This document shows, piece by piece, positions 1 to 44,000 of a stretch of DNA of 44,000 bases; position 1 is the first letter of the stretch; each line of letters begins with the position of its first letter. This DNA comes from a virus, in the IMG/VR virus record IMGVR_UViG_3300048837_000544, positions 1 through 44,000 of that record. One strand, given 5' to 3'. Both the position numbers and the translations under genes were made by a program. The notes under the pieces were generated by a model. That model made no database searches. It was not told where the DNA came from and was given only the letters and a program-made list of their open reading frames with translations.

Positions 1-238
1 TGATGGCTTCACCAATCTCTTGTTTCTGATCATGGAAGATCAACACCTGCCCAGTGGTGTTATAAAAGCCGCGTTCATCAATGCGGCCAGCCAGTTGCAG
101 TGCATGAACAAGCCGCCTCATCGTGGTCTCGCAGAATTCCAGCCTGTTGCACAACTCGCCTTCAAACTCTGTCTGGTGTTCGTGCCCTTGATTGCACGCA
201 AAGACAATGCTGATAGCGCGCCTGGGAACCTGTGTCAT
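1..238 (-). CDS. Unknown protein, cut by the window edge
   Basis: An open frame runs from ATG 238 to the left edge without a stop (79 codons visible), so its C-terminus is missing. It starts MTQVPRRAIS. Near residues 37-60 is a segment (CETTMRRLVHAL followed by AGRIDERGFY) that resembles the recognition helix and wing of a small winged helix, but this is only a guess. Its ATG overlaps the stop of the upstream gene as ATGA (stop 235-237), so it is the last visible gene of the leftward operon and probably translationally coupled. I do not recognise a family. Confidence 0.6.
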   Translation of the reverse strand, partial: MTQVPRRAISIVFACNQGHEHQTEFEGELCNRLEFCETTMRRLVHALQLAGRIDERGFYNTTGQVLIFHDQKQEIGEAI

Positions 239-639
239 CCTTCGGCCTCCACATGACTGATCATGTCATCGAACGCGCTTGGCATGCTCGTTGCCAGCCA
301 ATCTAGCCCCGCCTTCGTGCCTTGCTCGGCCAGCTCGAATCGTTTGCCGCACTTCGTGCAAAGCAGAAGGCTCGTCATTTGTTCTTTGCAGTCGGGGCAT
401 TGGAGAATATGACCATGCAGCCCTATCGTCTCAGCCACCTCGAACAGCGCCGCAGTGAGCTTTGCAATGACCACAAGGCGCGAGTGCCCATCTGTGCCAT
501 GCAGAAACTCATGAGCGTAGTGATTGGCAAAGCGCACTTCCTCGATCTCTCGTGGCGTTAAGCCTTGCTCAAGCAGCAAGGCATATACAGGATTGTTTTG
601 CGCCCACTGGATTATTTCGACTTCGCTTCGTGCTGTCAT
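235..639 (-). CDS. Zinc-ribbon-like unknown protein downstream of integrase
   Basis: 134 residues. I chose ATG 639 because AGGAG lies just upstream on the minus strand; a longer in-frame start (762) would sit inside the integrase gene. The N-terminal 75 residues look helical. The C-terminal part has two CxxC knuckles, C81/C84 and C94/C97, the pattern of a zinc ribbon. The segment ANHYAHEFLHG (about 38-48) is His-rich, but no catalytic motif is clear. The integrase stop is 7 nt upstream and overlaps this gene's ribosome binding site, so the two are co-transcribed. Function unknown; a metal-binding regulator is possible. Confidence 0.65.
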   Translation of the reverse strand: MTARSEVEIIQWAQNNPVYALLLEQGLTPREIEEVRFANHYAHEFLHGTDGHSRLVVIAKLTAALFEVAETIGLHGHILQCPDCKEQMTSLLLCTKCGKRFELAEQGTKAGLDWLATSMPSAFDDMISHVEAEG

Positions 640-646
640 GTTGCTC

Positions 647-1645
647 CTAATAAGCCGCCCTGCCGACGCGCACATCGTCGCCGGCATTACGGTCAATGTA
701 TTTCTTCGTGGTCTCAAAACTCTTGTGCCGCGCCCGCTTGGAGATGAGCGCCAGATTCTCATCAGCGTGCACAGCGGCGGTGATCGGCGATGCCCTGAAG
801 GCGCGATGCGGGGCGATGCGGCCGGCGTCCAGCCCTGCCCTCAATGCAATGCGCTCGACGATCTCGTTGATGTAGTTATCACGGCCCAGCGCCACCTTCG
901 TGAGTTTGCCGTAGGTGATCTTCACGAACACGGCGCCGGCGGTGATGCCCGACGCATCCAGCCAGGCGCGCAAGGCTCGATACCCGCACAGCTCGGCATC
1001 GTCGATCTTTGGCACGGTGATGTATTCGTTGTTTGCGCCGGTCTGGTCGGTCTTCGTCGCGCCCAGCCAGCAGCGCACGTAGTCGGCGTGCCACTCCATC
1101 GCCTCGACACGAAGCTTCAGCGGCTCAGCCCGGCGCATCCAGCCGGCATACGCCACGAGGATGAGCGCGCGGTCACGCAGGCCGATGAGTGTGTCGCCGC
1201 AAGCGCGGCTCATGGCGCGCAGGTCTTCAAGGTTGATTGTTGGCTTGACCTTTGGCGTGGTGCGCCCTTCGTCGGCCAGCGTGCGCACCACGCCGCTATA
1301 CATCTTCTCCAGATCAACGTCACTAAACGGGTTGGCGTGGCCGGCGTCGAGGTGATGCCATTTGATCGCGGCGCGGGCGATGTCAATCGTGGATCGCTGT
1401 TTGCCGGCGTTGTAGAGGTGTTCAATGTAGGCGGCCAGCGTCACAGCCTCAGCGGGCAGCGCCGGCAGGCCATTCTTCTTGCACCACTCTTGGAACGTGT
1501 GCCACTGCGACGCATATGTCTTGCGCGTGTTGCTGCTCTTCTCGTTCGCCTTGAATTTCTCAAAGTTGGCGCGCAGCCGCTGTGGGTCGATGCGCTCGGA
1601 TGCGAGCGCGCCGGCGGTGGTGGTTGTGGTCAGAGCTTGATTCAT
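647..1645 (-). CDS. int: Tyrosine recombinase (phage integrase)
   Basis: 332 residues, the usual length. Residues about 38-100 form the SAM-like core-binding domain (NTRKTYASQWHTF). Catalytic residues visible: R171 (GWMRRAEPL), the beta-hairpin lysine K198 (GATKTDQ), R284, H307 (ARHKSF) and the nucleophile Y316 (KKYID). Box II is odd: where relatives have HxxR, this reads HRAFR (280-284), so the usual His position holds R281 and a His lies one residue earlier. It should integrate and excise the phage genome by site-specific strand exchange. A 9-9-9 inverted repeat lies just upstream (1663-1689) and could be the core site. The ribosome binding site is weak. Confidence 0.93.
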   Translation of the reverse strand: MNQALTTTTTAGALASERIDPQRLRANFEKFKANEKSSNTRKTYASQWHTFQEWCKKNGLPALPAEAVTLAAYIEHLYNAGKQRSTIDIARAAIKWHHLDAGHANPFSDVDLEKMYSGVVRTLADEGRTTPKVKPTINLEDLRAMSRACGDTLIGLRDRALILVAYAGWMRRAEPLKLRVEAMEWHADYVRCWLGATKTDQTGANNEYITVPKIDDAELCGYRALRAWLDASGITAGAVFVKITYGKLTKVALGRDNYINEIVERIALRAGLDAGRIAPHRAFRASPITAAVHADENLALISKRARHKSFETTKKYIDRNAGDDVRVGRAAY

Positions 1646-1655
1646 TGTTGGATTC

Positions 1656-1694
1656 GCCAGTTCCTTACATTCGTATAAATAATGTAAGGCTGGC
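1656..1694. other. Inverted repeat beside int: candidate attP core or operator
   Basis: CCTTACATT (1663-1671) and AATGTAAGG (1681-1689) are perfect 9-nt inverted arms around a 9-nt spacer. They extend outward imperfectly through GCCAG (1656-1660) and CTGGC (1690-1694). The repeat fills the gap between the ribbon-helix-helix gene and integrase. Arm and spacer lengths fit a tyrosine-recombinase core site. The position also fits an operator for the adjacent DNA-binding protein. There is no T-run, so a terminator is unlikely. Confidence 0.5.
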
Positions 1695-1918
1695 TAATCG
1701 GCTGGGAGCGTAGATTTTCTATCGTTGACGATCTGGGACACCCTTCGTGCGATCACAGGGTCTGCAAGTTCGGCTGCGACCTTACGCTCAATCCAATCAC
1801 TTAGCGTCTCGCCCTTCATGAACGCGAGAGTGCGGATCGTCTCGGCAACCTCGGTTGTGGTGCGGATGCCGATAAAAGCATCCTTGTGTTTGACGTTTAA
1901 CTTTCTACCTTGTTTCAT
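1694..1918 (-). CDS. Small ribbon-helix-helix-like DNA-binding protein
   Basis: 74 residues. A beta-strand-like stretch (AFIGIRTTTEV) is followed by two helices (AETIRTLAFMKGE and LSDWIERKVAAEL), the order of Arc/MetJ/CopG-type ribbon-helix-helix proteins. The basic N-terminus (MKQGRKLNVKHK) suits DNA contact. It sits directly upstream of integrase. A role in controlling integrase, or as an excisionase-like factor acting on the inverted repeat at 1663-1689, is inferred from position only. Its ATG overlaps the stop of the upstream frame (ATGA at 1915-1918). Confidence 0.6.
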   Translation of the reverse strand: MKQGRKLNVKHKDAFIGIRTTTEVAETIRTLAFMKGETLSDWIERKVAAELADPVIARRVSQIVNDRKSTLPAD

Positions 1919-2253
1919 CTTGTCATCTCTCCCGCCGGCATCGCCGGATTAGTTTCGATACTTCTCCGCCGGCAACCCGAAGATTGCCACGGCCATGTTG
2001 CGGCTGAGCTTGTCGCCGTTCTGCGCCACCAGCTCAGCGCCGGCAGTGCGATCCATGCCGGCCGGGTATCCGCCGGCGTAGGCCGTCCAGTCGAACAGCG
2101 TGTCGTCCTCACCTGCCCATGCGTCATCTCAGTGCGCATCGCCTGCGCCTCGACCCGGCTGCTGAACGGCGTCTTGCGCTCGCAGCTTTCAGCGCGCCTC
2201 ATCTGCCGGATGTGGTGACGCCGGCGTGGATCTGGCAAGCGCTTCATCGTCAT
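1915..2253 (-). CDS. Unknown small protein; reading frame uncertain
   Basis: 112 residues, beginning TGATG-overlapped with the stop of the RuvB-like gene and ending ATGA-overlapped with the next gene, which supports this frame. The first 45 residues (including ESCERKTPFSSRVEAQAM) look like a real small Cys/Arg-rich phage protein. The C-terminal half is rich in W, R, S and T and looks like an out-of-frame translation. In the -1 frame, 2128 to 1949 encodes a much more natural sequence (GEDDTLFDWTAYAGG ... AIFGLPAEKYRN, stop 1949-1951). An internal start at 2056 in that frame would give 35 residues. A frameshift near 2120 or overlapping genes are both possible. Confidence 0.5.
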   Translation of the reverse strand: MTMKRLPDPRRRHHIRQMRRAESCERKTPFSSRVEAQAMRTEMTHGQVRTTRCSTGRPTPADTRPAWIALPALSWWRRTATSSAATWPWQSSGCRRRSIETNPAMPAGEMTR

Positions 2254-3290
2254 CAGTTGACCCCCAGCGGCAGCTCAGCCAGGCGCGCCTTGATGCGCGT
2301 GCATGCATCAAGTCCATCCGGCGTGATCACACGTCCGTCCTTGGCGAGCTTGACGTAGCCCAGCCGCTTCAGGTAAGGCTCGATCTCATCGCGTACGCGC
2401 TCGGACTCAATGCCTTCGAGCGACGCGATGATGACGCGCTCGCCCAGCGGCCGGCGCTCACTCACGAGCACATCGAGATATGCCAGGTCGTCATGCGTGA
2501 GGCCGTTGCGGCTGACGATGCCCAGGCCATACATCACATGCGCAAAGCATGTCTCGACCGGCTTGCCGGTGTCTGCGATCTCCTCGGTCACATCGCGCGC
2601 CAGCATGAAAGCCCGGCGCGGCACGAGACGTGAAGCCCGGGCCACCAGTGGAACCGCATCCGCCGGCAGATCGGGATAGTTCAGGCGGACCATCTCTTCG
2701 ATCTCGCTTTGTGAATACGGCTGCAGCAGGATCTCCGTGCAGCGCGATCGAAACGCATCGTCGAGCAGGCCTTGCTTCGTCGTGGCGAACATGAACAGCA
2801 CGTTGCCGACCACAGCCACGCGGCGCACGCCGGCACGCGACAGGACGACGCTGCGTTCGTTTGCTTCGAGCGCGGTGAGCAGTGCGTTCTGGACGCCGGC
2901 GCCGAGGGTGTGGATCTCGTCGATGAAGATCGCGCACGGTGGATATTCGATCATCGGCATGCCGCTGCGATCCCCCACCCGCTTGGTCGGCAGACCACTG
3001 TCGACGAGCATGTCTTCGAGCGCGTCGAAGAGCTGCTCGCGGGTCTTGATCGCCGTGCCGTCGAGTTGCAGGAACGGCAGTCCCAGCGCGCTGGCGGTGC
3101 GCTTGGCGATGGTGGTCTTGCCCAGGCTCGGCCCGCCGACAAAGAGAAAGACGCGATCCATGCGCGCCGGCGTGTGCGACAGTGCAACGCGCAGGCTGCG
3201 CTTGATGGCATACACGGCCGGCGTGTTGCCGATGAAGCCGTCGAAGGCTTCGTCAACGCGTGTGCGAATGTCGATGGAAGGTGTGTTCAT
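2253..3290 (-). CDS. RuvB-like AAA+ ATPase (branch-migration motor family)
   Basis: 345 residues, close to RuvB length. Walker A GGPSLGKT (52-59), Walker B IFIDEIH (121-127), sensor 1 FATT (168-171), arginine-finger region AFRSRC (179-184). The C-terminal part, EPYLKRLGYVKLAKDGRV then TPDGL, matches the RuvB winged-helix domain that binds DNA. RuvB drives Holliday-junction migration together with RuvA. No RuvA or RuvC is visible here, but a DUF1064 nuclease-like gene lies two genes upstream and could supply junction cutting. The ATG directly follows the upstream gene's TAG. Family assignment is firm; the exact role in phage recombination or replication is inferred. Confidence 0.85.
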   Translation of the reverse strand: MNTPSIDIRTRVDEAFDGFIGNTPAVYAIKRSLRVALSHTPARMDRVFLFVGGPSLGKTTIAKRTASALGLPFLQLDGTAIKTREQLFDALEDMLVDSGLPTKRVGDRSGMPMIEYPPCAIFIDEIHTLGAGVQNALLTALEANERSVVLSRAGVRRVAVVGNVLFMFATTKQGLLDDAFRSRCTEILLQPYSQSEIEEMVRLNYPDLPADAVPLVARASRLVPRRAFMLARDVTEEIADTGKPVETCFAHVMYGLGIVSRNGLTHDDLAYLDVLVSERRPLGERVIIASLEGIESERVRDEIEPYLKRLGYVKLAKDGRVITPDGLDACTRIKARLAELPLGVN

Positions 3291-3596
3291 CTAAAACAGG
3301 CTCTCCTGCTTCGCCGCCGGCGTCTCCGGCACAAGCGCCACCAGTTGCAGCTGATACCCCACCCAGCTATTGATGCCAGGCTCAATCTCCGCCGGCGTAC
3401 TGCTCGTGACGCGATACCCGACGCGCTTGATGTAGGCCTTGAAGATGCCCATCTCGCGGTCGTCGGGGGCATGGTTGATGCGCGTGATGGTGAGCTGCTG
3501 CGTCTTGTCGTCATAGTCCAGCCGCGCGCCGTGCGACTGATAGTGCGGCGTGGTGCGCTTGCCGGCGATGATCTCGGTGAGAATGGTTTCAAGCAT
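3291..3596 (-). CDS. Unknown early phage protein
   Basis: 101 residues, starting MLETILTEII and ending KQESLF. Predicted alpha/beta, no membrane segment, no Cys pairs. The TAG stop abuts the ATG of the RuvB-like gene and the start lies 2 nt after the DUF1064 stop, so it is part of a recombination cluster. I do not recognise a family. The C-terminal QESLF resembles a sliding-clamp (beta clamp) binding pentapeptide of the QxxLF type, which would fit a DNA-replication partner; this is a motif resemblance only. Confidence 0.65.
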   Translation of the reverse strand: MLETILTEIIAGKRTTPHYQSHGARLDYDDKTQQLTITRINHAPDDREMGIFKAYIKRVGYRVTSSTPAEIEPGINSWVGYQLQLVALVPETPAAKQESLF

Positions 3597-3598
3597 CG

Positions 3599-3955
3599 TT
3601 ACACTTCCTTGATGTCAATGCCGTGAACGGCTTTCATGAGCTTGCGCTTGAGTTTGTAGGTTTGAGTCTTCACGCCCTTGGCATCCTCGACTGTCACCGC
3701 CCCACCCCGCTCGTATACGAAGTCGGCCACATACACTGCGACCCTCACACCATTCACCACTAGCGGATAGCGCACTTGCCGGCGCAGGTTGCTGATGTCG
3801 CCGGCGCGCTGCTCGATGCGCAACTCGCACCAGCGCTCATACTCGCGCTTGGAGTCGAACATGCCGTCGGGTGAGTCCACCTTGACGTTGCGATACTTCG
3901 CCGGCGCTTTCTCGCCGGTGAGCCTGGCGTAGGTGGATGCGGTGAGTCTGATCAT
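3599..3955 (-). CDS. DUF1064 family, nuclease-like protein
   Basis: 118 residues from ATG 3955, chosen because it makes an ATGA overlap with the methyltransferase stop; an upstream ATG (3973) adds six residues. The sequence follows the DUF1064 pattern: DSKREYERWCELR, then ISNLRRQVRYPLVVNG, then VAVYVADFVYE, VTVEDAKGVKTQTYKLKRKL and a C-terminal HGIDIKEV. E (in REYE), D (in VADF) and E-x-K (VEDAKG) are arranged like a PD-(D/E)XK active site, and the family is generally placed with such nucleases. It probably cuts branched DNA during phage recombination, next to the RuvB-like motor. Confidence 0.8.
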   Translation of the reverse strand: MIRLTASTYARLTGEKAPAKYRNVKVDSPDGMFDSKREYERWCELRIEQRAGDISNLRRQVRYPLVVNGVRVAVYVADFVYERGGAVTVEDAKGVKTQTYKLKRKLMKAVHGIDIKEV

Positions 3956-4773
3956 TGCGTCAACAACTTCCATGCAAATTGAGCCACTGCCGGAACTTGT
4001 CCGTTCCCAAGTGCTCTAAGCTGCTCCACCCGATAGGCCATCCCATCAACCACTCGACCCAGCGCGGGTTCAACTTCCCACCAACCACACTGTTCAGGTT
4101 TGGCGAGTCTCTTAGCTTCTGGCTCGGTGCCCCGTTGTTCTTCGAGTCGTTCACCGTCGGCGTCGGGTAAAAGTTCACCGCCTCCGCCAATCCCTTCTGG
4201 CCACTGTGCGATTGCGACTTGCGCCCGCTGTGCGCGGCTTCGCTTGCCCTCGGTGTCGGGAAGTGTGTCGTGCGCAACGATCCACGCGCGCTCGCGTATG
4301 TGGGGAGCGCCGGCGTGCCAGGCCCCCACAACACCCCATCGCGCGTCATACCCCATCGTTGAAAGATCGCCGATGACTCTGGCAATGCCTCGTCCCACAA
4401 GTGCTGGTGAGTTTTCCACGAAGACGAATCGCGGTCGAACTTCGCCCACAATGCGCGCCATGTGCCGCCATAGGCCGGATCGGTCACCATCGATGCCGGC
4501 GCCCTTGCCGGCTGGGCTGATGTCCTGACACGGGAAGCCTCCCGACACCACGTCAACAACGCCTCGCCACGGTCTGCCGTCAAAACTGCACACGTCAGAC
4601 CAAATCGGGAATGGCGCGAGGGTTCCATCGTTTTGTCGTTGTGCCAAAACTTGTGCGGCGTAGGCATCACGTTCAACTGCGCAGACGGTTCGCCATCCGA
4701 GCAGGTAGCCTCCGAGAATGCCTCCACCAGCGCCTGCGAAAAGAGCCAACTCATTCATTCCTCTTTTGATCAT
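3952..4773 (-). CDS. DNA (cytosine-5) methyltransferase
   Basis: 273 residues from ATG 4773; ATG 4758 (MNELALFAG) would also work but has the AGAGGA almost touching it. Motif I LFAGAGGGILGG (11-22), catalytic PCQ with Cys82 in GGFPCQDISPAG, motif VI ENSPAL (120-125) and motif VIII HIRERAWIV (158-166) are all present. The C-terminus has the usual RALGNGQVP motif. It transfers a methyl group from SAM to cytosine C5 in a short site; the target is not readable from sequence, though GCCGGC is strikingly common in this genome. The whole second reading frame 3960-4754 is nested inside it on the same strand. Likely protects phage DNA from host restriction. Confidence 0.9.
   Translation of the reverse strand: MIKRGMNELALFAGAGGGILGGYLLGWRTVCAVERDAYAAQVLAQRQNDGTLAPFPIWSDVCSFDGRPWRGVVDVVSGGFPCQDISPAGKGAGIDGDRSGLWRHMARIVGEVRPRFVFVENSPALVGRGIARVIGDLSTMGYDARWGVVGAWHAGAPHIRERAWIVAHDTLPDTEGKRSRAQRAQVAIAQWPEGIGGGGELLPDADGERLEEQRGTEPEAKRLAKPEQCGWWEVEPALGRVVDGMAYRVEQLRALGNGQVPAVAQFAWKLLTQ
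3960..4754 (-). CDS. Overlapping gene nested in the methyltransferase (dual coding candidate)
   Basis: 264 residues in a different frame of the same strand, almost fully inside the m5C methyltransferase gene. It is not shadow-like. It carries WRALWAKFDRDSSSWKT, a WGMTRDGVLW motif, two F/YPTP motifs (FPTPRAS, YPTPTVND) and a C-terminus GGKLNPRWVEWLMGWPIGW followed by DKFRQWL. I know this signature set (SWKT, RWGxxRDG, WPTP repeats, LNPxWVEWLMGWPxGW) from phage proteins usually annotated as methyltransferase-associated or hypothetical. ATG 4754 lies 4 nt after AGAGGA and forms an ATGA overlap with the stop of a 37-residue upstream frame, as elsewhere in this operon. Function unknown; translation is inferred. 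Confidence 0.55.
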   Translation of the reverse strand: MSWLFSQALVEAFSEATCSDGEPSAQLNVMPTPHKFWHNDKTMEPSRHSRFGLTCAVLTADRGEALLTWCREASRVRTSAQPARAPASMVTDPAYGGTWRALWAKFDRDSSSWKTHQHLWDEALPESSAIFQRWGMTRDGVLWGPGTPALPTYASARGSLRTTHFPTPRASEAAHSGRKSQSHSGQKGLAEAVNFYPTPTVNDSKNNGAPSQKLRDSPNLNSVVGGKLNPRWVEWLMGWPIGWSSLEHLGTDKFRQWLNLHGSC

Positions 4774-4864
4774 GTTTTACAAACGATGCCGGCTGACCTA
4801 TCATCCTGTGTGCGACCCATAGAAAACAGTGACAGCATGAATCAGTCTCAGGAGCCGGCATCAT
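4751..4864 (-). CDS. Possible 37-residue protein upstream of methyltransferase
   Basis: A short frame beginning MMPAPETDSCCHCFLW and ending HDQKRNE. Its TGA (4751-4753) overlaps the ATG of the nested frame at 4754 as ATGA, the junction style used throughout this operon, and it covers most of the otherwise empty 109 nt between the two methyltransferase genes. The CCHC cluster might bind metal. No clear ribosome binding site. It could be a true micro-gene or a leader that couples translation into the nested gene. Confidence 0.35.
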   Translation of the reverse strand: MMPAPETDSCCHCFLWVAHRMIGQPASFVKHDQKRNE

Positions 4865-4882
4865 CGCGTCGTGTCGGCGTTT

Positions 4883-5971
4883 TTAGGACGCCGTAATCAC
4901 CTCAGTAAAGAGCGTTTCGTTCTTTGCCACGCGCTCGGCGTCTTCGATGTATTTGCACGCCCACTTGAAATACGAATCTTTCAACTCGATGCCGACACCA
5001 CACCGCCCCATCTCGACGGCCGTGTAAGGCACGCTTCCGATGCCGGCGAACGGGTCAAGCACGACATCGCCGTGCGTCGTCCATAGCCGAATGGCGCGCT
5101 TGATCAGGTCCAGTTGCAACGGGCAGATGTGCTTTTCATCCTTGCCCTCTTTGGCGAGCTGGTAGTTGAGCGTGTCCATTCGGTCAACGTCAAGCCAGAT
5201 CCACGGCGGCGACTTCGTGATCTTCGGGCCGGCATAGCGTCCGCCCATGTAAGGCACGACATCGCCGGCGGCGGTGATGTCATGGCCATCTTCGATGGCG
5301 GCCACACGCGCCTCATGGTCATAGCGCGCCCCTTCCAGCACCGTGCCGTCGCTCTGCCAGATCGCGTTCGCCTCAAGCTGCCAGCGGCGCAGGGTGTATT
5401 CGTTCGCGTCATGCGGCACACGCACCGCGCTGAATGAGCGGTCATCGGGCAGCCCTTCCCACTTGCGATACAGCATCAGGTATTCGGGGATGCCGGGGCC
5501 GCACATGGATGCGTCCTCTTTGATGTCCATGTAGCGCAGGCCTTGCCGTTTAGTCTGTTGCAGCTCGCGCACCGGATCCGTCGCAATCGTGATGCGCGCA
5601 TGAAAGTTCCAGCCGTGCTTCAGCATCGCGCTGGTCACCATGTCGCTGAACGGATTCAGGCCGCCTGAGCCGCTGCGGTTCTTGTAGCGCAGGCGGTCTT
5701 TGACGTGCACGGCACAGATGCGCCCGGGCACAGTCACGCGCAACCATTCCGGAATGGCCCAGTCGAGATGATCGAAGAAGCCGGCATCGCCGAGGTTGTT
5801 GCCGAGGTCGTGGTCACTCGACGAATACGTGTATTGATCTGAGAATGGGATGCTCGTCAGAATCATGCCGACACTGTTATCAGGAATGCCGCGAATGACC
5901 TCGACGGTATCGCCGTGATACATCGCGGCGTGTTCTGTGAAGTGGTGGCCTAGCAATTTGATCTTGTCCAT
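4883..5971 (-). CDS. DNA methyltransferase, N6-adenine/N4-cytosine type
   Basis: 362 residues. ATG 5971 is chosen because AAGGGAGAT lies just upstream. Motif IV reads TSIPF (39-43), a variant of the usual TSPPY/F. The SAM-binding motif I, VVLDPFAGIGS (about 304-313), lies near the C-terminus, so the motif order is IV then I (beta class, N6_N4_Mtase family). It should methylate an exocyclic amino group of A or C; the target is unknown. No restriction endonuclease partner is visible, so this is an orphan phage methyltransferase, probably anti-restriction. An Ile in the first Pro position of TSPP is unusual but seen in phage relatives. Confidence 0.87.
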   Translation of the reverse strand: MDKIKLLGHHFTEHAAMYHGDTVEVIRGIPDNSVGMILTSIPFSDQYTYSSSDHDLGNNLGDAGFFDHLDWAIPEWLRVTVPGRICAVHVKDRLRYKNRSGSGGLNPFSDMVTSAMLKHGWNFHARITIATDPVRELQQTKRQGLRYMDIKEDASMCGPGIPEYLMLYRKWEGLPDDRSFSAVRVPHDANEYTLRRWQLEANAIWQSDGTVLEGARYDHEARVAAIEDGHDITAAGDVVPYMGGRYAGPKITKSPPWIWLDVDRMDTLNYQLAKEGKDEKHICPLQLDLIKRAIRLWTTHGDVVLDPFAGIGSVPYTAVEMGRCGVGIELKDSYFKWACKYIEDAERVAKNETLFTEVITAS

Positions 5972-6012
5972 TTGAATATCTCCCTTCATGAAATGAATTG
6001 TTGAAACGGTTG

Positions 6013-7449
6013 TTATTGCGACTTCAACCACGGCGGCAGCTTCATCGCCTTCGTCGGCACGTAGTCGTAATCTTCGAAGTGCGTCGCCTGGGCAAGCAAT
6101 CCCGTGGCGCGCATCGCCTTATTCATCTGCGCCTGCATGACCGTGTATTGCGCCTCTTTGCGCTGCAAGGCCTGCACGACGTTGCCCTCGGTCGATGCGC
6201 TCACCATCGACAGTTCGACCTCGTGCGTCTGGCCATAGCGATAGAAGCGGCGAATCAACTGAAACGTGCGCTCGAATGAGAACGTCATGGATGAGATGAC
6301 CGTGCGGTGGCAGTGTTGCCAGTTCATGCCGAAGCCTGCAATCGCCGGCTTGGTGATCAGCACGCGGATGTTGCCAAGCGAGAAGTCGCGCAGCTTCTGG
6401 CGCTTCGTCTCGAACGGCTCATCGCCGCGCACCTCTGTCGCATCGGGCAACAACTCGCGCATCATGTCGCCTTCGTCGTTGCGCTCAACCCATACGACGC
6501 ACGGCGTTGACGTGTCGCGGTTCGCCCAGTCAGCGGCGGCGGCCATGCGCTCGTCGAGCGTGACGCGCTTGTTGGCGTGCAGCTCTGTCGCGCTGAGCGC
6601 CTGCATCGCAAACAGCGCCGCCTGGCCCCATCGGTTCGGGTTATCCCAGGCATGCTCAGGGTTGATTGCAACTTCCAGATGCTCAACCTTGAGCGGCGGC
6701 AGAATGAAGCCGGCGTCATCAAAGCCGAGGTCGCTGGGCTTCGACATGCACACCGCCCAGCTTGCAACCCACTTCCAGAAGTCTTCTTCAGCGTGGCCCT
6801 TCAGGCGCAGTGTGTCGGCCTGATTCGAGTCTCGGATAAACCAGCGCGTGATCATTTCATGCCATGGCATGATGCCGAGCGCCTGCGCATGGTTGCCCAA
6901 CTCGTCGTGATCGTTCGGAGCCGGCGTGGCCGTCAGTGCCAGCCGATACGGCGTGTGCTTCCACATGCGGTTAATCATGTTGCGCGTGGCCGACGACGAT
7001 TCTTTGATGATGCTTGATTCATCCCACACCGTTGCCGAGAATTCAGCCGGCGTAAAGCGCTCCATCAGCTCATAGTTGGAGATAACAACCTGCGTTTTTG
7101 CCGCGTTCGCTTCATCCTGATTGCGCACGTAGGTCAACTCGTAGCCCCACTTCGGCGCTTCGGTATCCACAAACTGATCTGCGACGGCGAGCGGCGCAAA
7201 CATGACGACGCGCTTATCAGTGCGCCGCGCGATCTGATGCGCCCATTCCAGTGCATTAAGCGCCTTGCCGCCGCCGGTGATGATGAACTCGGCAGCGCGG
7301 CCACGATGCAATGCCCACTGTGTAATGGCGCGCTGGTCGGCGCGCATCTTTGGATTCAGGTCGCGCTCATCCACCTCGAAGCCGGTCAGCGTGTCGTGGC
7401 GCGTCTTGGCCTGCACCCATGCGCGGTAATCGTTCAAAGTCTTTTTCAT
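6013..7449 (-). CDS. SNF2/DEAD-like phage helicase
   Basis: 478 residues from ATG 7449, which overlaps the upstream stop as ATGA. Two RecA-like lobes. The Walker A position reads FIITGGGKALNALEW (55-69), where typical relatives have GxGKT: the Thr is replaced by Ala. The Walker B/motif II is WDESSIIKE (142-150), the DESS form common in phage SNF2-like helicases, followed by LALTATPAPN (motif III). C-terminal motifs VLITKPAIAGFGMNWQHC and FQLIRRFYRYGQ (motif VI with arginine fingers) are intact. Likely remodels or unwinds DNA at phage replication forks. The altered Walker A suggests weakened or atypical ATP binding, or a read error. Confidence 0.85.
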   Translation of the reverse strand: MKKTLNDYRAWVQAKTRHDTLTGFEVDERDLNPKMRADQRAITQWALHRGRAAEFIITGGGKALNALEWAHQIARRTDKRVVMFAPLAVADQFVDTEAPKWGYELTYVRNQDEANAAKTQVVISNYELMERFTPAEFSATVWDESSIIKESSSATRNMINRMWKHTPYRLALTATPAPNDHDELGNHAQALGIMPWHEMITRWFIRDSNQADTLRLKGHAEEDFWKWVASWAVCMSKPSDLGFDDAGFILPPLKVEHLEVAINPEHAWDNPNRWGQAALFAMQALSATELHANKRVTLDERMAAAADWANRDTSTPCVVWVERNDEGDMMRELLPDATEVRGDEPFETKRQKLRDFSLGNIRVLITKPAIAGFGMNWQHCHRTVISSMTFSFERTFQLIRRFYRYGQTHEVELSMVSASTEGNVVQALQRKEAQYTVMQAQMNKAMRATGLLAQATHFEDYDYVPTKAMKLPPWLKSQ

Positions 7450-7694
7450 TGTGCACTCACCCGCTTCGCCTGTCCGGCCGGCGCCGCATAGCGCTGGCCC
7501 ACTTTGATGCTGCCGACATTCGGCGCATCGAGCTTGATCACGATCTTGGTGTAGCGCTCGCGCACGATGCACTCAACGACGCCGATGTTGCTCCTGGCGT
7601 GGTCGTAGTCGAAGATCACCTCGCCGGCGATCACCAGGCGCGCCTTGCGCATGTTGGTCAGGCGGACGCGCTGTCCTTTGCGGAGTTGGATCAC
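7446..7694 (-). CDS. Small beta-rich unknown protein
   Basis: 82 residues starting at GTG 7694, which overlaps the previous stop as GTGA (7691-7694); longer in-frame extensions would run through the Thr-Gln-Ala-Ala repeat region in the wrong frame. Sequence VIQLRKGQRVRLTNMRKARLV onward is dominated by short strands (KIVIKLDAPNVGSIKVGQRY), suggesting a small SH3-like or OB-like barrel. The family is not recognised. Its position between a DNA-binding-like protein and a helicase suggests an accessory DNA-metabolism role. Confidence 0.6.
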   Translation of the reverse strand: MIQLRKGQRVRLTNMRKARLVIAGEVIFDYDHARSNIGVVECIVRERYTKIVIKLDAPNVGSIKVGQRYAAPAGQAKRVSAQ

Positions 7695-8155
7695 TTGCCG
7701 CCTCCGGTGTCGCCGGCCGCTTGAGTAGCCGCTTGAGTAGCCGCTTGAGTAGCCGCTTGAGTAGCCGGCGGCACGGGTGATGTCTGCTTGGCAGCGCGGG
7801 CACGAATGCTGACCACTGTGCGGCGGGCAACGGTCTTCTGTTCGGGGAAGATCGCGACGCGCTTGCCTGGCCATTCGTCCGTGTCGGTCGTGCCGGTGGC
7901 GTGCATGATCTCTTCTGACAAAGACTTGCGCAGCACGAGCGCATGTCCCTTGCCCTTGGTGTGCACCAGGCCGCGCATTTGATCCGGCGCGCCGGTGGAG
8001 ACGTTCTCAAAATACAGCAGGAAGGCCAGCTCTGCCGGCTTGTCGGGGCCGGCGCGCAGCTCGGTCGGCTCGACGGACTTCATCTCGATCAGGATCGGCT
8101 TGAGCATGTCCTGACCGCGCAGATATTTTGACGGGAACATATCTTTCACTTGCAT
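7691..8155 (-). CDS. Early phage protein with TQAA repeat tail
   Basis: 154 residues from ATG 8155 (AAGGAG upstream). The body (MQVKDMFPSKYLRGQDMLKP, then a pattern with LYFENVSTG, GLVHTKGKGHALVLRKS and DEWPGKRVAIFPEQ) resembles small phage proteins that often sit beside recombination and replication genes, whose function is not established. The tail holds four copies of Thr-Gln-Ala-Ala encoded by a perfect 12-nt tandem repeat (7716-7763), a likely flexible and length-variable linker. It ends DTGGGK. Confidence 0.7.
   Translation of the reverse strand: MQVKDMFPSKYLRGQDMLKPILIEMKSVEPTELRAGPDKPAELAFLLYFENVSTGAPDQMRGLVHTKGKGHALVLRKSLSEEIMHATGTTDTDEWPGKRVAIFPEQKTVARRTVVSIRARAAKQTSPVPPATQAATQAATQAATQAAGDTGGGK
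7716..7763 (-). repeat. Four perfect 12-nt tandem repeats
   Basis: The unit GCCGCTTGAGTA on the plus strand occurs four times head to tail, encoding TQAA x4 at the end of the 7691-8155 gene. Perfect identity at third positions points to recent slippage expansion. Copy number probably varies between relatives. Confidence 0.9.
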
Positions 8156-8169
8156 CTCTTTCTCCTTCC

Positions 8170-8206
8170 AAAGCCGGCGCGAAGGGGGGATCACCGCGCC
8201 GGCTTT
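8170..8206 (-). other. Intra-operon stem-loop before 8155 gene
   Basis: AAAGCCGGCGCG (8170-8181) and CGCGCCGGCTTT (8195-8206) form a perfect 12-bp stem with a 13-nt loop. On the minus-strand transcript it stands between the stop of the 8225-8566 gene and the AAGGAG of the next gene. Only three U follow, so it is a poor terminator. An mRNA processing or stability site, or a partial attenuator, is more likely. Confidence 0.6.
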
Positions 8207-8224
8207 CATCCGCTGGCACGATTG

Positions 8225-8566
8225 CTAGTCCAGCGGGCCTTTCGCGCCGGTGTCTGCCGGCGAGCAATCCAAAACAAGGGCGCCGGCGTTCTCGGCCAGG
8301 AGCGCACACGCATACAGCGCAGATTCTTCGTTCGTGGGAAGCGCAGCAGCCTGCGCGCCGGCGATTGAGAACGCCGGGTCGTAGCGCTTGACAATGCCTT
8401 CGAGCGCGCATGCCCACTCTGCCATGCACTCATCGCCGCTCTCCCACATGGCGACGGCGACATCTGCAAGCGTGTCGGTCAGTCGCGCAATCGCGTCGTT
8501 TTTGTCGTTGATGATCTGCGCTTGCAGATCGGCCAGCGCTTGCACTTGGGCCATTTGCTCGGTCAT
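8225..8566 (-). CDS. Unknown early protein, helical
   Basis: 113 residues from ATG 8566, preceded by GGAGGTGAAG and overlapping the upstream stop as TGATG. The N-terminal half (MTEQMAQVQALADLQAQI to DTLADVAVAMW) is amphipathic helix with coiled-coil potential. The remainder has scattered Cys (DECMAEWACALEG, YACALLAEN, LDCSPADTG). No family recognised. Confidence 0.6.
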   Translation of the reverse strand: MTEQMAQVQALADLQAQIINDKNDAIARLTDTLADVAVAMWESGDECMAEWACALEGIVKRYDPAFSIAGAQAAALPTNEESALYACALLAENAGALVLDCSPADTGAKGPLD

Positions 8567-8919
8567 CACTTCACCTCCACGAGGGGCAGATAAACGCAAT
8601 TCAGGCACGGCGGTGATGATTCGAAATGAGGCGGGCATACCGTCTCGGCACACACCACACCCTGAGCATGGGCCTTCCCGCTGGTGCTGACGACCAGGGC
8701 GGCCACCAGCACCAGCAATCCAAGAAGGGAGAGGAGAAAGATTGCCGTGCGGGTGCTCAGGCCGCGCCGGCGAACTGGCATCGACACGGCGCCGGCTTTG
8801 GCCAGGCGCTTTGGGTCGAGCGTTCGCATGACTGTTTCTCCGTGTTGGACACTCTTAGTGATCGGCGCTTTGCCGGCATGTTCTGGCCGGCGATAGATCA
8901 CGGTGATCTTGCCGCTCAT
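8566..8919 (-). CDS. Small membrane protein with YLPLV tail
   Basis: 117 residues from ATG 8919 (GGAGGC upstream; ATGA overlap with the 8916 stop). A basic cytoplasmic N-terminal half is followed by one strong membrane helix (TAIFLLSLLGLLVLVAALVV) and a short outside tail with four Cys (CAETVCPPHFESSPPCLNC). The protein ends VYLPLVEVK. The YLPLV motif is typical of exported Chloroflexota proteins and reappears as SYLPIVKR in the 10,882 gene. It probably sits in the host envelope; function unknown. Confidence 0.65.
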   Translation of the reverse strand: MSGKITVIYRRPEHAGKAPITKSVQHGETVMRTLDPKRLAKAGAVSMPVRRRGLSTRTAIFLLSLLGLLVLVAALVVSTSGKAHAQGVVCAETVCPPHFESSPPCLNCVYLPLVEVK

Positions 8920-9503
8920 GACAGTGCCTCCACGGATTTCCGGCTGTAAGGCATGCCCGCAAATGCACGAGCGATAACCTTCAGAGCGCGCCGGCGGCCA
9001 GATGTGCCGGCATGTAACAACATCCATGTTGCATAGCCGTGCAACGTCAACAGCATTCCTGTTTCTTTGTCTTCGAAGCCGCTGGGGTGCGGATACTTCA
9101 ACAACTCATCGGCGTGGTTGGCAACTAAGTCGCTCAAAAGATCAAAGGCTGCTTTCGAATTAGCCTGTGCTTTTTCGCGGCGCATCTTGCGTTCCCACAA
9201 GCGGACATCTGCGATCAGTCCATCGGTGCCCATGGCGTAGATGCAATCCGAACCAACAACGAAGTGCCGGCCATTGGATGCATGCACGTGAAATTGGTAG
9301 TGAATATTCGCGCCGCAAAAATCGCAGGTCGTGTCTTTGGCTTCAACGCGCTCAAGTGTGTAAGGGGCTGGGCCCAACCCCGCAGCTTCCCACAGGTGCG
9401 TGGCTGCATCACTCACAACATCCAAATAGGCGTTCTTTGCTGTGCGCGCAGTGCGCAGCAACTCTCGACCATCAAACTGACCAGCCAAGGGATTTGCGCT
9501 CAT
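8916..9503 (-). CDS. Unknown protein with zinc-knuckle-like motif
   Basis: 195 residues. ATG 9503 overlaps the upstream stop as ATGA. Residues about 60-90 read CDFCGANIHYQFHVHASNG then VVGSDCI, a CxxC plus later Cys and His pattern that could bind zinc. The C-terminal half is helical and rich in Ala and Leu. The pattern of a C-x-x-C-G strand followed by FxVGxxC is seen in small phage proteins of unknown role. No catalytic motif. Confidence 0.65.
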   Translation of the reverse strand: MSANPLAGQFDGRELLRTARTAKNAYLDVVSDAATHLWEAAGLGPAPYTLERVEAKDTTCDFCGANIHYQFHVHASNGRHFVVGSDCIYAMGTDGLIADVRLWERKMRREKAQANSKAAFDLLSDLVANHADELLKYPHPSGFEDKETGMLLTLHGYATWMLLHAGTSGRRRALKVIARAFAGMPYSRKSVEALS

Positions 9504-9913
9504 GCTGCACCTCTGAATACCTGCTGAATCAGCGGCAGGATGTTGTCGTGCCGCGTGCGCCCCATGCGGTTGATGAACACGCGGTTTGCAACCTCGCTGC
9601 CAGGCTTGCGCACGTGCAGGGTGATGCAGTGCTTGTAGCTGCTGGGGCGCAGCGCGTCGCGGTTGGTGGTCACTTCGACCATGTAGCCGGCGTCGAGCGC
9701 CTCCTGCACGACGCCGGCCAGCGCGCCCATGGCGGATGTGAGTGATTCGTCAGTCTGCGCCCACATCACGCGGCCGGCGGCTGAGTTGATCTTGCTGGTC
9801 GGTGTCGGGCCGTCTTCACGCTTGAAGGCGATGCCTTTCAGGTTGGCGTGAAGCGATGAGGCCGGCGTGCCCAGGTCTGTCATCGTCCATCGGCGGCGGT
9901 AAGTCGTTGTCAT
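9500..9913 (-). CDS. Unknown early phage protein
   Basis: 137 residues from ATG 9913, chosen because AAGGAG is 8 nt upstream. Alpha/beta, with no Cys-rich or membrane part. Recognisable blocks are SAMGALAGVVQEALDAGYMVEV and KHCITLHVRKPGSEV. It ends FRGAA. Family not recognised. The second gene of the leftward operon after the promoter. Confidence 0.6.
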   Translation of the reverse strand: MTTTYRRRWTMTDLGTPASSLHANLKGIAFKREDGPTPTSKINSAAGRVMWAQTDESLTSAMGALAGVVQEALDAGYMVEVTTNRDALRPSSYKHCITLHVRKPGSEVANRVFINRMGRTRHDNILPLIQQVFRGAA

Positions 9914-9951
9914 CGTGTTTCTCCTTGAGGTCGTTGAATGGGACGATGGGG

Positions 9952-10191
9952 TTAAACGTTGAATGCCGCGAGGAGAAGCTTGCACGCGTCGGCGGCACGC
10001 ATCGTGCCCAACTTCTGCCGGCGAAGCTCGCGCTGGAGTCGGTCAATCTCAGCACGCTGAACGCCAATGAGTTCGTGCAACTCGATATTCTCTTGGCAAA
10101 GATTTGCGTTCTCGACGATGAGATCGGCCTGATCCTGAACCTGCATGGGGGCCGGCGTGGCCGGCGCGGTCGGTGTGTTTGAGTTGAACAT
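9952..10191 (-). CDS. Coiled-coil protein, first gene of leftward operon
   Basis: 79 residues from ATG 10191, preceded by AGAGGGCAG. A Pro/Thr/Ala-rich start (NTPTAPATPAPM) leads into a heptad-patterned helix (ENANLCQENIELHELIGV, then EIDRLQRELRRQK) with strong coiled-coil character, so probably an oligomer. It lies about 75 nt downstream of the predicted start of the strong leftward promoter. No family recognised. Confidence 0.6.
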   Translation of the reverse strand: MFNSNTPTAPATPAPMQVQDQADLIVENANLCQENIELHELIGVQRAEIDRLQRELRRQKLGTMRAADACKLLLAAFNV

Positions 10192-10207
10192 TCTGCCCTC
10201 TTGGTTG

Positions 10208-10241
10208 CCCACCCTGCCGGTTCCTACGCCGGCGGGTTGGG
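10208..10241 (-). other. Stem-loop in the leftward leader
   Basis: CCCACCCTGCCGG (10208-10220) and CCGGCGGGTTGGG (10229-10241) pair with small mismatches around an 8-nt loop. It lies in the untranslated leader of the leftward operon, between the promoter and the first ATG. There is no U-run, so it may be a nut/box-type or stabilising leader structure rather than a terminator. Confidence 0.45.
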
Positions 10242-10274
10242 TAATTCAGATGAATACTTTTGCTTTCTAGGGAT

Positions 10275-10303
10275 ATATTACGACTTGTCAGACCTGTTGT
10301 CAA
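10275..10303 (-). promoter_or_regulatory. Strong sigma-70-like leftward promoter
   Basis: On the minus strand: -35 TTGACA (10298-10303), a spacer of exactly 17 nt, -10 TAATAT (10275-10280). Start expected near 10268. It drives the leftward early operon. The -35 overlaps two direct copies of TTGTCA (plus strand, 10285-10290 and 10297-10302), so it is probably repressed by the adjacent Cro/CI-type protein. Confidence 0.8.
10285..10302. promoter_or_regulatory. Candidate repressor operator: TTGTCA direct repeat
   Basis: TTGTCA occurs at 10285-10290 and 10297-10302, 12 nt apart, inside the leftward promoter. The same half-site forms a perfect palindrome in the rightward promoter at 11604-11616. 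Shared half-sites at both early promoters next to a repressor gene are the expected layout of a lysogeny switch. Confidence 0.55.
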
Positions 10304-10312
10304 TAGGGAACT

Positions 10313-10342
10313 TTAGTATTCAAATAAAACACGTCTTACACT
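10313..10342 (+). promoter_or_regulatory. Candidate promoter for the repressor gene
   Basis: A -10-like TACACT (10337-10342) lies 6 nt before the GTG start of the repressor gene. Upstream TTAGTA (10313-10318) is a poor -35 at 18 nt. If used, the transcript would begin at or within a base of the GTG, giving a leaderless mRNA. No ribosome binding site precedes that GTG, which agrees. Confidence 0.35.
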
Positions 10343-10348
10343 GAATAT

Positions 10349-10762
10349 GTGGCAAACAATGAAGACGGTCTGCGGTGGCTTGATGAGCAAATGCGGCTGC
10401 TGGGGATAAACAAAGCTGAACTTGGGCGCCGTTCTGGGCTGGGGCGCGCAACACTTGCCAACGTATTCTCGGGCAACAGAAATGTCGGGCAACGTGTGGC
10501 GCGAGCGCTATCACAAGGGTTGGGCATTCCTCAGGATGTGGTCTTCAAAGAGTTTGGGCTGATGGACGATGGCGACGCCGCCGACAACAAGGACGAAGCG
10601 CGGCTGTTCACTGAACTTCTCAATGACATCGACGATGAAGAAGAAAAACAAAAGGCTGTCGGGCTTGTTACAGCACTACTGCGACAGATCGCTCACACGG
10701 CTCGACAAAGCAAGCAAGGCGCTAAAAATAAAAGTGCTAGCGGTCGAAGCAAGCCGGCTTGA
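10349..10762 (+). CDS. Cro/CI-type helix-turn-helix repressor
   Basis: 137 residues from GTG 10349; no Shine-Dalgarno sequence is visible. Residues about 20-45 (NKAELGRRSGLGRATLANVF) form an XRE/HTH_3 motif, followed by GLGIPQDVVFKEFGL, the usual helix 4-5 region. An acidic linker leads to a helical C-terminus (KAVGLVTALLRQI) that may mediate dimers. There is no LexA/CI-type protease domain, so control by RecA-induced self-cleavage is unlikely. It stands divergent to the leftward operon with TTGTCA half-sites between, so it is probably the lysogeny repressor or the Cro-like partner. Confidence 0.85.
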   Translation: MANNEDGLRWLDEQMRLLGINKAELGRRSGLGRATLANVFSGNRNVGQRVARALSQGLGIPQDVVFKEFGLMDDGDAADNKDEARLFTELLNDIDDEEEKQKAVGLVTALLRQIAHTARQSKQGAKNKSASGRSKPA

Positions 10763-10865
10763 CGCCCTGCCGCTGCTCATTGACGTAATCCGCATCGAGC
10801 GGCGCATGCAGCGCGGCACATGGCAGATCGGGGATGACGGCCGGCTGTGGGTGTTCGTAGATTGA
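10734..10865 (+). CDS. Possible 43-residue protein overlapping repressor 3' end
   Basis: GTG 10734 opens a frame (VLAVEASRLDALPLLIDVIR, then GTWQIGDDGRLWVFVD) overlapping the last 29 nt of the repressor gene. The sequence has natural composition with a helix and a beta hairpin. The only Shine-Dalgarno-like stretch (AAGG) is about 14 nt upstream. The same frame stays open upstream through the repressor gene, so the exact start is unsure. Function unknown. Confidence 0.4.
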   Translation: MLAVEASRLDALPLLIDVIRIERRMQRGTWQIGDDGRLWVFVD

Positions 10866-10881
10866 AATAAAAGGGAGTTGA

Positions 10882-11280
10882 ATGAAGCAACGCGGTTCCA
10901 TCGTTACGCTGGTGCTCATCTGCGTCAGCATGATATTTGTATCGACCTGGCCGGCGAGCGCGAGTGACGTTGCGCCGGTGTCATATCTGCCCATTGTTAA
11001 ACGCGACCCTACGCTTACGCCACGACCGCCGACACAACCGACCACGGCGCCGATTCCTACGGCCATGCCGACGGCGAGGCCAACGGCAGCGCCACAACCT
11101 ACGGCAACCACAAAGCCTTTCACGCCACCACCGCCGGCCCCGGGCGAGAAGCCCTGGTGCACCAACAGCACCGGCACGACGCGAGTCGGCGCAATTTGCG
11201 TTGATGGCACCACATCGACCGCGACTGGCGCCGGGGCGTGCAGCCGGCACGGCGGCGTGAGTTGCTGGATTGGGCGATAA
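10882..11280 (+). CDS. Secreted Thr/Pro-rich protein with CSRHGGV motif
   Basis: 132 residues. AAGGGAG precedes ATG 10882. A signal peptide (residues 1-28: basic start, hydrophobic IVTLVLICVSMIFVSTW, then ASAS) is followed by SYLPIVKRDPT, the Chloroflexota-type envelope motif, and a Thr/Pro/Ala stalk. The C-terminal domain has paired Cys and the sequence GACSRHGGVSCW, the core of the DUF3761-like motif of small secreted proteins. It is expected outside the host cell membrane. In the immunity region such a gene could be a lysogenic-conversion or superinfection-exclusion factor (inference). Confidence 0.75.
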   Translation: MKQRGSIVTLVLICVSMIFVSTWPASASDVAPVSYLPIVKRDPTLTPRPPTQPTTAPIPTAMPTARPTAAPQPTATTKPFTPPPPAPGEKPWCTNSTGTTRVGAICVDGTTSTATGAGACSRHGGVSCWIGR

Positions 11281-11336
11281 CAAAACGATGGCGGGTTAGG
11301 CCGTCCTCGTGCGACTATTGTTTCAGGAGCCAACCA

Positions 11337-11540
11337 ATGAAATACATTCTTGCTATCTTCCTTCCACCTGTCGCCGTGTTGATGTGCGGCAAGCCCAGCG
11401 CTGCACTGCTGAACTTGTTTCTGTGTCTTTTGCTCTGGGTCCCGGGCGTGGTTCACGCATTCATCGTGATCAACCAGACCGAGAACGATAAGCGCACTGA
11501 GGTGATCATGCGCAAGGTCGCCGCTGAACAAAAGAAGTAG
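11337..11540 (+). CDS. Pmp3/YqaE (UPF0057) family membrane peptide
   Basis: 67 residues; CAGGAG precedes ATG 11337. MKYILAIFLPPVAVLMCG then two hydrophobic helices (AALLNLFLCLLLWVPGVVHA, FIVI) match the Pmp3/YqaE family of tiny two-helix membrane proteins linked to stress tolerance and membrane potential. A short charged tail (NDKRTEVIMRKVAAEQKK) follows. It ends just before a strong terminator and probably shares the repressor transcript, so it may be made in the lysogen. Confidence 0.85.
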   Translation: MKYILAIFLPPVAVLMCGKPSAALLNLFLCLLLWVPGVVHAFIVINQTENDKRTEVIMRKVAAEQKK

Positions 11541-11564
11541 AAATTGTTTCTCCAAGAGTAAGGA

Positions 11565-11597
11565 AAACCCAACCCTCATCCGGTTGGGTTTCTTTTT
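11565..11597 (+). terminator. Strong intrinsic terminator
   Basis: AAACCCAACC (11565-11574) and GGTTGGGTTT (11582-11591) give a perfect 10-bp stem with a 7-nt loop, followed by CTTTTT. It ends the repressor-Pmp3 transcript before the next promoter. Confidence 0.92.
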
Positions 11598-11602
11598 GGC
11601 TC

Positions 11603-11632
11603 TTGACAAGTTGTCATATGAATGCTTATACT
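11603..11632 (+). promoter_or_regulatory. Rightward early promoter with palindromic operator
   Basis: -35 TTGACA (11603-11608) and -10 TATACT (11627-11632, spacer 18; TTATAC at 17 is the alternative). TGACAAGTTGTCA (11604-11616) is a perfect palindrome overlapping the -35. It carries the same TTGTCA half-site found in the leftward promoter. It drives the 11,656 gene and, by read-through, the replication genes. Confidence 0.8.
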
Positions 11633-11655
11633 CTCTGTTGAATCTTGGAGGTGAC

Positions 11656-11973
11656 ATGAAACAGACAAAGGATAAGCCGACAGTGAATGAAGCTGTGTTG
11701 AAAGACTTGAAGGCGATGATCGAGCCGGCATCGCCAGGCCGCGTGCAGCGCGGTATCTCCTGGCCGGCATGGATGGATGAAGCAGTGAATCAGTATCTAG
11801 AGACGATCAATACCGAGATTGTCGATGCTGATCAGAGGATGGATCGCAGCCGGCTGATTCAGATTGCCATCGGGCAACTGCTCAGGCTTTCGGAGCCGGC
11901 CCCAAAAGTGATGCCGGCGCGCCCGTCAATGCCGAAATACGTCCCACTCGCAGAGCTGGGCGTGGCGCAGTAG
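11656..11973 (+). CDS. Putative DNA-binding regulator before replication genes
   Basis: 105 residues; GGAGGTGAC abuts ATG 11656. The centre, RGISWPAWMDEAVNQYLE and then MDRSRLIQIAIGQLLRL, has the strand-helix-helix order of a ribbon-helix-helix domain. The tail (MPARPSMPKYVPLAELG) is extended. It is the first gene of the rightward early transcript, the place of cII/cro-like regulators in lambdoid maps. The family is a guess from secondary-structure pattern. Confidence 0.6.
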   Translation: MKQTKDKPTVNEAVLKDLKAMIEPASPGRVQRGISWPAWMDEAVNQYLETINTEIVDADQRMDRSRLIQIAIGQLLRLSEPAPKVMPARPSMPKYVPLAELGVAQ

Positions 11974-11976
11974 GCC

Positions 11977-12020
11977 GGAAAAAGAAGCAGAACCCTTAAC
12001 CTTGGCGGGCTCGGGTTCTG
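11977..12020 (-). terminator. Terminator of the antisense RNA
   Basis: An 8-bp stem, CAGAACCC with GGGTTCTG (arms 11988-11995 and 12013-12020, 17-nt loop), is followed on the minus strand by CTTCTTTTTCC (11987 down to 11977). The T-run is on the minus strand only, so it acts leftward. Confidence 0.6.
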
Positions 12021-12058
12021 GTAGGAATGCCAGCGCAGCGGGCAGATGCTGAACTGAC
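11979..12058 (-). ncRNA. Candidate 80-nt antisense RNA (OOP-like)
   Basis: A minus-strand promoter (12065-12093) points into a 3' hairpin, CAGAACCC/GGGTTCTG (11988-11995 with 12013-12020), followed by CTTCTTTTT in the transcript. The predicted RNA is about 80 nt. It lies between a regulator gene and the replication initiator and is complementary to the initiator's 5' leader. This matches lambda OOP RNA in place, direction and size; no sequence similarity is claimed. Confidence 0.6.
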
Positions 12059-12064
12059 CGCAAC

Positions 12065-12093
12065 AGAATAGCAAATGTTGCAGTCAATGTCAA
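12065..12093 (-). promoter_or_regulatory. Minus-strand promoter for antisense RNA
   Basis: -35 TTGACA (12088-12093), 17-nt spacer, -10 TATTCT (12065-12070), read on the minus strand. Start expected near 12058. No minus-strand gene follows; only the short RNA and its terminator do. Confidence 0.65.
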
Positions 12094-12129
12094 GCACCTC
12101 CCCGGACTGCGCCAGCAAGGAAGCAATCA

Positions 12130-13131
12130 TTGGCAAACACTTCGATGCCCTGGGTGAAGTTGTTCATCGATCTGCTCGATGATCACAAGGTTGGCAAATT
12201 GCCGCGCTCTCCCCGCCTCCGCTTTATCGAGCTACTGCTGATCGCCGGCGAATGCGATGCCGACGGCGGCCTGATCAACGGCGGCACGCCGATGACCGTG
12301 GCCGATATTGCATGGCGGCTGCGCGACTCAGTGGAATCAGTCGGGGCAGACATTGCCGCGCTGATCGCCGCCGGCCTTCTCAACGTTGACAGCGATGTGC
12401 TGTGCATCGTGAACTTCTCCAAACGACAGGGCCGCAGCCAGGCCGAGAAGCGCGCGCAGTGGCGTGAACGGAAAGTGAGGCAGCGCGGGAATCCTCCTAG
12501 TGGTGGAAATGCGTCACGCGTGACTCACGCGGGAATCCCACCAAGTGACGCGGGTGATTCTCCTCCTAGAGTAGAGGAGAGTAGAGGAGAGGAAGAGGAG
12601 AGTAGAGGAGATGTAGAGGGCAGCGCTGGCGCGCCGCCGGCGTCATCCACCCCGCCTTCAGCCGACGACACCGGCACTCCTCCAAACTCAGACGACACCG
12701 GCAAGGGCAAGGGCCGGCCCCGGAAGTCTCCAGCGAACATCACCATGGAGACGGCAGACGATGATCGCGTGAAAGCATATTTACGGATTTTGCATCAGCA
12801 TGAAATTACGCCGACCAACGTGGGCTACATCAAGGAGCGCGTGAGCGATCTTGTGCTTTGGGAAGCCACCTTGACCCGCTGGGCGCAGGGCGATGGGGAG
12901 AGGAGCTGGGGCATAAAAGAGTTCGGGAAGATGTTCGACAACTACGACCGGCGCGTGATCGCAGCATCAACCAAAACACCAGGCGATGCAAAGCCCAGCG
13001 CCCAGCCGCAAGCCACGCCGGCGCCATTGACCGGCGCGGGCAAAATTGCCCAGGAGACTTTCGAGCGGCAACAGGAAGGCGTTGCCATGGCGCTTGAGTA
13101 TCTAAAGCGAGGTGCATATGGCAACGCATGA
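12130..13131 (+). CDS. Phage replication initiator (replisome organiser type)
   Basis: 333 residues. TTG 12130 is chosen because AAGGA stands about 10 nt upstream; ATG 12145 has none. The N-terminal 110 residues (MPWVKLFIDLLDDHKVGKLP, then FIELLLIAGECDADGG and MTVADIAWRLRD) match the winged-helix of phage replisome organisers and DnaD-like initiators. A low-complexity Glu/Ser/Arg/Gly and Pro/Ser linker (about 110-200) is encoded by short direct repeats that may be the origin itself. The C-terminal part is helical (RVKAYLRILHQHEI, WGIKEFGKMFDNYDRR). It should bind the origin and recruit the helicase loader encoded next. Confidence 0.8.
   Translation: MANTSMPWVKLFIDLLDDHKVGKLPRSPRLRFIELLLIAGECDADGGLINGGTPMTVADIAWRLRDSVESVGADIAALIAAGLLNVDSDVLCIVNFSKRQGRSQAEKRAQWRERKVRQRGNPPSGGNASRVTHAGIPPSDAGDSPPRVEESRGEEEESRGDVEGSAGAPPASSTPPSADDTGTPPNSDDTGKGKGRPRKSPANITMETADDDRVKAYLRILHQHEITPTNVGYIKERVSDLVLWEATLTRWAQGDGERSWGIKEFGKMFDNYDRRVIAASTKTPGDAKPSAQPQATPAPLTGAGKIAQETFERQQEGVAMALEYLKRGAYGNA
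12484..12620 (+). repeat. Repeat cluster inside initiator gene: candidate origin
   Basis: Two 11-nt copies of CGCGGGAATCC (12484-12494, 12528-12538) flank a perfect 12-nt palindrome GTCACGCGTGAC (12513-12524). These are followed by three copies of AGTAGAGGAG (12570-12579, 12580-12589, 12601-12610) and partial copies. Iterons within the initiator gene's linker are the known layout of lambda-like origins. Confidence 0.5.
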
Positions 13132-13960
13132 GCACATCGCGCAGATCGTGCTGGTGCTGAACGCCATGTATCCCGACGATGTCGCGTTTCTCACGCGCGA
13201 ACAGATCGCAGCGCGCACGGCGACCTACTGCCGGCTGCTGGTGGATCTGGATGCCGACATGCTGAGCCTGGCCGCCGACCAATACATTGCGAGCGCATCG
13301 AAGAAATACCCCACTGTCGGGCAGATACGCGAGCTGGTGCTGAGCATGGGGCGAAACGCCGACGGCGCGCCGGATGCGGCAACGGCATGGCGCATGGCCT
13401 GCGACGCCATTGAGCCGATGGGCTATGGCTATCGGGTCAAGCCTGGCGCATCTTTGCATCCCAGAGTGCTGAAGGCCGTCGATGCGTTTGGAGTCTTCCG
13501 CTTGGGCAGCCGGCTCGATGAGAACGCCGGCACAGACTTTGCCCAATGGCGCAGCGTGTATGAAACGCTCACCCGGCGCGATGAAGAGCAGGCGCAATGG
13601 TTGCCGGCGGTGAAAGATCGCATTGCCACCATGCGCGCCCAGCTTGAGGCGCAAAAGACCAAGCAAAACATTCAGCAGCTTGAGGCGCCCGTCATCGACG
13701 AGAAGCCGCGGCCAGCCGGCGGCATGCCGGTCAGCATCCGCGATTTGCTTGCGCAGAAGGCGTCAGAGCCGGCACTGACCAAGGACCAACTTGACCGGCG
13801 CGCCCGCGCTGCGCAGTTAACCGCGCGACGCGACCTGCTGCGCGAACAACTCCGCAGCGAGACGGACGAGGCAAAGCGACGGGCACTGGAGATCACCATC
13901 GACGGCCTTACGCGCAGCGTGGCGCAGTATGAAGGGCTGTTTCAAGAGGCAACATCATGA
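13118..13960 (+). CDS. Helicase-loader-like replication protein
   Basis: 280 residues from ATG 13118 (GAGG 5 nt upstream; ATG 13112 is an alternative). The first 75 residues (ATYCRLLVDLDADMLSLAAD then KKYPTVGQIREL) resemble the helical N-terminal domain of phage G39P-type helicase loader/inhibitors, which hand the replicative helicase to the initiator. The C-terminal third is charged coiled coil (LDRRARAAQLTARRDLLREQ). No P-loop is visible, so it is not itself an ATPase loader of the DnaC type. It directly follows the initiator gene and is coupled to the next gene by ATGA. Confidence 0.65.
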   Translation: MATHEHIAQIVLVLNAMYPDDVAFLTREQIAARTATYCRLLVDLDADMLSLAADQYIASASKKYPTVGQIRELVLSMGRNADGAPDAATAWRMACDAIEPMGYGYRVKPGASLHPRVLKAVDAFGVFRLGSRLDENAGTDFAQWRSVYETLTRRDEEQAQWLPAVKDRIATMRAQLEAQKTKQNIQQLEAPVIDEKPRPAGGMPVSIRDLLAQKASEPALTKDQLDRRARAAQLTARRDLLREQLRSETDEAKRRALEITIDGLTRSVAQYEGLFQEATS

Positions 13961-14457
13961 GCACATCGACTAAGCACATCAAGGACATGCTGGACAGTGA
14001 CAACGTGGATTGCGGCGAAATCCTCGAGCGCGTGCAACGCCGGCAGGTGGGCGCGCCTTCGCAGGTCTTCACCCGCCCCATCAGCAAGATGCAGGGCAGT
14101 GCGCAGCCTATTCACGACGCTGTTGTGGACGCGGTTTTACCTGAGTCCACACCGAAGAACGAACGGTGGATGACCAAGGGCCAGCGGGCGGCAGAAATGC
14201 GCGACCGGCGCAACCGCATCTTGCACTTCATCGAGTGCTACTTCGCAGCGAACTTTCGCCCGCCGACACTGCGCGAGATCTGCGCCGGCTCTGGCGTCGA
14301 CTCGATGAGCATGATCACGTATTACATGCGCGGGTTGTGCGCTGCCGGCCTGGTGCTGGACACCGGCGAGCATGGCGAAAGCCGGCGCTATGTGCCGGCA
14401 TGGTTGCCCGATGTGATCAATCGCGAGATGGTGCGCCGGGCCGGAGGTGCAGCGTGA
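13957..14457 (+). CDS. LexA-type winged-helix protein
   Basis: 166 residues; ATGA overlap with the upstream stop. After a 70-residue unstructured start, residues about 80-150 (RRNRILHFIECYFAANFRPPT, LREICAGSGV, MSMITYYMRGLCAAGLVL, SRRYVP) match the LexA N-terminal wHTH: helix, RPPTxREI, recognition helix, wing. There is no peptidase domain, so it is a DNA-binding module only. It may control late gene expression or replication (inference). Confidence 0.7.
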   Translation: MSTSTKHIKDMLDSDNVDCGEILERVQRRQVGAPSQVFTRPISKMQGSAQPIHDAVVDAVLPESTPKNERWMTKGQRAAEMRDRRNRILHFIECYFAANFRPPTLREICAGSGVDSMSMITYYMRGLCAAGLVLDTGEHGESRRYVPAWLPDVINREMVRRAGGAA

Positions 14458-14856
14458 CGGTGCTGACCCTCCCCACCCACAAGAAGCCGGCGCTGGGCCA
14501 GAGCATGAAGCTGGCACGCGCGGCGCGCATCGCGCACAAGGACGATCCATTCGCAGAGCCACACAACGGCATCATGCGGCCGGCGGTGTTCGATAGCTTT
14601 GCGGCGGTGGCCTGCTTCGGCGATGAGCAGCCGCCGGCGGGATTCGTGCAGCTCGACTGCCCGTGGTTCGCCGCACGCGTGTTCGTGCCGGCGCGCATGG
14701 TGCCGGCTGGTCGACGCGCTCGGGCAGGTGATTGGGCGCAACGTGCAAACGATCAGCTCAGGCGGCGTGCAGTATCACGAGCCGCATTTCAAAGCGCGAA
14801 TGCGTGCAAGCAAAACATGCCGGCGTGTGAAGCCGGCGAGGAGACAGACAAAATGA
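14454..14856 (+). pseudogene. Unknown gene with apparent +1 frameshift near 14,700
   Basis: GTG 14454 overlaps the previous stop (GTGA) and encodes MTVLTLPTHKKPALGQSMKL up to VFVPARMV. After about 14,700 that frame turns shadow-like (PAGRRARAGDWAQRAND). The +1 frame continues naturally (LVDALGQVIGRNVQTISSGG, VQYHEPHFKARMRASKT) to a TGA at 14854-14856 that overlaps the next ATG. GTGA at one end and ATGA at the other fit one gene whose frame changes at ATGGTGCCGG, for example by loss of two bases. Mutation, sequencing error or programmed shift cannot be told apart. Function unknown. Confidence 0.55.
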
Positions 14857-15017
14857 ACGCAGTGATTGTGATCGGATTTGTAGTCTTGCTGGCAGTGGTC
14901 GCATTCGCGTTGCGCTTGATCAGCGCGATGCGCATGAGCGACGAACAGGCCCGGCGCGAGGCCGGCTTGAAAGACTCTGTCGGCGACGGTAGTTTGCCGC
15001 GCATGAGGGAGTGGTAG
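14853..15017 (+). CDS. Small single-pass membrane protein
   Basis: 54 residues; GAGGAG precedes ATG 14853, which overlaps a stop in the +1 frame as ATGA. One N-terminal membrane helix (MNAVIVIGFVVLLAVVAFAL) is followed by a charged cytoplasmic tail (SDEQARREAGLKDS) ending MREW. No family recognised. It opens a run of envelope-directed genes. Confidence 0.55.
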   Translation: MNAVIVIGFVVLLAVVAFALRLISAMRMSDEQARREAGLKDSVGDGSLPRMREW

Positions 15018-15145
15018 GCCGCTAACGGGAACCGATGGCAAACGTGGAGATGATGCCTATGGGTGAATGAGACGACAAGGCCGACTGCGTTAACAGCCGG
15101 CCAGCGGGAGAGGTGCAAGCCACCCCGCCGGAACAAGATTCTAAG
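15018..15145 (+). ncRNA. HEARO / omega-RNA-like structured RNA without an IscB gene
   Basis: A 152-nt gap holds a highly structured block. GCC-CGG-gaa-CCG-GGC hairpin (15018-15039); TGAGAC (15068-15073); AAGGCCGA (15077-15084) opening the hairpin GGCCG-a-CTG/CAG-c-CGGCC (15079-15102); GCGG-gaga-GGTG/CACC-CCGC (15104-15128); then CGGAAC (15129-15134). The order TGAGAC, AAGGCCGA, CCGG, GC stem, CCGGAAC is the conserved core I know from HEARO RNAs, the guide-bearing omega RNAs of IscB. Downstream lies a lipoprotein gene, not iscB. Standalone copies are known in the Chloroflexota species Ktedonobacter racemifer. Match is from memory; boundaries are uncertain. Confidence 0.5.
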
Positions 15146-15169
15146 TGAGATTTGAAATGAGGTGCAAAG

Positions 15170-15631
15170 ATGAAAGATTTTAGAAAGTTGATCGTGTGCG
15201 CGCTGGCCGGCTTGTTGCTGGCCGCATGCAGCGGCGATGGATCAGAAAGCGGCTTAAAAGCGCGCATCAACGCCAATGCCGCACAACCTACCCCACAGGC
15301 GCAGACGTTGCAGAAAGCCGTGCCAACTGAGACGCCCGACTTTGCCCAGGCACAACCCGCGCTGCAACCCACCCCGCAGCCGGTGCAACAGGCGCAAGAG
15401 ATTGTCACGCAATGGGCTACGGTGGTTGTTGAACAAACCGTAGTCGTTGAGCGCGTAGTCGAAGTGACGGTGCAATCAGCGGCGTTTATTGATTGCGTGA
15501 TGCTGGCCCGCACGCCAATGCCGACAGTGGCGCTTGATGCGCAAGACATCGAGGCCGGTGTAGTGATGCGCGGCGGCATTCAGCCGTGTGCAATGGCAAC
15601 CGCAATTTCAGCGGCCCGCGAGGTGAAATAA
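15170..15631 (+). CDS. Lipoprotein with Val/Thr-rich beta segment
   Basis: 153 residues. ATGAGGTG precedes ATG 15170. Signal peptide II with lipobox LLLAAC (Cys about 20), then an Ala/Gln/Pro/Thr stalk with PT motifs, then an alternating strand-like segment VVVEQTVVVERVVEVTVQ that recalls stalk repeats of Chloroflexota surface proteins. Two further Cys (FIDCVML, QPCAMA) may form a disulfide. Expected to be lipid-anchored outside the membrane. Its TAA overlaps the ATG of the membrane protein gene, so the two probably act together. Confidence 0.75.
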   Translation: MKDFRKLIVCALAGLLLAACSGDGSESGLKARINANAAQPTPQAQTLQKAVPTETPDFAQAQPALQPTPQPVQQAQEIVTQWATVVVEQTVVVERVVEVTVQSAAFIDCVMLARTPMPTVALDAQDIEAGVVMRGGIQPCAMATAISAAREVK

Positions 15632-17019
15632 TGGGCAAGATTTGGGATTCCATCACCGCAAAGCCGGCTAGCAATTCGACCATCGACCAGCCGCGCAAGA
15701 TCGGAGAGACGCCACCGGCCGCGCCAGATCAGGACAACGGCGACCGGCTGCAAACCGTGACGAAAGCCGCCGGCTACATCGCCGCCGTGTTGCTGGTTGT
15801 CTCTATCGTGTGGGTGTTTACCTTCGCATGGATCAACGTCAGGGATTTGTTTGCAATCCACATGCAGGCCCAGCCATTTACTGCGACGCTGGCCGCTGGA
15901 TCTAGTGTCGGCATGCTGGCCGTGTTGCTGCTGGTGACGTTCGGCATCAAGCACAACCGTATGCGCGGCTTGGCGACACTCTACGCCGCCGGCTGGTTTG
16001 GCATCGTCGTGTCGCTGGTGGCAATCAAGACGCTGTTTGACGCGACGGTTAGCGACAATGAAAACCTGAAAGGGCTGGCTACTAACCTGCTAAACACCGC
16101 GCCCTGGTTGGAGAACTTCGGGAGTGTGCTGGCCGCGATTCTGGCTGGCTTGTGCATCGCGCCGGTGGCGTCTATGTTTGGCGCGGCAAAGCACACGGCA
16201 GACGACATGACAGAAGACGAAGCCCGCGCACGATATGCGTGGAACGCTGGCAAGCTGATTATTAGCGGCGCATCTATCGGGCTGGCTGTCATGTTCGGTG
16301 TGCAGGTGATCGGCATCAATCCATTCATCGCCGTGCTGCTGGGGCTGGTGCTTGACCTCGGCTTCATCGTGGCATTGCAGAAAGCCGAATCATCAGCCAG
16401 CGCCGGCGACCATCGACAGGCCGGCACATGGTCTAAATTCGTGTGGGTGTATGGCGTGCTGATTGCGCTGATGGCAGTTGAGACTATCCCTGCCCTAGCG
16501 CGGATGATGGGCACGCCTGTGGATGTGCCTGGCGTGACCGACAATGCGTTGTTTCACTCGTTGGGTCGCATTGCCTACATCGGTGCAATCGGCATGGGTA
16601 TCTTGACGATTGTCCTGACAGCGACCAGCGGTATTCGCCAGAAGCGTGATGCGGCCGCACCGGCTGGCGCTGGTGGCAATGCCGATGCGCGACCGTTTGG
16701 CATCCGCACGGCTGACGCCATTCGCGGCACCCGCGCCGGCATCGCTGAGGTTAAGGCTGCGCTGCGTGATGGCAAGCCAGCGCCGGCACAGTTGACTGCT
16801 GGCATGGCCGCCGATGGTGACGGCAGCCCGTTCACTGAGGCGCAGCGCAAGGCTATTCAGGCCGCACTTATGGAAGAAACGGCGCGGCTGAGTGCTGGCA
16901 AGGCTGAGCCGGTGAAAGGCAAGGATTACGACACAACTGGCATTGTCGTGACGCCTGCGGACGACGAAGAACTGCGCCGTGCGCATCGCAAGTGGGTGGA
17001 GGACAACGCAAAAAAATAA
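15631..17019 (+). CDS. Polytopic membrane protein, about eight helices
   Basis: 462 residues; GAGGTGAAATA precedes ATG 15631, which overlaps the lipoprotein stop (TAATG). Hydrophobic stretches (for example YIAAVLLVVSIVWVFTFAW, VGMLAVLLLVTFGI, AAGWFGIVVSLVAI, VLAAILAGLCIAPVASMFG, IAVLLGLVLDLGFIVAL, FVWVYGVLIALMAV, AYIGAIGMGILTIVL) suggest about eight membrane spans, then a hydrophilic C-terminus of about 120 residues. No transporter signature recognised. A membrane protein of this size is rare in phages. Paired with a lipoprotein, it may alter the host envelope, for example superinfection exclusion (inference). Confidence 0.75.
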   Translation: MGKIWDSITAKPASNSTIDQPRKIGETPPAAPDQDNGDRLQTVTKAAGYIAAVLLVVSIVWVFTFAWINVRDLFAIHMQAQPFTATLAAGSSVGMLAVLLLVTFGIKHNRMRGLATLYAAGWFGIVVSLVAIKTLFDATVSDNENLKGLATNLLNTAPWLENFGSVLAAILAGLCIAPVASMFGAAKHTADDMTEDEARARYAWNAGKLIISGASIGLAVMFGVQVIGINPFIAVLLGLVLDLGFIVALQKAESSASAGDHRQAGTWSKFVWVYGVLIALMAVETIPALARMMGTPVDVPGVTDNALFHSLGRIAYIGAIGMGILTIVLTATSGIRQKRDAAAPAGAGGNADARPFGIRTADAIRGTRAGIAEVKAALRDGKPAPAQLTAGMAADGDGSPFTEAQRKAIQAALMEETARLSAGKAEPVKGKDYDTTGIVVTPADDEELRRAHRKWVEDNAKK

Positions 17020-17474
17020 GCCTGCCTGTGGCGGCTGAGAACGTAGCCGGCGTGTCGAAAGATGCGCCGGCTACGGCGTTGCAGGCGGGGAATCAGGACG
17101 GAGATGACCCTCCACGAAATAGCTTAAAAACAGCCTCCGGTGGTGGGGTCAATGGTGGGGTCACGCTTGAACAAACTGGTGGGGTCAATAGTGGCGATGA
17201 ACTTGATGATCTACTGTCAGAATTGCGCGCTGTCCCCCCAGGCGCAAAGCTCTATCAGAAAGAACATCACGGCAATTTCTATGCCGTGTATCGCTGGTTT
17301 GAGAATAGAATCGCAGCCGGTATTGAGAAGCGCGTCAGGCCAATGCGATACGTTGCGCCGGTTCAGCCGAAGCGCATAACTAAAAGGAAGCTAACAAATG
17401 ACGACCATAAAGAAATCAAGTCTAACAGCAGAAAGGGCGCAAGGGGTAATCGTCAACGCGGTGCAAAGCGGTAG
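16992..17474 (+). CDS. Unknown basic protein with GGV repeats
   Basis: 160 residues from GTG 16992, overlapping the membrane protein's end by 28 nt; the start is uncertain and a later GTG (about 17,028) is possible. The centre holds GGGVNGGVT and TGGVNSGD encoded by an 11-nt DNA repeat. Then comes a folded-looking part (LYQKEHHGNFYAVYRWFENRIAAG) and a Lys/Arg-rich tail (RITKRKL, RKGARGNRQRGAKR). It may bind nucleic acid. No family recognised. Confidence 0.55.
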   Translation: MGGGQRKKISLPVAAENVAGVSKDAPATALQAGNQDGDDPPRNSLKTASGGGVNGGVTLEQTGGVNSGDELDDLLSELRAVPPGAKLYQKEHHGNFYAVYRWFENRIAAGIEKRVRPMRYVAPVQPKRITKRKLTNDDHKEIKSNSRKGARGNRQRGAKR

Positions 17475-17625
17475 GATCACGGCGCTGTTTAAGTCGCTCG
17501 GCATGACGGGGGTCAAGCTGGTGACAGATCAAGGTGAGTGGGAATTGCCAGATGGTGACTTCCTGTTTTTGTTGCTTAACACCCGCGCAACTGATGCCAT
17601 ATTCGGCGCTGAAATGGTGGGGTCA
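17141..17625 (+). repeat. Four copies of TGGTGGGGTCA
   Basis: The 11-mer TGGTGGGGTCA occurs at 17141-17151, 17153-17163, 17177-17187 and 17615-17625, across two genes and in more than one reading frame. Conservation across frames suggests a DNA- or RNA-level role or a dispersed repeat, not a protein repeat alone. Confidence 0.7.
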
Positions 17626-17652
17626 AAGGAACCTGTTACTGCCGCAGAGTAG
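17398..17652 (+). CDS. Unknown small protein
   Basis: 84 residues; AAGGAAG about 8 nt before ATG 17398 supports this start although it overlaps the previous gene by 77 nt. MTTIKKSSLTAERAQGVIVN, then an alpha/beta core (ALFKSLGMTGVKLVTDQGEW, DGDFLFLLLN). No membrane helix strong enough to call. Last gene before a strong terminator. Confidence 0.6.
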   Translation: MTTIKKSSLTAERAQGVIVNAVQSGRITALFKSLGMTGVKLVTDQGEWELPDGDFLFLLLNTRATDAIFGAEMVGSKEPVTAAE

Positions 17653-17672
17653 GCCAGCATGACGCACAAAGG

Positions 17673-17697
17673 ACGCCGGCTCTCACCGGCGTTTTTT
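17673..17697 (+). terminator. Intrinsic terminator ending the accessory block
   Basis: ACGCCGG (17673-17679) pairs with CCGGCGT (17686-17692), 6-nt loop, followed by six T. It separates the accessory block from the 17,789-19,688 genes. Confidence 0.9.
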
Positions 17698-17788
17698 GTT
17701 GCCACGCGCCGGCCCAATTGCCGATACCGCTGTCGGCTCACTGTCAGCCTCATCCGTCAGTGCAATACCCGCGCCGGCGTAGGAATTT

Positions 17789-17911
17789 ATGCAGAACATA
17801 TTTTCTAAGCGACTATCAATACATTGGCGGGTTCCAGTGAATCCTCTCTTCCGGGGACATGGTGAGGCAGACCGCAGTGCTGTTGGGGATAACAGCACTG
17901 CGGCACCATGA
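17789..17911 (+). CDS. Possible 40-residue protein
   Basis: AGGA four nt before ATG 17789 opens a short frame MQNIFSKRLSIHWRVPVNPL to a TGA at 17909-17911. The frame overlaps the start of the next candidate gene in another frame and includes the 13-bp inverted repeat 17872-17903. Composition is natural, but there is no recognisable domain. It may be a short leader peptide. Confidence 0.3.
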   Translation: MQNIFSKRLSIHWRVPVNPLFRGHGEADRSAVGDNSTAAP

Positions 17912-18158
17912 ACCGGCAAATGTGATCGGGCAAGACGCATCCTCTCCACCTCACGCGCAGGCGGCCGGCAAGGCCGCGCAACTCCTCACCGAAAATCCAG
18001 ACCGCTGGATCTGGCTGGAAGTGCGACGGCACGCCGGCGGCGTCGCCTGGTCGTTTACGCAATACCTCCGACATCGTCCGACCTCGCGCAATGCCGCAGT
18101 CATCCTGCGCATCGCCGAGGCCATGAAGGGCATCGTGGAGGATGCCTTCATGCGCTGA
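17859..18158 (+). CDS. Unknown small protein before metallophosphoesterase
   Basis: 99 residues from ATG 17859 (weak GGGG upstream) or 78 from GTG 17922. The first 20 codons cover the 13-bp inverted repeat and look unnatural, so the later start is attractive. The C-terminal 60 residues (LLTENPDRWIWLEVRRH, VAWSFTQYLRHRPTSRNAAV, LRIAEAMKGIVEDAF) look helical and resemble a compact helical DNA-binding or adaptor fold. No family recognised. Confidence 0.5.
   Translation: MVRQTAVLLGITALRHHEPANVIGQDASSPPHAQAAGKAAQLLTENPDRWIWLEVRRHAGGVAWSFTQYLRHRPTSRNAAVILRIAEAMKGIVEDAFMR
17872..17903. other. Perfect 13-bp inverted repeat
   Basis: CCGCAGTGCTGTT (17872-17884), loop GGGGAT, AACAGCACTGCGG (17891-17903). 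It is the most perfect long stem in the 17,700-18,200 stretch. No T-run follows, so it is not a terminator. It could be an operator, an mRNA structure controlling the following start, or a protein binding site. Confidence 0.6.
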
Positions 18159-18240
18159 CGACACCGACCGTCCCCGCCGCCTCTCGGCTGTCGCTTATAT
18201 GCGCCCGCCTTCACTCGTGTTGAGTGGGGCGGCGCATTCC

Positions 18241-19527
18241 ATGAGTGGCAAAACCTCGCCCTACTGGCTGGAGAACGAACCTCGATTAGTTTCAGAAGCG
18301 CGGAAGCGCATGATCAATGACCGCATGCCGATGGGCGGCTGGAACGAGATCGCAAAGATATTCAACAAGACCGCAGAGCGCTGTGAGCAGCAATACCGGC
18401 GCGCGGTGCAAAGCGGACGGGCCGACAACCCGCCTCAGGCAGAGCCGGTCAAAGACCCGCTTGTTGCTGAAGCTGAGCGCGTTGCGCGTGTGCGCAGGTT
18501 GCGTGAAGAGAGCGAGCTGCTCAAAGCCGTCGCCGGCGAGAAGTCCTTGCGCGGCTTCCTTGATTCACTGGCCAGCAAATACGCCGTGCGATTCACGGCG
18601 CCGCCGGCGTTCAAGCCGCTGCCGGCGATGAAGGGCGAGACGCACGAGAGCATGGCCATGGTGCTCTCCGACTGGCACAGCGCAGAGATGATCAGCAGGG
18701 AAGGCACGCGCGGCATCAACGAATACAACGCTACGATCACCTCGCAGCGGGCGCGCCGGGTGACCGAAAGCGCGATTGGCATCAAGCAAAAGCTTGAGCG
18801 ATCCGGCTGGCGTTTCGATGAGCTGGTGGTGATGCTCAACGGCGACATGGTGCCGGGCACCATTCACGAGATTGAGAAACACACCGACGCCGAGAACATT
18901 GTGCTGACCGTTCACGGCACAGCCTGGACGCTGGCGCAATCGATCAGGGACCTGGCCGCGGTATATCCGAAGTTGCGCATCATCTGCATCAGCGGCAACC
19001 ACGGCCGGCTGCCGGATGCCAAGCGCGTGCAGCAGAAGGAGCCGCTGCGCTCATGGGACACGCTGGTCTACCTGTATGCGCGCGCGTTTCTGACCGGCCT
19101 CACCAACATCGAATGGCACATCCCGAATGCCTACAGCGCGCTGTTTGACGTGCAGGGCTGGACGTTCGGCCAGATGCATGGCCATGACATCAAGGGCTGG
19201 GCCGGCATTCCGTTCTACGGCATCCAGAGATCCACGCGCAACCAGAACGCGCTGGAGGCGGCGCGGCGCAACACGATCAACTACTGGATCATCAGCCATT
19301 TCCATTCGCAGTCGTCGCTGCCGCAGGCCGCCGGCGAGGTGTTCGTGAATGGCAGCCTGTGCGGCGGCACTGAATACACGGTGAACGGCATGGGCGTGGC
19401 CGACCCGCCCAACCAGCTCATGTTTGGCGTGCATCCTGAGCATGGCGTCACGCACCGCTGGCCGCTGTATGCATCGACGGCGCCCGATGCGCCGGCGTAT
19501 GACATGGGCGGGTGGGAGATTAGTTGA
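18241..19527 (+). CDS. Calcineurin-like metallophosphoesterase with Myb-like N-terminus
   Basis: 428 residues from ATG 18241; longer in-frame starts exist (18199, TTG 18220), none with a good ribosome binding site. The metal-binding motifs are present in order: SDWH (143-146), NGD (200-202), SGNHGR (251-256), HGHD (313-316) and SHFHSQ (352-357). This is the phosphodiesterase fold of Mre11/SbcD-like enzymes, although the partner ATPase is absent. Residues about 8-55 (WNEIAKIFNKTAERCEQQYRR) look like a SANT/Myb-like DNA-binding helix bundle. It likely cleaves phosphodiester or nucleotide substrates on DNA. Related genes occur in many siphoviruses just before lysis or packaging genes. Confidence 0.85.
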   Translation: MSGKTSPYWLENEPRLVSEARKRMINDRMPMGGWNEIAKIFNKTAERCEQQYRRAVQSGRADNPPQAEPVKDPLVAEAERVARVRRLREESELLKAVAGEKSLRGFLDSLASKYAVRFTAPPAFKPLPAMKGETHESMAMVLSDWHSAEMISREGTRGINEYNATITSQRARRVTESAIGIKQKLERSGWRFDELVVMLNGDMVPGTIHEIEKHTDAENIVLTVHGTAWTLAQSIRDLAAVYPKLRIICISGNHGRLPDAKRVQQKEPLRSWDTLVYLYARAFLTGLTNIEWHIPNAYSALFDVQGWTFGQMHGHDIKGWAGIPFYGIQRSTRNQNALEAARRNTINYWIISHFHSQSSLPQAAGEVFVNGSLCGGTEYTVNGMGVADPPNQLMFGVHPEHGVTHRWPLYASTAPDAPAYDMGGWEIS

Positions 19528-19688
19528 TAAAATCAGGTTGTCGCCGCAGTGAGGGCATCCCGATCACAATGACGTTTGCGCGGGGTAGGCTGGATAGCGT
19601 GGCAGTGCCGGCAACGAAAGCTTACCGTTTCAACGGGACATACATCGCGCAGATGAGCGACCTGGCCGGCGACACTAATACTCAATAA
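19524..19688 (+). CDS. Possible 54-residue protein
   Basis: TTG 19524 overlaps the metallophosphoesterase stop as TTGA and is preceded by GGGAGATTAG. The frame runs through ATG 19569 (MTFARGRLDSVAVPATKAY) to TAA 19686-19688. The start-stop overlap matches the style of other junctions here. No domain recognised; the shorter ATG form would be 39 residues. Confidence 0.45.
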   Translation: MIKSGCRRSEGIPITMTFARGRLDSVAVPATKAYRFNGTYIAQMSDLAGDTNTQ

Positions 19689-19690
19689 CA

Positions 19691-19789
19691 GACATATAAT
19701 CCTAGCAACTAAAACAGGCCGTCGCAAATAGCGCCCGCCAATTCCGTCATGGAATTGGCGGGCGTTTTGCGTTTCCGGCCTGCGCACAG
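19691..19789 (+). promoter_or_regulatory. Leader RNA element, copy 1 (-10 box plus conserved hairpin)
   Basis: CATATAATCC (19693-19702, containing TATAAT) is followed by GTCGCA, then a 14-bp stem CGCCCGCCAATTCC/GGAATTGGCGGGCG (19732-19745, 19751-19764), TTTTGCGTTTCCGGCC and the ATG at 19790. GTCGCA can pair with TTTTGCG, and AGGCCG with CGGCCT outside it. Copy 2 at 30,002-30,100 has the same frame with three compensatory pair changes. A promoter plus structured leader or attenuator is likely. There is no canonical -35. Confidence 0.75.
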
Positions 19790-20005
19790 ATGAAAGACCC
19801 GACCACATTTCACCTCGTCACCGTCACGATTGCGATTGAGCAGCGTGCAGAAGGCGAGGCGCGCGCCGTGCAGGAACTGGCCAGCGTCGCAGTCGAAGCC
19901 GGCTGCAGGCTGCTGGCGCATGTGTCGGGGCGTGAGGTCAAGGTCAAAGTGTTGCAGGTCGAGCCGATCCGGTTGATTGAGCCCGGCCGCAAAGGAGATC
20001 TATGA
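19790..20005 (+). CDS. Unknown small protein preceding holin
   Basis: 71 residues from ATG 19790, just after the leader RNA hairpin and without a clear Shine-Dalgarno. MKDPTTFHLVTVTIAIEQRA, then a regular helix (GEARAVQELASVAVEAGC) and strands (REVKVKVLQVEPIRLIEPG): a beta-alpha-beta mini-domain. It is ATGA-coupled to the holin-like gene. No family recognised. Confidence 0.6.
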   Translation: MKDPTTFHLVTVTIAIEQRAEGEARAVQELASVAVEAGCRLLAHVSGREVKVKVLQVEPIRLIEPGRKGDL

Positions 20006-20292
20006 ACGCAACTGAACTGTCAGCCATTGCCGGCGTGATTCTCTCGCTGGTGTTTGCCTACATCCCCGGCCTGTCGGGCTGGTTTGATGCGAAGGCGCCG
20101 ACGGAGAAACGCCTGCTGATGGCCACCGTGCTATTGGTGACCGTTGCCGGCATCTTCGGCCTGAGCTGCGCCAATGTGCTCGGCGTGGCCTCTTGTGACA
20201 AGCCCGGCGTGCTGGGCATTGTGAGCGCACTCATTGCGGCACTCGTGGCCAATCAATCGACCTATCTGATTAGCCCGAAGCCGGCTGAATGA
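20002..20292 (+). CDS. Holin-like membrane protein
   Basis: 96 residues; AAAGGAGATCT precedes ATG 20002. Three hydrophobic helices: SAIAGVILSLVFAYIPGL, LMATVLLVTVAGIFGLS, LGIVSALIAALVANQSTYL, with a charged KAPTEKRL loop. The pattern of an N-terminal helix ending in IPG, then W, K and R, then two helices, is that of small phage holins that perforate the membrane late in infection. No endolysin is recognisable nearby, so the pairing cannot be confirmed. Confidence 0.7.
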   Translation: MNATELSAIAGVILSLVFAYIPGLSGWFDAKAPTEKRLLMATVLLVTVAGIFGLSCANVLGVASCDKPGVLGIVSALIAALVANQSTYLISPKPAE

Positions 20293-20316
20293 TGACGTGG
20301 TTGAGGGCAGACAACC

Positions 20317-20535
20317 ATGTTTGAACAGGTTCTTTCGTTCGCTCTGGTCGGTGGCGCGTCGGCGTTTGGCGCGGCCATTGCGGTCCTGGCGTATTTCGGC
20401 AAGCAGAACGCAGAACTGCGCGCAGAGGTCACCGACCTGCGCATCCAGGTCAGAACGCTTACGGCGTTCGTGCACTACACCGCCGGTGACGCGCGCGACC
20501 CAAACGGATACAGCGCCGCTCCAGCAGCCGGCTGA
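20317..20535 (+). CDS. Small membrane/coiled-coil protein
   Basis: 72 residues; GAGGGC lies about 10 nt before ATG 20317. An N-terminal membrane helix (VLSFALVGGASAFGAAIAVLAYF) is followed by a coiled coil (NAELRAEVTDLRIQVRTLTA) and a flexible tail (YSAAPAAG). The layout resembles phage XhlA- or antiholin-like accessory lysis proteins. Its stop is overlapped by the CTG that opens the next gene, so this protein may be co-produced with, or occasionally fused by -1 slippage to, the death-like domain. Confidence 0.6.
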   Translation: MFEQVLSFALVGGASAFGAAIAVLAYFGKQNAELRAEVTDLRIQVRTLTAFVHYTAGDARDPNGYSAAPAAG

Positions 20536-20759
20536 GCGGCGCCGGCAACAGGCAGGACATATACGGCCGGCTGATCAGCGAATTCTCGCCAGATGAACTC
20601 GACGATTTGAAATTCAAACTCGGATGGAAGGACGGCGAATTGTGGACCGGCACCGCATCACTCGACGAGCGCGCCCGCGCGTTGATCGAAGGGTGTGTGC
20701 GGCATGGCACTCTGCCGGCGCTGGTGCGATTGATCGACACGTTGCGGCCGGCGAAATAG
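20532..20759 (+). CDS. Standalone bacterial death-like / effector-associated domain protein
   Basis: 75 residues. The frame has no ATG, GTG or TTG between its upstream stop (20487-20489) and the domain. CTG 20532 overlaps the previous stop as CTGA, the junction style of this genome, so I take CTG as the start. The domain reads DIYGRLISEFSPDELDDL, KFKLGWKDGELWTG, then ERARALIEGCVRHGTLPALV and LIDTLRPAK. The pattern (L..FS.DEL..L.F.LG, ..ARALI..C.R.G.L..L......RP) is that of the six-helix effector-associated/death-like adaptor domains common in Chloroflexota conflict systems. It could act as a decoy adaptor against host defence (inference). Confidence 0.6.
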   Translation: MSGAGNRQDIYGRLISEFSPDELDDLKFKLGWKDGELWTGTASLDERARALIEGCVRHGTLPALVRLIDTLRPAK

Positions 20760-20803
20760 CAAGCATTTCCATGGAAATACGAGGAGCGAATAAGAGGAGC
20801 AAC

Positions 20804-22261
20804 ATGAAAACCCAGCACACACGCAATTACAAGAACGTCATCGCCCTGGTCGTGGCCATCGCCCTGATCGGCGTCATCCCGGCTGGCGCCGGCAATGCGC
20901 AGGGCGGGCCGGCATTCGATCCGCGCTATGACATCAACGGCGATGGCACGCTGAACATCAGCGACGTGAGCGCACTGAGCGCGGCCATCGAAGCGAACTA
21001 TGGTGCGCAGGCCACGCCGGCCACCCCCGCACCGGCAACAGCAACGGCTGCACCAGTTACAGCCACGGCACAGCCAGCCACGGCCACGCCGGCCCCGACA
21101 GTTGCACCAGCCACAGCCACGCCCATGCCGATGGGCACGCCGCAAAGTGGTGGCGCGTTCACATGTCAGGTCACCGAATCCTTGCGTAATTTTGTCTGCC
21201 CGCAAGACATCGAAGCGCCGCCGGCGGTGCTGCCAGCAGCCGGCGCACTCACGGGCCAGTCATGCCCGCGCTGGGTGCACGATCAGTATCTGGTGACGAT
21301 GGCATTCAGCGCAGACAAGACTATCAGCACACAGCGCGTCACCAGCGTGCCGGCTGGCAGCGTGGCATGGCGCACGTGGCACCCGGCCATCGATCCGACA
21401 TACGGGTGCGGCTTTCTGCATGAGCACGGCATGAACCCGACACTCAGCCAGGCAGATCCTTCGTGGCCGGCGTTCGGCTGGGAGGCGCACATGCACGGCA
21501 TGGTTGAGCCGCACGAGGGATTCAAGATTGCATACGCCAACAACGGCGACTTCGACCCCGACGCACCCAACCGCAAGATGATCGGTTCAGGGCTGCTCAT
21601 GTTCCACATGGGCAGTGGATCTGTGAACACCACCATTCCTACCAACATCCCCGGCACGCCTGGCCTTGGCCGCGTGACACAACAGTTCCATTCATTCAGG
21701 CAGGTCTTGCGCGGCGCCGATGGCCGGCTGCTGGTTGATGTGCGCGGGCAGGCCAACACCGGCCTGTTCGGCAACATCTGCCAGCGTGACGACTCGCTCA
21801 ACCTGAACAGCAATCCAGACGATGACATCCTGCGCACATTCGGCGAGCCAAGCGCAAAGTGCGCCAAGGACCAGAGCTACGAGATCTGGAGCGGCCGGTT
21901 CTTTTTGCAGACGTGGCCAGGGGAATGGAGCGAGGTCAATTTCAGCATGGCCATCTTCGACCCCATCACGGTATTGAACCGCGTGAATGGCGTGGTGATG
22001 ATTGAGCGCAACCCGGCCGGCGGGCTGGGCTGTGAGCGTGAAAGCTACATGGGCAGCGTGTTCAGGCGCGTTCCTGTTGGCGGCAACTTCTACAGCGACG
22101 CCACCGGCAACACCATGCCGCAGAACGACCCGCGCGCCATCCGGCAGTTCATTGCCAAAGGGCAGGGTGCAATCGTGATCAACACCGATGCCAGCACGGC
22201 GCAGGTGTTCAAGACCCGCGTGCAGCGCGACACCTGCACGCCATTTCTGAAAGTGAACTAG
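20804..22261 (+). CDS. Secreted dockerin-type protein with Pro/Thr/Ala linker
   Basis: 485 residues; AGAGGAGC precedes ATG 20804. Signal peptide (VIALVVAIALIGVIPAGAGNAQ), one dockerin-like calcium loop YDINGDGTLNISDVSALSAA (about 42-61), a long Ala/Thr/Pro linker, then a large domain. That domain has His clusters (GCGFLHEHGMNP, AHMHGMVEPHEG), which could coordinate metal, and several Cys. I know similar HEHG-containing secreted proteins from Chloroflexota genomes but no function. Between holin and tail-fibre-like genes, it may be a secreted or virion-attached envelope-binding or degrading protein. Confidence 0.7.
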   Translation: MKTQHTRNYKNVIALVVAIALIGVIPAGAGNAQGGPAFDPRYDINGDGTLNISDVSALSAAIEANYGAQATPATPAPATATAAPVTATAQPATATPAPTVAPATATPMPMGTPQSGGAFTCQVTESLRNFVCPQDIEAPPAVLPAAGALTGQSCPRWVHDQYLVTMAFSADKTISTQRVTSVPAGSVAWRTWHPAIDPTYGCGFLHEHGMNPTLSQADPSWPAFGWEAHMHGMVEPHEGFKIAYANNGDFDPDAPNRKMIGSGLLMFHMGSGSVNTTIPTNIPGTPGLGRVTQQFHSFRQVLRGADGRLLVDVRGQANTGLFGNICQRDDSLNLNSNPDDDILRTFGEPSAKCAKDQSYEIWSGRFFLQTWPGEWSEVNFSMAIFDPITVLNRVNGVVMIERNPAGGLGCERESYMGSVFRRVPVGGNFYSDATGNTMPQNDPRAIRQFIAKGQGAIVINTDASTAQVFKTRVQRDTCTPFLKVN

Positions 22262-22273
22262 GAGCAGCAACAC

Positions 22274-22909
22274 ATGATCAATTCAAACGTCCGACCGACC
22301 GGCACGCTGATGGCGCGCCACATCAAGGCAGTTCGCGCCCCGCTGAGCTGGCGCCTGCGCAATATCCTGCGCTGGGCTTACGTCTGGGGCTGGATGGTCA
22401 ACCACATGGCGCGCATGTTCAGCCGCGTCACTGGCGCGGTGACGATCACCAGCGAGTTGCGCGGCCGCCTGCGCCGAGCCGATGGCCAGTGGATCGATTA
22501 CGGTGTGCTGGGCCGGCGTGTCATCACGAATGCCGGCGTTGCGTTTCTGGTCGATGACTGGGACAACAACGGGCAGGACATCAGCACATTGAACTATCAC
22601 GGCTGTGGCACCGGCACGACAGCCGAGGCAGCCGGCGATACGGCGCTGGTGACTGAATCCACCACGGCGCTCAACCCCGACAGCACACGCGCCACAGGCA
22701 CGCGCTCGCAGCCAACCGCGCCACAGTATCAGACCGTGGGCACGCTCACCTTCGATGCCAGCGCCGCCATCACCGAGCACGGTTTGTTTTCTCAGGCCGC
22801 GACTGGTGGTGGCACGCTGTGGGATCGCACCGTGTTCAGCGCCATCAACGTGGCCAGTGGTGACTCGATCCAGTTCACGTATGTCATGACAGCAACAGCC
22901 GGCGGCTAA
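22274..22909 (+). CDS. Virion structural protein, tail-fibre associated
   Basis: 211 residues; GGAGCAGC precedes ATG 22274. A basic N-terminal third (APLSWRLRNILRWAYVWGWM) is followed by a beta-rich domain with VITNAGVAFLVDDWDNNGQD, then GCGTGTTAEAAGDTALVTE, a sequence type I know from phage and prophage structural proteins near tail fibres. The end (GDSIQFTYVMTATAGG) is strand-rich. Likely a virion surface or tail-tip component. Confidence 0.7.
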   Translation: MINSNVRPTGTLMARHIKAVRAPLSWRLRNILRWAYVWGWMVNHMARMFSRVTGAVTITSELRGRLRRADGQWIDYGVLGRRVITNAGVAFLVDDWDNNGQDISTLNYHGCGTGTTAEAAGDTALVTESTTALNPDSTRATGTRSQPTAPQYQTVGTLTFDASAAITEHGLFSQAATGGGTLWDRTVFSAINVASGDSIQFTYVMTATAGG

Positions 22910-22912
22910 CCC

Positions 22913-23416
22913 ATGGCGACGGTATACCGCGAATTGCACCCCGAGATGGCGCAGTTTCTGGCGGCCACGTTCCCGCAAATCGTGCGGGTGGCCGGCACAA
23001 ACTTCCCCGTTTCGTCGCTGGCCTTCGATGCGGCTGCGGATGAGGCGGCATTCTGGAAACTGCGCGCCCTCAACTACGGATCGGGCAACCTCACGCTTGA
23101 TCTGGATTGGTATGCCGACACTGCATCATCCGGCGTGGTGCGCTGGGGCGCGGCCATTGCCGCCATCACGCCGGACACTGACACGCAGGATGTTGAAACG
23201 GATGGGCTGGCCACAGAAAACACCGTGGACGACACGCACCTGGGGACGACTAACCAGCGCCTGCACCGCGCAACAGTCACCATCAGCAACCTCGACAGCA
23301 TTGCCGCTGGCGACGATGTGTTCATCCGCATCCGGCGTGTTGGCTCAAACGCAGCCGACACCATGACCGGCGATGCGATGCTGCTGCTGGCCACACTGAG
23401 CTATTCGGACACGTAA
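22913..23416 (+). CDS. Virion structural protein, beta-rich
   Basis: 167 residues, starting 3 nt after the previous stop. MATVYRELHPEMAQFL, then a jelly-roll-like strand pattern (NLTLDLDWYADTASSG, HRATVTISNLDSIAAGDDVF, IRIRRVGSNAADTM). This type of domain follows the previous protein in related phages and is probably part of a fibre or decoration assembly. The stop overlaps the ATG of the LamG gene. Confidence 0.6.
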   Translation: MATVYRELHPEMAQFLAATFPQIVRVAGTNFPVSSLAFDAAADEAAFWKLRALNYGSGNLTLDLDWYADTASSGVVRWGAAIAAITPDTDTQDVETDGLATENTVDDTHLGTTNQRLHRATVTISNLDSIAAGDDVFIRIRRVGSNAADTMTGDAMLLLATLSYSDT

Positions 23417-25290
23417 TGGCAATCACGCTCAACGGCAGCAGCCAAGCAATCTCGTGGACAAGCGGGGTGATCGATCACAACGCCGATTACACGGTGCTGC
23501 TACGCTTCTATGCCACCAATCTAGCCGGCGCGCATAACCTGTTTTGTGCAGACACCGGCAACGCAGATGAGCGCAACAGTGACGATGTGTATCTGTATCT
23601 CGGCGTGGTTTACGTTTACTGCACCGATGGGTCAGGCGGCATGACGCTGGGATCAAACAGCGGACTTGCGGCGCTGAGTGCTAATACTTGGTATCAGCTC
23701 GCGTGGGTGCGCAGTGGCAACACCGTCACGGCCTACATCGACGGTGTGCAGTATCTGACTGGCACGGCGTCAACCAGCGGGCGCGGCTCTGCGACCTATA
23801 TGAGTGTGGGCGCGTTCCACAACAACACTTACAAAGATTGGTTTGAGGGGCGATTCGATGACATTCAAATCTATCAGCGCGCGCTGGGCCTGGATGAGAT
23901 CAACGCTGCACGCCATCGACGCCGGCCCATCAGCACCGCCTCGCAGTGGCTGCACCTGCCCACCATCAACCGCGTGCTGGCTGATGCGCTGATTGACTAC
24001 AGCGGCAACGGCAGGGGCGCATCCACGCAAGGCACGCCCACCATCACCGATGGCGCGCCGGTGGCGTGGGGTGCGATCAATGCGCCGCTGGTGTATGTGC
24101 CATCAGGCGGCACAACCTACAACCAGAGCGCAGCCGGCGCATTGACCAGCGCGGGTGCGATCAACAGGCGCACCAGCACCAGCAAGGCGGGCGGGCTGAC
24201 CAGCGCCGGCGCACTGATCAAGCGCGCCGCGAAATTGCCAGCCGGCACGCTCACCAGCGCCGGCGCGATCAACAAACGCACTAACGCCAGCAAGGCCGGC
24301 ACACTGACCAGCTCGGGCGCGCTGCTTAAACGTGCTGCCAAGCCCCTAGCCGGCACGCTCACCGACAGTGGCACGCTCACACGGCAAGCTGGCAAATCAA
24401 CAGCTGGCACACTCACGAGCGCAGGCACAGCCACGAAGCACACCAGCACGACCAAAGCCGGCACGCTCACCAGCAGCGGCGCGCTGTCTGCCATCCGCAC
24501 GGTGCTGCTGGCCATCGCTGGTGCGCTGGGGCTGGGTGGCATGCTTGCCAGGCGCACCGATACCACGAAGGCCGGCACACTGACCACCTCGGGCAGCACC
24601 AACAAAGAGACCCGCACGACACTGGCCGGCACACTGACAAGCAGCGCCACGCTGGCCAGCATCAGAACGTTCTTGAGGACGGTGGCCGGCAGCTTGACCA
24701 GCGCGGGTGCATTGAGCAGACAGACCCGCACCACGAAGGGCGGCGAGCTGGGCAGTTCCGGCACGGTGACCAAGCAGACCCGCACCACAAAGGCTGGCAC
24801 GATGACGATGAGTGGCGCGCTGGCCAGCATCAGAACGTTCTTGAGGACGGTGGCCGGCAGTCTCACCACAGCCGGCGCGCTGAGCAGACAGACCCGCACC
24901 AGCAAGGCCGGCACGCTCAGCAGCGCGGGCACGGTGACCAAGCAGGCCCGCACCACAAAGGCCGGCACGATGACGATGAGTGGCGCGCTGGCATCGGTGC
25001 GTTCTGTTCTGGTGGCACTGGCCGGCGTGCTGGGCATGAGCGGCACAGCGACGAAACAAACAGCCACCAGCATCAGTGGCGTGCTGACTGCGTCGGGTCA
25101 GGTCAGACGGATGACGTTGAAAGCGCTGCTTGGCACGCTGGCGAGCGCCGGCATGGTGGCCGCAACTCGGATAGTGAATGCGCTTGCAAACGCGTGGCAG
25201 GGAGCCCGCACAAACACAACCTGGGCCAGCGCGCGTTCGGATTCTGCCTGGTCAGGCGCGCGACACGATGACACATGGGAGGGCACATGA
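23416..25290 (+). CDS. LamG-domain protein with long AGTLTSAGAL repeats (fibre/adhesin)
   Basis: 624 residues. Residues 1-170 form a LamG/concanavalin-like sandwich (LRFYATNLAGAHNLFCAD, WYQLAWVRSGNTVTAYIDGV, FEGRFDDIQIYQRAL), typical of carbohydrate binding. From about 235 to 580 it has some twenty degenerate 16-18-residue repeats of the type KAGTLTSAGALxKRT, a glycine/alanine-rich beta repeat used by phage fibres as a rod. A 168-nt segment is duplicated nearly exactly. The C-terminus is Trp-rich (NTTWASARSDSAWSGARHDD). Likely a host-binding fibre. Confidence 0.75.
   Translation: MAITLNGSSQAISWTSGVIDHNADYTVLLRFYATNLAGAHNLFCADTGNADERNSDDVYLYLGVVYVYCTDGSGGMTLGSNSGLAALSANTWYQLAWVRSGNTVTAYIDGVQYLTGTASTSGRGSATYMSVGAFHNNTYKDWFEGRFDDIQIYQRALGLDEINAARHRRRPISTASQWLHLPTINRVLADALIDYSGNGRGASTQGTPTITDGAPVAWGAINAPLVYVPSGGTTYNQSAAGALTSAGAINRRTSTSKAGGLTSAGALIKRAAKLPAGTLTSAGAINKRTNASKAGTLTSSGALLKRAAKPLAGTLTDSGTLTRQAGKSTAGTLTSAGTATKHTSTTKAGTLTSSGALSAIRTVLLAIAGALGLGGMLARRTDTTKAGTLTTSGSTNKETRTTLAGTLTSSATLASIRTFLRTVAGSLTSAGALSRQTRTTKGGELGSSGTVTKQTRTTKAGTMTMSGALASIRTFLRTVAGSLTTAGALSRQTRTSKAGTLSSAGTVTKQARTTKAGTMTMSGALASVRSVLVALAGVLGMSGTATKQTATSISGVLTASGQVRRMTLKALLGTLASAGMVAATRIVNALANAWQGARTNTTWASARSDSAWSGARHDDTWEGT
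24660..24995 (+). repeat. 168-nt near-identical tandem duplication
   Basis: The block beginning ATCAGAACGTTCTTGAGGAC recurs after exactly 168 nt (24,661 and 24,829). So does GGCACGATGACGATGAGTGG (about 24,797 and 24,965). It encodes a 56-residue repeat of the fibre rod, so rod length can change by recombination. Confidence 0.85.
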
Positions 25291-25607
25291 CAACAGTGCG
25301 AGAGATAGGTGAGCCGGTCCGGCGGGGATCCAGTGAGCTGGGCCTGTTCGCTTACCAGCCGAACAAGAGCGGAACCTACACCGCTGCATCTGTGGCTGCA
25401 TACATTGACACCACGGATGAGGATGTGACAACAGACATATTCGCTTCGGGCAGCACGGCTTCTGTATCGGGCACGCCGACGGTGATCACCACGTCCGCTG
25501 TGCAGACGGGGGGCATGCTGCCCGAGCAGGTGATCAGGGTCCACTTCAGGTATTCAGTCGACGGGGTGCCATATGACGAATACCGGCGCGTCATCGTGGA
25601 GAAGTAG
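25287..25607 (+). CDS. Small beta-rich structural protein
   Basis: 106 residues; GGGAGGGC precedes ATG 25287, which overlaps the LamG gene's stop as ATGA. MTTVREIGEPVRRGSSELGL, then strands (YTAASVAAYIDTTDEDVTTD, EQVIRVHFRYSVDGVPYDEY). It resembles a small Ig-like domain; possibly a fibre attachment or decoration protein. Confidence 0.6.
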   Translation: MTTVREIGEPVRRGSSELGLFAYQPNKSGTYTAASVAAYIDTTDEDVTTDIFASGSTASVSGTPTVITTSAVQTGGMLPEQVIRVHFRYSVDGVPYDEYRRVIVEK

Positions 25608-25611
25608 GGGC

Positions 25612-26040
25612 ATGGCCATGGCAAGGGGTGGGGGTGGTGAGCAGCAATTGACGGGGCTAAGGCGGGCGCGCCGGCCGTGCGCCACACCAGGCTGCCCTGA
25701 GCTGGTGCGGGATGGACGCTACTGCGATGCATGCAAGGCGAAAGTGGAGCAGGTCGATCGAGAACGCAGAGGCAGTGCGGCCGAGCGTGGGTATGACCAC
25801 ACATGGAGAAAGCTGAGACGGATGAAGCTGAACATGAACCCGTTGTGCGAAGACCCATTCAAGGTTCATGGCGAGGATGTTGTGCTTGCCAACGAGGTCG
25901 ACCACATCATTGCGCGTCGTCGTGGTGGCCCAGATACCCTCCCCAATTTGCAATCCTTATGCAAGCCCTGCCATAGCCGGAAGACGATGGCGGAGATGCG
26001 AGGGGAGGGGAGTGTCGAATCTCTGCCGATCGCTCGCTGA
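25612..26040 (+). CDS. HNH endonuclease, packaging-associated
   Basis: 142 residues from ATG 25612 (25618 is an alternative). An N-terminal zinc-binding pair (CATPGCPELV, RYCDACKAK) is followed by EVDHIIARRRGGPDTLPNLQ then SLCKPCHSRKT, the HNH beta-beta-alpha metal finger with DH and N, H catalytic residues and a structural CxxC. HNH proteins directly upstream of terminase in HK97-like phages help TerL cut cos DNA, which suggests a cos-type packaging strategy here. Confidence 0.88.
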   Translation: MAMARGGGGEQQLTGLRRARRPCATPGCPELVRDGRYCDACKAKVEQVDRERRGSAAERGYDHTWRKLRRMKLNMNPLCEDPFKVHGEDVVLANEVDHIIARRRGGPDTLPNLQSLCKPCHSRKTMAEMRGEGSVESLPIAR

Positions 26041-26129
26041 TACCGCCCGGAAGTCTCGCGCGCGCGCGCGCAGGTTTTTTCAAATTTCCAAGAGGCCGCG
26101 AAGGCGGCTCATGCTGAGCGACACAAAAG
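26041..26129. other. HNH-terS gap with CG run: candidate cos/pac region
   Basis: The 89 nt between the HNH and small terminase genes contain a 13-nt alternating CG run (26057-26069), followed by a T6 run and AAATTT. In HNH-bearing cos phages the cohesive-end site usually lies near these genes. The alternating GC/AT blocks fit such a site but do not prove it. Confidence 0.35.
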
Positions 26130-26693
26130 ATGGGCAGGCGAGGACCTAAACCAAAGCCGACGAAGCTGAAAGAGCTGGCCGGCAACCCGGGCAAGCGGCG
26201 CTTGAACAAAAGCGAGCCGAAGCCCAAGGCGCTGCCGCCGGCAAAGGTCGCGAAGGTGGCAAAGAAGCGGCAGGATCCGCTTGCCGATGGCCTGACCGAC
26301 TTCTATGCGCGCTACGGCAAGAAGCTGCGCGATCTCGGCGTGCTGACCGAGGTTGACGAGGCCGCGTTCGACATGATGGCTGTGCACTGGTCGCTTGCAC
26401 GCGAAGTGGCGCAGATCGTGCGCAAGGACGGCGTGCGGGTGAAGGATGAGAACGGGCTGGATCGCAAGCATCCGCTGCTGCAGGTGCTGCGCGACAACTC
26501 GGCGGCGTTCAGGCAGTATGCAGCGGAGTTTGGCATGACGCCATCGAGCCGCAGCGCGCTGCATGTGGAACCGCCGGCCAAAGAAAAGACCCTGGCTGAG
26601 ATGTTGTTTGAGGGCGTGGATGAGCCGGCTGTGAATGGGGCTGCGAATGCAGCAGGGAAGGCAGAGCGGGATGCGCAGCGCGGCGGAAGTTGA
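26130..26693 (+). CDS. terS: Terminase small subunit, P27 family
   Basis: 187 residues. The start MGRRGPKPKPTKLKELAGNP, with a conserved GRxGPxPxPxxLKxLxGNPGKR run, is the signature of the P27 family. A helical centre follows (LTEVDEAAFDMMAVHWSLAR, HPLLQVLRDNSAAFRQYAAE) and the typical FGMTPSSRSAL. It recognises the packaging site and recruits TerL. The tail (AANAAGKAERDAQRGGS) is disordered. The ribosome binding site is weak. Confidence 0.93.
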   Translation: MGRRGPKPKPTKLKELAGNPGKRRLNKSEPKPKALPPAKVAKVAKKRQDPLADGLTDFYARYGKKLRDLGVLTEVDEAAFDMMAVHWSLAREVAQIVRKDGVRVKDENGLDRKHPLLQVLRDNSAAFRQYAAEFGMTPSSRSALHVEPPAKEKTLAEMLFEGVDEPAVNGAANAAGKAERDAQRGGS

Positions 26694-26847
26694 AGGGTGC
26701 CCTTGCGGTGAGCGGACGAGCTTTCTGGCAGTCCAACTACACACCACCCATCAAGCCGCCCAACGATCATCCCGCGATGCCGGCCTCGTGTGAGGCGTGC
26801 GCGCAACAATATTATACGCGTATACGATTTATTTATGAGTAGGACGA
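26694..26847. other. Unusual gap between terS and terL with palindrome
   Basis: 154 nt without a supportable gene; terS and terL usually touch. The right part is AT-rich and holds the perfect 12-nt palindrome TATACGCGTATA (26813-26824). It may contain a promoter, protein site or remnant of a lost small gene. No terminator hairpin seen. Confidence 0.5.
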
Positions 26848-28428
26848 ATGAGCGAGCGAATGGGCGATAACCCTGATTTTTACTTCGATGAGCGCGCCGC
26901 TGTGATTGCGGTGAACTTCTTCGAGCGCCTCCTGCGCCACTCAAAAGGCGAGTGGGCGGGCAGGCCATTCGCGCTGCTCGACTGGCAGAAACAGGACATC
27001 ATCCGGCCGCTCTTCGGCTGGAAGCGGCGCAGTGACAACACCCGCCGCTATCGCACGGCCTATATCGAGATCCCGCGCAAGAATGGCAAGTCCACCATTT
27101 CAGCCGGCATTGCGCTGTGCCTCTTGTATGCCGACGGCGAGCCGGCTGCTGAGGTTTACAGCGCAGCTGCAGATCGCGACCAGGCATCGATTGTGTTCGA
27201 CGAGGCCAAGCGCATGGTTGAAGCGAGCCCGGAGCTCAGCAAGCGCTCCAACGTTTACAAGCGCACCGTGTTCGTCGGCGAGTCCATGTCGACGTATAAA
27301 GTCTTGAGTGCTGATGCGCCGACCAAACATGGCCTGAATGCATCGGGCATCATCTTCGACGAGCTGCACGCCCAGCCCAACCGTGATCTGTGGGACGTGC
27401 TGACCACGTCGACCGGCGCGAGAAGGCAGCCGCTCACGATGGCCATCACCACGGCCGGCTTTGATCGCAACTCGATCTGCTATGAGCAGCACGAATACGG
27501 CCGCCAAGTGCTTGAGGGCATCATTGAGGATCCGTCCTTCTTCGCCTATATCGCCGCGGCAGATGAGAAAGACGACTGGACATCGCCGGCGACGTGGTCG
27601 AAGTCCAACCCCTCGCTCGGCTACACCGTCAAGCTGGATTATCTGGCTCAGGAATGCAAAAAGGCGCAGGCCTCACCGGCCTACCAGAACACCTTCAGGC
27701 GGCTGCATTTGAATCAATGGACGCAGCAGGAAACGCGCTGGTTGGATCTGCAGGCCTGGGACAGATGCGGCACGCCGTTTGACGCAAAGCTGCTCGAAGG
27801 CGCGCAGTGCTATGGCGGGCTCGACCTGGCCTCGTCGAGCGACATCGCGTCGTTCGTGCTCGACTTCCCCAACGAAGCAGGCGAAGACGAGATGCACACC
27901 ATCTTGCCGTTCTTCTGGATTCCCGAAGAGAACATGATCGACCGCTCGCGGCGCGACCGCGTGCCGTATGACGCCTGGTCGCGCGCCGGCCTGATCCGCA
28001 CCACGCCCGGCAACGTGATCGATTATGGCCGCATCGTGCGCGACATTGAAGCGCTGGCCGAGGTCTACAACATCCGCGAGATCGCCTTTGACCGCTGGGG
28101 GGCATTCCAGGTGTCGCAGCAGCTCGAGGGCGCCGGCCTGACGATGGTTGGATTCGGGCAGGGCTTCAACTCGATGAGCGGGCCTACAAAGGAACTGCTT
28201 CGGCTTGTGCTTGACGGGAAGATCAGGCACGGCGGGCAGCCGGTCCTGCGCTGGATGGCCGACAACGTGGTTGTGTCGAGCGACCCCGCCGGCAACGTCA
28301 AGCCGAACAAATTGAAATCACGCGAAAAGATCGACGGCATTGTCGCCGGCATCATGGCGCTCGACCGCGCGATGCGGCACCAGAGCACGATCAGCGTATA
28401 TGAACAGCGGGGCATCCGCGAGGTGTAA
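26848..28428 (+). CDS. terL: Terminase large subunit
   Basis: 526 residues. The ATPase half has the atypical Walker A IPRKNGKST (75-83) and Walker B GIIFDEL (167-173) of HK97-type Terminase_1 proteins, plus TTSTGARRQP (coupling motif). The nuclease half begins with GGLDLASSSD (323-332; D326 is the first metal ligand) and includes the FDRWGAFQV region. It pumps DNA into the prohead and cuts it. No ribosome binding site is strong; ATG 26848 gives the conserved MSERMGDNPD start. Confidence 0.95.
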   Translation: MSERMGDNPDFYFDERAAVIAVNFFERLLRHSKGEWAGRPFALLDWQKQDIIRPLFGWKRRSDNTRRYRTAYIEIPRKNGKSTISAGIALCLLYADGEPAAEVYSAAADRDQASIVFDEAKRMVEASPELSKRSNVYKRTVFVGESMSTYKVLSADAPTKHGLNASGIIFDELHAQPNRDLWDVLTTSTGARRQPLTMAITTAGFDRNSICYEQHEYGRQVLEGIIEDPSFFAYIAAADEKDDWTSPATWSKSNPSLGYTVKLDYLAQECKKAQASPAYQNTFRRLHLNQWTQQETRWLDLQAWDRCGTPFDAKLLEGAQCYGGLDLASSSDIASFVLDFPNEAGEDEMHTILPFFWIPEENMIDRSRRDRVPYDAWSRAGLIRTTPGNVIDYGRIVRDIEALAEVYNIREIAFDRWGAFQVSQQLEGAGLTMVGFGQGFNSMSGPTKELLRLVLDGKIRHGGQPVLRWMADNVVVSSDPAGNVKPNKLKSREKIDGIVAGIMALDRAMRHQSTISVYEQRGIREV

Positions 28429-28431
28429 CAC

Positions 28432-30000
28432 ATGGGCATACGAAACACACTGGCATCAGCATGGGACGGCTTCTGGGGCGCGCCGGCCGCCGAGACGCGG
28501 GCGCGCGAAACGCCACCCGGGCCGATTGGCGAGCCCGTTGTGCTGAACGACTTCATGGGCCTGGGGCCGAGCGCCGGCGCATCGGTCACGCCGACGAGCG
28601 CGATCACCAACACGGCCGTGCTTGGCTGCGTGATGGTCCTGTCGCAGTCGGTCGCGTCCCTGCCGCTGATCACCTACCGGCGCACCGCCGACGGCAAAGA
28701 TCGCGCCACCGGGCACGCGCTGTATCCGATCCTCCATGATCTCCCCAATCCGGAGATGACCTCGTTCGACCTGCGCGAGACGCTGATGATGCATCTCACG
28801 CTGTGGGGCAACGCTTACTGCGAGATTGAGATGAACCGGCGCGGCGACGTGCTGGCGTTGTGGCCGTTGCGCCCCGACCGCACCTGGCCGGTGCGGCACG
28901 ACGACGGCCAGATCTGGTATCACACGCGTTTGCCGAACAATACCGAAATCGCGCTGCCGAAGTATCGCGTGTGGCACATCCGCAATCTGAGCATCGGTGG
29001 CATCATGGGCATGAGCCCGATCGCGCTCGCGCGTGAGGCCATCGGGCTGAGCAAGGCCGGCGAGGAGCTGGGCAGCCGATTCTTCTCGAATGGCGCAAAG
29101 CCCGGCGGCGTGCTGCAGCATCCTGGCAAGCTAAGCGACGAAGGCTACAGCCGCTTGAAGAGCTCGTGGGAAGCGCGGCACCAGGGCCTCGACAACGTCA
29201 ACCGTGTGGCCATCCTCGAGGAGGGCATGCAGTGGAAGGATGTCGGCATGCCGCTCGACGACGCGCAGTTTCTGGAGACGCGCAAATTCCAAATCGGCGA
29301 GATTGCGCGCATCTTCCGCGTGCCGCCGCACATGATTCAGGATCTGGATCGCGCGACGTTCTCAAACATCGAGCACCAGGGCATCGACTTTGTGACGTAT
29401 TCGCTCACGCCGTGGCTGGTGCGCATCGAGCAGTCGATCACGCGCGACCTGGTCGGCCCGATCGAGCGCAATGCCATCTTCGCGCAGTTCATGATCGACG
29501 GCTTTCTGCGCGGCGACATTGCCAGCCGCTATGCAGCCTACGCCGTCGGGCGCAACTGGGGATGGCTCTCCGTGAACGACATCAGGAAGCTGGAGAACCT
29601 CAACCCGATTGAATCAGGCGACATTTACCTGCAACCGCTCAACATGCAGGAGGCCGGCGCGCCGCCACCTCCTGCGCCGGCGCCGGCTGCGCCTGAGTTG
29701 CCACCAGTCGATCAGCCTTCGCCAGATCCAGCGCCGGAGGCCACGCCGGCTGACACGAATGCCCAGCGCGCCCTGCGCACGTTGATCCTTGACGCGTGCC
29801 AGCGCATTGAGACGCGCGCGGCTGATCGCAAGGGCAAGCATTCCGAGTGGGTGGGCGATGTGCTGGGCCCGGTGGTGCGCGCCGTGGGCGGCAGCGACGA
29901 GGATGCGCAGATGCTCACGATGCTGTGGTTCCGTGATGAGCTCGTGACAGCCGAGAGTTTGGCTGAGATGATTGCAAAACTGCCCGCGCCGGCAAATTAG
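28432..30000 (+). CDS. HK97-family portal protein
   Basis: 522 residues. Typical segments: LGCVMVLSQSVASLPL near residue 70, MHLTLWGNAYCEI, KYRVWHIRNLSIGGIMGMSP, FFSNGAKPGGVL, ETRKFQIGEIARIFRVPPHM and SRYAAYAVGRNWGWLSVNDI, the hallmark order of HK97 portals. It forms the dodecameric DNA gate at one capsid vertex. A Pro/Ala-rich linker near 405-440 leads to a helical C-terminal tail (LRTLILDACQRIETRAADRK) that is longer than usual. It starts 3 nt after the TerL stop. Confidence 0.95.
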   Translation: MGIRNTLASAWDGFWGAPAAETRARETPPGPIGEPVVLNDFMGLGPSAGASVTPTSAITNTAVLGCVMVLSQSVASLPLITYRRTADGKDRATGHALYPILHDLPNPEMTSFDLRETLMMHLTLWGNAYCEIEMNRRGDVLALWPLRPDRTWPVRHDDGQIWYHTRLPNNTEIALPKYRVWHIRNLSIGGIMGMSPIALAREAIGLSKAGEELGSRFFSNGAKPGGVLQHPGKLSDEGYSRLKSSWEARHQGLDNVNRVAILEEGMQWKDVGMPLDDAQFLETRKFQIGEIARIFRVPPHMIQDLDRATFSNIEHQGIDFVTYSLTPWLVRIEQSITRDLVGPIERNAIFAQFMIDGFLRGDIASRYAAYAVGRNWGWLSVNDIRKLENLNPIESGDIYLQPLNMQEAGAPPPPAPAPAAPELPPVDQPSPDPAPEATPADTNAQRALRTLILDACQRIETRAADRKGKHSEWVGDVLGPVVRAVGGSDEDAQMLTMLWFRDELVTAESLAEMIAKLPAPAN

Positions 30001-30001
30001 T

Positions 30002-30100
30002 CATATAATCCAGACACAAATAAACGGCTGTCGCATCAAGCGCCCGCCAACCTCGTGATGAGGTTGGCGGGCGCTTTTGCGTTTCCGGCCCGGAGGCGAC
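30002..30100 (+). promoter_or_regulatory. Leader RNA element, copy 2
   Basis: CATATAATCC (30003-30012), GTCGCA (30030-30035), stem GCGCCCGCCAACCTC/GAGGTTGGCGGGCGC with loop GTGAT (about 30040-30074), then TTTTGCGTTTCCGGCC and the ATG at 30101. Compared with copy 1, the upper stem changes TTCC/GGAA to CCTC/GAGG, so three pairs changed while pairing was kept. It separates the portal gene from the head genes and probably gives capsid genes their own promoter or attenuator. Confidence 0.75.
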
Positions 30101-30787
30101 ATGAACAAAAAGCAGACCATCACACAGGCCACCACCGACCGCGAGATCAGGACGCTGCCTGTGCGCGAACTGCGCGTGACGCAGGACGCCGGCGCGCCGG
30201 CAAAGCTTGTGGGTTACGCCTCCGTTTTCAATGCGTGGTCGGAGGATCTCGGCGGCTTCCGCGAGCGCGTCCAGCCCGGCGCATTCAGCAACGCGGTGAA
30301 GGCATCGGATATCCGCGCGCTGATCAACCACGACCCTTCTCTCATCCTCGGCCGCACGAAGAACGGCACATTGTCGGTGCGCGAGGACGACACCGGTCTG
30401 TGGATGGAAGTGACGCTGCCCGACACGCAGTATGCGCGCGACCTGGCTGAGAGCGTCAAGCGCGGCGACATCGATCAGATGAGCTTCGGCTTTTCTGTGT
30501 TGAATGACGACTGGGTGTGGGCGGACGATGGCACGATTCGCCGCACCATCATCGAAGTTGACCGGCTGTATGACGTGAGCCCGGTCACCTATCCCGCATA
30601 CCCGCAGACATCCGTGAGCGCGCGCAGTCGCCTCACCGAGCTGCAGGGCCAGAACAGTGAACACCAGCGCGCAGCCGAGCAGGAGCAGGGCCAGGCGGCC
30701 AGCATGCAGGCTGAGCGTGAAGCGGAGCGCCAGGCGGCGCAAGAGCTGATGCGCATGAGGCTGCGGATCGCTGAAGTTGAACTCTGA
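30101..30787 (+). CDS. HK97-family prohead protease
   Basis: 228 residues from ATG 30101 (GGAGGCGAC upstream). KLVGYASVFNAWSEDLGGFR, a catalytic His in ALINHDPS (H77), MSFGF with the nucleophile Ser128, and the later VSPVTYPAYPQTSVSAR match family U35/HK97 proteases. The C-terminal 60 residues are Gln/Glu/Ala-rich coiled coil (AAEQEQGQAASMQAEREAER), which may serve as a scaffold. It cleaves the capsid protein's N-terminal delta domain during head maturation. Confidence 0.93.
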   Translation: MNKKQTITQATTDREIRTLPVRELRVTQDAGAPAKLVGYASVFNAWSEDLGGFRERVQPGAFSNAVKASDIRALINHDPSLILGRTKNGTLSVREDDTGLWMEVTLPDTQYARDLAESVKRGDIDQMSFGFSVLNDDWVWADDGTIRRTIIEVDRLYDVSPVTYPAYPQTSVSARSRLTELQGQNSEHQRAAEQEQGQAASMQAEREAERQAAQELMRMRLRIAEVEL

Positions 30788-30836
30788 TCGTTTACCAAAT
30801 CGTAACGATCCATTCTTTCACAGGAGATTTTTAGAA

Positions 30837-32009
30837 ATGAACAAGCGTGAGTTGCTCCAAAAGCGCGCCGCCCTCATCGACCAGGCCAAGGCTGTGGCGA
30901 TGGGCGAACAGACTGCTGAGACGCGCGCCACCTTCGATGCCCTGATGAAGCAGGCCGAAGATCTGAAGGCAGACATCGCCCGCGCCGAAACCCTTGAAGC
31001 TGCGCAGGCCGATCTGACCCAGCCCGAAGCGCCTGTCGCGCCCAAGCCAGAAACCCGCGAAGTCCACGGCGCGCCGGCGGTCAACAAGACCAAGCCCGGC
31101 GACAGCGAAGAGCGCGCGATTGCGCACTACATTCGCACCGGCGACATGAGCCGCGAGCTGCGCGCCTCGAATGACACCGACATGAACATTGGCACCGTGG
31201 CCGACGGCGGCTATGCGGTTCCGACCGGCCACTATCAGGGCATTATCGCCAAGCGCAACGAGGGCATGCTGGCCCAGCGCCTCGGTGTGCTGCGCATCCC
31301 CGGCCAGGGCACCACCGTCAACGTCACGACCGACAATGGCACCGCCAACGAGTTCGTGTCGACGACCGAGGCGAGCGCGTTTGATCGCGATGCGCCGGCA
31401 CTGGGCCGCGTGCAGATGACGCTGGTGAAATACACCAAGAAAGTGCAGTTGTCGGTTGAGCTGCTTCGCGACGAAGACGCGAGCCTGCTCGCCTTCCTCA
31501 ACGACTATGTCGGACGCGCCATGGCGATCACGCACAACAAGCTGCTGTTCACCGAGGTGCTGGCCAATGGCACGAGCGTGACGCTCGGCGCGGCTGCAGC
31601 CGCATCTGCCGGCGACATCCCGAAGGTTGTGTATTCGCTGAAGAGCGAATATGCCGACAACGCGAAGTGGGTGTTCCCGCGCGCGAATGAAGGCGCATAC
31701 CGCGCGCTGACCGGCAACAACTGGCAGTTCGTGGCAACGCCTCCTGGCTCGATCGCTTCGACCACGCTGTGGGGCTTCCCGGTGTTCAACTCCGAGCAGG
31801 CCATCGCCGCCATCGGCGCCGGCAACAAGTCGAGCGTGTTCGGTGACTTTGGCTACGTGGGCCTGCGCGAAGCCAGCGGCTTCCAGATCCTGCGCGATCC
31901 GTATTCGGCGGCCGGAACCGGCCAGGTCAACCTGTTCTATTACTTCGACGCGGTCTACAAGGTCTTGCAGGCCGAGGCAGTCCTTTACGGAAAGCACCCG
32001 ACGGCTTAA
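30837..32009 (+). CDS. Major capsid protein, HK97 fold
   Basis: 390 residues; AGGAGATTTT precedes ATG 30837. The first 100 residues are a helical delta/scaffold domain (MNKRELLQKRAALIDQAKAV, LMKQAEDLKADIARAE), expected to be removed by the upstream protease. The HK97 fold follows: GGYAVPTGHYQGIIAKRNEG, VQLSVELLRDEDASLLAFLN, VFPRANEGAYRALTG, LWGFPVFNSEQAIA, VFGDFGYVGLREASGFQILR. It builds the icosahedral shell. Confidence 0.95.
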   Translation: MNKRELLQKRAALIDQAKAVAMGEQTAETRATFDALMKQAEDLKADIARAETLEAAQADLTQPEAPVAPKPETREVHGAPAVNKTKPGDSEERAIAHYIRTGDMSRELRASNDTDMNIGTVADGGYAVPTGHYQGIIAKRNEGMLAQRLGVLRIPGQGTTVNVTTDNGTANEFVSTTEASAFDRDAPALGRVQMTLVKYTKKVQLSVELLRDEDASLLAFLNDYVGRAMAITHNKLLFTEVLANGTSVTLGAAAAASAGDIPKVVYSLKSEYADNAKWVFPRANEGAYRALTGNNWQFVATPPGSIASTTLWGFPVFNSEQAIAAIGAGNKSSVFGDFGYVGLREASGFQILRDPYSAAGTGQVNLFYYFDAVYKVLQAEAVLYGKHPTA

Positions 32010-32023
32010 GTCGGTGTAGACGA

Positions 32024-32680
32024 ATGGCGCGCGTTCTGGTGGCCGTCCCGTATCGCGACACCACGCCGGACGTCTTCGTGAGTGGGACATGCGAGCACTT
32101 CGCCCGCATGTCCTACCCACAGAAGCAACTGGCGATGGTGCCGAATGCGCTGCCCAGAGAGCCGCGCAAATACGGCCCGAACGCCCGGGCGCGCAATCAC
32201 CTGATCGATACATGCCTGTGCGAGTCGCACACGCATGTGCTGTGGCTGGACGTTGACCTGGTCGACGTGCCGGCTGATTTGATCGAGCGGCTGCTGGCCA
32301 TCTCGACTGAACACATCGTGGCGCCGTTCGTGTTCATGGAAACGCTCGACGCGACAAAGCCGGCCAGCATGGAGAACGGCGGCTGGTTCTATGACACCGG
32401 CGGCTTCATCCAGGATGGGCGCGACGCGAACGCATGGCCACCGCATTTCCGCGGAAATACTCGCCTGATGGAACTCGACAGCGTCGGCTGCTGCTATCTG
32501 GCGCCGGCCTGGCTGTATCGAGAAGGCCTGCGCTACCAGCCGAACGGCGACGACGTGGAGCACAAGTCATTCATGAAGGCTGCGCGCGAATATGCCGAGG
32601 TCAAGGTGCTGGCCACGGATGAGATTGTGGTCAAGCACGCGTATCTACCTCGCTTCGGCGAGGCCTGGCACACGCAGTAA
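32024..32680 (+). CDS. Glycosyltransferase-like protein (Anp1-like, GT-A fold)
   Basis: 218 residues. VLVAVPYRDT start; ARNHLIDTCL, HVLWLDVDLVDVP with a DVD metal motif at 76-78, IVAPFVFMET, FYDTGGFIQDGRD, ELDSVGCCYLAPAWLYREGL and a C-terminal VVKHAYLPRFGEAWH. This is the pattern of Anp1-type glycosyltransferases of GT-A fold. Placed directly after the capsid gene, it may glycosylate virion proteins. An activity claim is inference. Confidence 0.75.
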   Translation: MARVLVAVPYRDTTPDVFVSGTCEHFARMSYPQKQLAMVPNALPREPRKYGPNARARNHLIDTCLCESHTHVLWLDVDLVDVPADLIERLLAISTEHIVAPFVFMETLDATKPASMENGGWFYDTGGFIQDGRDANAWPPHFRGNTRLMELDSVGCCYLAPAWLYREGLRYQPNGDDVEHKSFMKAAREYAEVKVLATDEIVVKHAYLPRFGEAWHTQ

Positions 32681-32685
32681 ACAGC

Positions 32686-33621
32686 ATGAAATTGATGATC
32701 TTCACGCCTACATGGGTCAAGCCTGACGGCTCGGATGCAATGCACCCGGGCTGCCGGCGCTCCATTGAGGCGCAGCGGATCAATGGCGAGATCGGGTGGG
32801 TGATCGGGCGCGACAACCCGCACCCCGCAGGCGATCTGCGCAATGTGGTGCACCAGTATCAGCAAGCGAGACGGCAGTTTCTCGACAGCAAAGCCGACGC
32901 GCTGCTTACAGTCGAGCACGACATGGTGCTGCCTGCCGGCGCCGCGCAGGCATTGATCGACACGCCGGCGGATGTGGTCTATGGCGTTTACATGCTTCGC
33001 CATGACACCTATGTCATCAACGCCTTCCGGTATGAGAACGACGTCAACCTCGGCATGAGCCTGTCACGCTACCCGGCCGAGCTGGCGCAGGCACGGCGCG
33101 AGAAGGTTGCACGGGTAAGCGGGGTGGGGCACGGCTGCACGCTCTTCCGGCGGCATGTGATGGAGCGGATTGACTTTCGCGAGGGTGACGGCGTGAATGT
33201 CGCGCCGGACATTCCGTTTGCAGAAGATGCGCTGCGCGCCGGCTTCGTGAGCGTGGCGCGGTTTGATGTGGAGGTTGTGCATATGGATGGTGACCGTGCG
33301 CTTGCGCCCTATCAGGCGACTGAGCGCGCCATGTATATCGCGCGCGAGACGGTGAACGCGATCGACGGCGAAGGGCGCTTTGTGCGGCTGGAGGCCGGCG
33401 AGGTGATCAAGCTCACCGTGCCGCAGGCTCGGCCGCTGGTGGCTGCAGGCTATTTGAACGTGCCTGATTACATGGCCTTTGCATTCAAGGAGGTCGATGA
33501 GCCCCAGCCTGAAACCGCCGCGGCGGAAAACAAGCCCGAAGACAAGCCCGAAGACAAGCCCGAAGACAAGCCCGAAGACAAGCCAGCCGATGACAAGCCC
33601 AAGCGCAAGCGAGGCAAATGA
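32686..33621 (+). CDS. Second glycosyltransferase-like protein with EDKP tail
   Basis: 311 residues, 5 nt after the previous gene. LMIFTPTWVKPDGSDAMHPG, LLTVEHDMVLPAGA (EHD at 77-79 in the place of DxD), VYGVYMLRHD, GVGHGCTLFRRHVMERIDF and VSVARFDVEVVHMDGDR fit a GT-A-like nucleotide-sugar enzyme. A beta-domain follows (RFVRLEAGEVIKLTVPQA), then four Glu-Asp-Lys-Pro repeats and a basic end (KRKRGK). It probably works with the 32,024 gene product on capsid or tail decoration. Confidence 0.65.
   Translation: MKLMIFTPTWVKPDGSDAMHPGCRRSIEAQRINGEIGWVIGRDNPHPAGDLRNVVHQYQQARRQFLDSKADALLTVEHDMVLPAGAAQALIDTPADVVYGVYMLRHDTYVINAFRYENDVNLGMSLSRYPAELAQARREKVARVSGVGHGCTLFRRHVMERIDFREGDGVNVAPDIPFAEDALRAGFVSVARFDVEVVHMDGDRALAPYQATERAMYIARETVNAIDGEGRFVRLEAGEVIKLTVPQARPLVAAGYLNVPDYMAFAFKEVDEPQPETAAAENKPEDKPEDKPEDKPEDKPADDKPKRKRGK
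33538..33585 (+). repeat. Four 12-nt tandem repeats (EDKP)
   Basis: GAAGACAAGCCC repeats four times (last copy ends in A), encoding EDKP x4 in the tail of the second glycosyltransferase-like protein. A slippage-prone charged linker. Confidence 0.9.
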
Positions 33622-33622
33622 T

Positions 33623-33838
33623 ATGAGCGAAGTGAGCGAAGCGCAGCCAGAAGAAAACAAAAAGGTCATGGTCAAGGTGCTGCTGCCGTGCATCATCGCC
33701 GGCGGCGTGTGGCACACCGGCGCGGTGCTGTGGGTGGACGGCGAAGAGGCTGTGCATCTATTGCGCGACAAGCTGGTCATGCCGTGGAGCCCGCCGGTTG
33801 AGCGCGCCGATGCGCCGCCCCAGCGGGGCGAGGGTTAA
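33623..33838 (+). CDS. Unknown small head-region protein
   Basis: 71 residues; GAGGC precedes ATG 33623. MSEVSEAQPEENKKVMVKVL, then CIIAGGVWHTGAVLWVDGEEAVHLLRD in overlapping strands: a small SH3-like fold is plausible. Proteins of this size and pattern between capsid and connector genes are common in HK97-like phages and are taken as head-completion or decoration proteins, without proof. Confidence 0.6.
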   Translation: MSEVSEAQPEENKKVMVKVLLPCIIAGGVWHTGAVLWVDGEEAVHLLRDKLVMPWSPPVERADAPPQRGEG

Positions 33839-33852
33839 GCGAGGGATAAGCA

Positions 33853-34488
33853 ATGAATCTGCCGATGAACCTGCAACGCGTCACCCAGCCCCTGTATGAG
33901 CCCGTCAACGTTGACGACATCCTGCAGCACAGCCGCATCGACAGCGACGTGGAATACACGTATGTGCTGTCGCTCATTGCTGCCGCGCGCGAATACGTCG
34001 AGGACGAGCTGCGGCGCACGCTCATGCCGTCGGTGTGGGAATGGACGCTGGACTGCTGGCCATGGTTGCCGGTGGAACTGCCGCGCGCGCCGCTGCGCAG
34101 CATTGTGTCGATCAAATACACCGACGAGGACGGTGTCGAGGCCACCTATTCATCTGCCAATTACTACATCGACGCTGCGAGCGAGCCGGGCCGGCTGATG
34201 TTGAAGCCGAACGCGAGCTGGCCAGCGGTCAACCTGCAGGCGATTGCCGGCGTGAAGATCCGCTTTGTGGCGGGCTACGCCGACCTGCTCGACGAGGATT
34301 CGACGCAGGCGGAGATCACGGCGGCGCGCAATGCCATCCCGATGCGGCACAAACAGGCGATCCGGCTGATTGCAGGGCATCTGTATGAGAACCGCGAAGA
34401 GATCACCATGGGCGCAGGCCTGTCGCCGGCGCAGTTGCCGCTTGGCGTGAGCGCGCTGCTCATGCCGACGCGGGTGATCAGGTTTTAG
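33853..34488 (+). CDS. Head-tail connector (gp6-like)
   Basis: 211 residues. LYEPVNVDDILQHSRIDSDV, then YVLSLIAAAREYVEDELRRT, WEWTLDCWPWLPVELPRAPL, SIVSIKYTDEDGVEATYSS, and a final helix RHKQAIRLIAGHLYENREEI are the standard blocks of HK97 gp6-type DNA packaging/connector proteins. It forms the ring below the portal. Confidence 0.88.
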   Translation: MNLPMNLQRVTQPLYEPVNVDDILQHSRIDSDVEYTYVLSLIAAAREYVEDELRRTLMPSVWEWTLDCWPWLPVELPRAPLRSIVSIKYTDEDGVEATYSSANYYIDAASEPGRLMLKPNASWPAVNLQAIAGVKIRFVAGYADLLDEDSTQAEITAARNAIPMRHKQAIRLIAGHLYENREEITMGAGLSPAQLPLGVSALLMPTRVIRF

Positions 34489-34500
34489 GGGTTTATAGAC

Positions 34501-34818
34501 ATGCAAGCCGGACGACTCGACCAGCGCGTGACGATCAAGCAGAAGGTGGCGGTGCAGGACACCTTCGGCGGCGAGACGGTCACCTGGTCGGACGTGTGCA
34601 GCGTGTGGGCGCAGGTGTCGCCCATTTCAGGCCGCGAATATTTGCAGGGCAAGCAGCTGCAGGAAGAGCAGATGGTGCGCATCCGCATCCGCCATCGCGC
34701 CGGCGTCGTGCCGGCCATGCGCGTGCATCTGGGCAGCCGGACATTCGACATCATCGACGTGCAGAACATCGATACCGCGAATAAAGAGACGGTTCTGATG
34801 TGCAGGGAGTTGCTATAG
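34501..34818 (+). CDS. Head closure / head-tail adaptor protein
   Basis: 105 residues. MQAGRLDQRVTIKQKVAVQD, FGGETVTWSDVCSVWAQVSP, GREYLQGKQLQEEQMVRIRI, RHRAGVVPAMRVHLGSRTFD and IIDVQNIDTANKETVLMCRE match the SPP1 gp16-type head-closure family (beta barrel). It seals the connector after packaging. Its stop abuts the next ATG. Confidence 0.9.
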   Translation: MQAGRLDQRVTIKQKVAVQDTFGGETVTWSDVCSVWAQVSPISGREYLQGKQLQEEQMVRIRIRHRAGVVPAMRVHLGSRTFDIIDVQNIDTANKETVLMCRELL

Positions 34819-35388
34819 ATGGCATCGAGCAAGCGCTGGGGCAAGGGCATACAGGTCTCGACGACGCTGAAAGGCGGCGCGGATCTGCTGCGCAAGCTGA
34901 AAGGCCTCGGGCTCGATGCGACAAAGGTCGCAGAAGCAGCCACGCGCGAGGCGATGGAAGTGTCTCGCGCAAAGATCGAAGCCGACGCGCCTGGGCCTGG
35001 CATCGTCATGGAGCCGCTGCCGGCGAAGCAGGCCGGCACGGCGGTGTATCAGGTCGGGCCGGACAAAGACCACTGGTATTACCAATTCTTTGAGACCGGC
35101 GTGAGCGCGTTTGAGATCAACATGGTGCGCCGGCGCACGAAGCGCACGGCCACCGAAAAGAAGAGCGGCAAGGCGATGCGCGGCCGCAAGATCAACACCG
35201 AATCGAGCGGCGTGCTGGCGTTTGAGATCGGCACGCGCACGGTGTTTGCCAAGCGCGTGCAGCGCGGGCCGATGGCTGCCCAGCCGTTCATGCGCCGGAA
35301 CTTTCTCGGCAGCGAGAACCAGATGAAAGACAAGTTCGGCTGTGTGATCAGCAAGGCTGTCATTTCGAAGTATCTGGAGGGCGCATAG
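34819..35388 (+). CDS. HK97 gp10-like tail-completion protein
   Basis: 189 residues. LKGGADLLRKLKGLGLDATK, AATREAMEVSRAKIEADAPG, YQVGPDKDHWYYQFFETGVS, and GPMAAQPFMRRNFLGSENQM fit the HK97 gp10 family of neck or tail-completion proteins. A basic insert (MVRRRTKRTATEKKSG) is present at about 95-120. It sits between head closure and tail terminator as expected. Confidence 0.82.
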   Translation: MASSKRWGKGIQVSTTLKGGADLLRKLKGLGLDATKVAEAATREAMEVSRAKIEADAPGPGIVMEPLPAKQAGTAVYQVGPDKDHWYYQFFETGVSAFEINMVRRRTKRTATEKKSGKAMRGRKINTESSGVLAFEIGTRTVFAKRVQRGPMAAQPFMRRNFLGSENQMKDKFGCVISKAVISKYLEGA

Positions 35389-35669
35389 TGGCAGCAAATC
35401 CAAGCAATGTAATGCGTGTGCAGGTCTCGGTTGCGCTGCTGGCTGAAATGCTGACAGAGGGTTGGGAAATCGGCACAGAGCGCATTGTGCGCTGCATTGG
35501 CGGGCTGCCGGCCGGCGCGCAGTATGTGCGTGGCTGGCTGGATGAATCAAGTTGCACGATCAACATGGTGTTCACGCACTCATCGTTCCCTGAAATTTTG
35601 TGGGGTCAGACGATCCCGGTGTTGGATGTAACGATGCGCGCGGAGGCGAAGCCGAATGGCAACGCTTGA
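35388..35669 (+). CDS. Unknown protein in neck/tail cluster
   Basis: 93 residues from GTG 35388, overlapping the previous TAG (TAGTG) with GGAGGGC upstream. MRVQVSVALLAEMLTEGWEI, then CIGGLPAGAQYVRGWLDESS and CTINMVFTHSSFPEILWGQT. Alpha/beta, with no domain recognised. Relatives with a similar WEIGTERIVRCIxGLPxGA pattern occur in this position in other phages, as I recall, without known function. Confidence 0.65.
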   Translation: MAANPSNVMRVQVSVALLAEMLTEGWEIGTERIVRCIGGLPAGAQYVRGWLDESSCTINMVFTHSSFPEILWGQTIPVLDVTMRAEAKPNGNA

Positions 35670-36051
35670 AGAAGCCCTGTTCAGCTACCTGACGAGCGCG
35701 CCGTGCGAGACGGCAGCGTTGATCAGCACGCGACTGTATCCGCTGCTGGTGCCGCAGGAGCAGGCCATGCCGGCGATCGCATATCAGCGCGTCGGCACGC
35801 AGCCGAAGATGGAGCATGGTGGGTCGAGCGGCTGGGCGCGGGCGGTGATTCAGTTCACCTGCCAGTCGACGAGCTACGCAGGGGTGAAAGCACTGACGCA
35901 GGCGCTCAGAAGCGACCTGGCCGGCTACCGCGGCACGATGGCCACAGGCATCGAGGTGCATTTTTGCAACCAGGTCAATGAGAACGACCAGGATGAATTG
36001 TTTGATGCAGCGGTAAGCCGCTGTGATTTTGAGTTTCTTTACAAGGAGTAA
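35656..36051 (+). CDS. Tail terminator / completion protein (DUF3168-like)
   Basis: 131 residues. MATLEEALFSYLTSAPCETA, LISTRLYPLLVPQEQAMPAI, AYQRVGTQPKMEHGG, VIQFTCQSTSYAGVKALTQA and a final strand FEFLYKE follow the DUF3168 tail-component pattern. It caps the tail tube at the head-proximal end. Confidence 0.85.
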   Translation: MATLEEALFSYLTSAPCETAALISTRLYPLLVPQEQAMPAIAYQRVGTQPKMEHGGSSGWARAVIQFTCQSTSYAGVKALTQALRSDLAGYRGTMATGIEVHFCNQVNENDQDELFDAAVSRCDFEFLYKE

Positions 36052-36056
36052 CAGAC

Positions 36057-36470
36057 ATGGCAAAGCAAGGCGGATTCGGCGTCCTCTTGAAGATCGCAGT
36101 CGGCACGACGCTGACAACTGTGGTCGGGGTGCGCGAGGTGGAGTTTCCTGAGTTCGAGAAGATGCTTGCGGAAGCGACTGCCCACGATTCCAGCGGCGGC
36201 TGGAAAGAAATGATCGACACCGGCAAGCGCTCGCTGAACGCGTTCAGCGTGACGGTGAACTGGGACAAGGCGCAAGCCACGCATGCGGCTGTATCTACTG
36301 CATTCAGCAGCACATCGGCGGTGGGTATGTCGATCCAGGACCCGGCCGGCGCGGAGATCATCGCGTTCTCGGCGTTCATCACCAAGGTTGGGCGCATCGC
36401 TGAGCAGGAAGAGGTTTACAGCGCAGAGATCGAGATCACGCCCACCGGCGCGCCGACGATCACGCCGTAA
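36057..36470 (+). CDS. Major tail tube protein
   Basis: 137 residues. MAKQGGFGVLLKIAVGTTLT, VREVEFPEFEKMLAEATAHD, GWKEMIDTGKRSLNAFSVTV, then IIAFSAFITKVGRIAEQEEV and AEIEITPTGAPTITP: a compact Ig-free tube fold with the GxxxxIDxGKR.L motif of siphovirus tail tubes. Position between tail terminator and chaperones agrees. Confidence 0.85.
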   Translation: MAKQGGFGVLLKIAVGTTLTTVVGVREVEFPEFEKMLAEATAHDSSGGWKEMIDTGKRSLNAFSVTVNWDKAQATHAAVSTAFSSTSAVGMSIQDPAGAEIIAFSAFITKVGRIAEQEEVYSAEIEITPTGAPTITP

Positions 36471-36492
36471 TCAGACGCTCGCTGCATCAATT

Positions 36493-36531
36493 CGATTCAC
36501 TGGGTTGATTCATTGAGTTGATTCACTGGAG
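36493..36531 (+). repeat. Three 13-nt tandem repeats before chaperone gene
   Basis: CGATTCACTGGGT (36493-36505), TGATTCATTGAGT (36506-36518) and TGATTCACTGGAG (36519-36531) sit in the 69-nt gap before ATG 36540. The last copy supplies the GGAG ribosome binding site. A remnant of slippage or a binding site. Confidence 0.7.
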
Positions 36532-36539
36532 GCCAACGG

Positions 36540-36935
36540 ATGGCATTACTTACACGCGAGCAGATCCTCGCGGCAGATGACCTCAAGCGCGAGGCCGTGG
36601 CGGTGCCGGAGTGGGGCGGGGACGTGATCGTCAAAAGCCTCACCGGCGCCGAGCGCGATGAGTTTGAAGACAGCGTCGTCAGGCAGCGCGGCAAAAACCG
36701 CGAGTTGAACCTGAAGAACGCCCGGGCGCGGCTGGTGTCGCTGTCGCTGGTTGATGAGTCAGGGCAGCGCCTGTTCAGCGCCGGCGATGTTGAGTTGCTG
36801 GGCAGGAAGAGCGCGGCGGCGCTTGATCGGGTGTTTGGCGCGGCGCAGAAGCTGAGCGGACTGACCGAGCAGGACATCGACGAACTGGCAAAAAACTCAA
36901 ACAGCGACCAGAGCGACAGTTCTACTTCCGCCTAG
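36540..36935 (+). CDS. Tail assembly chaperone, G frame
   Basis: 131 residues; CTGGAGGCC precedes ATG 36540. MALLTREQILAADDLKREAV, PEWGGDVIVKSLTGAERDEF and KSAAALDRVFGAAQKLSGLT are characteristic of siphovirus gpG-like chaperones that bind the tape measure before tube assembly. The 3' end holds the slippery run A-AAA-AAC (36890-36896) in the correct phase for a -1 shift into the T frame. Confidence 0.88.
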   Translation: MALLTREQILAADDLKREAVAVPEWGGDVIVKSLTGAERDEFEDSVVRQRGKNRELNLKNARARLVSLSLVDESGQRLFSAGDVELLGRKSAAALDRVFGAAQKLSGLTEQDIDELAKNSNSDQSDSSTSA

Positions 36936-37237
36936 CTCTGGCGCTTGGCTGCACGGTGGAGGAGCTGCTGGGACGCATCAGCAGCCATGAACTGACCGAG
37001 TGGATGGCCTATGACACGATTGAGCCCTTCGGGCATTCGATAGAGCAGCGCATGATGGCGCAGGTGGTTGCAGCCATCTACAACGTCAACCGCGACCCGA
37101 AGAAAAGCAAGATGCTGACCGCAGACGACTTCATGCTGAAGCGCGTCGAGAAAGAAGAGCAAACGGAAGATTCAGTCTATCAACGCTTCCGCACCTGGGC
37201 GCAACTATATGGCAACTCTGGCAACTCTGGCCGTTAA
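36540..37237 (+). CDS. Tail assembly chaperone GT, by -1 frameshift
   Basis: Slippage at A-AAA-AAC moves ribosomes to the -1 frame, which reads KLKQRPERQFYFRLALALGC, then EELLGRISSHELTEWMAYDT and FGHSIEQRMMAQVVAAIYNV to TGA/TAA at 37235-37237. The T part has the FYFRLALALG and ELTEWMAY motifs standard for the second half of these chaperones and has no good start of its own (GTG 36956 cuts the motif). The fusion is about 232 residues, made at low level, and bridges tube and tape-measure proteins. Confidence 0.85.
36890..36896 (+). promoter_or_regulatory. Slippery heptamer AAAAAAC for -1 frameshift
   Basis: GCA AAA AAC in the G frame gives A-AAA-AAC, a consensus X-XXY-YYZ site. The -1 frame is open from here through the T domain. 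It replaces the GGGAAAG of lambda. Confidence 0.88.
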
Positions 37238-39347
37238 ACTGATCGGCGACACGTCCGGCTTCGCAAAGGACATGGACGGCGCAGCCGGGCATACCAAGCG
37301 CTTCGCCGACGACTTCGAAGGCCAGGCCAAGCGCATCGGCGGGCTGGGCTCGATCATGTCTGGCGCGATGAGCTGGGTCACGGGCAACGTGATCATGAAA
37401 GGCATCGATGCCGTGGTCGGCTCGCTGGGCTCGCTGAAAGCCGGCATGATCGACGGCAACGCCGAGTTCGAGCGCTACCAGGTGCAGTTTGGCGTGCTGC
37501 TTGGCTCGACCGATGCCGCAAAGAAGCGCCTCGACGAGCTGGCCAAGTTCGGCGCAAGCACGCCGTTTGACCTGCCCGGCGTGGTGCAGGCCGACAAAAT
37601 CATTCAGGGCTTCGGGCTGCACTCAGAGGAATCTGCAAAGAAGTTCGGCTTCACCGGCGAACAGATCCGCACGATTGCCGGCGACGTGGCCGCCGGCACC
37701 GGCACGTCCTTCCAGGACATGGCCAACTACATCGGCAAGTTCTCGTCAGGCGCGACCGGCGAAGTCATCTCGCGCTTTCAAGAACTGGGCATCACCACGC
37801 GCGAGGAGCTGACAAAGCTCGGCCTGGAGTTCTCAAAGTCCGGCGAACTGCTCAGTCCGCTGCCGCAGGCTACGCAGGTTGTGCTCGACCTGATGAAGAG
37901 CAAATACGGCGGCATGATGCAGGCACAGTCCGGCACGTTCGAGGGCATGATGTCGAACATGAACGACTGGATCGCCGGCACGCTGCGCACGCTGGGCCAG
38001 CCGATCTTCGAAGTGCTCAAGGACAAGCTTGGCGGTGTGCTGACCTTCCTCGCGTCGCCCGAAGTTGTCGGCGCGATCAACGGCTTCGCCACATCGCTCG
38101 CCTCTGGCATCGGCTCGGCCATTGCGTTCATCACGCCGATCATCGATCAGGGCATTCAACTGTTCATGGGCTTTGCCGACCAGATTGATTATTTCGTTCG
38201 CATGGTCGTTGACGGCTTTGACACCGGAGGGCCGTTCGGCGCCGTCAGCAACGCCATCTATTTCATCGCTGACGCGCTTGGGCTGGGCGGTGACGAGGCC
38301 AGCGCCTTCTCAGACAACGTTGGCGCGGCGGTTGAGAACATCATTGCCTTTGTCGGCAATGTGGTCGCCTTTGTGCAGGCTAACCTGCCGGCCTTCCAGG
38401 CGGCGTTCACGACGGCCATCGGGTCGGTGATCACGCTGGTGCAAAGCAACTGGCCGACCATCCAGACCATCATCGAGACGGTGATCACTGGCATCTCGAC
38501 GATCTTCGAGACGGTGCTGAGGCCGGCGCTTGAATTTGCCTTCCAGCTCTTCTCGAAGATCTCCGCCTGGGTGACCGAGAACTGGCCGCTCATCTCGCAG
38601 ACCGTGAGCACGGTCCTGAATGCCATCCTGAGCGTCGTGCAAACCGTGATCCCGATCATCTCAACCGTGTTCACGACGGTGTTCAATGCGCTCAAGCCGA
38701 TCGTCGAGGGCGCGCTGAATCTGGTGCTCGGCATCGTCAAGAGCATCATGCAGCTAATCAACGGCGACACGGCCGGCGCGCTGCTCACATTGCAGACCGC
38801 ATTCACAACCGCCTTCGGCGACATCGTCAAGTTCGTCGAGTCGCTGCCCGAGAAGTTCATCAGCTTCGGCAAGGCGGTCATCCAGGGCTTCATCGAAGGC
38901 ATGAACCAGATGGGCGAAGCGCTGAAGGCGAAGATCTACGCGCTCATCCCTGAGCCGGTGCGCAAGATCCTCGGCATCGCATCGCCGTCGAAGTTGATGG
39001 ACTACTTCGGCCGCATGAGCGCCATCGGCTTCGTGACTGGCTGGGAGGATGTATTCGACCGGCATCCGCTGAAATATGCGCTCAGCACGCCCACGCCGGC
39101 GTTGCCGGCGGGTGGTGCGGCACCGACGCACCATTTCGATTACAACGAGTTGACGCGGCCAGGGCAGGGCGGGTTGACGGGCGCTGCGGCTGCAAACCCG
39201 GGCGCAGGCGGGCTGGGCGGCGGCGCTGCGGCCAGCGTGACGCTGACACTCGACGGCACCGAGCTGGGGCGGGTGCTGCTGCCGCACATCAATAACGCAG
39301 CGCAGACAGATGTCGAGCGCTACAGCTCTGGCATTCACCATCAATAG
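37209..39347 (+). CDS. Tail tape measure protein
   Basis: 712 residues, overlapping the chaperone end by 29 nt. MATLATLAVKLIGDTSGFAK and a helical N-terminal part (MSGAMSWVTGNVIMKGIDAV, KKRLDELAKFGASTPFDLPG) are classic. The centre has long hydrophobic helices (GIGSAIAFITPIIDQGIQLF, TVLNAILSVVQTVIPIISTV), and PEPVRKILGIASPSKLMDYF is the conserved TMP C-terminal motif. Length suggests a tail of roughly 100 nm. It sets tail length and may leave the virion to help DNA entry. Confidence 0.95.
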   Translation: MATLATLAVKLIGDTSGFAKDMDGAAGHTKRFADDFEGQAKRIGGLGSIMSGAMSWVTGNVIMKGIDAVVGSLGSLKAGMIDGNAEFERYQVQFGVLLGSTDAAKKRLDELAKFGASTPFDLPGVVQADKIIQGFGLHSEESAKKFGFTGEQIRTIAGDVAAGTGTSFQDMANYIGKFSSGATGEVISRFQELGITTREELTKLGLEFSKSGELLSPLPQATQVVLDLMKSKYGGMMQAQSGTFEGMMSNMNDWIAGTLRTLGQPIFEVLKDKLGGVLTFLASPEVVGAINGFATSLASGIGSAIAFITPIIDQGIQLFMGFADQIDYFVRMVVDGFDTGGPFGAVSNAIYFIADALGLGGDEASAFSDNVGAAVENIIAFVGNVVAFVQANLPAFQAAFTTAIGSVITLVQSNWPTIQTIIETVITGISTIFETVLRPALEFAFQLFSKISAWVTENWPLISQTVSTVLNAILSVVQTVIPIISTVFTTVFNALKPIVEGALNLVLGIVKSIMQLINGDTAGALLTLQTAFTTAFGDIVKFVESLPEKFISFGKAVIQGFIEGMNQMGEALKAKIYALIPEPVRKILGIASPSKLMDYFGRMSAIGFVTGWEDVFDRHPLKYALSTPTPALPAGGAAPTHHFDYNELTRPGQGGLTGAAAANPGAGGLGGGAAASVTLTLDGTELGRVLLPHINNAAQTDVERYSSGIHHQ

Positions 39348-39363
39348 GCATCAATAGGAAGAC

Positions 39364-39783
39364 ATGGCGGACTATATCGAGATCAGCATCACCGGCAACA
39401 TCAGCGGCGCGAAGAAATTCCGCGTGCTGCTTGAGGCTGACATTGTCGACGACGGCTACACGCAGGCCGTTGACTATCAGCCGCAGACGCTCGACGGCTC
39501 GCCTATGATCGCGTTCGGCGCCGGCAAGAAGTTTTTCAAATACACGCTGATCTTCCCTTACACCGGCGCGGCGTCTGGCTATGCCAATTACTCAGATGTG
39601 CAGGCGCTGTTCACCACCGACACAACCGCCGGCGTGCAGTTCAAGTTCCGCGCGATGAAGGACACCACCGTCTACGACGTGATCAACGCCACCAAGGGCG
39701 CGTGGCAGCCGCGCGTGATGACGAAGGCAAAGTATGACTCAGCAGCCGTTTACACCGCCGACATCCTGCTGCATCAGATATAG
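39364..39783 (+). CDS. Tail protein after tape measure
   Basis: 139 residues. MADYIEISITGNISGAKKFR, DDGYTQAVDYQPQTLDGSPM, FFKYTLIFPYTGAASGYANY, VQFKFRAMKDTTVYDVINAT and MTKAKYDSAAVYTADILLHQ: all-beta, resembling the N-terminal domain of distal tail proteins but shorter. By position it should join the tube to the tip. Confidence 0.7.
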   Translation: MADYIEISITGNISGAKKFRVLLEADIVDDGYTQAVDYQPQTLDGSPMIAFGAGKKFFKYTLIFPYTGAASGYANYSDVQALFTTDTTAGVQFKFRAMKDTTVYDVINATKGAWQPRVMTKAKYDSAAVYTADILLHQI

Positions 39784-39798
39784 GCACCAAATCTAATC

Positions 39799-42700
39799 AT
39801 GCGAACAGTTGACTCGGCAATCACCGCAGGCGAGATCTCGCCGGCGCCGGCCTATCGGCACAAGGCGACGATCTACAACCCGCTCCTGGCCTTCGCCGCG
39901 CCCTCATCGAACGCCGACGGCTCGCTCGACATTGCTGCTCCGCAGACATACCGCATGCACGCGACCGGCAACTACGCCTTCGCTGCATATCGCCACACCA
40001 GCGGCACGCACTACCTGCGCGTGATCAACGTGGCCACCGCTGCGGACGCCGCGCTGCCGACGACGAACGCCGTCACGATTGCAAACAGCGGCACCATGGC
40101 CGCAATGCGCAGCGGCTTCTCGATTGAATCGGGGACGCACTATGCCTACACCGCGATCCCGTCCGGCAGCGCAATCCAGGTGCGGCGCGCATCGCTGTCA
40201 GGCACCACCAACCCGCTCAGCGTGAGTTTCAGCAACTACGGCCCCACCTTCGGCAGCGCGATGACCAACACATCAAACGTGCTCATCAGGCGCGTTGAGG
40301 CGGTCTGCCCATGCGACAACGGCCAGGTGGTCGTGGCTGTCGGCGAGCATGATTTCTCCAGCGACCTGTCGACCATCACCTTCTGGCTCTTGCCGAACAA
40401 CTCAACAGCCGTGCAGCTCAACGCGATCCTGCACATCCCGCTCACAGAGGCATATTCGTCCTGGTATGGCAACGCCAGGCACGCATCGTTCATCAGCGCG
40501 GCCTATGAATCCGCGACAGACCGCATCATCGTTGTGGCCAACGCTGCCGCAAGCGGGCGGGCGGTGTATTTCACGATCCAGAACGGCATCGAGTCGACTG
40601 TGCGCAATGTGATCCCGATCGACGCCAGCGTGGCCACGGTGAGCTTCACGCCTACAGGGCTGAGCAGCGTCAACGGCTGGCTGTATTTGTCCGGCCACAT
40701 GACGCGCCGGCGCACCAGCGGCGCATCGCTCACCTCGTATGAGTGCTACCTGATCGGCGACGCGTCGGGCATGTTCAGCCTGGGCGAGAAGAGCCATGTC
40801 GTCACCACGTCGACATGCTACGGCACGCTGCTATTGCCAACAGGCGGCTCGACGGTGTATTACATCGGCAACGGCTATCACACCAGTGGCGCAGCCACGC
40901 CCCTGCAGAATTCATCCGTCGCCGGCACCGAATACAGCAGCCGGCTGATCAGCTGGTCGCTCGATCAGGGTGTCAATGGCGCGGACGGCTTCCAGGCCAC
41001 CCTCGACAACGCCGACGGCACGCTCACGACTGACGTGCTGCTCGCCGGCGGCAAGGTGCTCGCGCTTGAGTCGGGTCAGGGCAGCACGTTTGCGGACGTG
41101 GGCGAATATGGCCTCGACAAACCCCGCGTGGCGGTGTCGGTGAGCGGGCGCGGCCCGCTGGCCATCTCCGGGCGCAGCCTGGGCGACAAGACGCTGCTGG
41201 GCTGGAAGAGCCCGCTCACGCTGCAACTGATGGCGCGCAGCCGCATCAAGTCCGACCTGGTCAATGGCCTCGCCGGCCTGATTCAGAAGACGAATGAGAT
41301 GGGCGAAGGCCGGCTGAAGTTCGGCTCCGCCGGCATGACCTACAAAGGCCTGAACGAGCCGTGGATTGCGCTGGCCGACGAATATGACCACGGCGATGGC
41401 ATCACACACCTGGTTGCCACAGCAGCCGTGACGGATGCGTATCACCTGTCGACCATCGGCGTGCTGATCGGCGCGAGCGACGACGGTGAAGGCAACCTGT
41501 TTGTGGTGCCGAAGGACGGCACGTGGGGCGACAGCGTGCTGACCGGCCCGCAGATGCGCGTGCTGGCGCTCAACGATATCGACGCGCTCGATCCTGAAAA
41601 GGACGACACCGGCTGGAACATGACCGCGCGCACCAACAGTCTGGTCAGGTCGGCAAATGTCGGCGGTGTGCGCACCACAGCGGCCAACGGCGGCTACCCG
41701 ACGCAGACCACCTGGGCGATGACGCCCGGCACAAAATACGGCCTGCTGGTGCGCACGGCCGGCCGGCGCGCCCAGATGTTCACGCGCGCCTGGAACCTCG
41801 CGCCGGCGTTCTGCGCGGCCAATGCCGGCTACACCCTGCGGACGGAGTTTGCATTCTCTTACGTGGCGCGCAAGCAATACAGCGACACGCCTCGCAGCGG
41901 CGTGGCCATCTCGACCGATGTGTGGGGCGACACGAGCGCGCTGGCGGCCAGCGGCTATGACGACTTTCAACAAACCCTCACCTACGCCACCAACGCCGCG
42001 ACGCTGGCTGATTTCACGTCGGCAGCGGTCAACTGCAACGGCCAGTCACCCATCGGCGACCGGCTGAGCGTCAACTGCACCTCCACGCCGTCGATGCTGA
42101 TTGTCGGGCAGTATGTGCGCCTGATCATCCCCGACAACCATGACGGCATCATGCGCATCGCGTCGATCACCGGCAGCAACGTGACCTTCACGGCCACCTA
42201 TAGCCTGAGCGCGGCCGGCGCCGGCGGCACAATCTACACCCTCGGGGCCAGCGATTCGTGGGGCTTTGCCGACTGCGGCAAGCGCAACTACGTGGCCACC
42301 GAAGCCGACGAGCTGGGCGACCTGCCTGTGCCGATCGATCCGAAGGCGCGCAAGCTGGGCCGCGCATCGCGCGGGCGCGGGATCTTCATCACCGACGACA
42401 ACACCGCGGCCAGCATCAGAATTCTGGAGACCGACGGCGTGCGCTTCCACCTGCGCAGCGGCGCCGAGGCCGGCACGCGCACTGGCTGGGACCTGACCAA
42501 CCCGATCGGCGCTGACGACGACCCCTTTTATTCGTCATTCAGCGACCCGTCGGTGTGGCGCGTGGTGATGCACCACGGCTATGTGTTTAGCGGCGATCCG
42601 TCGGCGAAGGGCCTGCCAACATCGAGCTATATCATTGTTGACGACGAGGTGATCCGGTATTACCCGTTCATCTTCTACAAGCGCGGCATGGCCACACAGG

Positions 42701-44000
42701 ACACCTGGACCATCGTGCCGGCCTACTATGCGCCGCTGGCGAGCGCAGCCGGCCCGACCTCGACCATCCGCAACTGGCGCTCAAGCACCGGCGCGCAGCC
42801 TGGCGACAACTTCGGCACCATCCCTGATGCAGCGGGACTGCTGGTGGAGATCGTGTCAAAGAACGGCGGGCAGGTGAAGCCCGACCGGCAGTATTACGTG
42901 GCCAGCGCCACAAACGTCGGCTCGCCCGATGTCAACAACACGTCATACATTACGCTCGACACGGCCTACGAGAACAGCGTGCGCGGACCAGACCCTGATG
43001 TGGACGATCCCGACGGCGCCATCAACACCAGCCGCAAGCAGCAATTTGAGGGTGACCTGGCGGTTGTGTCAGGGCGCGGCCAGTTCGGCACGCTCAAGGA
43101 CGTCCACGATGCTGATGCGCCGGTGGTGTATTACCCGTGCGACGCGTCTGGCAATGTGGCCTCAGTCACGCTGGAGTCATACCGCTACTTCAGCGGCCTG
43201 TATATGTCGCTTAAAGACGCAATCCAGCGCACGGCGCGCTTGGCCGGCATGCGATCGGCGGCATTCCGCTATGCATTCTCGACGCCGACCGCGGCCATCA
43301 CGCAGGCCATCACCACCACGCCTTATAGCCTGCCGGCGCGCGAGGACCTGAGCGACTTCGTCCTGCGCATGAGCGCCTTTCTGCCGGTGAGCGGCCGGCT
43401 GAATGTGTATTTCCGTGATTACTACCGGCTTACGCTCCAACACGACGGCAGCGGCAATGTGCTGGTCGGCCTGGCCACCACCAAGACCACCGCGCAGGGC
43501 GGGGTGGATGCCAGCAGCGGCGATCGCTGGCTGGGGTATCTCACCGTGCCCGTGAATGGCTGGATCTCGACCACCGCGACAAAGAACACAGAGATCACGC
43601 TGGCCGTGATCGGCGATGACATCGTGGTCGAGCTGGCCGGCCAGCCGCTCATGACGTTCGACCTGACGCTCTTCGAAGGCGGCGACGATTACAACTACAA
43701 CGTGCAGACGGCCGGCCCAATCCAGGTGGAATACACCGCCACGCAGTCGGGCAACTCTGCCACCTTTGAGCTGTTGGAACTGTTTGACGAGGCCGGCGAC
43801 ATCGTGATCGAGGAGAGCGCCAGAGGCGAGGGCAGAAGCGCCCGCGCGGTGATCGACAACATCATCGGCGCGCGCCTTGTTCGCAGTCGCGCCACGCAGG
43901 CCGGCGGCGTGGAGTTCTCGCAGTTCTGGACGCGCGACGACATTGGCGAGCTCAGAAAGAACCTGCTGTCCCATGCCTGGTCGAAAGTCGACAAGTCGCG
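39799..44000 (+). CDS. Giant tail tip / baseplate protein, cut by the window edge
   Basis: The frame stays open from ATG 39799 to the window end, 1,400 codons without a stop. MRTVDSAITAGEISPAPAYR opens a beta-rich N-terminal part that looks like a virion surface domain. From about residue 380 a hub-like part follows (DGFQATLDNADGTLTTDVLL, SGRGPLAISGRSLGDKTLLG), then further beta domains (YPCDASGNVASVTLESYRYF, GDDIVVELAGQPLMTFDLTL). It probably forms the tail tip or central fibre. No peptidase or lysin motif recognised in the visible part. The ribosome binding site is weak. Confidence 0.85.
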   Translation, partial: MRTVDSAITAGEISPAPAYRHKATIYNPLLAFAAPSSNADGSLDIAAPQTYRMHATGNYAFAAYRHTSGTHYLRVINVATAADAALPTTNAVTIANSGTMAAMRSGFSIESGTHYAYTAIPSGSAIQVRRASLSGTTNPLSVSFSNYGPTFGSAMTNTSNVLIRRVEAVCPCDNGQVVVAVGEHDFSSDLSTITFWLLPNNSTAVQLNAILHIPLTEAYSSWYGNARHASFISAAYESATDRIIVVANAAASGRAVYFTIQNGIESTVRNVIPIDASVATVSFTPTGLSSVNGWLYLSGHMTRRRTSGASLTSYECYLIGDASGMFSLGEKSHVVTTSTCYGTLLLPTGGSTVYYIGNGYHTSGAATPLQNSSVAGTEYSSRLISWSLDQGVNGADGFQATLDNADGTLTTDVLLAGGKVLALESGQGSTFADVGEYGLDKPRVAVSVSGRGPLAISGRSLGDKTLLGWKSPLTLQLMARSRIKSDLVNGLAGLIQKTNEMGEGRLKFGSAGMTYKGLNEPWIALADEYDHGDGITHLVATAAVTDAYHLSTIGVLIGASDDGEGNLFVVPKDGTWGDSVLTGPQMRVLALNDIDALDPEKDDTGWNMTARTNSLVRSANVGGVRTTAANGGYPTQTTWAMTPGTKYGLLVRTAGRRAQMFTRAWNLAPAFCAANAGYTLRTEFAFSYVARKQYSDTPRSGVAISTDVWGDTSALAASGYDDFQQTLTYATNAATLADFTSAAVNCNGQSPIGDRLSVNCTSTPSMLIVGQYVRLIIPDNHDGIMRIASITGSNVTFTATYSLSAAGAGGTIYTLGASDSWGFADCGKRNYVATEADELGDLPVPIDPKARKLGRASRGRGIFITDDNTAASIRILETDGVRFHLRSGAEAGTRTGWDLTNPIGADDDPFYSSFSDPSVWRVVMHHGYVFSGDPSAKGLPTSSYIIVDDEVIRYYPFIFYKRGMATQDTWTIVPAYYAPLASAAGPTSTIRNWRSSTGAQPGDNFGTIPDAAGLLVEIVSKNGGQVKPDRQYYVASATNVGSPDVNNTSYITLDTAYENSVRGPDPDVDDPDGAINTSRKQQFEGDLAVVSGRGQFGTLKDVHDADAPVVYYPCDASGNVASVTLESYRYFSGLYMSLKDAIQRTARLAGMRSAAFRYAFSTPTAAITQAITTTPYSLPAREDLSDFVLRMSAFLPVSGRLNVYFRDYYRLTLQHDGSGNVLVGLATTKTTAQGGVDASSGDRWLGYLTVPVNGWISTTATKNTEITLAVIGDDIVVELAGQPLMTFDLTLFEGGDDYNYNVQTAGPIQVEYTATQSGNSATFELLELFDEAGDIVIEESARGEGRSARAVIDNIIGARLVRSRATQAGGVEFSQFWTRDDIGELRKNLLSHAWSKVDKS

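Follow-up and report, generated by a model that had tools for sequence, protein, structure and literature searches.

Two almost completely overlapping reading frames that probably encode the subunits of one phage C5-cytosine methyltransferase

A cytosine methyltransferase gene that stays open in a second frame of the same strand raises the question of whether this frame is a gene and, if so, what its product does. We analysed such a locus in a 44-kb window, meaning the whole stretch of 44,000 nucleotides under study (IMG/VR record IMGVR_UViG_3300048837_000544, positions 1 to 44,000). The window carries integrase, terminase, portal, and tape-measure genes and is thus from a temperate tailed phage. 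A preliminary description had proposed that the nested frame is a conserved overlapping gene encoding a second, separate protein family. Here, the catalytic frame is called alpha and the nested frame beta.

The two frames and their start region

The 264-codon nested frame was found within the methyltransferase gene as described, on the same strand and with its ATG and AGAGGA (Table 1). The start region reads AGAGGA-ATGA-ATG-AGT-TGG, with the beta ATG 4 nt downstream of the alpha ATG. The distance from AGAGGA to the beta ATG is 4 nt in the window. A Shine-Dalgarno-like site is present in 83 loci, and in 45 of them, the most common arrangement in relatives, the spacing is 4 nt to the alpha start and 8 nt to that of beta. 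The ATGA link to an upstream micro-frame, reported previously, differs in one detail, since within the nested frame TGA abuts ATG (TGA-ATG). The shared bases were also recovered, ALGNGQVP in alpha coinciding with HLGTDKFRQW in beta (with LNPRWVEWLMGWPIGW just upstream) and LPDT with FPTP. The N-terminal MSW of beta shows no variation across 103 aligned homologues, and the start module [AG]TGAATGAG[CT]TGG holds three methyltransferase-synonymous sites fixed; because the start pattern served to gather this homologue set, the frequency of the pattern is best taken from loci found through the methyltransferase. Directly upstream of the C5-methyltransferase pair lies a separate N6/N4-type DNA methylase gene (PF01555; window 4883-6031, minus strand), and beyond it a helicase gene (window 6013-7572).

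Table 1. Features of the overlapping locus and their positions in the window
Feature	Position	Strand	Remarks
Alpha, C5-cytosine methyltransferase frame	3952..4773	-	273 aa from ATG 4773
Alpha from conserved start ATG 4758		-	268 aa; motifs I-VIII and X, without motif IX
Beta, nested frame	3960..4754	-	264 aa, ATG start, +1 relative to alpha
Start module ATGAATGAGTTGG, common to both frames	4746..4758	-	alpha ATG 4758, beta ATG 4754
AGAGGA, Shine-Dalgarno-like hexamer	4759..4764	-	
Alpha motif IV GGFPCQ, catalytic cysteine	4525..4542	-	invariant or nearly so (alpha alignment)
Alpha motif VI ENSP	4405..4416	-	alpha alignment
Alpha motif VIII APHIRERAWIVA	4273..4308	-	alpha alignment; hhalign to one-ORF methyltransferases
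Alpha motif X ALGNGQVP	3991..4014	-	G251 N252 G253 Q254 V255 invariant in alpha alignment
Beta conserved block SSWKT ... RWGMTRDG	4335..4424	-	overlaps alpha catalytic domain; beta alignment
Beta PTP-repeat region FPTP...YPTP	4158..4262	-	length varies among relatives
Beta putative motif IX segment LNPRWVEWLMGWPIGW	4026..4073	-	hhalign to one-ORF methyltransferases; alignment with Dcm RRLTPRECARLMGF
DUF1064 / Holliday junction resolvase-like gene	3599..3973	-	start overlaps alpha and beta 3' ends; context only

Coding in the nested frame

In the window alone, synonymous shuffling expects 2.5 stops in the nested frame (P(open) 0.023), and since 2.3% of the shuffles leave the frame open, this single sequence is weak evidence of coding. 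Comparison across relatives is decisive and, at the level of sequence, settles that the nested frame is coding. Seventeen representatives picked by their methyltransferase, below 70% methyltransferase identity, contain 0 nested-frame stops against 79 expected (log10 P <= -39.7). All 36 representatives together contain 5 against 156 expected; as half of this larger set was picked either for similarity to the nested protein or for the ATGAATGAG start pattern, the methyltransferase-selected subset and a survey of Pseudomonas are the fairer evidence. In that survey of 299 genomes, the methyltransferase family was present in 16, each of which had the nested family at the same position, and two further genomes gave partial nested matches. 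Almost without exception, loci found through the methyltransferase keep the nested frame open over its whole length; the third frame of these loci has 7-27 stops. The nested frame is also open in L102, whose alpha gene has 46% GC. Codon bias as the cause of the open frame was ruled out by the stop counts together with the shuffle scores given below.

To separate beta's own conservation from that of alpha, a nested-family model was trained on half of the representatives and scored on the other half. Held-out real sequences scored 226-377 bits, in comparison to 74-225 bits for 720 synonymous shuffles, indicating that shadow conservation accounts for part of the nested similarity and not for all of it; the earlier suggestion that motif conservation arises partly from double coding is thereby supported. 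In pairs at 75-98% methyltransferase identity, dN/dS was about 0.22 for the nested frame (SN/SS, methyltransferase-silent, beta-altering changes relative to doubly silent ones) and 0.17 for the methyltransferase (NS/SS, beta-silent, methyltransferase-altering changes), pointing to purifying selection on both frames beyond shadow conservation. Synonymous sites of the methyltransferase frame, proposed earlier as a check on the overlap, are constrained at this ratio, and normal synonymous variation was not seen. Changes at codon position 3 are suppressed; between L107 and L114, for example, changes are distributed 44/12/21 over the codon positions, compared with 7/7/71 in a neighbouring gene. Such control genes were chosen by an automatic procedure, and one or more of them (L010/L025) resembles a shadow frame. 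The balance of selection varies along the gene. The methyltransferase dominates the first half; in deciles 6-8 it shows hardly any constraint (NN/SN 0.8-1.15), and beta is strongly constrained (SN/SS 0.09-0.16). In the LNPxWVEWLMGxPxGWT segment, SN/SS for beta is 0.04 versus an NS/SS of 0.14 for alpha. The N-terminal ~150 residues of beta (SWKT, RWGxxRDG) are conserved as well, with dN/dS of about 0.14-0.3.

The best 80 IMG/VR relatives by nested protein all lie in the same relative frame of a methyltransferase. Whether homologues always lie inside dcm-like genes had been posed as a check; they nearly always do, and in the same +1 frame. The possibility that the nested protein has independent stand-alone homologues was rejected, the classed outside candidates being nested, split, or fused methyltransferase parts, with some partial loci left unclassed. 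A conserved overlapping gene with homologues in many phages and prophages is thus borne out by stops, selection, and co-occurrence. One of the two partial Pseudomonas matches (L371, Pseudomonas genome G119, reverse-strand 959-2047) belongs to another methyltransferase subfamily (TGSCPCQPFSSAG ... RLRAYGNAINAEA) with a +1 nested frame of its own; overlap of this kind may extend beyond the studied family. A spirochaete plasmid, Leptospira interrogans p2 (L249, 3001-3786), carries a complete nested frame with an MSW start, where PGAP annotates the methyltransferase alone.

Motif IX and the three gene layouts

Alpha is a C5-methyltransferase in which motifs I, IV (PCQ), VI (EN), VIII, and X are all present. 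It matches PF00145 in Pfam (E 2e-28) and phrog_363 in PHROGs (E 4e-66), and its residues 5-169 match M.HhaI by profile (E 1e-19). The motif IX segment is absent from the alpha consensus between motifs VIII and X, and in hhalign comparison with one-ORF methyltransferases the catalytic part alone aligns. Beta matches phrog_1008 (E 9.9e-18) and phrog_26627 (E 1e-13) in PHROGs. Searches with the nested protein gave no match in Pfam and NCBIfam and no credible match among PDB sequences. The AlphaFold2 model of beta alone, with the 103 homologues as input, was poor (pLDDT 56), and Foldseek found no match for it in the PDB.

Comparison with relatives leads us to identify the C-terminal LNPxWVEWLMGxPxGW segment of beta as C5-methyltransferase motif IX, the one that alpha is without. 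In one-ORF proteins, motif X follows the segment immediately, so that the segment occupies the position of motif IX in E. coli Dcm (RRLTPRECARLMGF...FGNSVV). Alignment of beta with mycobacteriophage one-ORF methyltransferases by hhalign (96% probability, E 5e-9) spans exactly this segment and weakly supports the PTP repeats, a region that the one-ORF methyltransferases place between motifs VIII and IX. Since Pfam gave a single weak PF00145 match to C-terminal fragments (E 0.23, profile 277-315), the identification rests on one segment of ~20 residues and its position. The AlphaFold2 model of a one-ORF protein is confident at residues 300-390 (pLDDT mostly 78-95) and disordered in the PTP region; Foldseek aligned it with M.HhaI mainly over the catalytic core, so motif IX comes without structural confirmation. 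The idea of a second, separate protein family does not stand, because the C-terminal part of beta appears to be the methyltransferase's own motif IX segment, in frame in L246, L260, L308, L316, L325, and others.

Scoring of the frames in which the motifs lie gave 188 overlapping loci with motif X in alpha, 8 split loci with motif X in beta, 10 +1 loci without a match to motif X, and 28 loci in one ORF; only 2 are in frame +2. The beta-type segment is in frame in the one-ORF methyltransferases L246, L260, L308, and L316 and in 20+ mycobacteriophage methyltransferases; Gordonia phage Rabbitrun and the mycobacteriophages L325-L347 hold all segments within one ORF. In Arthrobacter phage Renna12 (L242, gp41/gp42) and Streptomyces phage Euratis (L248, gp33/gp34), the catalytic ORF stops after motif VIII, and the PTP repeats, the segment (as EWMMGxPxGWVT), and motif X are found in a +1 ORF. 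This split form, in which alpha ends after VIII and the +1 ORF has IX and X, also occurs in L252, L309, L310, and L348-L350, the last being close mycobacteriophage relatives of the one-ORF L325-L347, with the second part in +1. All three layouts are found among the Firmicute-type loci: most of L264-L310 are overlapping, L309 and L310 are split, and L308 and L316 are one ORF. Homologues beyond shadow translations therefore exist, the segment being part of the main coding frame in split and one-ORF relatives. Two loci have composite structures. L350 (2338-3312) is a mosaic whose +1 ORF holds PPHKRERVFIVAHPAG, normally an alpha-frame stretch, beside nested-frame sequence, which suggests recombination or frameshift exchange between frames. 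L296 (2209-3243) has one ORF in which the nested-frame C-terminus follows directly on the catalytic N-terminus, and its motifs VI-VIII and X remain in another frame; it is probably a frameshifted or recombinant copy.

The small subunit of M.EcoHK31I was reportedly found by Lee, Kam and Shaw in 1995 to be encoded within the large subunit's gene in another frame. In this enzyme, one polypeptide has motifs I-VIII and X and its partner has motif IX; M.AquI is split I-VIII / IX-X (PMC3404938). By motif layout, the window locus resembles M.EcoHK31I (YGGCCR), whose large chain has I-VIII and X and whose small chain has motif IX. The two differ in that the TRD of M.EcoHK31I is predicted in its large subunit; the window pair, by comparison, is encoded by a phage, has start codons separated by 4 nt, and includes a beta chain almost equal in length to alpha. 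In M.AquI (CYCGRG), the large subunit has I-VIII and the small subunit the distal variable region with IX-X (PMC3404938), a layout shared by relatives from actinophages and by some others (L242, L248, L252, L309, L310, L348-L350); the window, by contrast, has motif X in alpha and an overlap spanning nearly the whole gene. One-ORF phage C5-methyltransferases (phrog_116 / phrog_363; L325-L347) likewise comprise a catalytic domain, PTP repeats, EWMMGxPxGW, and motif X, but have everything in one frame. Phage ShiLan has an HNH endonuclease hidden out of frame within a methylase gene insertion (PMC11855218); that is a homing endonuclease in a mobile insertion, whereas the overlap in the window is methyltransferase coding sequence itself.

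Interpretation and significance

From the sequences compared, we consider it likely that the locus encodes a two-subunit C5-methyltransferase with its subunits in two almost completely overlapping frames. The frames are best read as subunits of one enzyme because the motif IX segment found in one-ORF methyltransferases lies in beta and is missing from alpha. In the proposed mechanism, ribosomes would start at either of the two start codons, 4 nt apart, from one ribosome-binding site. One frame would yield alpha, with motif X and the motifs I-VIII for AdoMet binding and catalysis, and the other would yield beta, with the motif IX segment and the PTP-repeat region as a probable target-recognition part; together, alpha and beta would form a single active orphan methyltransferase that probably protects the phage. 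We infer that beta is translated, binds alpha, and sets the specificity, and that both would be needed for methylation. As the M.EcoHK31I TRD is predicted in the large subunit, the placement of the TRD in beta is tentative, and a fast-diversifying TRD within alpha would likewise appear unconstrained.

An overlapping gene with an unrelated job (e.g., anti-restriction or regulatory), merely sharing the methyltransferase DNA, is unlikely in our judgement. The N-terminal conservation of beta in its own right would fit such a gene, as would seven loci (L029, L176, L179, L206, L214, L218, and L222) in which alpha has one nonsense codon, at differing places and in L222 directly after the catalytic PC, with beta intact. 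These loci are not predicted by strict co-dependence of alpha and beta and run against it; their excess is partly due to sampling, since most of them came from searches with beta as bait, and decaying prophages would explain them. An unrelated job is at odds with a motif IX segment that lies in frame inside one-ORF methyltransferases and beside motif X in split forms, with an alpha without motif IX, and with the complete co-occurrence of alpha and beta in Pseudomonas.

Programmed ribosomal frameshifting that fuses the alpha N-terminus to the beta C-terminus into one hybrid methyltransferase is very improbable. In the split actinophage forms, whose close relatives are one ORF, one +1 shift would suffice to give a complete methyltransferase. 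The window type would require two shifts, since its motif X is in the alpha frame; beta also has its own conserved start (the invariant MSW, and Shine-Dalgarno-led internal starts in Firmicute-type loci), and its frame is conserved upstream of every position at which a shift would help. That the nested frame is a productless shadow, held open by base composition, codon bias, or a DNA/RNA constraint, is hardly credible. The chance openness of the window's frame in some shuffles and the part of the nested similarity that reflects alpha would allow it, but the stop counts, shuffle scores, and selection ratios across relatives speak against it, as do the open frame in L102 with its alpha gene of 46% GC, the avoidance of third-position changes where beta would be altered, and the use of the same residues in the main coding frame of split and one-ORF homologues. 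It is contradicted in that it needs normal synonymous variation in alpha, which is absent.

The two-subunit reading bears on annotation. Annotation of the nested frame is piecemeal, with the label 'DNA methyltransferase' in some records and 'hypothetical protein' in others. The GenBank records of phage SOVA965 (L247) and Virus Rctr197k (L245) give the nested frame only, labelled DNA-cytosine methyltransferase or conserved hypothetical, and omit the catalytic frame. The family holding the nested protein, phrog_1008, is already labelled 'DNA methyltransferase', a label that omits the overlap with the catalytic gene and the lack of a catalytic domain. In PHROGs and GenBank, where this label is used, we found no mention of the overlap, and a literature search of open-licence papers found no description of it. 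The analysis sets right a widespread fault, the omission of one frame or the naming of the wrong one as 'methyltransferase' (SOVA965, Rctr197k, Bloom gp56/57).

A broader picture, in which phages of many bacterial phyla keep a methyltransferase with subunits written over one another and its motif IX part shifts repeatedly among three layouts (one ORF, split, and fully overlapping) by frameshifts and recombination, with beta possibly having a role of its own, is offered tentatively and is rather doubtful; a separate role may exist, since beta persists at loci with a nonsense codon in alpha. If beta is required, specificity prediction or enzyme cloning from alpha alone would fail. The locus presents a deeply conserved same-strand overlap of about 800 nt with a testable reason, namely that the frames would encode two parts of one enzyme, and its one-ORF, split, and overlapping relatives form a natural series on how overlapping genes arise and why they persist.
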